38,629 nucleotides of DNA, taken from positions 1 to 38,629 of IMG/VR virus record IMGVR_UViG_3300002138_000044. The stretch is one strand, 5' to 3'. The notes beneath the pieces are model-generated. The model did no database searches, was not told the origin of the DNA, and saw only the letters and a list, made by a program, of their open reading frames with translations. The position numbers and the translations under genes were made by a program. Positions 1 through 38,629 of this stretch are shown one piece after another. Source of the DNA: a virus. Numbering within the stretch: the first letter of the stretch is position 1; the number at the start of each line of letters is the position of its first letter.

Positions 1-51
1 CGTATATTTGGTTCTGGAATTATGTTAGCATCGGCATCAGATTTAAAATAA
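1..51 (+). CDS. C-terminal end of an upstream gene (partial)
   Basis: Frame 1 is open from the window edge and ends in TAA at 49-51, giving the last 16 residues of a protein (RIFGSGIMLASASDLK). I do not recognise the tail. It is followed at once by the promoter/terminator element at 55-105. In T4 the clamp, clamp-loader and regA genes lie upstream of gene 43, but nothing in these 16 residues identifies any of them. Confidence 0.4.
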   Translation, partial: RIFGSGIMLASASDLK

Positions 52-54
52 GAT

Positions 55-83
55 TGTACTTTAAATCGTAAACAGGGTATAAT
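55..83 (+). promoter_or_regulatory. sigma70-type early promoter driving DNA polymerase
   Basis: TGTACT (55-60), a 17-base spacer containing AAATCGT, then a perfect TATAAT (78-83). This is the same architecture as eight other promoters in the window. The -10 box lies inside the 5' arm of the hairpin at 70-99, so RNA started here (about base 90) would lack that arm. Confidence 0.75.
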
Positions 84-105
84 AAACTATACCCTGTTTC
101 TTTTT
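70..105 (+). terminator. Rho-independent terminator overlapping the gene 43 promoter
   Basis: A perfect 12-bp inverted repeat, AAACAGGGTATA (70-81) and TATACCCTGTTT (88-99), with a 6-base loop, is followed by CTTTTT. It should stop transcripts entering from the upstream gene. The arrangement resembles the early-promoter/stem-loop cassettes (PeSLs) described in T4-type phages. Confidence 0.75.
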
Positions 106-128
106 CTATTGTGAATACTGTGAAATAA

Positions 129-2654
129 ATGCGATTCTATACAAACATTAGTCGTTATGGCAATAATCTTTTATATCGTGGATATGATGATGGTCGTCGT
201 GTCAAAAGAAAGATTCCATTTAAACCTACATTATATGTGAGGGGCAAAGGCAACTCTAAGTTCAATTCACTAGATGGCACCAACGTAGATGAAAAGAAAT
301 TTGATTCTATGCGTGAAGCAAAGGAGTTTATCGACAAATATAAAGATATGGAAAACTTTAAAGTGTATGGTAATACTAACTATATTGCTCAATACATTGC
401 TCAAGAATTTCCAGGTGAAATTAAATTCGATAAAAGCAAAATCCGTATTCATAACATCGATATTGAAGTTGCTTCTGATCAAGGTTTTCCAGAACCAGAC
501 GAAGCAAAGCATACAGTAACTGCTATTGCTATTAAAGATAGTATCCTCGATACTTATTTTGTTTGGGCTCTAGGAGACTATGACGTTGATAAGTCTATTA
601 TGAAAACTTATCAAGTTAGATATATGAAATGCGCTTCTGAAGAACAGCTGCTCAAACAATTCATTCAATTCTGGTTTGAAGAACATACTACTCCCGATGT
701 AGTTACAGGTTGGAATATTCGTAAGTTTGATATTCCGTATCTTGTAAATAGAATACGCCGTTTGTTTGGAGATGAGGAAGTTAAGAAGCTTTCTCCTTGG
801 GGCATGGTTGAAGAACGCATGGTGACAATGCGAAAAGGTCTGGTGCAATTATATGAGATCAGTGGCATTTCACAACTTGATTACATGGATATTTTCCAAA
901 AGTTTGGTTACTCCTTTGGTCCACAAGAATCTTATCGGCTCGATCACATAGCATATGTTGTATTAGGTGAACGTAAACTTGCGTATGACGGAACACTGTT
1001 TTCATTATACAAGAACGACCATCAGAAATTTATCGATTATAATATTAAAGACGTAGATCTAGTTGATCGCATAGACGATAAGATTGCTATGCTTACATTG
1101 ACTATGACTATGGCGTATAAAGCTGGCGTCAATTATTCTGATACAATGGGTACTGTTGGCATATGGGATTCTCTAATTCATAGAGATCTTATGTCTAGAA
1201 ATATCATTGTTCCTCCAGTAAAAGAAAGCTTTAAATCAGATTATGAAGGTGGATATGTTAAAGAACCTCAATGTGGAATTCATGATTGGGTATGTAGCTT
1301 TGACGTAAATTCACTTTATCCAAATATCATTGTTCAATGGAACATGAGTCCTGAAACAATCGTTCGTAAAGTAGAACAAGATATTACTATTGAAAATATC
1401 TTAAATGGTTACGTTGCAGAAACAGCAAAGAACAATAATATGTCTATGGCTGCAACAGGCCAATATTTCTCGAATGAAAAGCAAGGATTCATGCCTCGAA
1501 TTATTGAGGGCTTATACGATGAACGCACTGTCATCAAAAAGAAAATGCTTTCATCTAAACAAGAACTCGAAACTTGTGACAAAAGTAATAAAGCAGAAGT
1601 ATATCGAATTGAACGAGATATTGCTCACTTTGAAAATCAGCAATTGGCTATTAAGATTCTTCTAAATTCTCTTTATGGCGCACTTGGCAATAAGTATTTC
1701 AGATACTTTAAGATGGAAATCGCTGAAGGTATTACTATAACTGGTCAAACTATTATTAAATGGGGTGAAAAGCATATCAATAGTTACCTAAACAAAGCTC
1801 TTAAAACAGATAAAGATTATGTAATTGCAATTGATACTGATTCAATTTACGCAAACTTATCTGGTTTGATTGATGCTGTTATTCCTAATGCTACATTTGA
1901 ACGTAAAGTAGATTTTCTTTCTAAAGCTTGTAGTGAAATGGAAACAAGTGTTTTCGATAAAGCATTTGAAACTCTTGGCAATAACTTAAATGTGCATAAG
2001 CTTCGGATTAACATGAAGCGAGAAAGCATTGCTAATCGTGGAATTTGGACAGCAAAGAAACGTTACATTCTAAATGTTTGTGATAATGAAGGAGTTCGTT
2101 ACTCTGAACCCAAGTTAAAGATCATGGGTATTGAAGCGGTTAAGTCATCTACTCCTGCTGTATGTAGAGAAGCTATGGAACAATTATTCAAGATTCTTAT
2201 CAATGGTACTGAATTAGAAACTCAAAAATTCATACTTGGCTTTAGAAACAGGTTTGATAGTTTGCCTGCTCATGAAAAAGCTTTTCCACGTGGTGTATCT
2301 TCTTTGAAGCAACACTCTGATTCTAAGATGATTTACAAGAAGGGTACTCCTATTAATTCAAGAGCTGCATTGATGTATAATCACTTGCTTAAAAAGAATG
2401 GCTTGGAAAACAAATATGAAATGATTAAAGAAGGTGATAAGATTAAGTATATGTACTTAAATCCGCAAAATCCTATTCGTGAAAATGTGATTGCATTCCT
2501 AGAAATTCTTCCACCAGAATTTGGGTTACATAGATATATTGACAATGAAATGCAATTTGAAAAATCTTTTCTTGATCCCGCTAAAATTATTCTAGACTCT
2601 ATTGGCTGGCGAGCTGAAGAGCAATCATCTTTGGAGGATTTCTTTGGTGCATAA
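129..2654 (+). CDS. 43: Family B DNA polymerase, T4 gp43 type
   Basis: Replicative DNA polymerase with 3'-5' proofreading, 841 aa (T4 gp43 is 898). The exonuclease I motif is HNIDIEVAS with D111 and E113, matching T4 D112/E114. Polymerase motif A is DVNSLYPNII near residue 392, motif B is KILLNSLYGALGNKYFRY near residue 510, and motif C is DTDSIY near residue 568. All catalytic acidic residues are present and there is no intein or intron. The ATG at 129 follows a promoter with no strong Shine-Dalgarno, but the first residues (MRFYTNISRYGNNLLYRG) look like the normal family N-terminus. It heads a replication operon with UvsX and gp41 downstream. Confidence 0.97.
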   Translation: MRFYTNISRYGNNLLYRGYDDGRRVKRKIPFKPTLYVRGKGNSKFNSLDGTNVDEKKFDSMREAKEFIDKYKDMENFKVYGNTNYIAQYIAQEFPGEIKFDKSKIRIHNIDIEVASDQGFPEPDEAKHTVTAIAIKDSILDTYFVWALGDYDVDKSIMKTYQVRYMKCASEEQLLKQFIQFWFEEHTTPDVVTGWNIRKFDIPYLVNRIRRLFGDEEVKKLSPWGMVEERMVTMRKGLVQLYEISGISQLDYMDIFQKFGYSFGPQESYRLDHIAYVVLGERKLAYDGTLFSLYKNDHQKFIDYNIKDVDLVDRIDDKIAMLTLTMTMAYKAGVNYSDTMGTVGIWDSLIHRDLMSRNIIVPPVKESFKSDYEGGYVKEPQCGIHDWVCSFDVNSLYPNIIVQWNMSPETIVRKVEQDITIENILNGYVAETAKNNNMSMAATGQYFSNEKQGFMPRIIEGLYDERTVIKKKMLSSKQELETCDKSNKAEVYRIERDIAHFENQQLAIKILLNSLYGALGNKYFRYFKMEIAEGITITGQTIIKWGEKHINSYLNKALKTDKDYVIAIDTDSIYANLSGLIDAVIPNATFERKVDFLSKACSEMETSVFDKAFETLGNNLNVHKLRINMKRESIANRGIWTAKKRYILNVCDNEGVRYSEPKLKIMGIEAVKSSTPAVCREAMEQLFKILINGTELETQKFILGFRNRFDSLPAHEKAFPRGVSSLKQHSDSKMIYKKGTPINSRAALMYNHLLKKNGLENKYEMIKEGDKIKYMYLNPQNPIRENVIAFLEILPPEFGLHRYIDNEMQFEKSFLDPAKIILDSIGWRAEEQSSLEDFFGA

Positions 2655-3186
2655 TATACGTATCGTTAAAACTGGAATCAACGTATCAAAGATTCTTGAT
2701 CAACTTAAAAAATATCCAGAAGACTGGAACTCCGAATCTAAAATAGAGAGCGCTAAAAGTTGCGTTGATGTACATGGCTTTCCGCAAATAGATGTAGGTG
2801 TTCTTCAATTAGTTATAGGCGGAGTGAAAAGCATAGATGAATACGTAGGAGATACTGAAATATGTATCCCTACACCGGCATACAAAAAACATACACACAT
2901 CATCAATTTTTTAAAGCGTCATTTCAAAAAATATAATCGTTGTGGATTCTTATCTCTTCCTGTAGGAAAAGGCGTAGGAAAACATATTGACATTGGAACA
3001 TACTATCAAACAAAAGATCGATATCATCTTTCAATTCAAGGTACATACGAGTACACCGTTGGAGACGAATCTATTATAGTAAATCCTGGAACACTTTTCT
3101 GGTTTAATAATAAATTAGAACACGCTGCTCAAAATGTAGGTGATTCTACACGCATTACTTTTGTCTTTGACGTACCGCATAAATGA
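2647..3186 (+). CDS. Aspartyl/asparaginyl beta-hydroxylase-like 2OG-Fe(II) dioxygenase
   Basis: Predicted 179-aa Fe(II)/2-oxoglutarate oxygenase. I chose the GTG at 2647 because GGAGG sits 9-10 bases upstream; an ATG/TTG further upstream in this frame has no such site. It overlaps the gp43 stop by 8 bases. The metal triad candidates are H113-x-D115 (KHIDIG) and H159 (LEHAAQN), and R169 in STRITFVFDV fits the 2-oxoglutarate-binding arginine. The segment RYHLSIQG (125-132) is typical of the aspartyl beta-hydroxylase family. The substrate is unknown. Related phage enzymes may hydroxylate proteins; action on DNA or nucleotides cannot be ruled out since this phage carries DNA-modification genes. 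Confidence 0.75.
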   Translation: MHNIRIVKTGINVSKILDQLKKYPEDWNSESKIESAKSCVDVHGFPQIDVGVLQLVIGGVKSIDEYVGDTEICIPTPAYKKHTHIINFLKRHFKKYNRCGFLSLPVGKGVGKHIDIGTYYQTKDRYHLSIQGTYEYTVGDESIIVNPGTLFWFNNKLEHAAQNVGDSTRITFVFDVPHK

Positions 3187-3196
3187 AATTTTAAAT

Positions 3197-3225
3197 TGTA
3201 TTTTTAATATGAATTGTTATATAGT
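3197..3225 (+). promoter_or_regulatory. Weaker sigma70-type promoter before uvsX
   Basis: TGTATT (3197-3202), 17 bases, TATAGT (3220-3225). It keeps the spacing of the other early promoters and an AATTGT in the spacer but has one or two mismatches in each box. It lies in the 64-base gap before uvsX. Confidence 0.45.
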
Positions 3226-3250
3226 GATACTATTTACATAAGGAATATAC

Positions 3251-4327
3251 ATGAGCATACTAGATAAAATCAAAAAGAATAGCACGATTAAAGACTCTGC
3301 TATTCTATCTGAATCAAAATTCTTTACTAAGAAGGATATGATTTCAACATCAATCCCAGTCATCAATGTTGCACTTAGCGGCAGGCTTGATGGTGGCTTA
3401 ACTCCAGGCCTCACAATGTGGGCTGGGCCAAGTAAACACTTTAAAACTGCCTTCAGTTTATTGATGGCTAAATCTTACATGGACAAATATGAAGATGCTG
3501 CTTTATTGTTTTATGATTCTGAGTTTGGTACTCCTCAGTCTTATTTCGATAGTTTCGGTATTGACACAAGTCGAGTTATTCATACCCCTCTTACCGATGT
3601 GGAACAATTAAAGTTTGACATCATGCAACAACTAGCTGGCATCGAACGTGGTGATCATCTAATTATCGTCATTGATTCAATCGGCAATCTAGCTTCTAAG
3701 AAAGAAGTTGAAGATGCTCTCGATGGTAAGTCTGTTGGTGATATGACTCGTGCTAAACAGATGAAGAGTTTGTTTCGTATGGTAACACCTCACTTGAATT
3801 TAAAAGACATTCCTCTAGTAGTTGTTAATCACACCTACATGGAAATTGGTATGTTCCCCAAAGCAATTGTTGGTGGTGGAACAGGTTCGTATTATTCTGC
3901 TGATAATATATTCATCCTTGGTCGACAACAAGAAAAAGAAGGAACCGAAATTATTGGCTATAACTATATAATTAATGTGGAAAAATCACGATATGTTAAA
4001 GAAAAATCTAAAATACCTATTTCTGTATCTTTTGATGGTGGTATTAGCAAGTGGTCTGGCTTATTGGATATCGCTATCGAATCTGGGCACATCATCAAAC
4101 CCAGCAATGGTTGGTATTCGAAAGTAGATAAAGATACTGGAGAAATTGAAGAAAAGAAATATCGTATCAAAGATACTGATACTAAAGATTTCTGGATGTC
4201 AATCGTTACTTCAAAATCTTTTAATGAGTTTGTGCAAAACAAGTATGCTCTTGCGCATGGTGATATTATCCGCGATGATGAAATTATTACCGATATGGCT
4301 AAATATAAAAATGATAAGACCGCATAA
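3251..4327 (+). CDS. uvsX: RecA-like recombinase UvsX
   Basis: Strand-exchange recombinase for recombination-dependent replication and repair, 358 aa (T4 UvsX 391). The Walker A loop is the T4-type variant GPSKHFKT (59-66; T4 has GPSKSFKS), and Walker B is LIIVIDSIGNLAS near residues 136-148. VVNHTYMEIG with a downstream GGGTGSYYSADNIFIL matches the DNA-binding loop region of UvsX. An AAGG Shine-Dalgarno precedes the ATG. The order uvsX, small gene, helicase is that of T4 uvsX-40-41. Confidence 0.95.
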   Translation: MSILDKIKKNSTIKDSAILSESKFFTKKDMISTSIPVINVALSGRLDGGLTPGLTMWAGPSKHFKTAFSLLMAKSYMDKYEDAALLFYDSEFGTPQSYFDSFGIDTSRVIHTPLTDVEQLKFDIMQQLAGIERGDHLIIVIDSIGNLASKKEVEDALDGKSVGDMTRAKQMKSLFRMVTPHLNLKDIPLVVVNHTYMEIGMFPKAIVGGGTGSYYSADNIFILGRQQEKEGTEIIGYNYIINVEKSRYVKEKSKIPISVSFDGGISKWSGLLDIAIESGHIIKPSNGWYSKVDKDTGEIEEKKYRIKDTDTKDFWMSIVTSKSFNEFVQNKYALAHGDIIRDDEIITDMAKYKNDKTA

Positions 4328-4646
4328 AGTATTAGGTAAAACGACAGAGCAAGGTGAGCTTCACGCACTAACGTTAACTGAAGGACCATTTGCAGGAATT
4401 ATTTTTGCTTATAAAAACGTATCTTTTGATGAAGATGCTGTTAATGATAAATTGCGTATGGGATATGAGTACGATGTCCATAGTGTACCGTATGACAAAA
4501 ATGACTATGATGTAAAAGCTTTTGAAAAAGAACTCGGTGACTTCTTAGTAGAATTGCTTTATTATGGGCTCGAACACAATCATCTAGGATATATTAATGA
4601 CGACAAGACTCGAAAAGACGATACTATCAAACTTGATTCACAGTGA
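4311..4646 (+). CDS. Small protein between uvsX and the helicase (position of T4 gene 40)
   Basis: 111-aa protein of unknown function. The ATG at 4311 lies inside the last codons of uvsX and the gene ends 50 bases inside the helicase gene, so it is translationally nested between the two. The protein begins MIRPHKVLGKTTEQGELH, has a central beta-rich part (EGPFAGIIFAYKNVSF) and an acidic, helical C-terminus. It has the position of T4 gene 40 (head-assembly initiation), but I see no clear similarity to gp40, and no membrane segment, so I do not transfer that name. The frame extends further upstream, but those codons overlap uvsX fully and are unlikely to be used. Confidence 0.7.
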   Translation: MIRPHKVLGKTTEQGELHALTLTEGPFAGIIFAYKNVSFDEDAVNDKLRMGYEYDVHSVPYDKNDYDVKAFEKELGDFLVELLYYGLEHNHLGYINDDKTRKDDTIKLDSQ

Positions 4647-5985
4647 AGATTATTGCAGAAAAGTAGTTCCATTTCTTAAGACTGAATATTTCAGTGATAA
4701 CTTTGAAAGAATTGTAGCACAAGAACTTCTAACTTTTTTTACAGAATATAATAAACCTGCATCTTTAGAAATTCTTGCAATTCAAATTGGAAAGCGTAAA
4801 CTTCACAAAGATCAAATTGAAAGCATTGAAAAATATATCAATGATCTCGATTTTATAACAGAAAATCAAGAATGGCTATATAAAAACACTGAAGTTTTTT
4901 GTAAGAAGCAAGCAGTCTATAACGCTATTATAAACTCATTTGAAATAATTGAAGGAAAGAACGACACTCTTACTGAAGATGCTATTCCATCGCTATTGTC
5001 AGATGCACTTTCAGTGTCCTTTGACAAATCAGTAGGCCATGATTATCTTGAAGATTTTGCTGAACGCTATGAATTTTATAATCGTAAAGAAGAAAAGCTT
5101 TCGTTTGATTTAGATCTATTTAATAAGATTACAAAGGGTGGTTTATCTAGGAAAACTCTTAACGTAATTCTTGCTGGCACTGGCGTAGGTAAGTCGTTAT
5201 TCATGTGCCACGTTGCTGCATCAGTTTTATCTCAAGCTAAAAACGTATTGTATATCACGATGGAAATGGCAGAAGAACGTATTGCAGAACGTATTGATGC
5301 TAATCTTCTTAATATGACAATGGATGAATTATCCAAAGTCGATAAAGATATCTATGAAACTCGCATTGGTAAACTGATTAAGAAAACTAATGGCAAACTA
5401 ATTATTAAAGAATACCCTACAGCCTCTGCTCATGCTGGTCACTTTAGAGCGCTGCTCGAAGAACTTAAACTTAAACGCGATTTTAAACCCGATATAGTTA
5501 TTATTGACTATTTAAATATTTGTGCTTCATCGCGCATTAAGCATGGGTCTGGTGTCAATTCTTATACATACATTAAGTCTATTGCAGAAGAACTTCGAGG
5601 TCTTGGTGTAGAATATAACGTGCCAATTCTTTCTGCAACACAAACAACTCGTGGTGGGTATGATAATACAGATGTAGATATCACAGATACTTCTGAATCA
5701 TTTGGTTTACCTGCTACAGTGGATTTAATGTTTGCTTTGATTTCTACTGAAGAATTAGAAAACCTTAATCAGATTATGGTTAAACAACTTAAGAATCGGT
5801 ATAATGATATCTCTTATTATAAAAGGTTTGTTGTAGGAGTTGATCGTGCTAGAATGAAACTATATGATGTAGAAGATTCTGCTCAGAAAAATATTGCAGA
5901 TTCTGGTCAAGATGATAGTCCAGTTTTTGACAAAGGTGCTTTTGGACAAAGAATGAAACAAGCAGGCGATGGGTTCAAATTCTAG
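4597..5985 (+). CDS. 41: Replicative DNA helicase, T4 gp41 (DnaB) type
   Basis: Hexameric 5'-3' helicase of the replisome, 462 aa (T4 gp41 475). Residues 1-160 form the N-terminal helical domain and 165-440 the RecA-fold ATPase. Walker A is AGTGVGKS (193-200) and Walker B lies in DIVIIDYLNICAS. Long stretches follow T4 gp41, e.g. NVLYITMEMAEERIAERID and AESFGLPATVDLM-type sequence in the C-terminal half. The ATG at 4597 gives MTTRLEKTILSNLIHSEDY, matching the start of T4 gp41 (MVEIILSHLIFDQAYF). Confidence 0.95.
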   Translation: MTTRLEKTILSNLIHSEDYCRKVVPFLKTEYFSDNFERIVAQELLTFFTEYNKPASLEILAIQIGKRKLHKDQIESIEKYINDLDFITENQEWLYKNTEVFCKKQAVYNAIINSFEIIEGKNDTLTEDAIPSLLSDALSVSFDKSVGHDYLEDFAERYEFYNRKEEKLSFDLDLFNKITKGGLSRKTLNVILAGTGVGKSLFMCHVAASVLSQAKNVLYITMEMAEERIAERIDANLLNMTMDELSKVDKDIYETRIGKLIKKTNGKLIIKEYPTASAHAGHFRALLEELKLKRDFKPDIVIIDYLNICASSRIKHGSGVNSYTYIKSIAEELRGLGVEYNVPILSATQTTRGGYDNTDVDITDTSESFGLPATVDLMFALISTEELENLNQIMVKQLKNRYNDISYYKRFVVGVDRARMKLYDVEDSAQKNIADSGQDDSPVFDKGAFGQRMKQAGDGFKF

Positions 5986-6014
5986 TTTCTTTTTAATAGT
6001 AACTGTGGTATAAT
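5986..6014 (+). promoter_or_regulatory. Candidate promoter before the MazG-like gene
   Basis: A perfect TATAAT (6009-6014) precedes the gene at 6034. The -35 position 17 bases upstream reads TTTCTT, unlike the TGTACA of the other promoters. It could be an activator-dependent middle promoter, but I see no clear MotA box. Confidence 0.35.
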
Positions 6015-6033
6015 ATAATTTTGGAGATATACT

Positions 6034-6459
6034 ATGAGTCGTAATTGGGTTTGGGATATAGAACGCATGCACAGTAAATATGGTGTATGTCCAGTAGTTA
6101 GAAGTTTCGATAAAGAAAAACTACAAAAGTTTTTAGAATTTCGTATCAATTTCTTACAAGAAGAACTTGATGAAATGAAGAATGCAAAGAATGCAGATGA
6201 TGTGGTTGATGCATTGATTGATCTTTGTGTGGTTGCTATTGGAACTCTTGATGCGTATGAAGTTAATTCTCTTGAAGCATGGGATAGAGTGTTAGAAGCA
6301 AACATGGCAAAAGAAGTTGGTATTAAGCCTTCGCGGCCTAATCCACTTTCGCTTCCGGATTTGATTAAAAACCCAGACTGGATAGCTCCATATCATTGGG
6401 ATAACACAGGGTTACTTGAAAAAATTATGCCAACCGGTGAACATACTAAAAATAAATGA
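6034..6459 (+). CDS. MazG-like nucleotide pyrophosphohydrolase, 3' end replaced by homing insertion
   Basis: 141-aa all-alpha NTP pyrophosphohydrolase-like protein. The metal-binding pattern is visible as QEELDEMKNA near residues 47-56 and DDVVDALIDLCVVAIG near residues 64-79. TTGGAGA provides a good ribosome site for ATG 6034. Such enzymes hydrolyse dNTPs or alarmones to monophosphates. The C-terminus (LIKNPDWIAPYHWDNTGLLEKIM) is nearly repeated by a separate 26-codon ORF at 7234-7314 beyond the HNH endonuclease, so the endonuclease gene has entered the 3' end of this gene and brought or created a second version of the tail. Confidence 0.85.
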   Translation: MSRNWVWDIERMHSKYGVCPVVRSFDKEKLQKFLEFRINFLQEELDEMKNAKNADDVVDALIDLCVVAIGTLDAYEVNSLEAWDRVLEANMAKEVGIKPSRPNPLSLPDLIKNPDWIAPYHWDNTGLLEKIMPTGEHTKNK

Positions 6460-6475
6460 CAAATATCTAGTTAAA

Positions 6476-6517
6476 CCTGCTAGTTGGAGTATAAATAACT
6501 ATATACCAACTAGCAGG
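6476..6517 (+). promoter_or_regulatory. Hairpin containing a late promoter; sequesters the endonuclease ribosome site
   Basis: Perfect 12-bp inverted repeat CCTGCTAGTTGG (6476-6487) and CCAACTAGCAGG (6506-6517). The 18-base loop holds TATAAATA (6490-6497), a T4-type late promoter. The AGGA Shine-Dalgarno for ATG 6528 overlaps the 3' arm. Read-through RNA would hide the site; RNA started from the late promoter, near 6503, lacks the 5' arm and leaves it open. Confidence 0.8.
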
Positions 6518-6527
6518 AATTGACATC

Positions 6528-7241
6528 ATGAATTATTTAAAAGTATATTATCAAATAATAAGTAGCGCACAAAGCAAAATTAGGAATAAAAAAGAATCAT
6601 ATTATGAATTACATCATATTACACCTAAATGCCAAGGTGGAACTGACGAAGATTCTAATTTAGTTTTGCTTACGGCCCGTGAACATTTCATAGCACACGT
6701 GTTACTTTGGAAAAATGATAGAAATAATTATAAACTTTTTGCTCCTTTATTGTATTTTAAACAGCATAAGCATGTTAAAAATTCTAGAACTTATGAAGAA
6801 ATTAGAATTATACATGGGTCATTTATGTCACTAGATAATCCTAGTAAACATTTATCTGATGATTCTAAATTATCAAAAAGTATGAAATTAAGTAATTATG
6901 CTAAAAATAGAACATCTGAACATAATGAAAAAATAAGTGCTTCAGCTAAAGGTAAGCAAAAACGATTAGGTTCAACATTATCTGAAGATAGTAAACATCT
7001 AATAAGATCATCGTTAAAAGAATATTATGCTGAGAATGAAATGAGTCAAGAAACTAAAGAAAAGATAAGATTGCGTGCTATAGGCAGAACACATTCTGCA
7101 GAATCTTTAGAAAAACAAAAGATTAGAGCGCTAGCTAGACCTAAAAAAACATGCCATATTTGCAATAAAGATAATTTAGATGCAGGTAATTATAAACAAC
7201 ATATAGATAGACATAAACGAAAAGATGAATACCATGAATAA
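6528..7241 (+). CDS. HNH homing endonuclease with NUMOD3-type repeats
   Basis: 237-aa free-standing homing endonuclease. The HNH nuclease domain is at the N-terminus: ELHHITPKCQGGTDEDSNLV, then LLTAREHFIAHVLL (residues about 25-62), with the paired His and the Asn of the fold. The middle holds NUMOD3-like helix motifs (SEHNEKISASAKGK, SAESLEKQKIRALARPK). The C-terminus has a small C2H2-like finger, CHICNKD then HIDRH. The gene is more AT-rich than its neighbours. It is flanked by two versions of the MazG C-terminus and controlled by a hairpin/late promoter. Confidence 0.92.
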   Translation: MNYLKVYYQIISSAQSKIRNKKESYYELHHITPKCQGGTDEDSNLVLLTAREHFIAHVLLWKNDRNNYKLFAPLLYFKQHKHVKNSRTYEEIRIIHGSFMSLDNPSKHLSDDSKLSKSMKLSNYAKNRTSEHNEKISASAKGKQKRLGSTLSEDSKHLIRSSLKEYYAENEMSQETKEKIRLRAIGRTHSAESLEKQKIRALARPKKTCHICNKDNLDAGNYKQHIDRHKRKDEYHE

Positions 7242-7314
7242 ATTGATTAAGCCAACTGGTTGGGTTGCTCCAACTCACGTTGATAATGTAGGATTGCTAG
7301 CAAAGGTATTTTGA
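7234..7314 (+). pseudogene. Displaced C-terminal piece of the MazG-like gene
   Basis: A 26-codon ORF, MNKLIKPTGWVAPTHVDNVG then LLAKVF. It aligns with the MazG tail LIKNPDWIAPYHWDNTG LLEKIM: the pattern LIK-W-AP-H-DN-GLL-K is kept. It overlaps the endonuclease stop by 8 bases and its TGA overlaps the next ATG (TGATG at 7312-7316), as expected if the intact gene was coupled to the primase-like gene. This is the original 3' end left behind by the endonuclease insertion; whether it is translated is unknown. Confidence 0.8.
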
Positions 7315-8276
7315 TGGTATCGCTAACTGTCTTTAAGTCTATCTTTGACAATAAGACTGATACACGTATTGATTTTGACACGTTTGAAAAATTTGAAAAG
7401 TCTCTATATCATCTTTCAACATTAAAGGGATATAAAGCTAAAAAAGGCGAGTTTACTTATAAGGCTTCGCCTTTAATTTCTCCAGCAATATATGAACCTG
7501 ATACAACTCGTGCAAATGCTAATGTAATTGAATGGGCGAAGTGGGCTGCTCTTGATGTCGATAATGTTACATTTACTGGAGATCTTGAAAGTGAATTGGG
7601 TAGACTTTATCCTTCTAATTATTTCGTTTGTTATTCTACTGCTAGCAGTACACGGTCTGCGCCAAAGTTCAGACTCGTATTTCCACTTACGCGCTCTGTT
7701 GGGAGTGGAGAAATACGACACTTCTGGTTTGCACTCAATACAGAATTTGGCATGGTGGGAGATACCCAGACTAAAGACTTATCTCGAATGTATTACGTAC
7801 CTGCGATATATCCTAATGCTCATAATTTTATTTTCACTCATCGGGGTAATGAGCTCGATGTTGATGCTCTTCTATTAAAACACCCGTATGATAACACTCA
7901 GCATTCTACTAGTTTTATTGATAGGCTTCCACCTGAGACTCAAAAGAAGATCATTGAACAGCGCCAACAAGAATCTGAAAAAACAAAACAAAATGTAGTA
8001 TGGGATTCATATCGCGATTGCCCATTCGTCAATAAGAAACTGATTAGTGAATATAAGAAGATTGCGTGGAGTGATGGCTCTGGTCGTTATTCAATGATAT
8101 ATAAAATTATGACTTCAATTGCGTGTAATGCAGTAAAGCGCAAGTATCCAATTACAGAATATGAAATAGTAGATCTTGTACGTGCTCTAGATCGTGAAAC
8201 TTCAAACCTATATGCTAAAAGATCGTTAAACGTAGAAGCTTCTAGAGCTATAGAATTTGCCTATAGAAATGCGTAA
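7314..8276 (+). CDS. Primase-like protein (archaeo-eukaryotic primase fold suspected)
   Basis: 320 aa; start ATG 7314, overlapping the preceding TGA. The core has WAALDVDNV with D81-x-D83, then YFVCYSTASST (about 103-113), RLVFPLTR and LSRMYYVPAIYP (156-167). This order (acidic pair, Ser/Thr-rich strand, then a YxxP strand) matches phage and plasmid primase-polymerase domains. The C-terminal part (about 255-318, RYSMIYKIMTSIACNAVKRK) looks like a helical primase C-terminal domain. It lies in the replication block where T4 would use the Toprim primase gp61. The assignment rests on motif pattern, not an alignment. Confidence 0.55.
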   Translation: MVSLTVFKSIFDNKTDTRIDFDTFEKFEKSLYHLSTLKGYKAKKGEFTYKASPLISPAIYEPDTTRANANVIEWAKWAALDVDNVTFTGDLESELGRLYPSNYFVCYSTASSTRSAPKFRLVFPLTRSVGSGEIRHFWFALNTEFGMVGDTQTKDLSRMYYVPAIYPNAHNFIFTHRGNELDVDALLLKHPYDNTQHSTSFIDRLPPETQKKIIEQRQQESEKTKQNVVWDSYRDCPFVNKKLISEYKKIAWSDGSGRYSMIYKIMTSIACNAVKRKYPITEYEIVDLVRALDRETSNLYAKRSLNVEASRAIEFAYRNA

Positions 8277-8283
8277 ATAACGG

Positions 8284-8312
8284 TGTACAATAAATCGTCT
8301 TTATGGTATAAT
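8284..8312 (+). promoter_or_regulatory. sigma70-type early promoter
   Basis: TGTACA (8284-8289), 17-base spacer beginning ATAAATCGT, TATAAT (8307-8312). AATAACGG precedes it directly after the stop of the primase-like gene. It drives 8336 and the coupled genes that follow. Confidence 0.85.
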
Positions 8313-8335
8313 ATTACTATAAGGAGATATATTTT

Positions 8336-8554
8336 ATGAATCAACATGATAGCAAAAATTTAGAATTTCTGTTAAATGTTAGTGAAGAAGTTTTTGAAGA
8401 TTGGTTTGACCAAGCTGATAAAGACGATGTTGACTATGCACTAGAACTTTTGGCAATGAGAAAGACAGAACTCAATCTTAAAGAACTTGAATTTAGTGAT
8501 GACGTTGAAGATTGCACTGAAGCTCAAAATATTCTGAAAGGATTCATGCTGTGA
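8336..8554 (+). CDS. Small acidic protein of unknown function
   Basis: 72 aa, strongly acidic and helical (VSEEVFEDWFDQADKDDVDY, then ELLAMRKTEL). AAGGAG Shine-Dalgarno and an early promoter directly upstream make it a real gene. It is the first gene of a chain in which the next start codon overlaps this stop. No known domain recognised. Confidence 0.8.
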   Translation: MNQHDSKNLEFLLNVSEEVFEDWFDQADKDDVDYALELLAMRKTELNLKELEFSDDVEDCTEAQNILKGFML

Positions 8555-9093
8555 TATATACTGCACAACAACAAAACGATAACAAGAAAAAGACTGGAAA
8601 TGCATGGGAAGAATATTACTTTTCAGTCTTTGGTGGAACTCGCAATTCTGATTGGTTTGATAGAACAGGCGACGGCGTTACTGAAGATAAAGCTATTGTA
8701 GAAGTAAAAGGACAAGTGCCTTATTACTTAAATGCATATTTGCGTAAGTTGTGTAAAGATATACCAGAAGCTGTTGAATTTGTATTTTCAGTTCCAATCA
8801 TGTCTGCTAAAGGTCATGTGTTTGAAAATCAACTTCCTAAATGTCTTAAGGCTGATGAACTTATATGGGGACATACTCCAGATCATGGTAATAACAGAAT
8901 TAGAATGTATTGTGCTACTACACGTAATCATTTTCAATATGATACAAATGATGGTAGACTGATGGCAGCATTTTATGATTATGAATTGATTTACGACAAA
9001 GAAGACAAAGATTTTTCAGATTATTTACGTAAACACTCAAATTCTGCTCGCATCGCTGGCAATAAATCACCATATTATAGAGGTTATAAATGA
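8551..9093 (+). CDS. PD-(D/E)XK nuclease-like protein, function unknown
   Basis: 180 aa. It starts with GTG at 8551, whose GTGA overlaps the previous TGA. The N-terminal part has the restriction-endonuclease-like pattern: E20/E21 in an initial helix (GNAWEEYYFSVFGG), D41 in RTGDGVTED, and E51-V-K53 in AIVEVKGQ. The rest is not recognised. It might cut DNA, for example host DNA lacking the phage modification, but that is inference. It is coupled to the Nmad1-like gene and to gene 42 by 4-base overlaps, so it is co-expressed with nucleotide-modification genes. Confidence 0.6.
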   Translation: MIYTAQQQNDNKKKTGNAWEEYYFSVFGGTRNSDWFDRTGDGVTEDKAIVEVKGQVPYYLNAYLRKLCKDIPEAVEFVFSVPIMSAKGHVFENQLPKCLKADELIWGHTPDHGNNRIRMYCATTRNHFQYDTNDGRLMAAFYDYELIYDKEDKDFSDYLRKHSNSARIAGNKSPYYRGYK

Positions 9094-9479
9094 CACAATT
9101 CACTCGCAAATCAGCAAACATCCTAATTGAAGCAGCTGAACTTCAAGAACGCAAAGGCCAAGACTATCAGAATCCTCTAAGTCGAGTACGCCAAGCAGAT
9201 CACTATCCTCGTGGTGTTTACACTATCCTTGATACTATTAACGGCAAGATGCTTCGTATGTATTCTGTATTGGAAACTATGGAAGCTGGCGGCAAAGTTA
9301 ATTTTGAATCGGTAGAAGATTCAGCTATTGATATGATCAATTATGCATCATTCCTTGTTGCATATATGCGTGGTCAAATCGATGGTCAAACTCCAGATAA
9401 AGACATCTTCAATCGTCGTCTTAATCCTGATAATCCTAAAAACACTTTTGAATTAATTCCTTCCGATTTTACAAAATGA
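9090..9479 (+). CDS. Nmad1/DUF1599-like nucleotide-modification-associated protein
   Basis: 129 aa. The sequence ERKGQDYQNPLSRVRQADHY (20-39) and DSAIDMINYASFLVAYMRG are typical of DUF1599 proteins, which are named nucleotide modification associated domain 1 because they occur with phage nucleotide-modifying enzymes. The all-helical fold recalls MazG-type pyrophosphohydrolases. It is ATGA-coupled to the dCMP hydroxymethylase gene downstream, which supports a role in handling modified or unwanted nucleotides. The exact reaction is not known. Confidence 0.7.
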   Translation: MTQFTRKSANILIEAAELQERKGQDYQNPLSRVRQADHYPRGVYTILDTINGKMLRMYSVLETMEAGGKVNFESVEDSAIDMINYASFLVAYMRGQIDGQTPDKDIFNRRLNPDNPKNTFELIPSDFTK

Positions 9480-10228
9480 ACAGACTATCTACACCAACAT
9501 GTTACGACATTCGTCAAGTATTTGCGCTACTTTATAAAGAAAACAAATTTGTAATCGACAAGTCAGGTGTAAAGACTATCGAAATTATGAATGCTAATTT
9601 CTTGGCTAATTCACCTTTAATATTTGGTGAAGTTAATGAAAATTATGTTGCACGAGAATTGATGTGGTATAAGTCACAGTCTTTAAATGTGAACGATATT
9701 CCCGGCGGCACTCCAGCAATTTGGAAACAAGTAGCCGATAAAGATGGTATGATCAATTCCAATTACGGTTGGTGTGTTTATTCAGAAGAAAACAATAATC
9801 AGTTTTATAATGTTGTAACTGAACTTGAAGATCGTCCAGATTCTCGTCGTGCTACTATGATTTACACTCGTCCTACAATGTGGGGTGATCATCTTAAAAA
9901 CGGCCGATCAGATTTTATGTGTACTAACACTGTACAATATCTTATTCGTGATGGCCGTGTACACGCTATCGTAAATATGAGAAGTAACGATGCTTGGGCT
10001 GGATATCGTAATGATTATGCTTGGCAACTTTATGTTCTAGAAGAAGTAGTTCAAACATTACAATATCGTGGCAAAAACTATAATCGTGGTGAAATCTTTT
10101 GGAATGTTGGTTCTCTTCATGTATATGAACGACAGTTTTATTTAGTAGATCACTTTATCGAGACTGGTGCTTTAACAATTACTAAAGAAAAATATGAAAA
10201 GCAATATATCAAAAAATCTATTAGCTAA
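9476..10228 (+). CDS. 42: dCMP hydroxymethylase, T4 gp42 type
   Basis: 250 aa, T4 gp42 246. It converts dCMP to 5-hydroxymethyl-dCMP using methylene-tetrahydrofolate, the first step toward hydroxymethylcytosine DNA. The protein follows gp42 throughout: VIDKSGVKTIEI, WYKSQSLNVNDIPG, DFMCTNTVQYLIRD and GSLHVYERQFYLVDH. The nucleophile is C149. D180 in YRNDYAWQ replaces the Asn that gives thymidylate synthase its dUMP specificity, so this is the dCMP enzyme and not ThyA. ATGA overlap with the upstream gene. ThyX at 25440 supplies dTMP separately. Confidence 0.95.
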   Translation: MNRLSTPTCYDIRQVFALLYKENKFVIDKSGVKTIEIMNANFLANSPLIFGEVNENYVARELMWYKSQSLNVNDIPGGTPAIWKQVADKDGMINSNYGWCVYSEENNNQFYNVVTELEDRPDSRRATMIYTRPTMWGDHLKNGRSDFMCTNTVQYLIRDGRVHAIVNMRSNDAWAGYRNDYAWQLYVLEEVVQTLQYRGKNYNRGEIFWNVGSLHVYERQFYLVDHFIETGALTITKEKYEKQYIKKSIS

Positions 10229-10664
10229 GTGGGATCAAAGGTATATCGAGCTTGCAGCGCAAATTTCTACGTGGAGTAAAGATCCAAGTAGAAAGATTGG
10301 CGCTGTTGCTGTAGGTGTTAAAGGACAAATATTGTCACAAGGATATAACGGATTCCCTCGAGGGATTCTTGATTTACCAGAACGTTATTTAGATAGACAA
10401 ATTAAATATAAGCATGTAGTACATGCTGAAATGAATGTAATTTATAATGCATCATTGAATGGAGTTTCTCTTGATGGTTCTTCACTTTATGTTTATGGAC
10501 TTCCTATTTGTAATGAATGCGCAAAAGGTATTATCCAAGTTGGCATAAAGCGTGTTGTCATATATACTGATGAAGAAGTACCAGAAATTTGGACAGAATC
10601 TTTTGCACTAACACATTCAATGTTTAAAGAAGCAGAAGTAAAGTGCAACTGGATTCAACCTTAA
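10194..10664 (+). CDS. cd: dCMP deaminase
   Basis: 156-aa zinc-dependent deoxycytidylate deaminase making dUMP for dTMP synthesis. The catalytic zinc site is VVHAEMN (His-Ala-Glu, near residues 80-86) with PICNECAK (Cys-x-x-Cys). DPSRKIGAVAV and SQGYNGFPRGI are family signatures. The start at 10194 lies inside gene 42 (35-base overlap), typical of packed phage genes. Together with gene 42 it drains dCMP from the normal pool. Confidence 0.92.
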   Translation: MKSNISKNLLAKWDQRYIELAAQISTWSKDPSRKIGAVAVGVKGQILSQGYNGFPRGILDLPERYLDRQIKYKHVVHAEMNVIYNASLNGVSLDGSSLYVYGLPICNECAKGIIQVGIKRVVIYTDEEVPEIWTESFALTHSMFKEAEVKCNWIQP

Positions 10665-10676
10665 GGAATATTTACA

Positions 10677-11189
10677 ATGAGTTTATTATCACACGCTGAA
10701 GAAGAATTAAACAGAATTGGTATGGGCCCAGATTGCGACCCAGAAGATATGAATGGAATGATGCGAAAGCATATTCTTCATATGATGCAAGAGTTTGCAG
10801 ACGAAGGACACAGCGGTTTTTCTGCTTCGTATGCAATCAGTATTCTAACTAAACTAATGAGCTTTAAGCCATTATCACCACTCACAGGTGAAGATGATGA
10901 ATGGACAAATGTTTCTCATTATGGTAACGGCGATCCTCATTATCAAAATAAGCGACTTTCTTCAGTGTTTAAAGAAGAAGATGGTTCTTGTTACAATATT
11001 GATGGTAAAGTATTTTGGGAATGGTGCAAAGATGAAGCCGGCGATGCAGTTAAGTCTCATTATAGTAATCATGAATCAAGAATACCAGTGACTTTTCCCT
11101 ATACCGTACCAGATAAACCAATATATGAATATCGGCAATCTGAGGCTGAACCAAAATCGCTACCTCAAAATGAAGAAGGATTCCTTTAA
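10677..11189 (+). CDS. Conserved phage protein of unknown function
   Basis: 170 aa. AAGGA precedes the ATG. An N-terminal helical part (SHAEEELNRIGMGPDCDPED) is followed by PLTGEDDEW and a segment YQNKRLSSVFKEEDGSCYNI, features I associate with a widespread but uncharacterised phage protein family. No enzyme motif is visible. A 17-base piece of its 5' coding region (10691-10707) is repeated just after its own stop (11194-11210). Confidence 0.75.
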   Translation: MSLLSHAEEELNRIGMGPDCDPEDMNGMMRKHILHMMQEFADEGHSGFSASYAISILTKLMSFKPLSPLTGEDDEWTNVSHYGNGDPHYQNKRLSSVFKEEDGSCYNIDGKVFWEWCKDEAGDAVKSHYSNHESRIPVTFPYTVPDKPIYEYRQSEAEPKSLPQNEEGFL

Positions 11190-11212
11190 TGAAACACGCT
11201 GAAGAAGAATAA
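11189..11212 (+). pseudogene. Seven-codon remnant (MKHAEEE) between two genes
   Basis: ATG-AAA-CAC-GCT-GAA-GAA-GAA-TAA overlaps the previous stop by one base. It contains an exact 17-base copy (11194-11210) of bases 10691-10707 near the start of the upstream gene. It looks like the beginning of a lost gene copy or a recombination scar at the edge of the glycosyltransferase/methyltransferase pair. It may also act as a coupling leader for the gene at 11214. Confidence 0.45.
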
Positions 11213-11213
11213 A

Positions 11214-12035
11214 ATGATTCAACACATCGTAATCCCCACGCTTGGTCGTATGGACAAGCAAGTTACGTATAATAGCTTTCCACAGAAATATAAAGACATC
11301 ACAACTTTTGTAGTACAGGAGCATGAATATGCCGAAATGGACAAACGCTATCTAGGAAAAGTTCTCAGTCTACCAGCTGAGATTAATCGAATTGCTCCAA
11401 CTCGGGAATGGATTCACAAACATTTTAGAAATGATCGTCATTTTGTGTTTGATGATGATCTTGAGTTTGTCGTAAAAGAGCCTAATCTGGGTGAAGGCAC
11501 CAAGTGGCTGAGCCGTAAGTTTACTGACCATGACTTCGATGATGCATTCGATCTATGCGATGCGTGGATGGACGATGGTATCATCTACGGTGGATTCTTG
11601 CCTGCATGGATTATTCCCGACGTTAAGCAATGGCCAGTACGTGAATGCCAACGCATAATGACTAACGTATTCTACGATGGTGCTAAAGTTCCAGATGGTA
11701 TTGAATGGAATCGTGTTGCTGCAGCTGAAGACTTTGACGTCAACTTGCAACTACTGACTCGCGGATTTAAGAACAGAATTAGTGCTAAATACATGGTAAC
11801 CTGTTCTGAGACAAACGCTGAAGGTGGTTGTTCTACATGGCGCACGTTACAAGTTCATAATGATGCTCAAAAACAACTAGCTGAACTGTGGCCTGCCTTC
11901 ATTAAGCTAAGCGAGAAGACGGTTACTAACGGACCCTGGAAAGGGCAAGTTAAATATACGACGACGATTCAACATAAGAAGGCTTATATGTCGTCTCAAA
12001 AACCTACTCAAACTCTGGAGTCTTTCTTTGATTAA
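11214..12035 (+). CDS. GT-A fold glycosyltransferase, probably DNA-base modifying (TAGT-like)
   Basis: 273 aa. It begins MIQHIVIPTLGRMDKQVTYN, a nucleotide-sugar-binding strand, and has FVFDDDLEFVV with D80-D81-D82 as the metal site. A second acidic motif, AAEDFDVNLQLL (E172, D173), fits the GT-A acceptor region, and EGGCSTWRTLQVHND follows. The layout resembles the TET/JBP-associated glycosyltransferases (GREB1-like) that glucosylate hydroxymethylated bases. I infer that it glycosylates hydroxymethylcytosine in DNA because gene 42 lies nearby. T4 alpha/beta-glucosyltransferases are GT-B and unrelated. It overlaps the methyltransferase start by 8 bases. Base use is less AT-rich than the neighbours, suggesting later acquisition. 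Confidence 0.65.
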   Translation: MIQHIVIPTLGRMDKQVTYNSFPQKYKDITTFVVQEHEYAEMDKRYLGKVLSLPAEINRIAPTREWIHKHFRNDRHFVFDDDLEFVVKEPNLGEGTKWLSRKFTDHDFDDAFDLCDAWMDDGIIYGGFLPAWIIPDVKQWPVRECQRIMTNVFYDGAKVPDGIEWNRVAAAEDFDVNLQLLTRGFKNRISAKYMVTCSETNAEGGCSTWRTLQVHNDAQKQLAELWPAFIKLSEKTVTNGPWKGQVKYTTTIQHKKAYMSSQKPTQTLESFFD

Positions 12036-13212
12036 ACATGCAGCAATTGTTCCACTGGTCGGAGGTCTTCCTCTCGGCCAGGAAAAGGCATTCGGTAGTC
12101 GTCCTGACTACCTTTTGTCGTATTCGCCATTCTCCAGTAACGACTCACACTTAGTAAATTATTACAAAGACGTACCATACATTCTGCTTGATCAAGCCGG
12201 CCGCCATCCGCATTACGTAGATGTTGTTGGTGCTACATGTCCTTGTGCAGGTCTTTCTTCTCTATCGACATCAGCTAACTCTGACGCTGCTGTAAACGAT
12301 TGGATGACTACCACTGCCAAGTACGTACTAGAAGAAATGAAGCCTCAAGTATTTTGGGGTGAAAATGCTCCAAGACTTGCTGGTGAAATGGGTAAACCAG
12401 TTATTGCTAAATTAAATAAAATAGCAAAAGATAACGGCTATACAATATCACTTTATAGAACTAAGTCATTGCTGCATGGATTGAGTCAAGTGCGTGAACG
12501 CTCTTTCTACTTCTTTTGGAAGGGAAGTCAAGTCCCACTATTGAACTACTTTGATCGTCCAAACAAACGAATTGAAGATGCTATTCGTGAAGTGCCAAAG
12601 AATCTTACTCAACACGAAGTAACTAATAAGAAGATTCCATCTAAAGACGATCCGTATTATCGTTACGTGCTAGAAGAGTTAGAAGGTGGTATTACCCATC
12701 AAGAGTTCGTAAAGAGACTTACCAAGTCATGCGATGCTATGGATTGGATTGAGTCTAAAACTAATTATCTAGAAGTTAAGAAGTGGATGGAAGCATATGA
12801 TTATCCAAAGGTTGCTGCAAAGTGTCAAGCAATTGCTGAGAAGCTGGCTGATGGTGGTAATATTATGCGTAGGTCTTCTGTTATCCCTGCAAATTACATT
12901 GGTGCTTTTGTTGGACATCTACCAACCAATCTCACGCACCCCGACGAAGACCGTTACATCACTTATCGTGAGGGTATGAGTTTGATGGGTCTTCCATATG
13001 ACTTTGAGCTACTCAACCCAAGTAGAAACCTCAATCATATCTGCCAGAATGTTCCAGTAACTACTGCTACTGACATGGCAATGGAGATTAAAGCTGTTTT
13101 AGAAGGTAAAAGAGACATGATGAAGGGGACTTTAATGTATCAATTCAACCCTCAAAAGACTTTTGAAATAAGAGATGCAGATCCTCCCAATAGCTTACAA
13201 GCCTTCTTATGA
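12028..13212 (+). CDS. C5-cytosine DNA methyltransferase-like protein
   Basis: 394 aa, started by TTG at 12028 with GGAG 7 bases upstream; no ATG fits. Recognisable motifs: IV with the nucleophile in TCPCAGLSSLS (P72, C73), VI as WGENAP (E112, N113), VIII as QVRERSFYF (154-162), IX-like TYREGMSLMGLPYDF, and X-like ICQNVPVTTATDM. Motif I (IVPLVGGLPLGQEKAFG) is unusual: the Phe-x-Gly core and the acidic residue after it are not obvious. It is translated from within the glycosyltransferase gene, so the two should act together. If the genome already carries hydroxymethylcytosine, ordinary C5 methylation would be blocked, so the true target is uncertain. Confidence 0.75.
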   Translation: MIKHAAIVPLVGGLPLGQEKAFGSRPDYLLSYSPFSSNDSHLVNYYKDVPYILLDQAGRHPHYVDVVGATCPCAGLSSLSTSANSDAAVNDWMTTTAKYVLEEMKPQVFWGENAPRLAGEMGKPVIAKLNKIAKDNGYTISLYRTKSLLHGLSQVRERSFYFFWKGSQVPLLNYFDRPNKRIEDAIREVPKNLTQHEVTNKKIPSKDDPYYRYVLEELEGGITHQEFVKRLTKSCDAMDWIESKTNYLEVKKWMEAYDYPKVAAKCQAIAEKLADGGNIMRRSSVIPANYIGAFVGHLPTNLTHPDEDRYITYREGMSLMGLPYDFELLNPSRNLNHICQNVPVTTATDMAMEIKAVLEGKRDMMKGTLMYQFNPQKTFEIRDADPPNSLQAFL

Positions 13213-13214
13213 TT

Positions 13215-13238
13215 AAAATCGCCTTTCGGGGCGATTTT
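13215..13238 (+). terminator. Rho-independent terminator after the methyltransferase
   Basis: AAAATCGCC (13215-13223) and GGCGATTTT (13230-13238) form a perfect 9-bp stem with a 6-base loop. The run of T is inside the 3' arm. It ends the modification operon 3 bases after the stop. Confidence 0.75.
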
Positions 13239-13242
13239 AGTT

Positions 13243-13250
13243 TATAAATA
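13243..13250 (+). promoter_or_regulatory. T4-type late promoter
   Basis: TATAAATA, exactly the T4 late consensus, 5 bases after the terminator and 28 bases before the gene at 13278. It marks the switch from the modification operon to the capsid-related block. Confidence 0.75.
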
Positions 13251-13277
13251 TAGAGATATCAACACAACGGAATAGCC

Positions 13278-14081
13278 ATGGCTGCACAACAAGGGTTTTT
13301 ATATGAAGAAAACGCATATCATGCGTTACAAAGATATAAAATATCAACTGGTGGAGTTGCCGGCGCATCTCATGATAAACCAGACTTATCATTGGTAACT
13401 AAATCTATAAAAACTCCAGCTGGATGTGAATTAAAGATTTCTCCTACAGCAGCAGGCTCTTTAGTTATGAAGTATTATAAAGGTAAGTGGGACTATGGTG
13501 ATACTAAAGGCGATTCAGAAAAAGAACTAATGAAATCCATTGGTATCACATATAAGCTGTTGGATAATATGAATAAGTCTGGTACTGCTGGTAAAGATTG
13601 GCGTGATAAGATTCCAGTTCTACAAAATGACGCTAGTGGAAAGAAAGTACTAGCTTTAGGATTTACCGATAAAAGAAAAGCATATGCGCACGATATAAAG
13701 AATTTCGGTGGAACTAACGAAGTGCACATCGATGTTCCAGCAAAAGCTATATGTGATTACTATAATAAAAAGAAAACACAATATTTAAATGTTGGTACTC
13801 ACGGGTTTTTTCTGATGAACAAATCAGATCCTCTTAAATTAAATTCTAAACTCACTACTAAGATTCCAGACTTTGCGTCGTCTGCGTCTGCAAGAATTCG
13901 TATTAGATGCCAACCTAAGGGTGGCGGAGATTATCAATTTGTCATGACATTAGAGTTTAGTAAAGTCTCTAAGTCGCCATATAATCTTTGTCCAATCGAA
14001 TCTCCAACAAACGTTTCTATTAAGTTGTCTGAATATAAAACTCCAGCTAATATGCAGCTATTATTGGCTTTCTCACAATAA
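13278..14081 (+). CDS. PD-(D/E)XK nuclease-like protein under a late promoter
   Basis: 267 aa. The N-terminus carries a nuclease-like pattern: E11 in a first helix (GFLYEENAYHALQRY), D36 in DKPDLSLV and E51-L-K53 in GCELKISPT. The rest has a basic middle part and a beta-rich C-terminus (ARIRIRCQPKGGGDY, NVSIKLSEYKTP). I do not recognise the family by name. Late expression and position at the head of the capsid block suggest a head- or packaging-related nuclease, but this is inference. ACGGAA serves as a weak Shine-Dalgarno. Confidence 0.6.
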   Translation: MAAQQGFLYEENAYHALQRYKISTGGVAGASHDKPDLSLVTKSIKTPAGCELKISPTAAGSLVMKYYKGKWDYGDTKGDSEKELMKSIGITYKLLDNMNKSGTAGKDWRDKIPVLQNDASGKKVLALGFTDKRKAYAHDIKNFGGTNEVHIDVPAKAICDYYNKKKTQYLNVGTHGFFLMNKSDPLKLNSKLTTKIPDFASSASARIRIRCQPKGGGDYQFVMTLEFSKVSKSPYNLCPIESPTNVSIKLSEYKTPANMQLLLAFSQ

Positions 14082-14085
14082 GTTG

Positions 14086-14114
14086 TGTACAAAAAATCGT
14101 CAATTTGATATAAT
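14086..14114 (+). promoter_or_regulatory. sigma70-type early promoter
   Basis: TGTACA (14086-14091), 17-base spacer with AAAATCGT, TATAAT (14109-14114), 14 bases before ATG 14128. A small hairpin CACAA/TTGTG (14074-14087) ends in the -35 box. Genes of this block can therefore be expressed early. Confidence 0.75.
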
Positions 14115-14127
14115 AGAATTATAGAAA

Positions 14128-14742
14128 ATGCTAAAATTTAAAGAATATTTGCTGGAAGAAGAAGGAAGCGGAAGCTTATCGATATTCGATATCGATGATA
14201 CTCTATTCCACACTACTGCTCAGATAGCAGTGATGCACAGCGGAAAAGTTCTGAAGAAACTAACTAATCAAGAATTTAATAATTATAAACTGAATCCAGG
14301 AGAATCATTTGATTTCGATGAATTCAAAGATGCTCATAAATTCTATCACGAATCAAAGCCTATAACTAAAATGCTTGCTAAGGCAAAAGCCATTTTAGCA
14401 AATTCGCAAAAGAACCCAAACAGCAAAGTAATTATCCTTACAGCTAGATCAAACTTTAATGATAAAGATAAGTTCCTAGCAACATTCCGCAAATACGGAT
14501 TTGATATTGATAAAGTATACGTTGAACGCGCAGGTGAATTAGTTGGTGATGAAGTTCCTGCAATTAAGAAAGCTATCATCATTACTAAATACTTAAATAC
14601 AAAACAATTTAGTAAAGTTAGATTATTCGACGATTCAATGAGTAATCTAAAAGAGTTCTTAAAGTTAAGAACAAAATTCAATCATGTGAAGTTTGAAGCA
14701 TATTTTGCTTTACCTAATGGATCAATTAAGACAATAAAATAA
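14128..14742 (+). CDS. HAD-family phosphatase with capsid-targeting-like N-terminus
   Basis: 204 aa. All four HAD motifs are present: DIDDT (D21, D23), ILTARS (T105), K147/K148, and LFDDS (D168, D169). HAD proteins of this phage type include the 3'-phosphatase domain of polynucleotide kinase, though the substrate here is not shown. The first residues MLKFKEYLLEEE resemble the T4 capsid-targeting peptide (MKTYQEFIAEA), which sends proteins into the prohead and is cut by gp21 after x-E. The stop overlaps the next ATG (TAATG), coupling it to the ligase-like gene. No strong ribosome site. Confidence 0.8.
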   Translation: MLKFKEYLLEEEGSGSLSIFDIDDTLFHTTAQIAVMHSGKVLKKLTNQEFNNYKLNPGESFDFDEFKDAHKFYHESKPITKMLAKAKAILANSQKNPNSKVIILTARSNFNDKDKFLATFRKYGFDIDKVYVERAGELVGDEVPAIKKAIIITKYLNTKQFSKVRLFDDSMSNLKEFLKLRTKFNHVKFEAYFALPNGSIKTIK

Positions 14743-15971
14743 TGTTAAACTTAAAAGAATATCTTAAAGAAGAAAAGAATACTCACATGGAGCACGTTGA
14801 AGATTTAGTCTTCAACGAAGGCGTAAACGGCACACGTAATGCAATTAATTTTTTACGTTCATTAAGAGATATGCTTGCGGGTAATACAAAATCTCCAATT
14901 ACCTCAACAGTAAAATGGGATGGAGCTCCAGCAATTTTTGCTGGTATTGACCCAAGTGATGGAAAGTTCTTCATTGCTAAAAAAGGTATTTTCAATAAAT
15001 CTCCAAAGATATATAAAACTCCAGCAGAAATTGATGCTGATACTAGCGGTGATCTTGCTGCAAAATTTAAAATAGCATTAAAAGAATTCTCTAAATTCGG
15101 AATTAAATCTGGTGTATATCAAGGTGATCTAATGTTCACCGATGATAAAGCTACGCTAGAAATAAACGGAGAAAAGTATATTACGTTTCATCCTAACACT
15201 ATTGTGTATGCAGTACCATACGATTCCATGCTTGGTAAAAAAATACGTGCTGCTAAAATTGGAGTTGTTTGGCATACTACGTATGAAGGCAAATCATTTG
15301 AGAATATGCAAGCATCCTTTGGTAAACCAATCGTAAATAAATTTAATACTTCATCTAGTGTATGGATGGACGACGCAAATTACAAAGACTATTCGGGTAC
15401 AGCTACTTTCACAGCAGAGGAAACAAAGAAAGTAACTGATGTGTTATCACGTGCTGGTGCTCTATTTAATTCAATCAGTGCTCAAACTCTTAATGGGATA
15501 AGCAACGATGAAGACTTATTGCTTGCGGTTAAAACCTTTAATAATACAAAAATTCGAAAGATGGAACAAATTAGTGATACTAGAGCCCACGTACGAGAAC
15601 TCTTCCACTACATCCACGAAAAATACCAAAAAGAAATCGAAAAGCGTAAAACGCCGACCGGCAAAAAAACACAAGAAGACTCCCGCACAAAAATCTTAAG
15701 CTTCTTTGCTCATCATGATCAAAACCAAATTGTAGCTATATTTGATTTAGTGAATTTGCTTGTTGAAGCTAAGAAAATGATTATAGAAAAAATGAACAAA
15801 GCTGGGCATATATCTACATTCTTAAAAACTAAAACCGGCTTTAAAACTACTGGCGTAGAAGGGTTTGTAGCAATCGATCATTTAAAGGGTGGAGCAGTTA
15901 AAATAGTAGATCGAATGGAATTTAGTTATGCAAACTTTTCACCAGAAATTCTTAAAGGATGGCAACGATGA
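14742..15971 (+). CDS. Ligase/capping-type nucleotidyltransferase-like protein
   Basis: 409 aa. I read covalent nucleotidyltransferase motifs: I as TVKWDGAPAI (K58-x-D60-G61), III-like GVYQGDLMF (124-132), IIIa-like HPNTIVYAVPYD, IV as EGFVAI (373-378) and V as AVKIV (386-390). These are the nucleotide-binding motifs of DNA/RNA ligases and capping enzymes. The C-terminal OB domain of DNA ligases is absent and a helical insert lies at about 240-340. A known phage family (DUF6267) seems to fit, from memory. N-terminus MLNLKEYLKEEK is capsid-targeting-like. Bases 15582-15702 switch to C-ending codons unlike the rest. Coupled to the HAD phosphatase, giving a possible end-healing/sealing pair. Confidence 0.65.
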   Translation: MLNLKEYLKEEKNTHMEHVEDLVFNEGVNGTRNAINFLRSLRDMLAGNTKSPITSTVKWDGAPAIFAGIDPSDGKFFIAKKGIFNKSPKIYKTPAEIDADTSGDLAAKFKIALKEFSKFGIKSGVYQGDLMFTDDKATLEINGEKYITFHPNTIVYAVPYDSMLGKKIRAAKIGVVWHTTYEGKSFENMQASFGKPIVNKFNTSSSVWMDDANYKDYSGTATFTAEETKKVTDVLSRAGALFNSISAQTLNGISNDEDLLLAVKTFNNTKIRKMEQISDTRAHVRELFHYIHEKYQKEIEKRKTPTGKKTQEDSRTKILSFFAHHDQNQIVAIFDLVNLLVEAKKMIIEKMNKAGHISTFLKTKTGFKTTGVEGFVAIDHLKGGAVKIVDRMEFSYANFSPEILKGWQR

Positions 15972-15993
15972 TTAAGAAAATGGAATTGCTAAT

Positions 15994-16614
15994 ATGAAAA
16001 CATTAAAGCAATATATTTTAGAGAATGAAGATCATAATCATCCTAAAAATTGGAAAGTAGAGAAGATGCATAGGGATGATACCTTTAATGGCAAAACGCG
16101 TTGGGATATTAAAGATAAAAGTGGAGAGATTATAGATTCTCATGAAACCTCGGCCGATGCTCATCATTATCTAAAAAATTGGCGCAAAAGATACACTGAT
16201 AGAATACTGCCAAAGAATACTGTCAAAGAATCTTTGATTATGGATAAGCCAATTCACACTAAGACAATTTCTGCTGATGAATTAATGAAACACATTGGTA
16301 GATCTAAAATAAAATCGATTGCTAAACATCCATTTCATCGAGAGTATGTTTCAGGCAGCCATTTGGGAAATGCAGGATATCAATATCATCGCGATTCACA
16401 TGGTTTTGAGCATGTTCTTGCTTCTCATACTGAACCATTGAAGGGAAAAGATGGAACTGAGAGAAGAAGAATGGTGAAATTTGATTTGTATAAGAATCAT
16501 GTAGACAACGCGCATCTATTTCATAATAAAAACAATGAACGTCACCATCCCGATGACGGCGGTAATCGTATCTGGCGCCATATAAAAAGTCATAAAGAGG
16601 AAAATGTTAGCTAA
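15994..16614 (+). CDS. Unknown protein with capsid-targeting-like N-terminus
   Basis: 206 aa, His- and Lys-rich, no recognised domain. It starts MKTLKQYILENED, very close to the T4 internal-protein leader MKTYQEFIAEA. The following part (WKVEKMHRDDTFNGKTRWDI, then DKSGEIIDSHETSADAHHYL) looks like a small beta/alpha module. The C-terminal half is basic with many histidines, fitting a DNA-contacting head protein. It lies 22 bases after the ligase-like gene. Confidence 0.7.
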   Translation: MKTLKQYILENEDHNHPKNWKVEKMHRDDTFNGKTRWDIKDKSGEIIDSHETSADAHHYLKNWRKRYTDRILPKNTVKESLIMDKPIHTKTISADELMKHIGRSKIKSIAKHPFHREYVSGSHLGNAGYQYHRDSHGFEHVLASHTEPLKGKDGTERRRMVKFDLYKNHVDNAHLFHNKNNERHHPDDGGNRIWRHIKSHKEENVS

Positions 16615-16663
16615 AGCAAAACATAGAAAAGATAAATAATCAATAACTAATTGATGGAATCAC

Positions 16664-18220
16664 ATGAAACAATTTAGACAACTTATAAAAGAGTTGCCGT
16701 CAAAGAAAGTAGTATTTGCCTTCGGTCGTTTTCAACCGCCAACGACTGGCCATGAGCTATTGGTAAATGCTGTAAAAAAGATCGCTTCTTCTCAGAAAGC
16801 AGATCATATCATATTTGCTTCTCGTACTCACGATAAAAAAAGCAATCCACTTCCAGTAGATCGTAAAGTATATTATCTTAAACGAATGTTTCCAAAGACT
16901 AACTTCGTTGCAGCTAATGAAGAAATTAGAACGTTTATGGAAGCAGCAAAAGCGCTAAGTAAAAAGTATAAGAATCTTATAATGCTTGCTGGCTCTGATA
17001 GAGTTCCAGAATATAAAAAGCTACTCGAAAAATATAACGGAGATGTGTTTCATTTCGATACTATCGAAGTAATATCTGCTGGTGAAAGAGATCCAGATGC
17101 TGATAGTGCTTCTGGTATGTCGGGTACTAAAATGAGAGAGGCCGCTAAAAAGAATGATTTTACTTCTTTTAAAAGAGGTCTACCACACGTATTAACTGAA
17201 TTAGATGGTAAACGCCTGATGAATGAGATTCGTCAAGGCATGGGTATGGATGTAATTAAAGAACAGATTAAGTTCGAAACAAACAATGTTCGTGAAAAGT
17301 ATTTTGCTAATGAAATATTCCACGTAGATGATATCGTTGAATCTAATGGATGCGTTCTAAAAATAATTAAACGTGGCTCAAATCACTTATTAGTGGAAAA
17401 TGAATTGGGAGAAAAGATTAGCAAATTCCCACAAGATTTACAAGAATCTAAAAAAGAATTTAAAGGAATAAACGAAATGATCATCAAATCGCAAGATAAA
17501 CTAAAAGTTGCAAGAATTATTGCATCTTCACTTGGTACCGAAGATGTAGATGAAAAGAGCGGTGCTGAGCAGATGGTTAATCTTGCGCTGCGTAAAATCA
17601 AGAGCAAGAATTTAACTGCTGAAGGATGGAAGATTTTAGGCAACATGCTTAAACTTGCAACTGATGCAGGTATTAAATATGATTCATCTATAATTCCAGA
17701 AACTAAATTCAAATTGATGGGTTTAGCAGAAGATGCAGATGATCTATCTGATATCGATGATTCAGATATAGACGGCTTTATCGAGTCTTTAACTGAAGAC
17801 GATTATCTGGAAGTGTACGATGACGATGAACTTTCTATTGTTGATGTTGAGACTGGAGAGCATATTGAAGAACTTAAAGAAGAAGTTCTTGATGAAGTAT
17901 TATCTCGCGCAGAAAGAATTCGTTCTAAGTTAAGATTTTCAAGAACAGCTGCAAAGCGTGAACGTAGAACAGCTATTGCGCTTAAATCACATTCTAATAC
18001 TTCTACTATAAACAAAAGAGCACGTAGATTAGCTATTATAACTATGAAGAAACGTTTAGTTAAGAAACCTCTTAACACTTTATCAGTTTCTGAAAAAGAA
18101 AGAGTAGAGCGTATCATTGCACAACGCAAAAACGTTATTAATAGAATGGCTATGAAATTAGTACCTAATGTTAAAAGAATAGAAAACGATAGGCTTTCAC
18201 ATAAGAATTACACGAAATAA
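16664..18220 (+). CDS. Cytidylyltransferase-like (NMNAT/HIGH-type) enzyme with basic C-terminal domain
   Basis: 518 aa. Residues 16-190 are a nucleotidyltransferase domain: FGRFQPPTTGH (20-30; HIGH-like), LAGSDRV (108-114) and SGTKMR (153-158; ISSTxxR-like). This is the pattern of NMN adenylyltransferases and related enzymes, so NAD+ or a nucleotide-activated metabolite may be made. Middle residues (about 195-400) are acidic (DDLSDIDDSDIDGF). Residues 415-515 are strongly basic and helical (RSKLRFSRTAAKRERR), a tail I have seen in head-associated proteins of T4-like marine phages. N-terminus MKQFRQLIKELPS is capsid-targeting-like. A late-promoter-like GATAAATA (one mismatch) is at 16631-16638. 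Confidence 0.75.
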   Translation: MKQFRQLIKELPSKKVVFAFGRFQPPTTGHELLVNAVKKIASSQKADHIIFASRTHDKKSNPLPVDRKVYYLKRMFPKTNFVAANEEIRTFMEAAKALSKKYKNLIMLAGSDRVPEYKKLLEKYNGDVFHFDTIEVISAGERDPDADSASGMSGTKMREAAKKNDFTSFKRGLPHVLTELDGKRLMNEIRQGMGMDVIKEQIKFETNNVREKYFANEIFHVDDIVESNGCVLKIIKRGSNHLLVENELGEKISKFPQDLQESKKEFKGINEMIIKSQDKLKVARIIASSLGTEDVDEKSGAEQMVNLALRKIKSKNLTAEGWKILGNMLKLATDAGIKYDSSIIPETKFKLMGLAEDADDLSDIDDSDIDGFIESLTEDDYLEVYDDDELSIVDVETGEHIEELKEEVLDEVLSRAERIRSKLRFSRTAAKRERRTAIALKSHSNTSTINKRARRLAIITMKKRLVKKPLNTLSVSEKERVERIIAQRKNVINRMAMKLVPNVKRIENDRLSHKNYTK

Positions 18221-18229
18221 GAGAATATA

Positions 18230-18673
18230 ATGGATGAATTAATACTATCAATAAAAAAGTGTTTAGCTAATACTTTCGTATTTTATTTTAAAACACACGG
18301 CTTTCATTGGAATGTTGAAGGTATTAATTTTCCAACTTATCATGCTTTCTTCGAAGCTTTATACCAAGATCTTTATGGTGCAATAGATCCTCTTGCTGAA
18401 GAGATTCGAGCTTTAGATACATATGCTCCAAGTGGACTTAACGAATTATATAGTAATGCTTCTATTAGCGATAGCGATATTAAAGGCGATAATATAAAAG
18501 ATATGTTAGAAGCAGCTTTAAAAGATAACACGATAGTTGTTGGTTGTTTAACAACATCTCTTACGCTTGCTACTCGAGAAAATAAACAAGGGTTAGTAAA
18601 TTTCTTAGCCGATAGAATTGATGCTCATAAAAAGCATGAGTGGATGATTCGTTCTTGCATAAAGGGAGCATAA
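18230..18673 (+). CDS. dps: Dps-like miniferritin
   Basis: 147 aa. Dps proteins form 12-subunit shells that oxidise and store iron and protect DNA from peroxide. All ferroxidase ligands are present with exact family spacing: H26 (with W27 in GFHWNVEG), H38, D53 and E57 (DPLAEEIRAL), matching E. coli Dps H51, H63, D78, E82. There is no N-terminal lysine tail for DNA binding. It lies 9 bases after the cytidylyltransferase-like gene with AGAG as ribosome site, and its stop is 2 bases before the next ATG, inside the capsid-related block. Confidence 0.9.
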   Translation: MDELILSIKKCLANTFVFYFKTHGFHWNVEGINFPTYHAFFEALYQDLYGAIDPLAEEIRALDTYAPSGLNELYSNASISDSDIKGDNIKDMLEAALKDNTIVVGCLTTSLTLATRENKQGLVNFLADRIDAHKKHEWMIRSCIKGA

Positions 18674-18675
18674 AT

Positions 18676-20610
18676 ATGGCAGATACACGAGAAGTACAAG
18701 ATACATCTGATTATAAATTAGATAAGCAGGGTAAAAAAATTAAAGCTCATCGAATCATTTTTTCTAAAGGTGAAGATGATGGCAAGGGGAGAGTAACAGA
18801 AAATATGAAAAAATCATTCAGTTCTTTTATAGAACAACACACTGAATTGCTGGAAGCTAAATGCTCAGAATGTGGTGAAAAAATGCACAATGGAGATTGC
18901 GAAATGCAAGAAAGTCGCGGCCATAGCATTATAGCTACCAAATTAAAGCAAATAGATGCTCGGAAGACTAGAGATGCTGATGCACTTAAGCGTCACAATG
19001 AAATGCTTTCCAATATTGCAACTAGCAGTGCATCACCTGAACATAAAAAGGCTGCGATTGATGCCTTGAATAAAAAAGGTGTGACTGAAGCAAAAGCTGA
19101 TCCTCTTGGTTCTTGGATATCACATAAAGAATTTACCAATCCAAAAATATTCAAAACGCGCGAAGGTGCTAAAGCACATGCTGCAAAGACTGGTGGCACA
19201 GTTAATAGTAGCGAAGGTTATCACAGATTGAAGAAAGACCAAATTAAGGAAGACAACATGCAAAACCAACAAAGACTTAAAGATGCTTTAGCTCGGCACT
19301 CCGATAAACTCACTGCAGCTAATAATTCCGGCGATAACATTGCAAGTCAAGTTCATCAAAAATACATTAATAAAATTAAAAATAAAATGAAAGAAGAAGT
19401 TGAAAGTGTAGATGAAGAACAGATCGACGAATTGTCTGTTAATAAAATGTTAAAATATACTGATGCTGCTAATAAAAATAGAGAAGTATTGAATAGGAAA
19501 TGGGATACAGGAACTGCTACCGAACGAGAAAAAAATAAAGTCCTCAGCCACGAAAAAGGTGAAGACCATGCTGCTACTCGTGTCAAAGCAAAAACTGGTA
19601 AGTATCCTGAACAAATTGGCAAATTATCAAGAATGAAATATGCAATAACAAAAGAAGGTGTAGAGGAAGAAGTCGACCAGATCGACGAAAAGCATTTAGT
19701 TAATGTGACTGTGTCTGATCCAAATCACACAATGGTTTCTAAGCGTAAAGAAACAACACAAAGACGTGCTTCAGTAACAGCAGAAAATCGTGAACATGCT
19801 GTTGATACTGCAATTAAGCATTATGAGAAACAAGGCTATAAAGTTCATGACCATCAATATGTTGGAATGAAAGAAGAAGCTCTTAAAGCAGATAGAGGAT
19901 ATAAGAAAACTGTATCGGAAGCTGCTCAAAACGTTGCAGCGCATGTTAAGACTAATAAATATTCATGGGGAACAATGAAGACTGTTCATCAGGGATCTTC
20001 TTTTTCCATTCCTCTTCATCCAGAACATCACGAGGCAATTGCTAAATTGAAAGATCAACAAGAGCACAAATTCAAAGACGAAACAGGTCATCATTGGACA
20101 GCTAAACGTCAAGGAGATGATGTTCATTTCCAAGGCGCAAATGGTGGTAACTCTACTAAAGTTCCACATAAAGCTATTGCAGAATCTAAAGAAGATGTTC
20201 CATTTGATGGACCATATAAATCAGTTTTCAAGAAACCTAATAATCCAAATCGCACTGGTATGGATGCTGCTCGAGCTTTAGCTCAAAAAGGAGCAGAAAG
20301 AGCAAAGAAAGAAAAAATGAAAGAAGAAAAGAAAACATTTAAAGATTTTCTGAATGACTTAAATGAAATTAAAATGTCAGATTTGCCAAAGCGTACAGTA
20401 AAAGGTAACAGCTATGGCGCTCAATATCATGATCCAGAAGGTGACGATGATGCTGACAAGAAAAAACCACAACCAAACACAGCTGAAAAGCGTGGTCGTG
20501 GAAGACCTGCTGGATCGAAATCAGGAGCAAACTTTGGCGCAGCTTCTAAAAACAAATCTGGTGTAGAATATACTGGGTATAAATTACACTTGCCAAACTC
20601 TAACAGATAA
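18676..20610 (+). CDS. Modular internal/core protein with protease-like sites and an AT-hook
   Basis: 644 aa; start ATG 18676 chosen because AAGGGAG precedes it. It is low-complexity, Lys/Glu/His-rich and built from short modules. Inside are capsid-targeting-like segments: MKKSFSSFIEQ (44-54) and KKTFKDFLNDLNE (552-564). Many x-E junctions resemble gp21 cleavage sites (e.g. LLEA, IDEL, IAES). The acidic module EEQIDELS recurs as EEVDQIDEK and as EEVEEIDELS in the protein at 22131. A possible zinc knuckle is C63-x-x-C66 with C75. RGRGRP (606-611) near the C-terminus is a canonical AT-hook for AT-rich DNA. I infer a prohead-core or internal head protein cut during maturation. No enzyme domain is seen. 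Confidence 0.65.
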   Translation: MADTREVQDTSDYKLDKQGKKIKAHRIIFSKGEDDGKGRVTENMKKSFSSFIEQHTELLEAKCSECGEKMHNGDCEMQESRGHSIIATKLKQIDARKTRDADALKRHNEMLSNIATSSASPEHKKAAIDALNKKGVTEAKADPLGSWISHKEFTNPKIFKTREGAKAHAAKTGGTVNSSEGYHRLKKDQIKEDNMQNQQRLKDALARHSDKLTAANNSGDNIASQVHQKYINKIKNKMKEEVESVDEEQIDELSVNKMLKYTDAANKNREVLNRKWDTGTATEREKNKVLSHEKGEDHAATRVKAKTGKYPEQIGKLSRMKYAITKEGVEEEVDQIDEKHLVNVTVSDPNHTMVSKRKETTQRRASVTAENREHAVDTAIKHYEKQGYKVHDHQYVGMKEEALKADRGYKKTVSEAAQNVAAHVKTNKYSWGTMKTVHQGSSFSIPLHPEHHEAIAKLKDQQEHKFKDETGHHWTAKRQGDDVHFQGANGGNSTKVPHKAIAESKEDVPFDGPYKSVFKKPNNPNRTGMDAARALAQKGAERAKKEKMKEEKKTFKDFLNDLNEIKMSDLPKRTVKGNSYGAQYHDPEGDDDADKKKPQPNTAEKRGRGRPAGSKSGANFGAASKNKSGVEYTGYKLHLPNSNR

Positions 20611-20625
20611 ACAAGGAGAAATCAC

Positions 20626-21189
20626 ATGGCATTATGGGGAAATACAGACGTAGCAGGCAGCAAGCCAAAATTCTTAAACACTGCTGATAAAGCACGAGCA
20701 GTTTTTGTATCAAGCGAAGAAGCTGCACTTGCTACTAATAAAAAGAAGGGTATCAATGGAGCCGGTTGGTGGCTAGTTGATGAGTATAAAGATTCGGGTG
20801 GAGAATCACGGTATAAGACAGAATTGTTAGTAGCTATGCGTATAGCTAATGCAACATCTGGTGATGCTTCCGATGATACAATCGCGGCCGACGTTGAAGT
20901 TACTCTCACTATCAGCGCTCAACCAACTGCTCAGAATACTTCGACTGGTGGTGCAACATTTGGTGTTACTGCAACAGTAAGTTCTGGTTCAGTAACATAC
21001 CAGTGGCAACGTGCTGCAGCCGCAACAGATACACGATTTGTTAATGTGTCTGGTGCAACAAGTGCAACTATAGCATTAACAGGTCGTACTTCTGCTAATA
21101 CTGGAGACAAATATCGTTGTGTATTGTCATCTACGACTGGCGCAGCAAAGGTTAATACTAACGCAGTTGCGCTAACGTTTGTTAGCTAA
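20626..21189 (+). CDS. Virion decoration-type protein with Ig-like domain
   Basis: 187 aa. AAGGAG precedes ATG 20626. The N-terminus MALWGNTDVAGSKPKFLN is one I associate with structural proteins of T4-like marine phages. Residues 90-187 form an Ig-like beta-sandwich: SVTYQWQRAAA, then GATSATIALTG, and GDKYRCVLSS with the YRC strand. Such domains occur on Hoc-like and other capsid-surface or tail proteins and are thought to bind host surfaces. The compact, Thr/Ala/Ser-rich composition fits secretion-free virion display. A UUCG hairpin follows the stop. Confidence 0.75.
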   Translation: MALWGNTDVAGSKPKFLNTADKARAVFVSSEEAALATNKKKGINGAGWWLVDEYKDSGGESRYKTELLVAMRIANATSGDASDDTIAADVEVTLTISAQPTAQNTSTGGATFGVTATVSSGSVTYQWQRAAAATDTRFVNVSGATSATIALTGRTSANTGDKYRCVLSSTTGAAKVNTNAVALTFVS

Positions 21190-21203
21190 TAATTATTAAT
21201 AAG

Positions 21204-21219
21204 AGGGGCTTCGGCCCCT
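21204..21219 (+). other. GC-rich UUCG-type hairpin after the Ig-like gene
   Basis: AGGGGC (21204-21209) and GCCCCT (21214-21219) enclose the stable TTCG tetraloop. There is no T-run after it, so it may protect the 3' end of mRNA or terminate weakly. Confidence 0.6.
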
Positions 21220-21229
21220 GCATATCGTT

Positions 21230-21583
21230 ATGAAATTAACTGAAAGTAACTTTCTTCTCTATGCTATGCATCATTACGATAATCCGCAATGTTCTAGCGT
21301 AGATGAGTTTGAAGAAGATCTCAAAAGGTTTCTATATCTTAAGAAGTTGTTTAGTAGATATAAAAACGACAATGAATTGAGAGAGCGCCTCATATTAAAT
21401 CATGTTATTGTTTTATATAATGTGTTTAATGAGGCGGCTACTGATATGTTATTTTTGAAACTCGAAAAAGAATACGAACCACAGTTAGTCACATTTTTGA
21501 TTTATCTAAATAGATTATCTGAAGAAAAATTTGGCCATGTGCCAGTAGACTTAGAAATTGCAAAGGCTTTAAGGAAAATTTAA
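21230..21583 (+). CDS. Conserved helical phage protein, unknown
   Basis: 117 aa, all-alpha by appearance, with mixed charge (FEEDLKRFLYLKKLFSRYKN). It seems to belong to a small family conserved in T4-like phages, from general recollection only. The stop shares its last base with the next start (TAATG at 21581-21585), so the pair is coupled. No catalytic motif or membrane segment. Confidence 0.7.
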   Translation: MKLTESNFLLYAMHHYDNPQCSSVDEFEEDLKRFLYLKKLFSRYKNDNELRERLILNHVIVLYNVFNEAATDMLFLKLEKEYEPQLVTFLIYLNRLSEEKFGHVPVDLEIAKALRKI

Positions 21584-22134
21584 TGTCAACGTTAGACAAT
21601 TTACTTGCATTTAGGATTCTTTATATGTTGGTTACTCCATTCGAGAAAACTGACGCGTATAAATTTGGAATCATCGATAAGGATGGTAAAGCGCTAAAAA
21701 AGACAAAAGATTTAAATACAAGCGAAGAAAAAGATTCATATACAAATCTTCATCGTCTTGTCTTTAATCTTAAAAAGCTATTGGCTAAAATACCAGGAGG
21801 CCAAAGTCAATTTGCTTCTCTTATTGCTGCGTACTGGTTGATAAAAGAAAACCAAACGCTTGCTCATAAACGCACAGTTATTCGTGAAGAAGAATTTACA
21901 TCTCTTATAGAATTAATTGAAGAAAAGAAATTGACATTGGTTGAAGAAGAAATACTAATAGAGAAATTTATTGCTATGATGGAAGATGGCGCAATTGCTA
22001 ATGTAACTGGAGCTAATACAGCTACCGATGAACCGGTTGTAAAATTAAAAAATAAAAAACCAGTTTCTGGAATTATTGGCAATAAACACTATATGTATCG
22101 TCGTAAAAAACTTGTACAAATGGGACAACAATGA
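21583..22134 (+). CDS. Conserved phage protein, unknown
   Basis: 183 aa, helical and Lys/Glu-rich, with the N-terminus LLAFRILYMLVTPFEKTDAY and a short basic C-terminus GNKHYMYRRKKLVQMG. The pattern LLAxRILxxLVTPFxxT seems familiar from T4-like marine phages, but the function is unknown. Its stop overlaps the next gene by ATGA (22131-22134), linking it to the capsid-targeted protein downstream. Confidence 0.7.
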   Translation: MSTLDNLLAFRILYMLVTPFEKTDAYKFGIIDKDGKALKKTKDLNTSEEKDSYTNLHRLVFNLKKLLAKIPGGQSQFASLIAAYWLIKENQTLAHKRTVIREEEFTSLIELIEEKKLTLVEEEILIEKFIAMMEDGAIANVTGANTATDEPVVKLKNKKPVSGIIGNKHYMYRRKKLVQMGQQ

Positions 22135-23210
22135 AAAATTTTAAAGAGTTTTCTGCATTAGAAGAATCAGACGCAGCCTGGGCAGCCTCTATGGAAAAGC
22201 AGAAAGAGAATCGTCTAACTGCTGGAGATAAAAAGAAGTTAGACCAAACACGTTCTTTGCTTGCTAAAGAAAAGAAACCAGTTAAAGAATCTTTTAGACC
22301 TATGGATGAACCAAAATACGATCAATCTATTCAAGCTCGTCAAAAGAAAGCTGATGATGCTAAAAAGAAACTAGACCAAACACGTGCTTTGCTTGCTAAA
22401 GAAAAGAAACCACTCTCTGAATCTCATGCTGAGTTAAGCAAACATATTTCTGATTTCTCTAAGGGTGTTAAGTCCTCATCAGCAAAACAAAGCACCTATA
22501 AAAGAGATGGTAAACCTATCTCCAACATGAAGCATATTGAGACTGATTCAGATCACCAAGCAGTATTTAAACATCTACAAAAGATGGGTTATAAAAAGAC
22601 TTCTGGTTACGATCCAAAGCCACATGAGTTTGATATGCATCACAATCGTGATGAGATGACATCAAAGAGTGATCCAGTCCACCATTCATCTGGTGTTTCT
22701 GCTCATGTGGAAAAAGAACATGGTAGTAAGATGAAGGTTCACTTCACTCATCGTGGTATCAAAGAACATGTTGAAGAGATTTTAGCACAAGATTATATCA
22801 CCACTGTTAGAGACTACCTTCAATCAAAAGAAGAATTAGGTGAAGCTCATAAGCTTGGCGATAAAGTCATTATCAATAAAGGACCATCTTATGTAGTTGG
22901 TAAAACTGGACATATTGGTGAGATCCGTAGGCACTATATTGGTGCTCCTAAAACTTATACTATTGATCATGATGATGGTTCCATACAATTAAAATCAACT
23001 CACTTTAAAGCAGTTAAAGCAGTTAAAGAAGAAGTTGAAGAGATAGATGAATTATCTTCTGATCTTTTAAAGCAATATAAAAAGAATGCCAGTGATGCTG
23101 CAACCGCAGCAGACAAAGCTGGTAAGTATGACATTGGTCATAAACGCTTTAAGGGTATATTAAAAGCAACTTTCAAACAGTTTGCTAATGACGCTAAGAA
23201 AAACGGGTAA
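22131..23210 (+). CDS. Capsid-targeting-like internal protein with tandem repeat and KOW-like segment
   Basis: 359 aa. The N-terminus MKNFKEFSALEES matches the capsid-targeting pattern. Residues 34-54 and 78-98 are near-identical repeats (core LDQTRSLLAKEKKP and LDQTRALLAKEKKP). A His-rich middle is followed at about 240-290 by GDKVIINKG, VGKTGHIGEIRR and YTIDHDDG, which look like a small SH3/KOW-type barrel. The C-terminal module EEVEEIDELSSDLLKQYKKN also occurs in the 18676 protein. Several x-E junctions (LSES, VKES) fit head-protease cleavage. Probable internal head or core protein. Confidence 0.65.
   Translation: MKNFKEFSALEESDAAWAASMEKQKENRLTAGDKKKLDQTRSLLAKEKKPVKESFRPMDEPKYDQSIQARQKKADDAKKKLDQTRALLAKEKKPLSESHAELSKHISDFSKGVKSSSAKQSTYKRDGKPISNMKHIETDSDHQAVFKHLQKMGYKKTSGYDPKPHEFDMHHNRDEMTSKSDPVHHSSGVSAHVEKEHGSKMKVHFTHRGIKEHVEEILAQDYITTVRDYLQSKEELGEAHKLGDKVIINKGPSYVVGKTGHIGEIRRHYIGAPKTYTIDHDDGSIQLKSTHFKAVKAVKEEVEEIDELSSDLLKQYKKNASDAATAADKAGKYDIGHKRFKGILKATFKQFANDAKKNG
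22230..22424 (+). repeat. Two-copy coding repeat (22230-22292 and 22362-22424)
   Basis: The 21-codon unit is repeated with a few base changes, for example shared TTGCTTGCTAAAGAAAAGAA. Each copy ends in a potential protease site (VKES, LSES). It lies within the gene at 22131. Confidence 0.85.
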
Positions 23211-23215
23211 AGTAA

Positions 23216-23665
23216 ATGTCATGGGTTATAGGATTACTTCCTGACTGGATTTCTTACGCATTAATAGCAATTGGTTTAATCGGCATTGCTGCAACCTATC
23301 TATTGCAGTTTTTTCCATTTGTTAATGTATACGCTATACCAATTCAATTAGTGTCTATTGCTATTGTTATAATTGGTGTTTTTATAGCAGGTATATCAAT
23401 AAATGAACAAAGCTGGCAAGATAAAATTGCAAATCTTGAAAAACAAGTTGAAGAATTAAAAGTTAAGTCTGAAAAAATCAATACAGAAATTATTACTAAA
23501 TATATTACCAAACAACAAATAATTAGAGAAAAAGGTGAAGAACAAATTCGTTATATTGATCGTGAAATTATAAAATATAATGATATATGTCCCCTGCCAA
23601 AAGAGGTTATGATAGTTCATAACCAAGCTACAATTCCTCCAAAAGAATTGGTGGGTACAAAATGA
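23216..23665 (+). CDS. Inner-membrane spanin-like protein
   Basis: 149 aa. Two hydrophobic segments (about 10-32 and 38-61) precede a coiled coil (DKIANLEKQVEELKVKSEK) and a short Pro-containing end. The next gene, overlapping by 4 bases, encodes a small lipoprotein, the usual i-spanin/o-spanin arrangement that fuses inner and outer membranes at lysis. Classical Rz has one membrane segment, so the two-segment form is slightly unusual. First gene of the lysis cassette. Confidence 0.7.
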   Translation: MSWVIGLLPDWISYALIAIGLIGIAATYLLQFFPFVNVYAIPIQLVSIAIVIIGVFIAGISINEQSWQDKIANLEKQVEELKVKSEKINTEIITKYITKQQIIREKGEEQIRYIDREIIKYNDICPLPKEVMIVHNQATIPPKELVGTK

Positions 23666-23934
23666 TAAAGTATATTTTGTGTTTTTCATTACTGGCTGGT
23701 TGTACAACAGTAGCACCTATTAAATATGAATTTCCAAAGCCTCCAGAAGTGATTACTGCAAAATGTTCTAATTTATTAAAAGTTCCAGAAGATGAACAAA
23801 AGTTGACAGAATTTTTGAAAGTTGTTATTAAAAATTATGGAATGTATTATGAATGCGCTGAAAAACACGAATCACTAATAGAGTGGATCAATCAACAAGG
23901 TCAAATATATAACGATGTTTTTAACAAGAGATAA
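23662..23934 (+). CDS. Outer-membrane lipoprotein, o-spanin-like
   Basis: 90 aa. MIKYILCFSLLAGCTT is a signal peptide with lipobox LLAGC, lipidated at C14. The mature part starts Pro-rich (PIKYEFPKPPEV), typical of Rz1. ATGA overlap with the i-spanin gene. The presence of a lipidated spanin implies a Gram-negative host. Confidence 0.8.
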   Translation: MIKYILCFSLLAGCTTVAPIKYEFPKPPEVITAKCSNLLKVPEDEQKLTEFLKVVIKNYGMYYECAEKHESLIEWINQQGQIYNDVFNKR

Positions 23935-23939
23935 ACAAA

Positions 23940-24560
23940 ATGGAATTAACTTTAGATCAATTACGCAAAATATTACCAAACAATAAAAATATTGAAGCAT
24001 GGCATGAAGCTTTAACAAAAGTATTCATAGATTATGAAATCAATACTGTAAATCGAGTTGCTGCATTCATTTCTCAATGTTCGCATGAATCAGGTGGATT
24101 TAGTGCATTACAAGAAAATTTAAATTATAGAGCCGATGTTCTTACTAGAATTTGGCCTAGTCGTTTTACTGCAGAAGTTGCAGCAGCATGTGTAGCAAAA
24201 CCAAACAAACAAGAAGCTATTGCTAATCGTGCTTATTGCGATCGTATGGGCAATGGAAACGAAGCAAGTGGCGATGGTTGGAAATATCGTGGCCGTGGGT
24301 TAATACAACTTACAGGCAAGAATAATTATCAAGCGTTTGCAAATAGTATTGAAACGTCAGTAGAAGAAACATCAGAATATCTTGCAACATTTGAAGGCGC
24401 TGCAGCATCCGCAGCATGGTTTTGGAAAAATAATAATTTAAATGAATTAGCAGATAAAGGCGATACTTTATCAATAACTAAAAGAATCAATGGTGGAACT
24501 AATGGCTTGGATGATCGTATTAAAAAATACAACGAAGCATTGGCAATTTTAAATGGCTGA
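23940..24560 (+). CDS. Endolysin, glycoside hydrolase family 19 (chitinase-like)
   Basis: 206-aa muralytic enzyme. GH19 features: AAFISQCSHESGGFSALQEN with catalytic-type E near residue 49, then YRGRGLIQLTGKNNY and ASAAWFWKNNNLNELAD and ITKRINGGTNGLDDR. GH19 lysins cleave the glycan strands of peptidoglycan. No signal peptide or SAR anchor is seen, so it needs the holin for release. It overlaps the next gene by 8 bases. Confidence 0.92.
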   Translation: MELTLDQLRKILPNNKNIEAWHEALTKVFIDYEINTVNRVAAFISQCSHESGGFSALQENLNYRADVLTRIWPSRFTAEVAAACVAKPNKQEAIANRAYCDRMGNGNEASGDGWKYRGRGLIQLTGKNNYQAFANSIETSVEETSEYLATFEGAAASAAWFWKNNNLNELADKGDTLSITKRINGGTNGLDDRIKKYNEALAILNG

Positions 24561-24786
24561 AATACCATTAACAACGTTCGTTCAAATGGTCTTAGGCATG
24601 CTAGTAACTCTTGGCTGCCCAATCATTGGATGGTTTATACATAAGATATTCAATGAATTAGACTTACGTAGACAAAATGAGCGTGAATTATACCAACAAG
24701 TAGCACGACTACAAATACAAATATGCCAAGATGTTTGCGAAGTTAAAGAACTGTTATACACTAAACTAGAAAAAGTAGGAAAATAG
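24553..24786 (+). CDS. Small membrane protein of the lysis cassette
   Basis: 77 aa with one membrane segment (FVQMVLGMLVTLGCPIIGW, about 9-27) and a charged coiled-coil tail (LDLRRQNERELYQQVARLQI). It overlaps the endolysin gene and ends one base before the holin gene. It may be a holin partner or antiholin; the sequence does not decide. Confidence 0.65.
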   Translation: MAEIPLTTFVQMVLGMLVTLGCPIIGWFIHKIFNELDLRRQNERELYQQVARLQIQICQDVCEVKELLYTKLEKVGK

Positions 24787-24787
24787 C

Positions 24788-25075
24788 ATGGCAGATTCTA
24801 GAGAAGATTGGATGCAAAAGAGATGGCGACCTGCAATGGGTTGGACATATATGGCAGTATGTTTATTTGATTTTATTGGAGGACCAGTTTTATATAATAT
24901 ACTACAATTTTACAATCCGGGACAAGCAGTGGGAATGTGGACCCCATTAACATTGCAAGGTGCTGGTTTATTCCACGTTGCAATGGGCGCAGTACTAGGT
25001 ATTGCTGCATTCGGAAGGACACAAGAAAAAATAGCAGGGGCTTCTACAATAGCATCCTCCGAAGAACAGAAATAA
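24788..25075 (+). CDS. Holin, three-membrane-segment type
   Basis: 95 aa. RWRPAMGWTYMAVCLFDF and WTPLTLQGAGLFHVAMGAV with LGIAAFGRTQEK match the 3-TM phage/gene-transfer-agent holin family. Hydrophobic segments lie at about 18-36, 55-62 and 63-76, and the C-terminal tail is polar. It would form the inner-membrane holes that let the endolysin out. Confidence 0.8.
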   Translation: MADSREDWMQKRWRPAMGWTYMAVCLFDFIGGPVLYNILQFYNPGQAVGMWTPLTLQGAGLFHVAMGAVLGIAAFGRTQEKIAGASTIASSEEQK

Positions 25076-25095
25076 CTAGCAAAGAGATTTTATAA

Positions 25096-25377
25096 ATGGA
25101 AACCAATGAAAAAGTAGCTACTATAGAAGTAGCTGTAGCAGTACTTAAAACAGAAGTCAAAAACATGGATGAAAAATTAGACAACTTAAAGGATGATGTA
25201 AAATCAATCCACGATTGTTTAGACGCATCCCGCGCAGAATCTAATGAGCAACACGCGAATCTGCTAAGTAAAGTAGAAAAACTTGAACACTGGCGTTGGA
25301 CGATAATTGGAGCAGGTATAGCTATAGGATATTTTTTAAATCATATAGCATTATTTAAAGATATATTTATGAAATAA
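25096..25377 (+). CDS. XhlA-like coiled-coil membrane protein
   Basis: 93 aa: long N-terminal coiled coil (VAVLKTEVKNMDEKLDNLKD) and one C-terminal membrane segment (WTIIGAGIAIGYFLNHIAL). This layout matches haemolysin XhlA-type proteins, which sit beside holins in several phages. Last gene of the lysis cassette; the next promoter begins 4 bases after its stop. Confidence 0.7.
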   Translation: METNEKVATIEVAVAVLKTEVKNMDEKLDNLKDDVKSIHDCLDASRAESNEQHANLLSKVEKLEHWRWTIIGAGIAIGYFLNHIALFKDIFMK

Positions 25378-25380
25378 TAT

Positions 25381-25409
25381 TGTACAATATTTCCGGTTTA
25401 ATATATAAT
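25381..25409 (+). promoter_or_regulatory. sigma70-type promoter before thyX
   Basis: TGTACA (25381-25386), 17 bases, TATAAT (25404-25409). It has the same boxes and spacing as the other promoters but lacks the AAT-CGT spacer element. It starts the nucleotide-metabolism operon. Confidence 0.75.
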
Positions 25410-25439
25410 AATAGTTAGTAACCACTCTATGGAAAAACC

Positions 25440-26108
25440 GTGAAAGTTAAATTAATTTCTTTTTCAAAGCCTTCTCAAGAGCTCGTTAACGACGGGCTCT
25501 TTGACATTCAAGAACTCATTGCCTTTTGTGCACGAGTTTCAAATCCAGCAAATCAACTAAATACAGATACATCAGAAAAACTTATAAATTATCTGATCAA
25601 GCACCAGCATTGGTCTCCTTTAGAGATGGTAAGCGCTTGTTTAGAAATTGAAACTACACGTGATATTGCTCGGCAGATGTTACGACACCGTTCATTTTCG
25701 TTTCAAGAATTCAGTCAGCGATACGCAGATCCAACCAAAGACTTATCATTTACACTTAGAGAAGCACGGCTACAAGATTCAAAAAATAGACAAAACAGTA
25801 TAGACACAGTAGATCATGATATACAAATGGCATGGCATGAGATACAACAAGAGATTATTGATTCTGCCACTAATGCATATAACTGGGCTATTGCTCATGA
25901 CATTGCTAAAGAACAAGCACGTGTAGTTCTTCCAGAAGGTAATACAATAAGTCGCCTATATATGAATGGGACACTAAGAAGTTGGATACACTTTATACAA
26001 TTAAGATCTACTAACGGCACACAGAAAGAACACAGACTCGTAGCGCACGAATGTGCAAAAGTCATCGCAGAGATATTTCCTCTGGCGAATCAGTATATAA
26101 CACAATAA
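25440..26108 (+). CDS. thyX: FAD-dependent thymidylate synthase ThyX
   Basis: 222 aa. The ThyX signature RHRxxSxxxxSxRY is present as RHRSFSFQEFSQRY. ARVVLPEGNTISRLYMNGTL and the following IQLRSTNGTQKEHR complete the family pattern. It makes dTMP from dUMP using FADH2 and methylene-tetrahydrofolate, and replaces the ThyA-type td enzyme of T4. The likely start is GTG 25440; an upstream ATG (25430) gives only a 4-codon peptide (MEKP) that ends at the GTGA. It feeds on dUMP from the dCMP deaminase at 10194. Confidence 0.93.
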   Translation: MKVKLISFSKPSQELVNDGLFDIQELIAFCARVSNPANQLNTDTSEKLINYLIKHQHWSPLEMVSACLEIETTRDIARQMLRHRSFSFQEFSQRYADPTKDLSFTLREARLQDSKNRQNSIDTVDHDIQMAWHEIQQEIIDSATNAYNWAIAHDIAKEQARVVLPEGNTISRLYMNGTLRSWIHFIQLRSTNGTQKEHRLVAHECAKVIAEIFPLANQYITQ

Positions 26109-26122
26109 TAAAAGGAAGAAAA

Positions 26123-27919
26123 ATGGGTGATGTGTTCTCCGGCATTCGCATAGATTATACTCGAGATAATTTATTTGATGAATTGGGTAAGTTGAGATTA
26201 AAAGAATCTTATATGAAAGATGATGAGGTATCACCGCAAGAGAGGTTTGCATATGTATCAAAAGCTTTTGGAAGCAACTCAGATCATGCTCAACGTCTTT
26301 ACGATTATTCTAGTAAGCATTGGTTATCTTATTCTACTCCCATTCTTTCTTTTGGTCGCAGCAAGCGTGGCCTTCCTATATCATGTTTCCTTAATTATAT
26401 TGAAGATACTGCGGAAGGTCTAGTAGATAACCTATCAGAAACTAATTGGCTCTCTATGTTAGGAGGCGGTGTAGGTATTGGTTTTGGAATTCGATCTGCC
26501 GACGATAAGTCTACAGGTGTTATGCCTCACCTTAAAATTTATGATGCAAGTTCTTTAGCTTACCGCCAAGGTCGAACTCGCCGAGGTAGCTATGCAGCAT
26601 ACCTTAGTATATCTCATCCTGATATAATTTCATTTCTTGAAATGCGTAAACCAACTGGCGATCAAAACATGCGTGCTTTAAATATGCATCATGGTCTTAA
26701 TATCCCAGATTCATTTATGGAGATAGTTGAACGTTGCATGTTAGATCCAAATGCAGACGATTCATGGAATCTTATCGACCTAGCTAATAACGAAATTCGT
26801 GAAACAGTTTCTGCTAAAGAACTGTGGATGAAAGTTATGGAAATGCGGATGCAAACTGGAGAACCATATATCCACTTTATCGATGAATCTAATAGGATGC
26901 TTCCTCAGTGGCTTAAAGATAAAGGATTGAAAGTACAACAATCAAATCTTTGCTCTGAAATTATTCTACCAACGAATGAACAGCGTACTGCGGTATGTTG
27001 TTTATCTAGTTTAAACTTGGAGACTTACGATGATTGGAAAGATAACAAACTTTTTCTTCGGGACGTGGCTGAGATGCTCGATAACGTCTTGCAATATTTC
27101 ATTGATCATGCTCCTGATAGCATATCGAGAGCAAGATATAGCGCTAGCCGTGAGCGCTCTATCGGTGTTGGTGCTTTGGGTTTTCACGCATATCTTCAGA
27201 AAAACGGGATCGTCTTCGAAGGAGTGATGGCAAAGGTTGCTAATAATAAAATCTTTAAACTAATTAGAAAGAGGTTGAATGAAGCTAATAAAGCACTTGG
27301 ATTGGAGAGAGGCGAAGCGCCTGATGCTGTGGGTACTGGGAATAGGTTTAGTCATCTTATGGCGATAGCGCCAAACGCGTCGAGTAGTATTATCATGGGC
27401 AATACTAGTCCTTCTATTGAACCTTATCGCGCCAATGCTTATCGCCAAGATACTTTATCGGGTTCTCACCTAAATAAAAATAAGTTCTTAGATGTGGTTA
27501 TTCAAAAGCATGCAGAAATTCATCCCGATGGTTGGGCTGACGATGTATGGAGATCAATTATTGCTAATGATGGATCAGTTCAACATTTTGAATGGCTTAC
27601 ACAAGATGAACGAGATATATTTAAGACTTCAATGGAAATCGATCAACGTTGGGTTATTGAACATGCTGCTGATCGTCAAGAATATATAGACCAATCACAA
27701 TCATTAAACTTATTCTTCCGACCCGATTCGCATATAAAATATATCCATACGATTCATTTCTTAGCATGGAAGAAAAAACTTAAAACTCTTTACTATTGCC
27801 GTTCTGAAAAACTAGCAAAAGCTGATAAAGTATCTAGAAAAGTAGAACGTGAAATTATTAAAGAATTGGATATGGTAGCAATTGCACAAGGAAACGATTG
27901 TATTGCTTGTGAAGGCTAA
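26123..27919 (+). CDS. nrdA: Ribonucleotide reductase large subunit NrdA
   Basis: 598-aa class I alpha subunit. ATG 26123 follows AAGGAAG. Redox and active-site cysteines are in LPISCFLNYIED, NLCSEIILP and CCLSSLNLE. The radical-transfer tyrosines are in LKTLYYCRSEK, and the C-terminal pair is CIACEG. The N-terminal ATP-cone is absent, so overall dATP inhibition is probably lost, common in phage enzymes. No intein or intron. It works with NrdB (28190) and the thioredoxin between them. Confidence 0.95.
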   Translation: MGDVFSGIRIDYTRDNLFDELGKLRLKESYMKDDEVSPQERFAYVSKAFGSNSDHAQRLYDYSSKHWLSYSTPILSFGRSKRGLPISCFLNYIEDTAEGLVDNLSETNWLSMLGGGVGIGFGIRSADDKSTGVMPHLKIYDASSLAYRQGRTRRGSYAAYLSISHPDIISFLEMRKPTGDQNMRALNMHHGLNIPDSFMEIVERCMLDPNADDSWNLIDLANNEIRETVSAKELWMKVMEMRMQTGEPYIHFIDESNRMLPQWLKDKGLKVQQSNLCSEIILPTNEQRTAVCCLSSLNLETYDDWKDNKLFLRDVAEMLDNVLQYFIDHAPDSISRARYSASRERSIGVGALGFHAYLQKNGIVFEGVMAKVANNKIFKLIRKRLNEANKALGLERGEAPDAVGTGNRFSHLMAIAPNASSSIIMGNTSPSIEPYRANAYRQDTLSGSHLNKNKFLDVVIQKHAEIHPDGWADDVWRSIIANDGSVQHFEWLTQDERDIFKTSMEIDQRWVIEHAADRQEYIDQSQSLNLFFRPDSHIKYIHTIHFLAWKKKLKTLYYCRSEKLAKADKVSRKVEREIIKELDMVAIAQGNDCIACEG

Positions 27920-27948
27920 ACATTGCAACCAAAATAATAGGACATAAA

Positions 27949-28197
27949 ATGAAACAGATATTAAAATTTAGTGCTACATGGTGCGGGCCATGTAAGATGT
28001 TAAAAGAAACTATAGATGAATACACAGACATTCCTATACCCGTCAAAGATCTCGATATAGAACAAGATTTTGAAATGGCAAGAACGTGGAATGTTCGTAG
28101 TGTTCCCACATTAGTATTAGTACAAAATGGTTCTGAGTTAAGAAGAATTGTTGGTACATTAACACTTCCTCAATTGAAGGAATTCGTTAATGGTTAA
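27949..28197 (+). CDS. Thioredoxin
   Basis: 82 aa, short thioredoxin fold with active site ATWCGPCKM (C12, C15) and the cis-proline in VRSVPTLVLVQNG. It lies between nrdA and nrdB and overlaps nrdB by 8 bases, so it is the likely reductant of the RNR. Confidence 0.92.
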   Translation: MKQILKFSATWCGPCKMLKETIDEYTDIPIPVKDLDIEQDFEMARTWNVRSVPTLVLVQNGSELRRIVGTLTLPQLKEFVNG

Positions 28198-29179
28198 ACA
28201 GAAACTGAATTTGTTATCAGAGCGTAACAATTTCAAACCCTTCAATTATCCTTGGGCTTATAACGCATGGCTTAAACATGAACAAAGCCATTGGCTTCAT
28301 ACTGAAGTACCTATGGCTGAAGATGCTAAAGATTGGAAAAAGAAATTAACAACTGAAGAAAAACAATTCCTCACACATATTTTCCGCTTTTTTACTCAAG
28401 GAGATATCGACGTCGCTGGTGGTTATGTTAAAAACTATCTTCCTTATTTTCCTCAACCAGAAGTACGCATGATGTTATTAGGATTTGCTGCAAGAGAAGC
28501 ATTACACATTGCAGCATATTCTCATTTAATTGAAACTCTTGGATTACCAGAAAGTACATATAACCAATTTCTCGAATATGACCAAATGCGAGAAAAGCAT
28601 GATTATGTTCTTGACATTTCTGCTAAAAATGGAGATGTGCAATCTACTGCATTACATATTGCGGTATTCTCTGCCTTCACTGAAGGTATGCAACTATTCT
28701 CATCATTCATTATGTTGTTGAATTTTCCACGTCATGGTAAAATGAAAGGGATGGGACAAATTGTTACTTGGTCTATTGTAGATGAAACTATTCATACAGA
28801 ATCTATGATTAAGCTATTTAAAGAATATGTAAAAGAAAATCCAGAAATTTGGAATGACGAACTTAAAGGAAAAATCTATACGATCGCTGAACGAATGGTT
28901 TTACTAGAAGACAGATTTATTGATCTAGCGTTTGAATTAGGTCCTATGAACGATCTTAATTCTGAAGACGTTAAGCAATATATTCGCTACATAACCGATC
29001 GACGCCTTATTAGTCTAGGCTTAAAGGGAATTATGAAAGTTAAAAAGAACCCACTACTTTGGGTCGAAGAAATGATTAATGCACCAACTCACACCAATTT
29101 CTTCGAAAATAGAGCAACTGATTATGCTCGCGGAGCTCTTTCAGGATCTTGGGATGACGTTTGGGCTAAGGAGATTTAA
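28190..29179 (+). CDS. nrdB: Ribonucleotide reductase small subunit NrdB
   Basis: 329-aa class I beta subunit with ferritin-like di-iron site. Ligands: D in FTQGDIDVAGGY, E and H in REALHIAAYSHL, E in FTEGMQLFSSF, and E and H in VDETIHTESM. The radical tyrosine is the Y of AAYSHL, at the spacing of E. coli Y122 (E-x2-H-x3-Y). So the subunit looks complete and of the tyrosyl-radical type. Overlaps the thioredoxin stop. Confidence 0.95.
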   Translation: MVKQKLNLLSERNNFKPFNYPWAYNAWLKHEQSHWLHTEVPMAEDAKDWKKKLTTEEKQFLTHIFRFFTQGDIDVAGGYVKNYLPYFPQPEVRMMLLGFAAREALHIAAYSHLIETLGLPESTYNQFLEYDQMREKHDYVLDISAKNGDVQSTALHIAVFSAFTEGMQLFSSFIMLLNFPRHGKMKGMGQIVTWSIVDETIHTESMIKLFKEYVKENPEIWNDELKGKIYTIAERMVLLEDRFIDLAFELGPMNDLNSEDVKQYIRYITDRRLISLGLKGIMKVKKNPLLWVEEMINAPTHTNFFENRATDYARGALSGSWDDVWAKEI

Positions 29180-29343
29180 TGGCACAAAGACATTTTGATT
29201 GTGATTCATGCGGCGCTCACGGAAAAATAACTTTTAAAGAAGGCGATGATTTCAGTTTAACTGATGTAGCATATTGCCCATTCTGTGGTGGTGATATATA
29301 TGAGGACGAGGAGTATAAAGATAAAAATGAAGAAGATCAATAA
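29179..29343 (+). CDS. Small zinc-ribbon protein
   Basis: 54 aa, starting at the base shared with the nrdB stop (TAATG). Two CxxC pairs, CDSC (C8, C11) and CPFC (C33, C36), make a zinc ribbon; the tail is very acidic. Coupled expression with RNR is clear, but the function is unknown. Confidence 0.8.
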   Translation: MAQRHFDCDSCGAHGKITFKEGDDFSLTDVAYCPFCGGDIYEDEEYKDKNEEDQ

Positions 29344-29364
29344 GATTATATAGGCACACCCGAT

Positions 29365-29372
29365 TATAAATA
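29365..29372 (+). promoter_or_regulatory. T4-type late promoter
   Basis: TATAAATA, exact consensus, immediately followed by the hairpin at 29373-29398. Transcription should begin near 29378, inside the 5' arm of that hairpin. Confidence 0.75.
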
Positions 29373-29398
29373 TACCATTACAAATACGAGTAATGGTA
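29373..29398 (+). promoter_or_regulatory. Hairpin over the start of the GIY-YIG gene
   Basis: TACCATTAC (29373-29381) and GTAATGGTA (29390-29398) form a perfect 9-bp stem with an 8-base loop. The 3' arm covers the first ATG (29393) and abuts the second (29399). Read-through RNA would fold; RNA from the late promoter would lose half the 5' arm. Confidence 0.7.
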
Positions 29399-29815
29399 AT
29401 GTGGACTTATCAAAATAATGAATTTACTGAAAGCGATATAGCAAATAATATAGGTTGCGTATATCTAATCACAAACAAAATAAGTAATAAACGATATATC
29501 GGAAAAAAGCTTTTTTGGTTTTCTAAAACTAAAACAGTAAAAGGTAAAAAGAAAAAATATAAAGCTCTTTCTGATTGGGAAACATATTGGTCTTCTTCAG
29601 AAGATTTAAAAAATGATGTCATTACTTTAGGTGAAGAAAACTTTACTCGAGAGATTTTATTTTTGTGTAGCTCAAAGGGCGCATTAAGCTACATGGAATT
29701 AAGAGAACAAATCATTAGAAATGTTCTCTTAAAACCAGACGAATGGTACAATGGTTTTGTCGGTGGAAAAATACATAGAAATCATGTTATTGGCAAGCTT
29801 CCAATAGAGCTTTAA
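29393..29815 (+). CDS. GIY-YIG endonuclease, probably homing
   Basis: 140 aa. GCVYLITNKISNKRYIGKK is the GIY-YIG core; the conserved Glu is in SYMELREQII and the terminal Asn in WYNGFVGG. No separate DNA-binding domain follows, though the NUMOD/IENR1-type protein on the other strand (29787-30263) meets it tail to tail with a 29-base overlap. Start may be ATG 29393 or 29399; the latter has GAG 8 bases upstream. The hairpin/late-promoter control is the same type as for the HNH endonuclease at 6528. Confidence 0.75.
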   Translation: MVMWTYQNNEFTESDIANNIGCVYLITNKISNKRYIGKKLFWFSKTKTVKGKKKKYKALSDWETYWSSSEDLKNDVITLGEENFTREILFLCSSKGALSYMELREQIIRNVLLKPDEWYNGFVGGKIHRNHVIGKLPIEL

Positions 29816-30263
29816 TTTTTCTATAATGTAATCCGAGCTTCTCTTTGGCTTCTTTTACGCTTTCATAATTAACACCATTTATTGTAATCTTTCTTTTTCT
29901 CTTATTTGCAATTAGAGCTTTATGTTCTGGATTAGACATATTTCTTTTTGCAGATTCGCTTCTCTTTTTACTTGTTTCTTGTGATTCTGGACGTCGTAGA
30001 CTTCTAGCTTCACTCATTTTCTTTTTAGTTTCTTCTGATAATTTTCTACCTAAATTAAAGTGTGGAACACTTTTATCCCACTTAGTTCCTTTAAGTAGAC
30101 TATTTCGTGCAGAAAGATCTGGTCGTTTTACACCCCACATTGGATGATATTCTCCTCTAGGCCAGATTGTCATTACTGGTTCAAGAGTAGCTACGTCTAC
30201 AATTGTGAATTTTATGGATTCGAAAAGCTCTAGAGCTTCTAGTGATGGTGAATAAATATTCAT
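29787..30263 (-). CDS. NUMOD3/IENR1 DNA-binding protein lacking a nuclease domain
   Basis: 158 aa, the only credible minus-strand gene here. HPMWGVKRPDLSARN and GRKLSEETKKKMSEAR are NUMOD3-type motifs, and ITINGVNYESVKEAKEKLGL is an IENR1/NUMOD1-type helix-turn-helix. These modules normally form the DNA-binding C-terminus of HNH or GIY-YIG homing endonucleases. The N-terminal 50 residues contain no nuclease motif. It may be a degenerate endonuclease or a stand-alone DNA-binding protein. AAGGA lies 11 bases upstream of the start and a late promoter lies further up. Confidence 0.7.
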   Translation of the reverse strand: MNIYSPSLEALELFESIKFTIVDVATLEPVMTIWPRGEYHPMWGVKRPDLSARNSLLKGTKWDKSVPHFNLGRKLSEETKKKMSEARSLRRPESQETSKKRSESAKRNMSNPEHKALIANKRKRKITINGVNYESVKEAKEKLGLHYRKIKALLEACQ

Positions 30264-30322
30264 GCTGGCATGGTCCTTTCATGTTAGAGGTAGTGGATAC
30301 GGCTAATATCGCGACTACCATT

Positions 30323-30330
30323 TATTTATA
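30323..30330 (-). promoter_or_regulatory. Minus-strand T4-type late promoter
   Basis: TATTTATA on the + strand is TATAAATA on the minus strand, 60 bases before the start of the 30263 gene. The leader contains a short inverted repeat (GGTAGT/ACTACC). Confidence 0.65.
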
Positions 30331-30362
30331 CAATGTAAAATACACAGGACACACGTAAAGTT

Positions 30363-31238
30363 ATGACGTATCTTCTTTTAATAAATGCTATTGCACTATC
30401 TACAATAGCAGAATATTATGCCATTATGGGATTAATGGCAATCTTTTCAGGATCTCCAATTTCTATTGCAATCATGGGATGCATTCTTGGCATTTCAAAG
30501 ATAGTAATAACATCTTGGCTTTATAGAAATTGGAAAGAAACTAGTCTCTTATTGCAAACCTATTTTTCTAGCGCAATCATTATTCTTATGCTACTTACTA
30601 GCATGGGAATATTTGGGTACTTGTCTAAAGCTCATTTAGATCAAGGTGTAATATCAGGTGATGTTGCAGCCGCAGTATCACTTATCGATGAAAAAATAAA
30701 CATTCAAAAGGAAAATATAAATGCAGCTCGTAAATCAATTACTCAACTGGATTCACAAGTTGACGCAACCCTCTCCAGGACAAGTGACGCCGCCGGTGCC
30801 GAACGCTCCAATTCTATTAGAAGAAGTCAAGCCCGAGAAAGAACCCGTCTTATCAAAGAGATCTCCACCAGCCAAAAAGCAATCGGCAATCTCAACGAAG
30901 AAAAAGCCCCCATCGCAGTCGAACTCCGTAAAGCCGAAGCCGAAGTTGGTCCCATCAAATACGTCGCAGCATTCATCTACGACGAAAACACCAGTCAAGA
31001 CTCGCTCGAGAAAGCCGTTCGTTGGTTAATCATATTGATCGTATTAGTATTCGATCCTCTTGCAATATTGATGTTTGTTGCTTATAACCAATCTGTATCT
31101 CAAAATGGACAAAAGAAGTCTAATGTTTCATATGTGAAACAGAAACAAGAAGAAATCATTGATGGAGTTCCCGATAATGATATGGAATTAGAAGCACATG
31201 TACGCGTAGATGATAGTGTTATAATTGAAAAATGGTAA
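30363..31238 (+). CDS. Membrane protein with central coiled coil
   Basis: 291 aa. Three or four hydrophobic segments lie at about 3-30, 33-50 and 62-88, and one at about 217-240 (WLIILIVLVFDPLAILMFV). Between them is a long charged coiled coil (DEKINIQKENINAARKSI), placed on the same side of the membrane. This layout recurs in T4-like marine phages, but the role is unknown. Bases about 30762-31020 are much richer in C-ending codons than the rest, and other frames stay open there. Confidence 0.75.
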   Translation: MTYLLLINAIALSTIAEYYAIMGLMAIFSGSPISIAIMGCILGISKIVITSWLYRNWKETSLLLQTYFSSAIIILMLLTSMGIFGYLSKAHLDQGVISGDVAAAVSLIDEKINIQKENINAARKSITQLDSQVDATLSRTSDAAGAERSNSIRRSQARERTRLIKEISTSQKAIGNLNEEKAPIAVELRKAEAEVGPIKYVAAFIYDENTSQDSLEKAVRWLIILIVLVFDPLAILMFVAYNQSVSQNGQKKSNVSYVKQKQEEIIDGVPDNDMELEAHVRVDDSVIIEKW

Positions 31239-31254
31239 AATAGATTTTTTACTA

Positions 31255-31283
31255 TGTACATTAATTCGTAAACCTGTTATAAT
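31255..31283 (+). promoter_or_regulatory. sigma70-type early promoter
   Basis: TGTACA (31255-31260), 17-base spacer starting TTAATTCGT, TATAAT (31278-31283). It precedes the small gene at 31307 with AAGGGGAG as ribosome site. Confidence 0.85.
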
Positions 31284-31306
31284 TAAACTATCAAGGGGAG
31301 AAGTAA

Positions 31307-31390
31307 ATGATTAACAAACTTGTACCTACCGCAGATTTGTTGCGGTACTACGCTGAATTGCAAAGATACTGTGCATGCTACTTTAAATAA
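31307..31390 (+). CDS. 27-residue peptide gene
   Basis: MINKLVPTADLLRYYAELQR then YCACYFK. A strong promoter and a strong AAGGGGAG site directly upstream argue for real translation. Function unknown; it could be a small host-modifying peptide of the type common among T4 early genes. After it 31391-31450 holds no gene. Confidence 0.55.
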   Translation: MINKLVPTADLLRYYAELQRYCACYFK

Positions 31391-31450
31391 ATCACACATT
31401 GATATTGAAGTGTAACGTTTGTAATTTTTATAGTAACCTGAGGAGTAATT

Positions 31451-31678
31451 ATGATAGGAGGTAGAGAAGTGCCAGCGCTACTACGTGCAAGAGTAGACAC
31501 ATCTGACAAAATTAACATTGTCAAAACTACTACAATTAAAGAAGGTTATATGCTCATCTCAGACTATGAGAATAGTATGGGCTACATAACAGTTAAAGTT
31601 TTTCCCACAGAAAGTTCAGCTAAGGCGTCTAGTAATGGTGAACGTATTTTAAAAGTGAAAGTTGAGAGAGAACTATGA
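31451..31678 (+). CDS. Small hypothetical protein
   Basis: 75 aa, beta-rich by appearance (INIVKTTTIKEGYMLISDY, ILKVKVEREL). AGGAG stands 5 bases before the ATG. Overlaps the next gene by 4 bases (ATGA). No recognised domain. Confidence 0.7.
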   Translation: MIGGREVPALLRARVDTSDKINIVKTTTIKEGYMLISDYENSMGYITVKVFPTESSAKASSNGERILKVKVEREL

Positions 31679-31878
31679 ATATAGTATATAACGATGGATA
31701 TGAGTTAAAGGTTGAATTGGGTAAAGTTTATATGCCAGATAACTTATATCATTTATCTTTAGAAAGAATATCGTCAGAAAAGAGATATGCAAATACTAAG
31801 AGCGAATACTTTATGAATAAAGACCAATTAAATGAGTTGGTTGAATATCTAAATGGAGCGCGTGATGATATCAAGTAA
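31675..31878 (+). CDS. Small hypothetical protein
   Basis: 67 aa, acidic and mixed alpha/beta (NDGYELKVELGKVYMPDN; KDQLNELVEYLNG). ATGA overlap upstream, 14-base overlap downstream. No recognised domain. Confidence 0.7.
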   Translation: MNIVYNDGYELKVELGKVYMPDNLYHLSLERISSEKRYANTKSEYFMNKDQLNELVEYLNGARDDIK

Positions 31879-32203
31879 TTCTTCAATTGATTGGACAAAA
31901 ATTATGACTGAAACAAACAAAGACGAATTTGTAAAAACAGCTGAATACCGTGAATGGCTGATGGGACTTCTATCAGACGATAAGCCTACTACTATCACTT
32001 TTACTAAAAAAGATGGTACTGATAGAGTAATGAAATGCACTCGCAATTTAAACAATATTCCAGAAGATCTTCATCCTAAGAGCGTATTAGTAGATCCTAT
32101 TGAAGCTACAAGTTCTTCAGCTATCAAAGCTTTTGATTTAGATAAAAATGAATGGCGTTCTTTTATAGCTGAAAACGTTAAACATATTAGCTATACATTC
32201 TAA
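31865..32203 (+). CDS. SH3-barrel-fold phage protein (DUF2693-like)
   Basis: 112 aa; ATG 31865 chosen because GGAG lies 6 bases upstream (the ATG at 31853 has none). ITFTKKDGTDRVMKCTRNL followed by WRSFIAENVKHISY is the pattern of a small phage protein family with an SH3-like beta barrel. Function unknown. Its stop shares a base with the next ATG. Confidence 0.75.
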   Translation: MISSNSSIDWTKIMTETNKDEFVKTAEYREWLMGLLSDDKPTTITFTKKDGTDRVMKCTRNLNNIPEDLHPKSVLVDPIEATSSSAIKAFDLDKNEWRSFIAENVKHISYTF

Positions 32204-32379
32204 TGAAAAATATTACACTTATTGTTGTACTATTGCTTGTAATTATATTTCCGCCATTTATCGCTATTTGGTCTTTAAATACTTTATTCCCACTACTTGT
32301 AATTCCTTATAATTTTCAAACATGGCTAGCATCGTTGTTACTCGCTGGTATACTTAAAACTTCCACTATGAAGACTTAA
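32203..32379 (+). CDS. Small membrane protein
   Basis: 58 aa with two hydrophobic segments, about 3-22 (ITLIVVLLLVIIFPPFIAIW) and 28-50. TAATG coupling to the previous gene and 3-base gap to dsbA. Function unknown. Confidence 0.65.
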   Translation: MKNITLIVVLLLVIIFPPFIAIWSLNTLFPLLVIPYNFQTWLASLLLAGILKTSTMKT

Positions 32380-32382
32380 AAA

Positions 32383-32661
32383 ATGACACAAATTACATCT
32401 CCCGCAGATCGCGTTATTATCAAAAAAGCAATCGTAGAAATTTCTGCTTCTATGACTCGTGTAGAAGGTGAACGAGAACTTACTAAAGAGATTCTAGATG
32501 AAACATCTAAAGCGTTTAATCTCTCTAAGCGTCATTTGACGCGTTTAGCTAAAGTGTATCACAAACAGAATTTCTCACGTGAACAAGAAGATCATTCTGA
32601 ATTTGAAGATCTATACACGTCAATCGTTGAAAGCGTCGCCGTAAATAACGGTGTACAATAA
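32383..32661 (+). CDS. dsbA: dsDNA-binding protein DsbA-like
   Basis: 92 aa (T4 DsbA 89). The C-terminal half, AFNLSKRHLTRLAKVYHKQN then EFEDLYTSIV, follows T4 DsbA (MFNRLLALYHKQ ... VVELYDTV). DsbA binds late-promoter regions in T4. The last codons (VNNGVQ) are encoded by the early-promoter sequence that serves the next gene. Confidence 0.8.
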   Translation: MTQITSPADRVIIKKAIVEISASMTRVEGERELTKEILDETSKAFNLSKRHLTRLAKVYHKQNFSREQEDHSEFEDLYTSIVESVAVNNGVQ

Positions 32662-32680
32662 TTCGTTGTTATGGTATAAT
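32652..32680 (+). promoter_or_regulatory. sigma70-type early promoter
   Basis: TGTACA (32652-32657), 17-base spacer beginning ATAATTCGT, TATAAT (32675-32680). AATAACGG and the -35 box lie inside the 3' end of the dsbA coding region. Confidence 0.85.
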
Positions 32681-32702
32681 ATCTCTATAAATGGAGATTT
32701 CT

Positions 32703-33857
32703 ATGACTGAAACAATCGATAAGCATGATTTTGTTAAACCTACTGCAAATGAAAAACGAGCAGCGAAGCGGCGCGAAGTTAGTGCTAAAATGGACGAAGT
32801 ATTTGGTACTGGCAAAGGAAGCACAGAACCTATACTTCTGCCATTAGACTATACATCTAGTTTATTGCGTGCTCTCAATTATTATAATTCTGCTTTTGAT
32901 AATAAAGATAAACGTAAATGGTTTATGTCTTACGTTGGCAAGAAAAGCACCGAATTTGATGCACTCGACGATAGTGCTTTTCGTTCAGTCGGCACTATCA
33001 TTCGTCTTAAACAGCGTGAACAACCTCTTCAAGATAAAGAACTTCTGTACATTGAAACTAAAATCGCTGAAATGCGAAATGCTGCTCCTAAAGCTAGATC
33101 AACTATCGCTGGTCAAGAAAAGCAAAAAGTAGAAAAATCTGTTACTTCAATACAAGATCGAATTGCTGAAAATGCATCTAAACACCTTGGTGAAATTGAA
33201 GGCATGATTGATGAATTTGTTGTAAATGATACTGAAATGAATATCGCGCTTTATTTTAAAGCTAATCATATTAGTCCTCAAGCTTGTAAGTTAATGCATG
33301 GATCTTTCGATAAAACGATTGCAGAATTATATGAAGTAATCGAAGGAAAATGCGAGCAATTAGTTGAAGGCTATAGGCACATCAAGAAAGTGAAAATCAG
33401 GAGATTGATTAAAGCTCTTGAAGAAGTAAACATTGCATGTGCTCAACAAACTGTTACTGCTAAAGCTACTCGTAAACCTCGTGCTCATAAAGAAAAACCT
33501 CCTTCGGTTGTAGCAAAAAATGTTAAGTTCATGAAAGAATTTGCTGAACTTAAACTCACTTCAGAAAAACCAGAAAAGATTATCGGATCTTCTGAAGTAT
33601 GGATCTATAATACTAAATACAAAAAAATACAAGCATATCGTAGCTTAGGTACGCTTGGAATTAAAGGTACTAGTATTTTAAATTATGATGTTGCAACATC
33701 TGGTGCAAAAACAATACGCAAACCTGAACTTGTTACTGGTTATGCAGCTATGACAAAGCGCAATATTGCACTTGAGTTTAAAAATCTTAAGACTAAAGAA
33801 TCAGCAGTCAATGGAAGAATTAACCAAGATTGCATAATTTTAAAGGTGTTCTCATGA
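32703..33857 (+). CDS. Conserved phage protein of unknown function
   Basis: 384 aa; ATG 32703 chosen because GGAG precedes it. N-terminal part is helical and charged (KRAAKRREVSAKMDEVFG), the middle is Lys-rich (TAKATRKPRAHKEKPP, about 255-270) and the C-terminus (about 290-384) is beta-rich (SSEVWIYNTKYKKIQAYRSL). The basic linker between two folded parts suggests DNA or nucleoprotein contact, but no known domain is recognised. ATGA overlap with the next gene. Confidence 0.7.
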   Translation: MTETIDKHDFVKPTANEKRAAKRREVSAKMDEVFGTGKGSTEPILLPLDYTSSLLRALNYYNSAFDNKDKRKWFMSYVGKKSTEFDALDDSAFRSVGTIIRLKQREQPLQDKELLYIETKIAEMRNAAPKARSTIAGQEKQKVEKSVTSIQDRIAENASKHLGEIEGMIDEFVVNDTEMNIALYFKANHISPQACKLMHGSFDKTIAELYEVIEGKCEQLVEGYRHIKKVKIRRLIKALEEVNIACAQQTVTAKATRKPRAHKEKPPSVVAKNVKFMKEFAELKLTSEKPEKIIGSSEVWIYNTKYKKIQAYRSLGTLGIKGTSILNYDVATSGAKTIRKPELVTGYAAMTKRNIALEFKNLKTKESAVNGRINQDCIILKVFS

Positions 33858-34165
33858 AAAAATTTATTTATAGTATTGCACTGCTAGCAGCTAGTTGTCA
33901 ACCTGTAGCAGCTCAACATCACGGTCATCATGGACACTATGGTCATGGAAGCTGGGTTGCTCCTCTTGTACTAGGAGGAGTTATAGGATACGCAATCACT
34001 CAGAATCAGCAAAGGCAACCTATACAAATTATTCCTGGCCCTATAATTTATTCTTCACCTATGGTTACAAATCCACCAATGCAACCAGTATATCAAGAAG
34101 TGTTAGTGTGGCAAAACGAATGTAACTGTTATCAAAAACAATATCGACAAATTGGCTGGCAATAA
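33854..34165 (+). CDS. Secreted His-rich small protein
   Basis: 103 aa; ATG 33854 with AAGG upstream. MKKFIYSIALLAASCQPVAA is a signal peptide with a possible lipobox (LAASC). Directly after it is HHGHHGHYGHG, a likely metal-binding stretch. A short hydrophobic segment (VAPLVLGGVIGYAI) and a Gln/Pro-rich tail with CNC follow. It should be exported to the periplasm or envelope. Role unknown. Confidence 0.75.
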   Translation: MKKFIYSIALLAASCQPVAAQHHGHHGHYGHGSWVAPLVLGGVIGYAITQNQQRQPIQIIPGPIIYSSPMVTNPPMQPVYQEVLVWQNECNCYQKQYRQIGWQ

Positions 34166-34200
34166 TACTACGGGCTGGGCCCTGTTCAAGGAGAACTAAA

Positions 34201-35070
34201 ATTATCCTAATTGATTATTCTCAAGTATGCGTAGCATCAATTCTTGCTTTTAGCTCAGACTTGAAAAAAACTAGTGATAGCAACAAAATAGATCTTATCC
34301 GTCACGTAGCATTAAATTCCATTAAATCATACAAGAAAAAATTTGGAAAAGAATTTGGCGATATTGTTATCGCCTGTGATGGTCGCAATTATTGGCGTAA
34401 AGAATACTTTCCTAATTACAAAGGAATGCGCAAGAAAGCTCGTGAAGAATCTGATCTAGATTGGAAGGTTATATTCGATACACTATCAGAAATTCGTGAA
34501 GATATCAAGTCTTATTTTCACTATAAAGTAATTCATGTAGATCGTTGCGAAGCAGATGATGTTATTGCAGTTCTCGTTGAAACTACTCAAGAATTTGGTA
34601 AGTGTGAACCAGTAATGATTGTATCATCTGATAAAGATTTTAAGCAATTGCATGCATATGATAATGTAAAGCAATTTAGTCCAATGCTTAAGAAACAAAT
34701 TGTAGTTAATAAAAAAGAATTGCAAGCTTGGTTGGTAGAGCATATTGTAAAAGGTGACGCCGGTGATGGTGTACCTAACATTATGTCTAAAGACGATGTG
34801 TTTATGATAGGTGAACGACAAAAATCTGTTAGTGCAAAACGTCTTCAAGAGTTCAATGATAACGGTTTTAATGCGTGTAAGAATGATGAAGAACGCCGTA
34901 ATTGGAAACGTAACATAGAACTAGTTGACTTCAAATATATTCCAGAAGACGTAAAACAAACTATTATAGAAGCATTTGAAGTAGAGCCTAAAGGCGATAA
35001 AAATGCAATCATGAATTACTTAATTAAAAACAAGTGTCGTAACTTGCTAAATGAAATAGAGGAGTTTTAA
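34201..35070 (+). CDS. rnh: RNase H / 5'-3' exonuclease, T4 Rnh type, with non-canonical ATT start
   Basis: About 289 aa (T4 Rnh 305). It removes RNA primers from lagging-strand fragments. ATT 34201 is the proposed start: AAGGAG (34188-34193) ends 7 bases before it, and the frame upstream of the first ATG/TTG codes for IILIDYSQVCVASILAF, matching T4 ICLIDFSQIALSTALV with its metal-binding Asp. No ATG, GTG or TTG exists between that segment and the ribosome site. Further matches are KAREES, RCEADDVIAVLV, SSDKDFKQLH and KGDAGDGVPN. Starting at TTG 34261 would remove the first catalytic Asp. Confidence 0.88.
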   Translation: MILIDYSQVCVASILAFSSDLKKTSDSNKIDLIRHVALNSIKSYKKKFGKEFGDIVIACDGRNYWRKEYFPNYKGMRKKAREESDLDWKVIFDTLSEIREDIKSYFHYKVIHVDRCEADDVIAVLVETTQEFGKCEPVMIVSSDKDFKQLHAYDNVKQFSPMLKKQIVVNKKELQAWLVEHIVKGDAGDGVPNIMSKDDVFMIGERQKSVSAKRLQEFNDNGFNACKNDEERRNWKRNIELVDFKYIPEDVKQTIIEAFEVEPKGDKNAIMNYLIKNKCRNLLNEIEEF

Positions 35071-35510
35071 TGGCTACTAAATATATTGTTGAAATTTTAA
35101 ATGAAGTCAACGATGATCCAAGTGCTTTAGCAAAATATAAAGATAACTCAGCACTTAGGTTTGTCTTTCAGCACGCATTTCTGCCAGAGCATAAGTTTGA
35201 TTTGCCAGAAGGAACACCTCCATTTAAAGAAGATGCTGGTCCTTTAGGAATGTCTCCAGCAAATTTCACTCAAGAAACTAAGAAGTTCTATATTTTTACT
35301 AAAGCTAAGCAATTAGTTAAAGCGCGTAAAGAACATCTGTTCATTCAACTAATTGAAAATATTCATCCCTCTGAAGCAAAAGTCCTCATTGCTATTAAAG
35401 ATCAGAAGCTAAATAAGCTATACAAGAAAATTACTGCAAATCTCGCAGCCGAACATGGCTTCATTCCAAAGCAAATGAAAAATGAGGAAACAACACCAAA
35501 AAAATCTTAA
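35070..35510 (+). CDS. Conserved T4-like phage protein (DUF6433-like)
   Basis: 146 aa. GGAG before the ATG, which shares a base with the rnh stop. Features: an N-terminal helix-rich part, SALRFVFQHAFLPEHKFDLP, and HPSEAKVLIAIKDQKLNKLY. I associate this pattern with an uncharacterised family near rnh in T4-like phages. Highly charged, no enzyme motif. Confidence 0.7.
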   Translation: MATKYIVEILNEVNDDPSALAKYKDNSALRFVFQHAFLPEHKFDLPEGTPPFKEDAGPLGMSPANFTQETKKFYIFTKAKQLVKARKEHLFIQLIENIHPSEAKVLIAIKDQKLNKLYKKITANLAAEHGFIPKQMKNEETTPKKS

Positions 35511-35694
35511 AGTTATTCTTTCGATGGAACAATATCTCCTCGCAAGCTGGCTGGCAGAATTACCAGACAGCGAGATTGAGTACGTCGAATGGCTTCTTGA
35601 AGAAGTTGATATTGCTCTTGAAAATATGATTCTTGAGCAAACAGGCTTCGAAGAAGCAAAAGAAGTCATAAAAAAGTATACCACTATAAAATAA
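35482..35694 (+). CDS. Small acidic protein
   Basis: 70 aa if started at ATG 35482, or 56 aa from ATG 35524 (MEQYLLASWLAELPDSEIEY); neither has a clear ribosome site. The body is acidic and helical. Its stop TAA is the start of the AATAACGG element of the ligase promoter. Function unknown. Confidence 0.6.
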   Translation: MRKQHQKNLKVILSMEQYLLASWLAELPDSEIEYVEWLLEEVDIALENMILEQTGFEEAKEVIKKYTTIK

Positions 35695-35697
35695 CGG

Positions 35698-35726
35698 TGT
35701 ACAATAATTCGTAGATGGTTTATAAT
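35698..35726 (+). promoter_or_regulatory. sigma70-type early promoter
   Basis: TGTACA (35698-35703), 17-base spacer beginning ATAATTCGT, TATAAT (35721-35726). Drives DNA ligase. Confidence 0.85.
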
Positions 35727-35754
35727 AAACTATCTTAATGAGGTTTATATACAT

Positions 35755-37053
35755 ATGATTCTTAATATCTTGAAAGAACTAGAAGCAACTTCCTCTCGCC
35801 TTGAGAAGGAAGCGATTATCTTGCGTGAAAAAAATAACGCTCTTTTGAAGCGTGTTTACTTTCTTGCCTATGATCCATTCACTCAATTTTACCAGCGTAA
35901 AATTCCAGCATATACACCAGCACAGGCAAATCAAGCAGACTCGCTTGACGCAGTGCTTGATAGTTTGGCTATGTTATCTACACGGCAAGTTACGGGTAAT
36001 GCTGCGATCGAACATCTTACAAAACTCTTGAGTTCACTTGTTGAACATGATGCTCAAGTGATTGAACGCATCATTGGCAAAGATCTTAAGTGTGGTGCTT
36101 CAGACTCTACTGCTAATAAAATCTGGCCAAAGCTTATACATACATACCCATGTATGTTATGCACTCCGTTCGATGAGAAGCTTATCAGCAAGATGAAATT
36201 CCCAGCGTATGCTCAAATGAAAATGGACGGCATGCGTTTCAATGCAATTGTTCGCGCCGGCAAAGTAGAATTTCGTAGTCGTAATGGCAAAGAGATTCTA
36301 TTGCTTGGTAATCTTGAAAAAGAATTTGCTGCCTTGGCTGGCAAGATCGATTGTGTGTTTGATGGTGAACTTTTAGTAATGGACGAATTTGATTACCAAT
36401 TTCTCGATCGGCAATCAGGTAATGGCATTCTTAACAAAGCAAACAAAGGTACTATATCAGCCAAAGAAGCATCAATGGTTCATGCATCACTTTGGGATCT
36501 AATTCCCTATGAAGAATTTATCAGTGGGCGTTGTGTAACTCCATATTCAAAACGATTTTCTAGTCTTGAAGCAATTGTAAGTAAACAAAAACCTCAAGAT
36601 AAAAAGATATGGATTGTGTCAAGTGAAATTGTTCAGAACATCGAAGAAGCACAGGGCATTTTCCAGAATTATTTGTCTCTTGGCCATGAAGGTATTATTC
36701 TTAAAGACGGCAGTGGAGTCTGGGAAGATAAGCGTGTTAAGACTCAAATAAAATTCAAAGCCGAATTAGATTGTGATCTTCGTATTATTGATATTCAACC
36801 AGGAACTGGAAAATACACAGGGATGGTTGGAGCGTACATATGCGAAAGTGAAGACGGCGTTGTTAAAGTTGATGTTGGTTCTGGTTTAACAGACGAAGAG
36901 CGTACCAACTTTAATGTAATCGGAAAGATAGCAACTGTATTGTATAATGCTAGAATTAAAAATAAACAGGGTGAAGAATCTCTCTTTCTTCCGCGTCTAG
37001 TAGAAATTCGCGAAGATAAAGATGAAGCAGATTCATCGAAGAAAATTAAATAA
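35755..37053 (+). CDS. 30: ATP-dependent DNA ligase, T4 gp30 type
   Basis: 432 aa (T4 gp30 487). Motif I is MKMDGMRFN with the adenylated lysine near residue 156 (T4 K159). VEFRSRNGKEI is motif Ia/II, CVFDGELLVMD motif III, LGHEGIILKD motif IV, and KTQIKFKAE motif V. It seals Okazaki fragments and repairs nicks. GAGG precedes the ATG. Its stop TAA overlaps the next promoter element. Confidence 0.95.
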   Translation: MILNILKELEATSSRLEKEAIILREKNNALLKRVYFLAYDPFTQFYQRKIPAYTPAQANQADSLDAVLDSLAMLSTRQVTGNAAIEHLTKLLSSLVEHDAQVIERIIGKDLKCGASDSTANKIWPKLIHTYPCMLCTPFDEKLISKMKFPAYAQMKMDGMRFNAIVRAGKVEFRSRNGKEILLLGNLEKEFAALAGKIDCVFDGELLVMDEFDYQFLDRQSGNGILNKANKGTISAKEASMVHASLWDLIPYEEFISGRCVTPYSKRFSSLEAIVSKQKPQDKKIWIVSSEIVQNIEEAQGIFQNYLSLGHEGIILKDGSGVWEDKRVKTQIKFKAELDCDLRIIDIQPGTGKYTGMVGAYICESEDGVVKVDVGSGLTDEERTNFNVIGKIATVLYNARIKNKQGEESLFLPRLVEIREDKDEADSSKKIK

Positions 37054-37056
37054 CGG

Positions 37057-37085
37057 TGTACAATAAATCGTCTATATAGTATAAT
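37057..37085 (+). promoter_or_regulatory. sigma70-type early promoter
   Basis: TGTACA (37057-37062), 17-base spacer beginning ATAAATCGT, TATAAT (37080-37085). Drives the metallophosphoesterase. Confidence 0.85.
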
Positions 37086-37115
37086 AGCTATATTAATCAA
37101 TGAAAGGAGCAATAT

Positions 37116-37721
37116 ATGCCTAGTGTATTTTTAGTTAGCGATACGCATTTCGGTCACACTGGCGTATGTCGCTTCACGCGTAATGATGGTGTCACAAAGT
37201 TAAGGCCTTGGGATAACGCTGATGAGATGGATGAAGAAATGGTTAAGCGTTGGAACGAGCGGGTAAAGCCTACTGACAAAGTGTATCATTTAGGTGACGT
37301 TGTTATTAATCGTAAAGCCTTAAAGATTATGCCAAGATTAAACGGCGACAAAGTTTTAATTCGTGGTAACCACGATATCTTTAAAGATGACGAATATCGC
37401 TTGTACTTTAGAGAGATTAGAGCTTATCACGTTATGAATGGTATGATCCTTAGTCATATTCCATTACACTCGGATTCAATGGGTCGTTTTGGCACTAACA
37501 TTCATGGCCACTTACATGCAAATCGTGTGCGTAAAGCTCGTGGTGTTGATGCTAAAACTGGAGAAGTTTTGTACAGTGATGAAATTGATGTTCGTTATCA
37601 TTGTGTTTGCGTAGAACAAACCGATTTTACTCCAATCTTGTTTGAAGATGTTATCAAACGAATTGAAGCAGAAGGCGGCACTATAGGGTTTAAGAACGGC
37701 AATTTTAGTAAAGCCGATTAA
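37116..37721 (+). CDS. Calcineurin-like metallophosphoesterase
   Basis: 201 aa with all metal-site motifs in order: SDTHFGH (8-14), HLGDVV, RGNHD, HIPLH and HGHLHANR. AAAGGAG precedes the ATG. Phosphoesterases of this size hydrolyse nucleotides, 2',3'-cyclic ends or protein phosphates; the substrate is not evident. The gene ends 6 bases before the tRNA cluster, so it could be involved in nucleic-acid repair, but that is speculation. Confidence 0.9.
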   Translation: MPSVFLVSDTHFGHTGVCRFTRNDGVTKLRPWDNADEMDEEMVKRWNERVKPTDKVYHLGDVVINRKALKIMPRLNGDKVLIRGNHDIFKDDEYRLYFREIRAYHVMNGMILSHIPLHSDSMGRFGTNIHGHLHANRVRKARGVDAKTGEVLYSDEIDVRYHCVCVEQTDFTPILFEDVIKRIEAEGGTIGFKNGNFSKAD

Positions 37722-37727
37722 AGTTCT

Positions 37728-37802
37728 GGGCCTCTAGCTCATGTTGGTTAGAGCAGTGGACTCATAATCCATTGGTGCCGTGTTCGACTCACGGGAGGCC
37801 CA
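37728..37802 (+). tRNA. tRNA with CAU anticodon (Ile2 or Met)
   Basis: Acceptor GGGCCTC pairs with GAGGCCC (37795-37801). D-arm GCTC...GAGC, anticodon arm GTGGA-CTCATAA-TCCAT with CAT, and T-arm CCGTG-TTCGACT-CACGG are complete. CCA is not encoded. GACTCATAATC around the anticodon resembles bacterial tRNA-Ile2 (lysidine-modified, reading AUA), which would suit an AT-rich phage, but elongator Met is possible. Confidence 0.88.
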
Positions 37803-37877
37803 CTAAGAATCAGATGTTTATGCCCAAATTGTCATGCGCAAACAGATACGTATAGAGGTAAAAATACTAGAAAATAA
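37803..37877 (+). pseudogene. C-terminal remnant of an HNH homing endonuclease
   Basis: From the end of the first tRNA the frame reads RIRCLCPNCHAQTDTYRGKN then TRK and TAA (37875-37877). CPNCHAQTDTYRGKN is the characteristic tail of one HNH endonuclease group, with the second zinc CxxC pair. The nuclease part is missing and the piece is abutted by tRNAs on both sides. It looks like the leftover of an endonuclease that once sat in this tRNA cluster. Confidence 0.75.
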
Positions 37878-37878
37878 T

Positions 37879-37965
37879 GCGAGAGTGGTGGAATGGTATA
37901 CACAGTGGGCTTAAAACCCACCGCCTGTAATGGGCATACGGGTTCGAGTCCCGTCTCTCGCACCA
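37879..37965 (+). tRNA. tRNA-Leu (UAA)
   Basis: Acceptor GCGAGAG pairs with CTCTCGC (37955-37961); CCA is encoded. Anticodon arm GTGGG-CTTAAAA-CCCAC gives TAA, decoding UUA. A long variable arm (CGCCTGTAATGGGCAT region) marks it as class II. T-arm ACGGG-TTCGAGT-CCCGT. UUA is a frequent codon in an AT-rich genome. Confidence 0.93.
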
Positions 37966-37973
37966 AAGTTTTT

Positions 37974-38038
37974 GCGCCATTCGTTCAACGGCCTGCAAAA
38001 CCGCAAAACCGTAGGTTCGAATCCTACTCGGTGCTCCA
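37974..38038 (+). pseudogene. Degenerate tRNA-Cys (GCA)
   Basis: 65 bases with encoded CCA. T-arm GTAGG-TTCGAAT-CCTAC is perfect and the loop CTGCAAA carries anticodon GCA. The acceptor has only five pairs (GCGCC/GGTGC) and mismatches at the bottom two. Only about 7 bases lie between acceptor and anticodon stem instead of about 19, so most of the D-arm is missing, and the anticodon stem has three pairs. Probably inactive, unless processed as a D-armless tRNA. Confidence 0.65.
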
Positions 38039-38054
38039 GAAATTGGTATAGTAA

Positions 38055-38074
38055 CATTTTTAGCCATTTTTAGC
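38055..38074 (+). repeat. Tandem 10-base repeat in the post-tRNA gap
   Basis: CATTTTTAGC occurs twice in direct succession (38055-38064, 38065-38074). The surrounding gap 38039-38199 has no gene and no strong promoter; it also holds a GCATATATGC palindrome. Confidence 0.6.
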
Positions 38075-38199
38075 CTAATTCAGCCCTTATAAATCAACAA
38101 CTTATGTGATCCAAATGCACCAGAATGCATCAAATATGCTTTAGAAGGGGTATACCAGCATATATGCTCTTGAGGGCACCTGAAGTCCGTTAAAAACGG

Positions 38200-38228
38200 T
38201 GTACATTAATTCGTCTATATGTTATAAT
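38200..38228 (+). promoter_or_regulatory. sigma70-type early promoter
   Basis: TGTACA (38200-38205), 17-base spacer beginning TTAATTCGT, TATAAT (38223-38228). A small hairpin CCGTT/AACGG (38187-38199) lies just upstream. Confidence 0.85.
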
Positions 38229-38256
38229 TATTCTATCAAATGGAAAAGGATAGAGA

Positions 38257-38445
38257 ATGAATAAGAAAAACAAAGATGAAGTAACAACTATAGACGGTGT
38301 AAAGATTACATTATGCGCATATCGTAAACCTAAAAAAGGTACAACGACTTTTCCAATTGAAAAATCTCGCTATACTGTATGGACACAAACTGTAAGTCGT
38401 TACACACGTGGTACAGGCGCATGTCAAGGAACTGTAGGTTTATAA
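38257..38445 (+). CDS. Small basic hypothetical protein
   Basis: 62 aa, beta-rich and basic (VKITLCAYRKPKKGTTTFP). AAGGA and a strong promoter lie upstream. Stop shares a base with the next ATG (TAATG). No recognised domain. Confidence 0.7.
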   Translation: MNKKNKDEVTTIDGVKITLCAYRKPKKGTTTFPIEKSRYTVWTQTVSRYTRGTGACQGTVGL

Positions 38446-38629
38446 TGAAAAATTACGTATTCAAAAATCTTGATCTTCATTGCACGAAATGTAAAGAAGA
38501 TATTGTTTCTGATCCAGAATGCTGGGACAATGTAGACAACGTTTACTTTTGCCCGATGTGTGGTCAAAAGGCTTATGAAATAAGTGAGTTGTTTGAAATG
38601 GCAAATCAAGATCACTGGCCGCGCGATTA
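38445..38629 (+). CDS. Zinc-ribbon protein, runs to the window edge
   Basis: At least 61 codons; the window ends after TA of codon 62, which may itself be the stop. Two CxxC pairs, CTKC (C13, C16) and CPMC (C36, C39), form a zinc ribbon, similar in layout to the 54-aa protein at 29179. The rest is acidic. Function unknown. Confidence 0.65.
   Translation, partial: MKNYVFKNLDLHCTKCKEDIVSDPECWDNVDNVYFCPMCGQKAYEISELFEMANQDHWPRD

Follow-up and report, generated by a model that had tools for sequence, protein, structure and literature searches.

The window, by which we mean the whole stretch of DNA analyzed, is a 38.6 kb fragment of a T4-like environmental phage (IMGVR_UViG_3300002138_000044). On its plus strand lie a gp43-like family B DNA polymerase gene (129–2654; PHROG 262) and, between positions 9,090 and 13,212, the run of plus-strand genes considered here. 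An initial annotation named a T4-type dCMP hydroxymethylase, a GT-A glycosyltransferase, and an overlapping C5-methyltransferase-like gene in this region. An ORF check confirms that all three genes are real and lie where they had been called, and the profiles PF00303, PF20691, and PF00145, respectively, bear out their identities. The interval 9476–13212 also holds, between the hydroxymethylase and glycosyltransferase genes, a dCMP deaminase gene (10194–10664; PF00383, 68 bits; PHROG 174) and a Tad3-like gene of the type I Thoeris inhibitor family (10677–11189; PF25185, 136 bits). Among relatives, only L033 possesses a Tad3-like gene at this position; the gene is an insertion in the cassette, outside its conserved parts. 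Preceding the hydroxymethylase gene is a gene for a MazG-like NTP pyrophosphohydrolase (9090–9479), assigned from PHROG 1485/18404, "hydrolase", and from synteny: it adjoins the hydroxymethylase gene in many relatives. Its product is a candidate dCTPase.

The hydroxymethylase (9476–10228; PHROG 160, E 9e-54) is of the T4 gp42 type. Specifically, it is 57% identical to T4 gp42, it matches the T4 dCMP hydroxymethylase structure with E 1e-88, and it has the TS fold. Alignment shows that the equivalents of E60, C148, and D179 are retained, including the catalytic Cys148 and the dCMP-specific Asp179 that replaces the Asn of TS. A reading as an RB69-type 5-hydroxy-dCMP synthase (ORF048c) was ruled out, identity to that enzyme being 25% versus 57% to T4 gp42.

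The glycosyltransferase (11214–12035) belongs to the TAGT group, as had been proposed: it scores 68.8 bits against the Pfam profile PF20691 (cut-off 27.5) and matches PHROG 842, "beta-glucosyl-HMC-alpha-glucosyltransferase", with E 1e-41. Its DxD motif, DDD at residues 80–82 (D80–D82), is invariant. The structure prediction suggested earlier yields a model of only fair quality (pLDDT 78) that matches GT-A structures with Z 10–11, and a PDB sequence search returned no match. PF20691 encompasses the T2/T6 enzyme that produces gentiobiosyl-hydroxymethylcytosine (gentiobiosyl-hmC), and solitary TAGT genes are reported in 288 of 753 phage genomes (PMC13216743).

Overlapping the TAGT gene by 8 nt is the C5-methyltransferase-like (MTase) gene (12028–13212). 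It begins with TTG at 12028, a start supported by the relatives' MTases, whose initial Met falls in that alignment column. The protein scores 55 bits against PF00145 (cut-off 22) and matches C5-MTase folds with Z 23, while PADLOC labels it only as a generic type II MTase. The catalytic Cys, the ENV Glu, and both QxRxR Arg residues (C73, E112, R156, and R158) are present in 84 of 84 MTase sequences. The canonical SAM motif I FxGxGG and the motif X GN are absent, and nearly invariant PLxGG and CQN stand in their places. In all 84 sequences Gln (Q340 here) replaces the motif X Asn, an unusual residue for what would be the donor-reading position. We take the protein to be a diverged C5-cytosine methyltransferase with its catalytic residues retained and with predicted activity.

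Upstream sequence of 6.5 kb or more is available for 48 MTase loci, and 46 of these carry a hydroxymethylase gene. The two exceptions, S-TIM54 and phage G gp319, have TS-family genes with the dCMP-type Asp (judged by alignment for S-TIM54 and by eye for gp319), so that a dCMP-type hydroxymethylase accompanies the MTase at every testable locus (48/48). In the reverse direction, an MTase gene is found at 34 of 42 hydroxymethylase loci. MTase copies also occur in prokaryote genome contigs; because the same phage genes flank them at the loci inspected, we treat these contigs as phage.

The gene directly before the MTase, by comparison across 74 loci, is AGT in 35, TAGT in 27, a member of another 370-aa family in 3, and something else in 9; AGT and TAGT never occur together. 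The slot AGTs are genuine, with PF11440 scores of up to 318 bits, and those of the window's sister phages are 41% identical to T4 AGT. When glycosyltransferase type is mapped onto the MTase tree, at least 10 changes are needed, and the TAGT-bearing window and L002 nest inside mostly AGT-linked MTases. The glycosyltransferase gene has thus been swapped repeatedly between related phages while the MTase stayed put. Given this swapping, and given that AGT and TAGT are never found together, the primary hmC glycosyltransferase of this phage is most likely its TAGT.

A further feature unites the cassette's last two products. Of the window's 44 ORFs, exactly three have a clamp-binding-like peptide at the C-terminus: the DNA polymerase (SSLEDFFGA, our in-genome reference), TAGT (TLESFFD), and MTase (SLQAFL). 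Strict matches to the peptide number 10 among 485 ORFs of the window and related contigs, versus about 0.1 expected from shuffles, and none of 277 hydroxymethylase, deaminase, MazG, and UvsX sequences has such a tail. By the loose pattern, 35 of 43 TAGTs of the cassette type carry one, whereas the T6-type TAGT of Sf22 does not. The tail is likewise missing from TAGT at five TAGT–MTase loci and from the distant MTases of S-TIM54, phage G, and XG4. T4 gp43, gp55, and gp33 bear interchangeable hydrophobic-acidic C-terminal clamp epitopes (PMC2988020), which the peptides here resemble in sequence, and gp45 co-purifies with T4 AGT (PMC13216743). The restriction of the tail to the polymerase, TAGT, and MTase suggests that the two enzymes acting on DNA probably travel on the gp45 clamp.

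From the observed identities and order of the genes, the conserved catalytic residues, the swaps at the slot, the co-occurrence, and the terminal peptide, we infer the chemistry, the sugar, primary rather than secondary glycosylation, clamp binding, and MTase activity. The arrangement that we consider likely is a replication-coupled hmC glycosylation cassette. At the nucleotide stage, the hydroxymethylase would produce hm-dCMP while the dCMP deaminase and the MazG-like pyrophosphatase reduce the dCMP/dCTP pool, and hmC would be incorporated into DNA. At the DNA stage, TAGT would act as the sole and primary hmC glycosyltransferase, taking the role of AGT in the sister phages and probably decorating the hydroxyl of hmC with just one sugar, which is most likely glucose. 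The MTase-like protein would be a conserved third component on the same nascent DNA, and both it and TAGT would be tethered to the gp45-type sliding clamp by their polymerase-like C-terminal peptides. Cytosine in this phage's DNA is probably replaced by glycosylated hmC, in keeping with the unusual glycosylated cytosine of the initial annotation, which is likely.

One set of searches weighs against the cassette model as regards hm-dCTP synthesis and the completeness of replacement. No T4-type dNMP kinase (gp1) was found in 10 records, including contigs of 167 and 158 kb, with T4 as the positive control, and a search of relatives for a tmk-like kinase gave no convincing match. T4-type gp56 is absent from the window and the large related contigs searched, and among relatives only XG4 has a gp56 dCTPase.

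Could TAGT instead add a second sugar? In T2/T6, the PF20691 enzyme adds a second glucose (PMC13216743), and a comparable TAGT might here extend a glucose attached by an AGT or BGT whose gene lies beyond the window, with the MTase an unrelated anti-restriction orphan. Both Straboviridae loci that we found with TAGT also carry BGT, and in a fragment of this size the first transferase could lie elsewhere. Nonetheless, TAGT occupies the very slot of AGT, the MTase is conserved along with the cassette, and the Sf22 enzyme differs in its tail. The search for T4 agt and bgt advised earlier recovered AGT in the sister phages' slot; among TAGT-type records, AGT appeared in none of 17 (up to 114 kb) and BGT in none of those tested. 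We therefore judge a second-sugar role unlikely and favor TAGT as the primary enzyme.

What the MTase does within the cassette admits several readings. The least novel is sequence-specific C5-methylation of cytosines that escape replacement. A bolder variant, which we consider unlikely, makes it a dedicated enzyme that travels with the clamp and has hmC, not cytosine, as its substrate. For example, Cys attack at C6 could activate the 5-hydroxymethyl so that a group is coupled or removed; alternatively, the protein could present flipped hmC to the glycosyltransferase. The altered motif I and the invariant Gln would then be adaptations. Such coupling or removal by ordinary C5-MTases is known only in vitro. 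We rejected, as very improbable, a Cx-SAM-dependent carboxymethyltransferase of the CmoX type generating a second kind of hypermodified cytosine. CmoX (8yf3), which originates from a cyanophage (PMC12783734), is the sole PDB sequence match for the single MTase protein (E 0.056) and its joint best fold match (Z 23). However, CmoX requires Arg350 at the position of HhaI Asn304, the column at which the present sequences have Gln, and an unsystematic look nearby revealed no CmoA or AMP-forming ligase.

Scarcely credible is the TET-type route envisaged initially, in which the MTase would make 5mC for TET/JBP oxidation and TAGT glycosylation alongside the hydroxymethylase route, giving two routes to one base: PF20691 takes its name from association with TET genes (not a rule, as T2/T6 lack TET) and the MTase adjoins TAGT, but the TET/JBP search found no TET_JBP in 30 distinct records (fragments, some large, including relatives of 158–180 kb), every testable MTase locus has its dCMP-type hydroxymethylase, and the MTase neighbors AGT no less often than TAGT, and so is very unlikely to be a TET partner.

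The novelty comes from the relatives, with their slot swapping and conserved MTase partner. These features suggest that many T4-like phages from the environment share a general three-part hmC-glycosylation module, composed of a hydroxymethylase, an interchangeable glycosyltransferase, and a conserved C5-MTase-like partner, with XG4, S-TIM54, and phage G fitting it more loosely. One could learn from the natural swaps which glycosyltransferases serve as primary hmC enzymes, and the swaps bear on the role of the "solitary" TAGTs (PMC13216743). The common clamp-binding-like tail provides a testable hypothesis for coupling phage DNA modification to replication.

Parts of this module have counterparts elsewhere. 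In MetaGPA cassettes (PMC8670742), a hydroxymethylase, dCMP deaminase, and MazG-like protein likewise supply hmC to a decorating enzyme, but that enzyme is a carbamoyltransferase, hmC being carbamoylated instead of glycosylated, and the part of that report on which we draw describes no C5-MTase partner. DNMT1 is a C5-MTase with a motif that binds the sliding clamp PCNA (PMC9690074); it is eukaryotic and maintains 5mC at CpG, so the resemblance is one of working principle alone. In the Tequatrovirus T2/T6 gp42–TAGT–uvsX locus, genes of the same families occur, a dCMP hydroxymethylase and then TAGT, near uvsX and the gp41 helicase. There, gp42 overlaps the TAGT gene, which overturns the premise that the hydroxymethylase works only with GT-B enzymes. 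That TAGT, however, extends AGT-made alpha-glucosyl-hmC, lacks the clamp-like tail, and has no C5-MTase downstream. In T4 itself, AGT is not adjacent to gp42, there is no C5-MTase within the region examined, and AGT has no C-terminal LExFF-type tail; yet T4 AGT binds gp45 (PMC13216743), and AGT (PF11440) fills, in the window's sister phages, the same slot that TAGT fills here.

The window carries a DNA-modification cassette whose open reading frames are confirmed by an ORF check. Profile matches (Pfam/PHROG) specify, in order, a MazG-like hydrolase (9090-9479), a T4 gp42-type dCMP hydroxymethylase (9476-10228; PF00303, PHROG 160), a dCMP deaminase (10194-10664), a Tad3-like protein (10677-11189), a TAGT-group glycosyltransferase (11214-12035; PF20691, 68.8 bits; PHROG 842), and a diverged C5-cytosine methyltransferase, C5-MTase (12028-13212; PF00145, 55 bits), whose gene begins with TTG and shares 8 nt with the end of the TAGT gene. 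These matches agree with the initial annotation on the hydroxymethylase, the TAGT assignment, and the C5-MTase-like gene. The hydroxymethylase matches the T4 enzyme in the PDB (E 1e-88), shares 57% identity with T4 gp42 versus 25% with RB69 5-hydroxy-dCMP synthase, and in alignment keeps equivalents of the catalytic Cys148, the dCMP-specific Asp179, and Glu60. The Tad3 family inhibits type I Thoeris; here a member lies inside a modification cassette, and another occupies the same place, between deaminase and alpha-glucosyltransferase (AGT), in the related locus L033. Elsewhere in the window, a 38.6 kb piece of a phage represented only by a contig, a 656-aa ORF (18640-20610) has zero PHROG matches.

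The initial annotation held that hydroxymethylases partner only with GT-B enzymes, and TAGTs only with a C5-MTase plus TET. Neither rule holds. In Sf22, a Tequatrovirus, gp42 and a TAGT gene share 4 nt and uvsX comes next, and solitary TAGTs, potentially novel transferases, occur in 288 of 753 phage genomes (PMC13216743). PF20691 is the T2/T6 enzyme that adds a second glucose, and it has a GT-A fold (PMC13216743). The suggested search for a TET/JBP dioxygenase yielded no TET_JBP match in 30 distinct related records, 158 to 180 kb contigs or genomes among these; that for T4 agt and bgt yielded neither AGT nor beta-glucosyltransferase (BGT) in the TAGT-type records examined.

TAGT searches retrieved about 50 viral loci, and the C5-MTase search gave 254 matches, 80 of them kept. 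The commonest order in relatives is MazG-like, hydroxymethylase, dCMP deaminase, glycosyltransferase, C5-MTase. The slot directly before the C5-MTase was read in 74 loci that have 3.5 kb or more of upstream sequence: AGT fills it in 35, TAGT in 27, another family of 370 aa in 3, and other genes in the remaining 9. AGT and TAGT never occur together. AGT is securely identified (PF11440, with scores of up to 318 bits; PHROG 2888; 41% identity to T4 AGT). On a quick C5-MTase tree (55 non-redundant rows, SH-aLRT support only), the glycosyltransferase label must change at least 10 times, and the starred branches alone force 6 changes for AGT and 4 for TAGT. The C5-MTases of the window and of the related locus L002, both TAGT-linked, nest inside a supported, mostly AGT-linked clade. 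Because the label changes repeatedly and the TAGT-type records examined lack AGT and BGT, gene order suggests that the window TAGT is most likely a stand-in for AGT, and so the primary hydroxymethylcytosine glycosyltransferase.

Some relatives also have sugar-nucleotide genes (nucleotide-sugar epimerase, UDP-glucose dehydrogenase) at this position. A 365-370 aa protein fills it in three related loci (L055:1679-2791, matching PHROG 14998 of unknown function; L061:6907-8004; L067:6920-8014) and is a candidate new DNA glycosyltransferase family. Four more (L107:4783-7322, L133:45-3768, L135:1593-5361, L137:7718-10004) hold an unassigned pair, a PHROG 13881-like protein and another, mostly with LESFF/LEEFF-type tails; in several, a gene resembling, by eye, myo-inositol-1-phosphate synthase lies upstream. 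These loci possibly make a different, novel cytosine decoration. A 118-162 aa protein weakly resembling the uracil-DNA-glycosylase superfamily (E 0.02) recurs near the glycosyltransferase (L002:7624-8004, L068:6287-6775, and 23 further loci).

The C5-MTase is a conserved partner in the cassette. A T4-like hydroxymethylase is present in 46 of the 48 C5-MTase loci whose upstream sequence extends 6.5 kb or more, and in 13 of 15 after collapsing C5-MTases at 70% identity; the exceptions both times are S-TIM54, whose ThyA carries the dCMP-type Asp in alignment, and Bacillus phage G, where gp319 reads by eye PYD in place of the dUMP-type PFN and has two alpha-glucosyltransferases and a dCMP deaminase nearby. 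Reciprocally, the C5-MTase accompanies the hydroxymethylase in 34 of the 42 loci that have 6 kb or more of sequence downstream; two of the other eight carry TAGT plus BGT, one being identical to a Salmonella phage record. The samples were limited by similarity and to at most 80 loci per search, so these counts are not unbiased frequencies. No paper describing the hydroxymethylase–glycosyltransferase–C5-MTase association surfaced in the literature searched, most subscription journals lying outside its scope. A search of relatives gave no T4-type dNMP kinase, with the T4 control positive. The phage G genes (JN638751.1 219303-234494; L028, L132) span ~15 kb: gp301 (C5-MTase), gp306 and gp313 (alpha-glucosyltransferases), gp317 (deaminase), and gp319 (thymidylate synthase with dCMP-type Asp). 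In the unannotated record of Pseudoalteromonas phage XG4 (L025), two weakly GT-B-like genes (3019-5344) lie directly 5' of the C5-MTase; close by are a gp42-like hydroxymethylase and a homologue of gp56.

The predicted C5-MTase structure (pLDDT 88.9) has the C5-MTase fold (Z 23). The catalytic Cys, both QxRxR Arg residues, and the Glu and Asn of the ENV motif are invariant among the 84 distinct sequences compared. Motif I reads PLxGG in place of the M.HhaI FxGxGG, and motif X has an invariant Gln at the HhaI N304 position, with which an ungapped M.HaeIII alignment agrees. M.HhaI and E. coli thymidylate synthase served as reference sequences in the alignments. In CmoX, Arg350 sits at the N304 position and reads the carboxymethyl group of Cx-SAM, an arrangement likened to engineered M.MpeI N374K (PMC12783734). 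Because its N304-position residue is Gln, the C5-MTase is, judging by this site, neither a textbook SAM methylase nor CmoX, an identity we rejected.

A strict C-terminal motif, [ST][LI]-[DEQAS]-x-F-[FLIMV], occurs in exactly 3 of the 44 window ORFs: DNA polymerase (SSLEDFFGA), TAGT (TLESFFD), and C5-MTase (SLQAFL). Large contigs of relatives again give polymerase, C5-MTase, and, where present, TAGT. Strict matches number 10 in 485 ORFs versus about 0.1 expected from shuffled C-termini, and a looser pattern marks 35 of 43 TAGTs, 99 of 112 C5-MTases, 19 of 62 AGTs, and none of 277 hydroxymethylase, deaminase, MazG-like, and UvsX sequences; with patterns defined after the tails were seen, and related sequences not independent, these counts are descriptive more than a test. 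T4 gp43, gp55, and gp33 each end in an epitope that binds the sliding clamp gp45, and these C-termini can replace one another (PMC2988020); T4 AGT co-purifies with gp45 whereas BGT does not (PMC13216743). TAGT and C5-MTase, both DNA-acting enzymes of the cassette, probably ride the sliding clamp. The Sf22 TAGT, in contrast to that of the window, has no clamp-like tail. A likeness in working principle exists in DNMT1, a DNA-acting enzyme that uses the sliding clamp PCNA (PMC9690074).

Follow-up and report, generated by a model that had tools for sequence, protein, structure and literature searches.

A T4-type capsid-targeting leader probably directs a set of enzymes into the head of a marine T4-like phage

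We identified a short N-terminal leader on neighboring genes in a fragment of a marine T4-like phage (a 38,629-base virus record, analyzed whole and hereafter called the window). The explanation that we favor, and hold to be probable, is that this leader is both a T4-type capsid-targeting sequence and a prohead-protease propeptide, with the tagged enzymes predicted to be packed, cut and ejected. The evidence largely supports a system in which the T4-type internal-protein tag has been extended to an enzyme set, and the phage probably carries nucleic-acid-mending or -modifying enzymes inside the virion, for delivery along with the genome. The window has T4-type replication genes, recognized by sequence (a DNA polymerase, a UvsX-like protein, a helicase and nrdA/nrdB), and no head genes within its 38.6 kb. 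The relevant features are listed in Table 1.

Table 1. Leaders, carrier proteins and associated features of the window (↓, predicted cut).
Feature	Position	Strand	Basis or remark
Possible T4-type late promoter TATAAATA	13243..13250	+	27 nt before ATG 13278, upstream of the block
Leader MLKFKEYLLE↓ of HAD phosphatase	14128..14157	+	16.4 bits; gp21 predicted to cut behind E10
Pnkp 3'-phosphatase-like HAD phosphatase (204 aa)	14128..14742	+	motifs, model, PHROG polynucleotide kinase 5.9e-7
Leader MLNLKEYLKE↓ of DUF6267	14742..14771	+	17.1 bits
DUF6267, RNA-ligase-like nucleotidyltransferase, 409 aa	14742..15971	+	PF19782 1.1e-104
Leader MKTLKQYILE↓ of 206-aa protein	15994..16023	+	14.2 bits
206-aa protein, His/Lys-rich	15994..16614	+	no Pfam or PHROG match
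Leader MKQFRQLIKE↓ of cytidylyltransferase	16664..16693	+	12.8 bits
Cytidylyltransferase-like HIGH-superfamily enzyme, 518 aa	16664..18220	+	phrog_3041 4.5e-69
C-terminal basic domain, predicted gp21 site LDE↓V before it	17897..18217	+	homologs
Leader variant MKNFKEFSALE, tentative	22131..22163	+	6.1 bits ungapped; resembles T4 IPI, later cut site
Repetitive protein of 359 aa, perhaps an internal head precursor	22131..23210	+	matches phrog_26930

The preliminary description of this DNA had reported five N-terminal peptides, at 14128, 14742, 15994, 16664 and 22131, and had assigned all of them to one pattern. The peptides were read correctly, and the pattern holds without gaps for the first four; the fifth is an offset variant of the kind found in T4 IPI. 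All five have F or L at position 4 and Y, L or F at position 7, and four have L/I8 and E10, while the leader at 22131 has S8 and a shifted E. The window has 316 ATG starts, and a strict form of the pattern occurs at four of them, which belong to neighboring genes, compared with 2/2,645 ATG starts in DLP6 and HTVC008M taken together, one of which is the DLP6 ortholog of DUF6267. We also scored gene starts with a leader profile trained on other viruses, with the window left out and a threshold of 8 bits. By chance, 0.02 matches would be expected among the roughly 55 gene starts of the window, and the Poisson probability of at least four leaders among these genes is about 1e-8. The leader is absent from the other genes of the span (Dps-like at 18230, 645 aa at 18673, 187 aa at 20626, 117 aa at 21230 and 183 aa at 21583). 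The start at 22131, MKNFKEFSALEE, falls under the threshold and fits only an offset form, MKxFKEF followed by a later [L/I]xE site; T4 IPI likewise has a leader-like start and then a later cut site (MKTFKEF...TITE↓A). The candidate late promoter motif TATAAATA is not enriched in the window (5 copies versus 6.0 expected). Its three plus-strand copies sit 20-30 nt before ORF starts.

The proposed likeness to the T4 capsid-targeting sequence is borne out by the anatomy of the leader, by its conserved positions and by an independent profile that recognizes T4 IPII and IPIII. The first ten residues of T4 IPIII are enough for packaging, and mutagenesis by Mullaney and Black, reviewed in PMC9026906, assigned targeting to residues 4 and 7 and processing to residues 8 and 10. 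The same four positions vary little in the marine leaders: among 44 distinct DUF6267 leaders, taken unfiltered, variation was lowest at position 10, which is always E, and at positions 4 (F/L), 8 (L/I) and 7 (Y/F), and 20 cytidylyltransferase leaders conserve F4, F7, L/I8, E10 and A11. When the profile built on marine enzymes was run across the greater part of the T4 genome (1,256 ATGs), the top matches were gp61.1, IPIII and IPII. Leader ends FLTE↓A and FLSE↓A equal propeptide sites of gp23, which read FLTE↓A in T4 and LLTE↓A, LLGE↓A or FLSE↓A in relatives (the cut in relatives being placed by alignment). A protease of the gp21 family was present in all seven of the leader-bearing contigs longer than 50 kb, and also in DLP6, Melnitz and HTVC008M. 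The HTVC008M orthologs nonetheless bear degenerate leaders only, so decay of the tag is possible in a relative possessing gp21.

We gathered homologs of the cytidylyltransferase and DUF6267 from IMG/VR and scanned 159 related viral loci together with the window. The tag heads 27 protein groups without mutual similarity, all on the strand of the block, and the profile matched 246 of 12,311 ATG starts versus 2 of 4,669 internal ATGs at 8 bits. Profile training drew on two families, whose matches cannot count as independent; those in the remaining 25 groups, in the window and in T4 can. A canonical tag was found on 41 cytidylyltransferase and 48 DUF6267 homologs, and a shifted tag on about 20 and 21, respectively. 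The HAD phosphatase is tagged in six sequences, including that of the window; F4 and E10 are invariant in six homologs and the linker behind the leader is variable. In many cytidylyltransferases the catalytic domain starts about 100 residues past the tag, which is still at the extreme N-terminus. In the models of the HAD and DUF6267 the tag forms a poorly ordered end, with low pLDDT in the former and pLDDT below 50 for residues 1-15 of the latter. On this comparative evidence the leader is a detachable tag.

Virion proteomes bear on packaging through orthologs. Four papers report the cytidylyltransferase ortholog in CsCl-purified virions of S-SM1 (PMC3037559), S-SZBM1 (PMC9146016), S-CREM2 (PMC10665884) and S-SCSM1 (PMC9602691), and all four orthologs are tagged (MKKFSAFLNEA, MRFRQFIIEA, MKNFSSFLTEA and MKSFLQFLKEA, respectively). 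In the S-SZBM1 data its emPAI is 0.26, next to 0.30 and 0.19 for the head-internal gp21 and gp22; the adjoining S-SZBM1 DUF6267 lacks the tag and is not among the proteins that this paper reports in virions (PMC9146016). A virion study of S-PM2, which may have been less sensitive, is described as negative for the cytidylyltransferase (PMC3037559), and the fused DUF6267-cytidylyltransferase of S-PM2 has no leader; the two observations fit tag-based packaging. In the S-SCSM1 record, seven of the nine genes of the matching block are marked as virion proteins. Most of these have no tag; a virion protein therefore need not carry one. The passages of the four papers that discuss carriage or contamination do not mention the tag, and our literature search for capsid-targeting sequences together with cyanophages returned a T4 review only. 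For DUF6267 and the HAD we came upon no published detection in virions. The suggestion of packed enzymes is best sustained for the cytidylyltransferase, which is likely packaged in the head on the strength of the orthologs from four cyanophages; the phosphatase and the ligase would be packaged if the same tag acts on them in the same way.

The enzyme assignments of the preliminary description were mostly upheld as a Pnkp-like HAD, an RNA-ligase-like nucleotidyltransferase and a HIGH-superfamily nucleotidylyltransferase. The HAD has the DxD, T, K and DD motifs and the HAD fold, with catalytic residues D21xD23, T105, K148 and D168-D169 invariant. The 3'-phosphatase of T4 Pnkp was the best match to its model (Z 13.7, 2.6 A over 133 residues), followed by bacterial Pnkp1, with the AphA acid phosphatases close behind (Z 12.8); the modeled protein thus resembles a Pnkp 3'-phosphatase, with AphA matching nearly as well. 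In DUF6267, K58xD60G61 (motif I, KxDG), E373G374 and K387 (motifs IV and V) are invariant in 33 sequences. The best 25 structural matches of its model were all RNA ligases, T4 RNA ligase 2 among them, at modest Z scores of at most 7.2 and a best Foldseek E of 0.048. As modeled, this protein resembles an RNA ligase, and its motifs are intact. Sequence searches of the PDB were uninformative for both the HAD and DUF6267.

The cytidylyltransferase has GRFxPPTxGH and SxxxxR motifs that are invariant in 24 sequences, and matches Pfam CTP_transf_like only at the family cut-off. The more specific identification as NMNAT is not proven, and a sequence search of the PDB gave no match at E 0.05. Its basic tail is probably DNA-binding. 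Melnitz and C48C1 encode a homolog of this domain as a separate tagged gene, whereas in DLP6 it sits in the middle of a protein. An xxE↓[AVL] site was present at the start of the domain in 57 of 72 homologs, versus 17% of random control windows, which suggests from sequence that the prohead protease may also release the basic domain when it is fused. The density of [I/L]xE in the cytidylyltransferase is 15 versus 7.4 in a shuffle; most other proteins are not notable in this respect.

Our model of the pathway is as follows. Late in infection, aromatic residues 4 and 7 would dock the carrier on the prohead scaffold core, gp21 would cleave at [L/I]xE↓, behind the glutamate, and the mature enzyme would share the head with the DNA until both leave at infection. 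The cargo would comprise the Pnkp-like 3'-phosphatase, DUF6267 as an RNA-ligase-like enzyme, the HIGH-superfamily nucleotidylyltransferase together with its basic tail, and the 206-aa and 359-aa proteins; its role may be the mending of broken nucleic-acid ends upon entry. We infer leader cleavage, packaging of cargo other than the cytidylyltransferase, ejection and the entry-repair role. The locus in relatives carries a phosphatase like the window HAD in 9 of 89 loci and a kinase-like P-loop protein in 10 of 89; PHROG matches the latter to polynucleotide kinase (8.5e-8) and Pfam favors zeta toxin. Given a Pnkp-like HAD, an RNA-ligase-like DUF6267 and, in relatives, a kinase-like protein, a heal-and-seal function is a plausible prediction for the locus. 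We hypothesize an injected repair kit. In a more specific and still tentative form, marine T4-like phages would load their heads with an end-healing and -sealing set (a Pnkp-like phosphatase, DUF6267 and sometimes a PNK-like kinase), deliver it with the genome and mend nucleic-acid breaks made by host defense before phage gene expression.

We weighed three other readings. The leader could be a prohead-core tag whose cargo works inside the assembling head, as scaffold filler or in DNA condensation or mending of packaged DNA, with no delivery to the next host. A basic domain does accompany the cargo, the T4 internal proteins are themselves basic (PMC9026906), and ejection of the tagged proteins is a step that we infer here. 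We nevertheless consider this reading unlikely, as T4 internal proteins, Alt and enzymes fused to the capsid-targeting sequence are ejected into the host (PMC9026906), catalytic residues are conserved in the cargo, and the ligase would need ATP, which we would not expect in a DNA-filled head.

It is more improbable that the virion matches are contaminants and the leader a shared N-terminal helix for membrane contact or for binding a common partner. The authors of two of the proteome papers do warn of co-purified contaminants (PMC10665884, PMC9602691), and reported peptide counts for the cytidylyltransferase are low, with 2 in S-SZBM1 (PMC9146016) and 3 in S-CREM2 (PMC10665884). Against this stand the agreement of the four independent proteomes cited above, the match of the leader cut site to gp23, the recovery of T4 IPII and IPIII by the profile, and a residue 11 that is mainly Ala in cytidylyltransferase leaders. 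Least credible of all, with hardly any weight in our assessment, is a duplicated ancestral gene or a conserved DNA or RNA element over the start codon, although the tagged genes do adjoin in one block. We rejected gene duplication as the source of the shared leader because its carriers, the 27 groups, are unrelated. We also discarded a DNA-level element, because synonymous codon use within the tag is similar to that of the gene body, which implies selection on the peptide and not on the DNA.

If the leader on these enzymes can be read in this way, the head cargo of abundant marine phages would become predictable from sequence alone. The leader also flags numerous uncharacterized proteins as probable contents of the head. 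It would account for the recurring cytidylyltransferase in cyanophage virion proteomes, whose authors could not separate cargo from contaminant. The tag also makes pre-loaded repair or counter-defense enzymes directly testable.

Several known systems resemble parts of this one. The cyanophage cytidylyltransferase/NMNAT-like virion protein (T4-GC190), which has been detected in virions, is of a family homologous to that of the window protein and has the same leader, but the window protein has an extra C-terminal basic domain. T4 Pnkp with RNA ligase, and bacterial Pnkp/Hen1/Rnl, likewise place a 3'-phosphatase-like HAD beside an RNA-ligase-like enzyme; here, in contrast, the HAD is separate and small, DUF6267 is divergent, only some relatives have a kinase-like P-loop protein, and there is a putative head-targeting tag. 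The contrast drawn earlier with the usual small internal proteins was overstated, because T4 Alt, an ADP-ribosyltransferase, is already a large enzyme that is packaged in the head and ejected (PMC9026906). Alt differs in its N-terminus (MELITELFDE) and its activity, whereas here one tag is common to several enzymes. A close parallel is the capsid-targeting sequence of T4 IPI, IPII and IPIII, also a 10-residue N-terminal tag with aromatic residues at 4 and 7, L/I8, E10 and often A11, ending in a gp21-type site, and relatives have T4-like head genes. In marine T4-like phages, unlike T4, the putative cargo of this tag, known from sequence, is enzymes and many unknown families.

The closest match in T4 to the tag, the 10-residue N-terminal peptide resembling the T4 capsid-targeting sequence, was gp61.1 (gene 61.1, L185:18966-19130), with the N-terminus MKTFKEFIKED. 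Behind its tag lies a stretch similar to the N-terminal arm of mature gp23. T4 gp61.1 is possibly a so far unrecognised internal protein. A segment directly behind the gp23 cut site is common to gp23 (residues 61-84, BLAST), S-CREM2 gp160, and S-SCSM1_97. By eye, the C-terminus of the window protein at 21583-22134 also appears similar.

Proteins with a gp23-like segment or a leader in the compared loci
Protein	Position	Remark
S-CREM2 gp160	L016:18343-19236	reported virion protein
S-SCSM1_97	L017:33122-33307	reported virion protein
leader-bearing, unknown kind	L085:1918-2685	nuclease-like motif DILI..IWIEVKM, by eye
leader-bearing, unknown kind	L118:47-1258	

At viral locus L042, a PAP2-like phosphatase motif (YPSGHSCGA) and a cytidylyltransferase are apparently fused in one very long open frame. 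In Pelagiphage HTVC008M, DUF6267 and the cytidylyltransferase flank a P-loop kinase (L006:6562-7224), which is either PNK-like or zeta-toxin-like. A leaderless gene within the leader block of the window (18230-18673) encodes a Dps/ferritin-like protein (PF00210, 1.9e-22).

The T4-type late promoter motif TATAAATA occurs three times on the + strand of the window (6490-6497, 13243-13250, and 29365-29372). All three copies lie 20-30 nt from the downstream ORF start, a spacing as expected of T4 late promoters.

What the first reader, a model, noticed from the sequence alone, without database searches (positions are those of the whole stretch)
14128..15971. Coupled HAD phosphatase and ligase-like nucleotidyltransferase
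The HAD gene overlaps the next start by one base, and the second protein has KWDG plus downstream ligase-type motifs but no OB domain. A 3'-phosphatase plus a nucleotidyltransferase is the core of end-healing and sealing in RNA or DNA repair (compare T4 Pnkp with Rnl1). The domain mix is different from T4 and both carry capsid-targeting-like leaders.
Basis: inference. Interest (0 to 1): 0.65.

Follow-up and report, generated by a model that had tools for sequence, protein, structure and literature searches.

The report
Capsid-targeted ligase-fold enzyme with phosphatase partner
A T4-like aquatic phage appears to load into its capsid an unstudied enzyme with the fold of RNA and DNA ligases, together with a phosphatase and a second nucleotide-transferring enzyme, next to a fast-changing restriction-enzyme-like gene, so it may repair or reshape nucleic-acid ends at the moment of infection.

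Summary
The two ORFs overlap by one base. The second protein has an invariant KxDG lysine (K58, 207 of 209 aligned ORFs), later motifs III, IV and V, and no OB domain. It is Pfam DUF6267, which no paper in the searched library names. Its predicted structure is nearest to RNA ligases (REL1, Naegleria Rnl, T4 Rnl2), at modest scores. The HAD protein is a true HAD phosphatase, weakly nearest to T4 polynucleotide kinase-phosphatase. The leaders match the T4 capsid-targeting register: in this window exactly four ORFs carry it, and they are consecutive (14128, 14742, 15994, 16664). Minus-strand ORFs match in 1 of 3233.

The "coupled pair" needs correcting. The HAD is immediately upstream in only 28 of 163 loci. 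The constant partner is a HIGH-type nucleotidyltransferase downstream (68 of 70 loci with room), sometimes fused, and published as a virion protein in cyanophages. The slot upstream of DUF6267 is hypervariable; the window's own endonuclease-like protein (13278-14081) models like HhaI.

Best reading: a capsid-delivered end-processing kit, with DUF6267 as the sealing enzyme. Ligation is unproven, and published cyanophage virion lists do not show DUF6267 itself, whose leader cyanophages lack.

The parts
14742..15971 (+). DUF6267 protein, 409 aa, predicted covalent nucleotidyltransferase (ligase superfamily)
   Evidence: Pfam PF19782 E 1.1e-104; AF2 model pLDDT 83.1, pTM 0.77; VIA-align top 11 rows RNA ligases, Z 7.5-8.0
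14913..14924 (+). KWDG, motif I, K58 = predicted adenylylated lysine
   Evidence: K in 207 of 209 aligned ORFs
15120..15128 (+). QGD (residues 127-129), motif III-like
   Evidence: D129 in 208 of 209; strand 125-132 in model; motif name by inference
15414..15797 (+). all-helical insert, residues 225-352, between the motif III/IIIa strands and motif IV
   Evidence: DSSP on model
15858..15863 (+). EG (373-374), motif IV
   Evidence: 199 of 199 ORFs that reach it
15900..15902 (+). K387, motif V
   Evidence: 199 of 199 ORFs that reach it
14128..14742 (+). HAD phosphatase, 204 aa
   Evidence: DxDxT, T, K, DD conserved in 31 homologues; phrog_415 polynucleotide kinase E 5.9e-7
14128..14157 (+). capsid-targeting leader MLKFKEYLLE of HAD
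   Evidence: T4 IPIII register
14742..14771 (+). capsid-targeting leader MLNLKEYLKE of DUF6267
   Evidence: T4 IPIII register
15994..16614 (+). ORF206, unknown, leader MKTLKQYILE
   Evidence: leader in 4 of 4 homologues; no family match at its threshold
16664..18220 (+). HIGH-superfamily nucleotidyltransferase (cytidylyltransferase/NMNAT-like), leader MKQFRQLIKE, basic C-terminal tail
   Evidence: phrog_3041 E 4.5e-69, phrog_395 E 1.6e-54; weak NadR NMN-adenylyltransferase match E 8.7e-5, below cut-off
13278..14081 (+). restriction-endonuclease-like protein, 267 aa, no leader
   Evidence: E10, D36, E51, K53 invariant in 18 of 18; model pLDDT 89.5; HhaI 6uke Z 10.6, rmsd 4.1, 183 aligned

Best explanation
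The locus encodes capsid cargo for nucleic-acid end processing. DUF6267 is a covalent nucleotidyltransferase of the ligase superfamily: K58 takes AMP (possibly GMP) from a nucleotide, then transfers it to a 5'-phosphate end for sealing. The HAD protein removes a 3'-phosphate to make an end sealable. In this lineage both, with ORF206 and the HIGH nucleotidyltransferase, carry a T4-type leader that draws them into the prohead core; the gp21-type protease clips it after the (I/L)xE site, and the enzymes enter the cell with the DNA. They would then act before any phage gene is expressed, most likely on tRNA or genome ends broken by host nucleases. Shown by computation: reading frames, conservation, leader register, gene linkage, and (at modest scores) fold. 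From published work on relatives: the HIGH protein is in virions; T4 leaders direct packaging and injection. Inferred: adenylylation, sealing, substrate, and that these copies are really packaged.
For: Fold: VIA-align rows 1-11 are all RNA ligases (REL1 Z 8.0, rmsd 4.0, 194 residues; T4 Rnl2 1s68 Z 7.7, rmsd 4.1, 168), with Rnl1, Trl1 and human Lig1 below; Foldseek ranks 1-3 are DNA ligases and rank 5 REL1, weakly. Motifs I, III, IV, V invariant. HAD nearest to polynucleotide kinase-phosphatase (hhalign to T4 PseT E 0.0021 against 0.15-0.34 for five other T4 proteins). Leaders in T4 register: HAD 26/31, DUF6267 127/168, ORF206 4/4, HIGH 60/166 ORFs; Dps 0/38, C5 methylase 0/27, minus strand 1/3233. 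gp21-family protease in 19 of 19 records tested. HIGH protein in virions of S-SM1 (PMC3037559), S-CREM2 (PMC10665884), S-SZBM1 (PMC9146016). DUF6267 phages mostly lack T4-type RNA ligases: Rnl1 family in 2 of 18, Rnl2 family in 2 of 18. The window has its own T4-type DNA ligase at 35755-37053, so DUF6267 is unlikely to be the replicative ligase.
Against: VIA-align Z near 8 lies in the range that the tool warns can be a common arrangement, and DnaK lid helices score 7.4 in the same list. No Foldseek PDB match under E 0.001. hhalign to T4 Rnl1, Rnl2 and gp30 is no better than to unrelated T4 proteins. DUF6267 is absent, by length and gene order, from the 30 virion proteins of S-SZBM1, and S-CREM2 gp87, at the place of its DUF6267 match, is not among the hypothetical virion proteins I saw listed; those cyanophage copies have no leader. 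Two of 18 DUF6267 records also carry Rnl1 and Rnl2 family ligases, so it is not a strict replacement. A kinase, needed for the full T4-like healing pathway, was not recognised beside the pair in this window.
Confidence: 0.45

Rival explanations
1. Conflict cassette: the hypervariable upstream protein is a restriction-type nuclease aimed at host or rival-phage DNA, and DUF6267 seals or protects the phage's own nicked DNA. The end-sealing is then DNA-directed and paired with attack, not with tRNA rescue.
For: Window 13278-14081 models like HhaI (Z 10.6) with invariant E10/D36/E51/K53. Upstream ORFs fall in 37 clusters over 163 loci; 11 of 25 cluster representatives of at least 150 aa show a D...(E/S)xK motif against 91 of 732 other ORFs and 15% of shuffles, Fisher p 1.4e-4. 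93 of 163 upstream ORFs overlap the DUF6267 start.
Against: The regex was written after seeing the sequences. Only one of the 37 clusters was tested by structure. Some slots hold HAD, kinase or tail-like proteins. The window's own endonuclease-like protein carries no leader and is separated from DUF6267 by the HAD gene.
Confidence: 0.2
2. NAD+-centred cassette: the HIGH enzyme (NMNAT/NadR-like) with the occasional kinase rebuilds NAD+ after host NADase defence, and DUF6267 is an NAD+- or nucleotide-using partner rather than a polynucleotide ligase.
For: HIGH found downstream in 68 of 70 loci with 5 kb room; DUF6267-HIGH fusions (phrog_455; S-PM2 591-aa protein); weak NadR match; kinase fused to HIGH in L094, L128 and L135; a protein of the Thoeris-inhibitor family Tad3 encoded about 4 kb upstream; PMC9602691 and PMC10665884 propose an NAD+ role for virion NMNAT-like proteins (passages).
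Against: The NadR match is far below NCBIfam's cut-off (21.9 against 341 bits). Tad3 was recognised in the window only, 1 of 168 loci. Nothing in the fold search points to NAD+ chemistry for DUF6267 beyond generic ligases.
Confidence: 0.15
3. Repurposed nucleotidyltransferase: DUF6267 attaches a nucleotide to RNA 5' ends, a protein or a small molecule (capping or AMPylation-like), with no sealing.
For: No OB or other known C-terminal ligase domain; large helical insert 225-352 of unknown role; conserved N-terminal HxxHxED motif; no sequence-level relation to T4 ligases found.
Against: Nearest folds are sealing enzymes; motifs III-V all kept.
Confidence: 0.15

Closest known systems
T4 Pnkp (PseT) plus Rnl1 (tRNA repair)
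   Same: HAD-type 3'-phosphatase and a KxDG nucleotidyltransferase in one phage; T4 PseT is the HAD protein's best relative among six T4 proteins compared
   Different: No kinase recognised beside the pair here; separate leader-bearing proteins; DUF6267 not recognisably related in sequence to Rnl1; T4 makes its kit after infection (recalled)
Rnl2/REL1-type RNA ligases
   Same: Best structural neighbours
   Different: No Rnl2 C-terminal domain; 128-residue helical insert; PF09414 does not match DUF6267
T4 internal proteins IPI-IPIII and Alt
   Same: Leader in the same ten-residue register as IPII and IPIII; T4 internal proteins are packaged and injected (PMC9026906, PMC12373910, passages)
   Different: Cargo here is of a nucleic-acid end-processing type, not a restriction inhibitor or ADP-ribosyltransferase
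Cyanophage T4-GC190 cytidylyltransferase, a virion protein
   Same: HIGH-type enzyme next to DUF6267
   Different: Cyanophage DUF6267 (T4-GC71) has no leader and is not in the virion lists I saw
HhaI restriction endonuclease
   Same: Structural match to 13278-14081
   Different: 12% identity; no restriction-enzyme family match by sequence; cleavage untested

Membership tests
Covalent nucleotidyltransferase (ligase) superfamily | Motif I KxDG lysine, conserved | tested here: met
   K58 in 207 of 209
Covalent nucleotidyltransferase (ligase) superfamily | Motifs III, IV and V in order | tested here: met
   D129 208 of 209; E373, G374, K387 in 199 of 199 present; motif III has D where ligases usually have E (recalled)
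Covalent nucleotidyltransferase (ligase) superfamily | Nucleotidyltransferase fold | tested here: inconclusive
   Top rows all ligases but Z only 8.0 and no Foldseek PDB match under 0.001
Covalent nucleotidyltransferase (ligase) superfamily | Auto-adenylylation | not testable with these tools
   needs protein
Rnl1 / Rnl2 RNA ligase families | Sequence match to PF09511 or PF09414 | tested here: not met
   Pfam scan of the protein gives neither; genome searches with both do not hit DUF6267 places
HAD phosphatase superfamily | DxDxT, T/S, K, DD motifs | tested here: met
   conserved in at least 95% of 31
Pnkp-type 3'-phosphatase | Relation to the T4 PseT phosphatase domain | tested here: inconclusive
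   phrog_415 E 5.9e-7; hhalign E 0.0021, phmmer and hmmsearch none; activity untested
T4-type capsid-targeted (internal) proteins | 10-residue leader in IPIII register | tested here: met
   window: 4 consecutive ORFs and no others
T4-type capsid-targeted (internal) proteins | gp21-type protease in the phage | tested here: met
   19 of 19 relatives' records incl. T4; the window itself is a 38.6-kb fragment and was not in that test
T4-type capsid-targeted (internal) proteins | Presence in virions | not testable with these tools
   published for HIGH homologues only
PD-(D/E)xK restriction-endonuclease-like fold (13278-14081) | E, D, ExK active site on the core fold | tested here: met
   18 of 18; HhaI Z 10.6, though Foldseek alone found no PDB match under 0.001

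The most novel reading that the evidence does not exclude
A capsid-delivered nuclease-and-sealing system. T4-like phages of aquatic bacteria carry a conserved ligase-fold enzyme (DUF6267), constantly linked to a packaged HIGH nucleotidyltransferase, with a translationally coupled, hypervariable upstream slot that cycles through unrelated restriction-endonuclease-like proteins, HAD phosphatases and kinases, many with their own capsid leaders. The injected set would cut, heal and seal nucleic acids as the genome enters, as a preassembled attack and counter-defence module.
Probability: 0.22. Interest if true: 0.85.

Novelty: new variant of a known kind. Interest (0 to 1): 0.6.

Why it matters
DUF6267 occurs in 467 of 50,697 annotated phage records, mostly cyanophages, and the library held no paper naming it. 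Giving it a likely fold and a catalytic lysine turns an unnamed gene of abundant marine and freshwater phages into something that can be assayed directly. If it is packaged in the leader-bearing lineage, RNA or DNA repair would begin before any phage gene is read, which would bear on what T4-like phages outside the coliphages do against host nucleases and why they carry nucleotidyltransferases in the virion. The hypervariable slot beside it is a ready place to look for phage-phage and phage-host arms races.

Tried and rejected
Sequence search for a solved relative: phmmer with each of the two proteins and hmmsearch with the 12-row DUF6267 profile gave only chance matches. hhalign of the DUF6267 profile to single T4 proteins Rnl1, Rnl2 and gp30 gave E 0.13-0.64; the eight proteins marked as controls gave 0.043-0.87, so no support. 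Foldseek on the endonuclease-like model gave no PDB match under 0.001 and a top list of unrelated proteins; the HhaI relation rests on VIA-align and the invariant residues. Pfam scan of ten upstream proteins found no known nuclease family. PADLOC found nothing for seven proteins. The idea that the HAD-ligase pair is the conserved unit was dropped after counting neighbours. The idea that DUF6267 is a cellular gene was dropped: the 38 genome-contig loci are nearly all in MAG, single-cell or draft contigs and I read them as phage contigs, without examining each. The kinase of HTVC008M, first taken for a polynucleotide kinase (phrog_505 E 8.5e-8), matches L-seryl-tRNA(Sec) kinase better among NCBIfam models (E 2.5e-10, far under cut-off), so it is not used as proof of a complete healing pathway. 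My first leader pattern was shaped on these sequences and hit 9 of 118 T4 ORFs in one region; the count used is the T4-derived register. Not in print: DUF6267 by one search; capsid targeting with cyanophage by one search, which gave one T4 review. Papers: I saw passages of PMC10665884, PMC9602691, PMC9964418, PMC9026906, PMC12373910, PMC9503650, PMC3037559, PMC7824862, PMC9004378, PMC7029224 and PMC5349666, and passages plus the full tables section of PMC9146016; others only as search listings.

Full report
What is there. The window is a 38,629-base virus record with T4-type replication genes: polymerase, UvsX and helicase, ribonucleotide reductase, and its own ATP-dependent DNA ligase at 35755-37053. 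In the middle lie, all on +, an endonuclease-like gene (13278-14081), the HAD gene (14128-14742), DUF6267 (14742-15971), ORF206 (15994-16614) and a HIGH nucleotidyltransferase (16664-18220). The HAD stop and DUF6267 start share one base.

The second protein. It matches Pfam DUF6267 over its length (E 1.1e-104). By tblastn 467 of 50,697 phage records carry it, 367 of them Synechococcus phages. K58, D60, G61, D129, E373, G374 and K387 are essentially invariant across 209 ORFs from 208 loci. AlphaFold2 on a 60-row alignment gives pLDDT 83.1 and pTM 0.77, with a helical block at 225-352 between the motif III strands and motif IV, and no domain after motif V. VIA-align ranks RNA ligases in rows 1 to 11 and many more ligases below (REL1 Z 8.0, rmsd 4.0, 194 aligned; T4 Rnl2 Z 7.7, rmsd 4.1, 168), but rows of DnaK lid helices reach 7.4 on about 72 residues. 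Foldseek agrees in direction only, with DNA ligases at ranks 1-3 and REL1 at 5, E 0.04-0.4. Against viral models the best match is a 591-residue S-PM2 protein named for its cytidyltransferase domain, so DUF6267 and the HIGH enzyme are fused there (E 1.3e-31). I take the ligase-superfamily assignment as likely (about 0.85), and sealing as the activity as less sure.

The HAD protein. All HAD catalytic positions are kept in 31 homologues. phrog_415, polynucleotide kinase, matches at 5.9e-7, and hhalign prefers T4 PseT (E 0.0021) to five other T4 proteins (0.15-0.34). Pfam HAD_SAK_1 of RNA-repair proteins is only 0.036 and under its cut-off.

Neighbours. Over 168 loci (the window counted twice, as itself and as L089), the window's proteins recur so: HIGH 134, Dps 37, HAD 31, C5 methylase 27, ORF656 25, endonuclease-like 20, ORF206 4, TAGT 4, Tad3 1. 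Many loci are short; of 70 with at least 5 kb downstream, 68 have HIGH. The ORF just upstream was found in 163 of 168 loci and falls in 37 single-linkage clusters; the largest (42) is itself very divergent (17% mean column identity for 22 of its 42 members aligned), the HAD cluster has 28, and 93 of 163 overlap the DUF6267 start. All 28 HAD genes overlap it by 1 or 4 bases.

The endonuclease-like neighbour. In 18 aligned sequences E10, D36, E51 and K53 are invariant although some share only 19% identity with the window protein. The model (pLDDT 89.5) matches HhaI at Z 10.6, rmsd 4.1, 183 residues, clearly above the next rows, which are also nuclease domains. For the other clusters I have only a motif count, 11 of 25 representatives against 91 of 732 control ORFs, with a pattern written after looking.

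Capsid targeting. T4 IPII and IPIII begin MKTYQEFIAE. PMC9026906 (passages) says residues 4 and 7 matter most for targeting and 8 and 10 for processing. Using M, [FYL]4, [FYL]7, [ILV]8, E10 as a fixed test: HAD 26 of 31, DUF6267 127 of 168, ORF206 4 of 4, HIGH 60 of 166 ORFs, upstream slot 56 of 163, other + ORFs of 80 aa or more 109 of 1547; Dps 0 of 38, methylase 0 of 27, endonuclease-like 0 of 20, minus strand 1 of 3233. In the window the four positives are consecutive genes and no other ORF matches. A gp21-family protease was found in 19 of 19 records. In the cyanophages read, DUF6267 starts straight at its HLEHLED motif with no leader.

Virion data in print. The HIGH homologue was detected in S-SM1 virions (T4-GC190, PMC3037559), S-CREM2 (three unique peptides, PMC10665884) and S-SZBM1 (PMC9146016, Table 1). 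In S-SZBM1 the HIGH gene is directly downstream of DUF6267, and by length Table 1 lists it and the next gene but not DUF6267. S-CREM2 gp87, which lies at its DUF6267 match, is not among the hypothetical virion proteins listed. So packaging is shown for a neighbour in relatives whose DUF6267 lacks a leader, and predicted, not shown, for DUF6267 in leader-bearing phages.

How it works, and what it is. In 18 DUF6267 records, Rnl1-type and Rnl2-type ligases were each found in 2, which fits DUF6267 as the sealing enzyme in most of these phages but is not proof. I file it as a new variant of a known kind: ligase-superfamily member by motifs, probably by fold; not a member of the Rnl1 or Rnl2 families; T4-type internal protein by leader only.

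Noticed in passing
window 10677-11189: Match to Tad3, a type I Thoeris inhibitor family (PF25185 E 6.1e-40), recognised in no other of the loci compared.
   Followed up: no
window 11214-13212: TET-associated glycosyltransferase (TAGT, E 8.3e-19) next to a C5 cytosine methylase: the phage DNA may carry a glycosylated modified cytosine, which would protect it from a phage-made restriction-type nuclease.
   Followed up: no
window 22131-23210: Leader-like start MKNFKEFSALEE (loose pattern only); it and the endonuclease-like protein at 13278 match different parts of one family, phrog_26930, which suggests a fusion of the two elsewhere.
   Followed up: no
L084 7736-8398 (HTVC008M gp129); L112, L121, L125, L146: P-loop kinase near DUF6267, some copies with capsid-type leaders, fused to the HIGH enzyme in L094, L128 and L135; nearest NCBIfam model is L-seryl-tRNA(Sec) kinase, under cut-off.
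   Followed up: partly
L085 5992-7771 (S-PM2 NC_006820): DUF6267 is split over two annotated genes here, while another S-PM2 entry gives one 591-residue fusion protein.
   Followed up: no
L103 1481-2707: A stop codon lies inside the DUF6267 frame.
   Followed up: no
window 17900-18220; L081 9254-9625: The HIGH protein ends in a very basic RRARR-type tail that in C48C1 looks like a separate small leader-bearing protein: a possible DNA-binding cargo module.
   Followed up: no
window 18230-18673: Dps/ferritin-like gene (PF00210 E 1.9e-22) near the cassette in 37 of 168 loci, with no leader in any of 38 ORFs.
   Followed up: no
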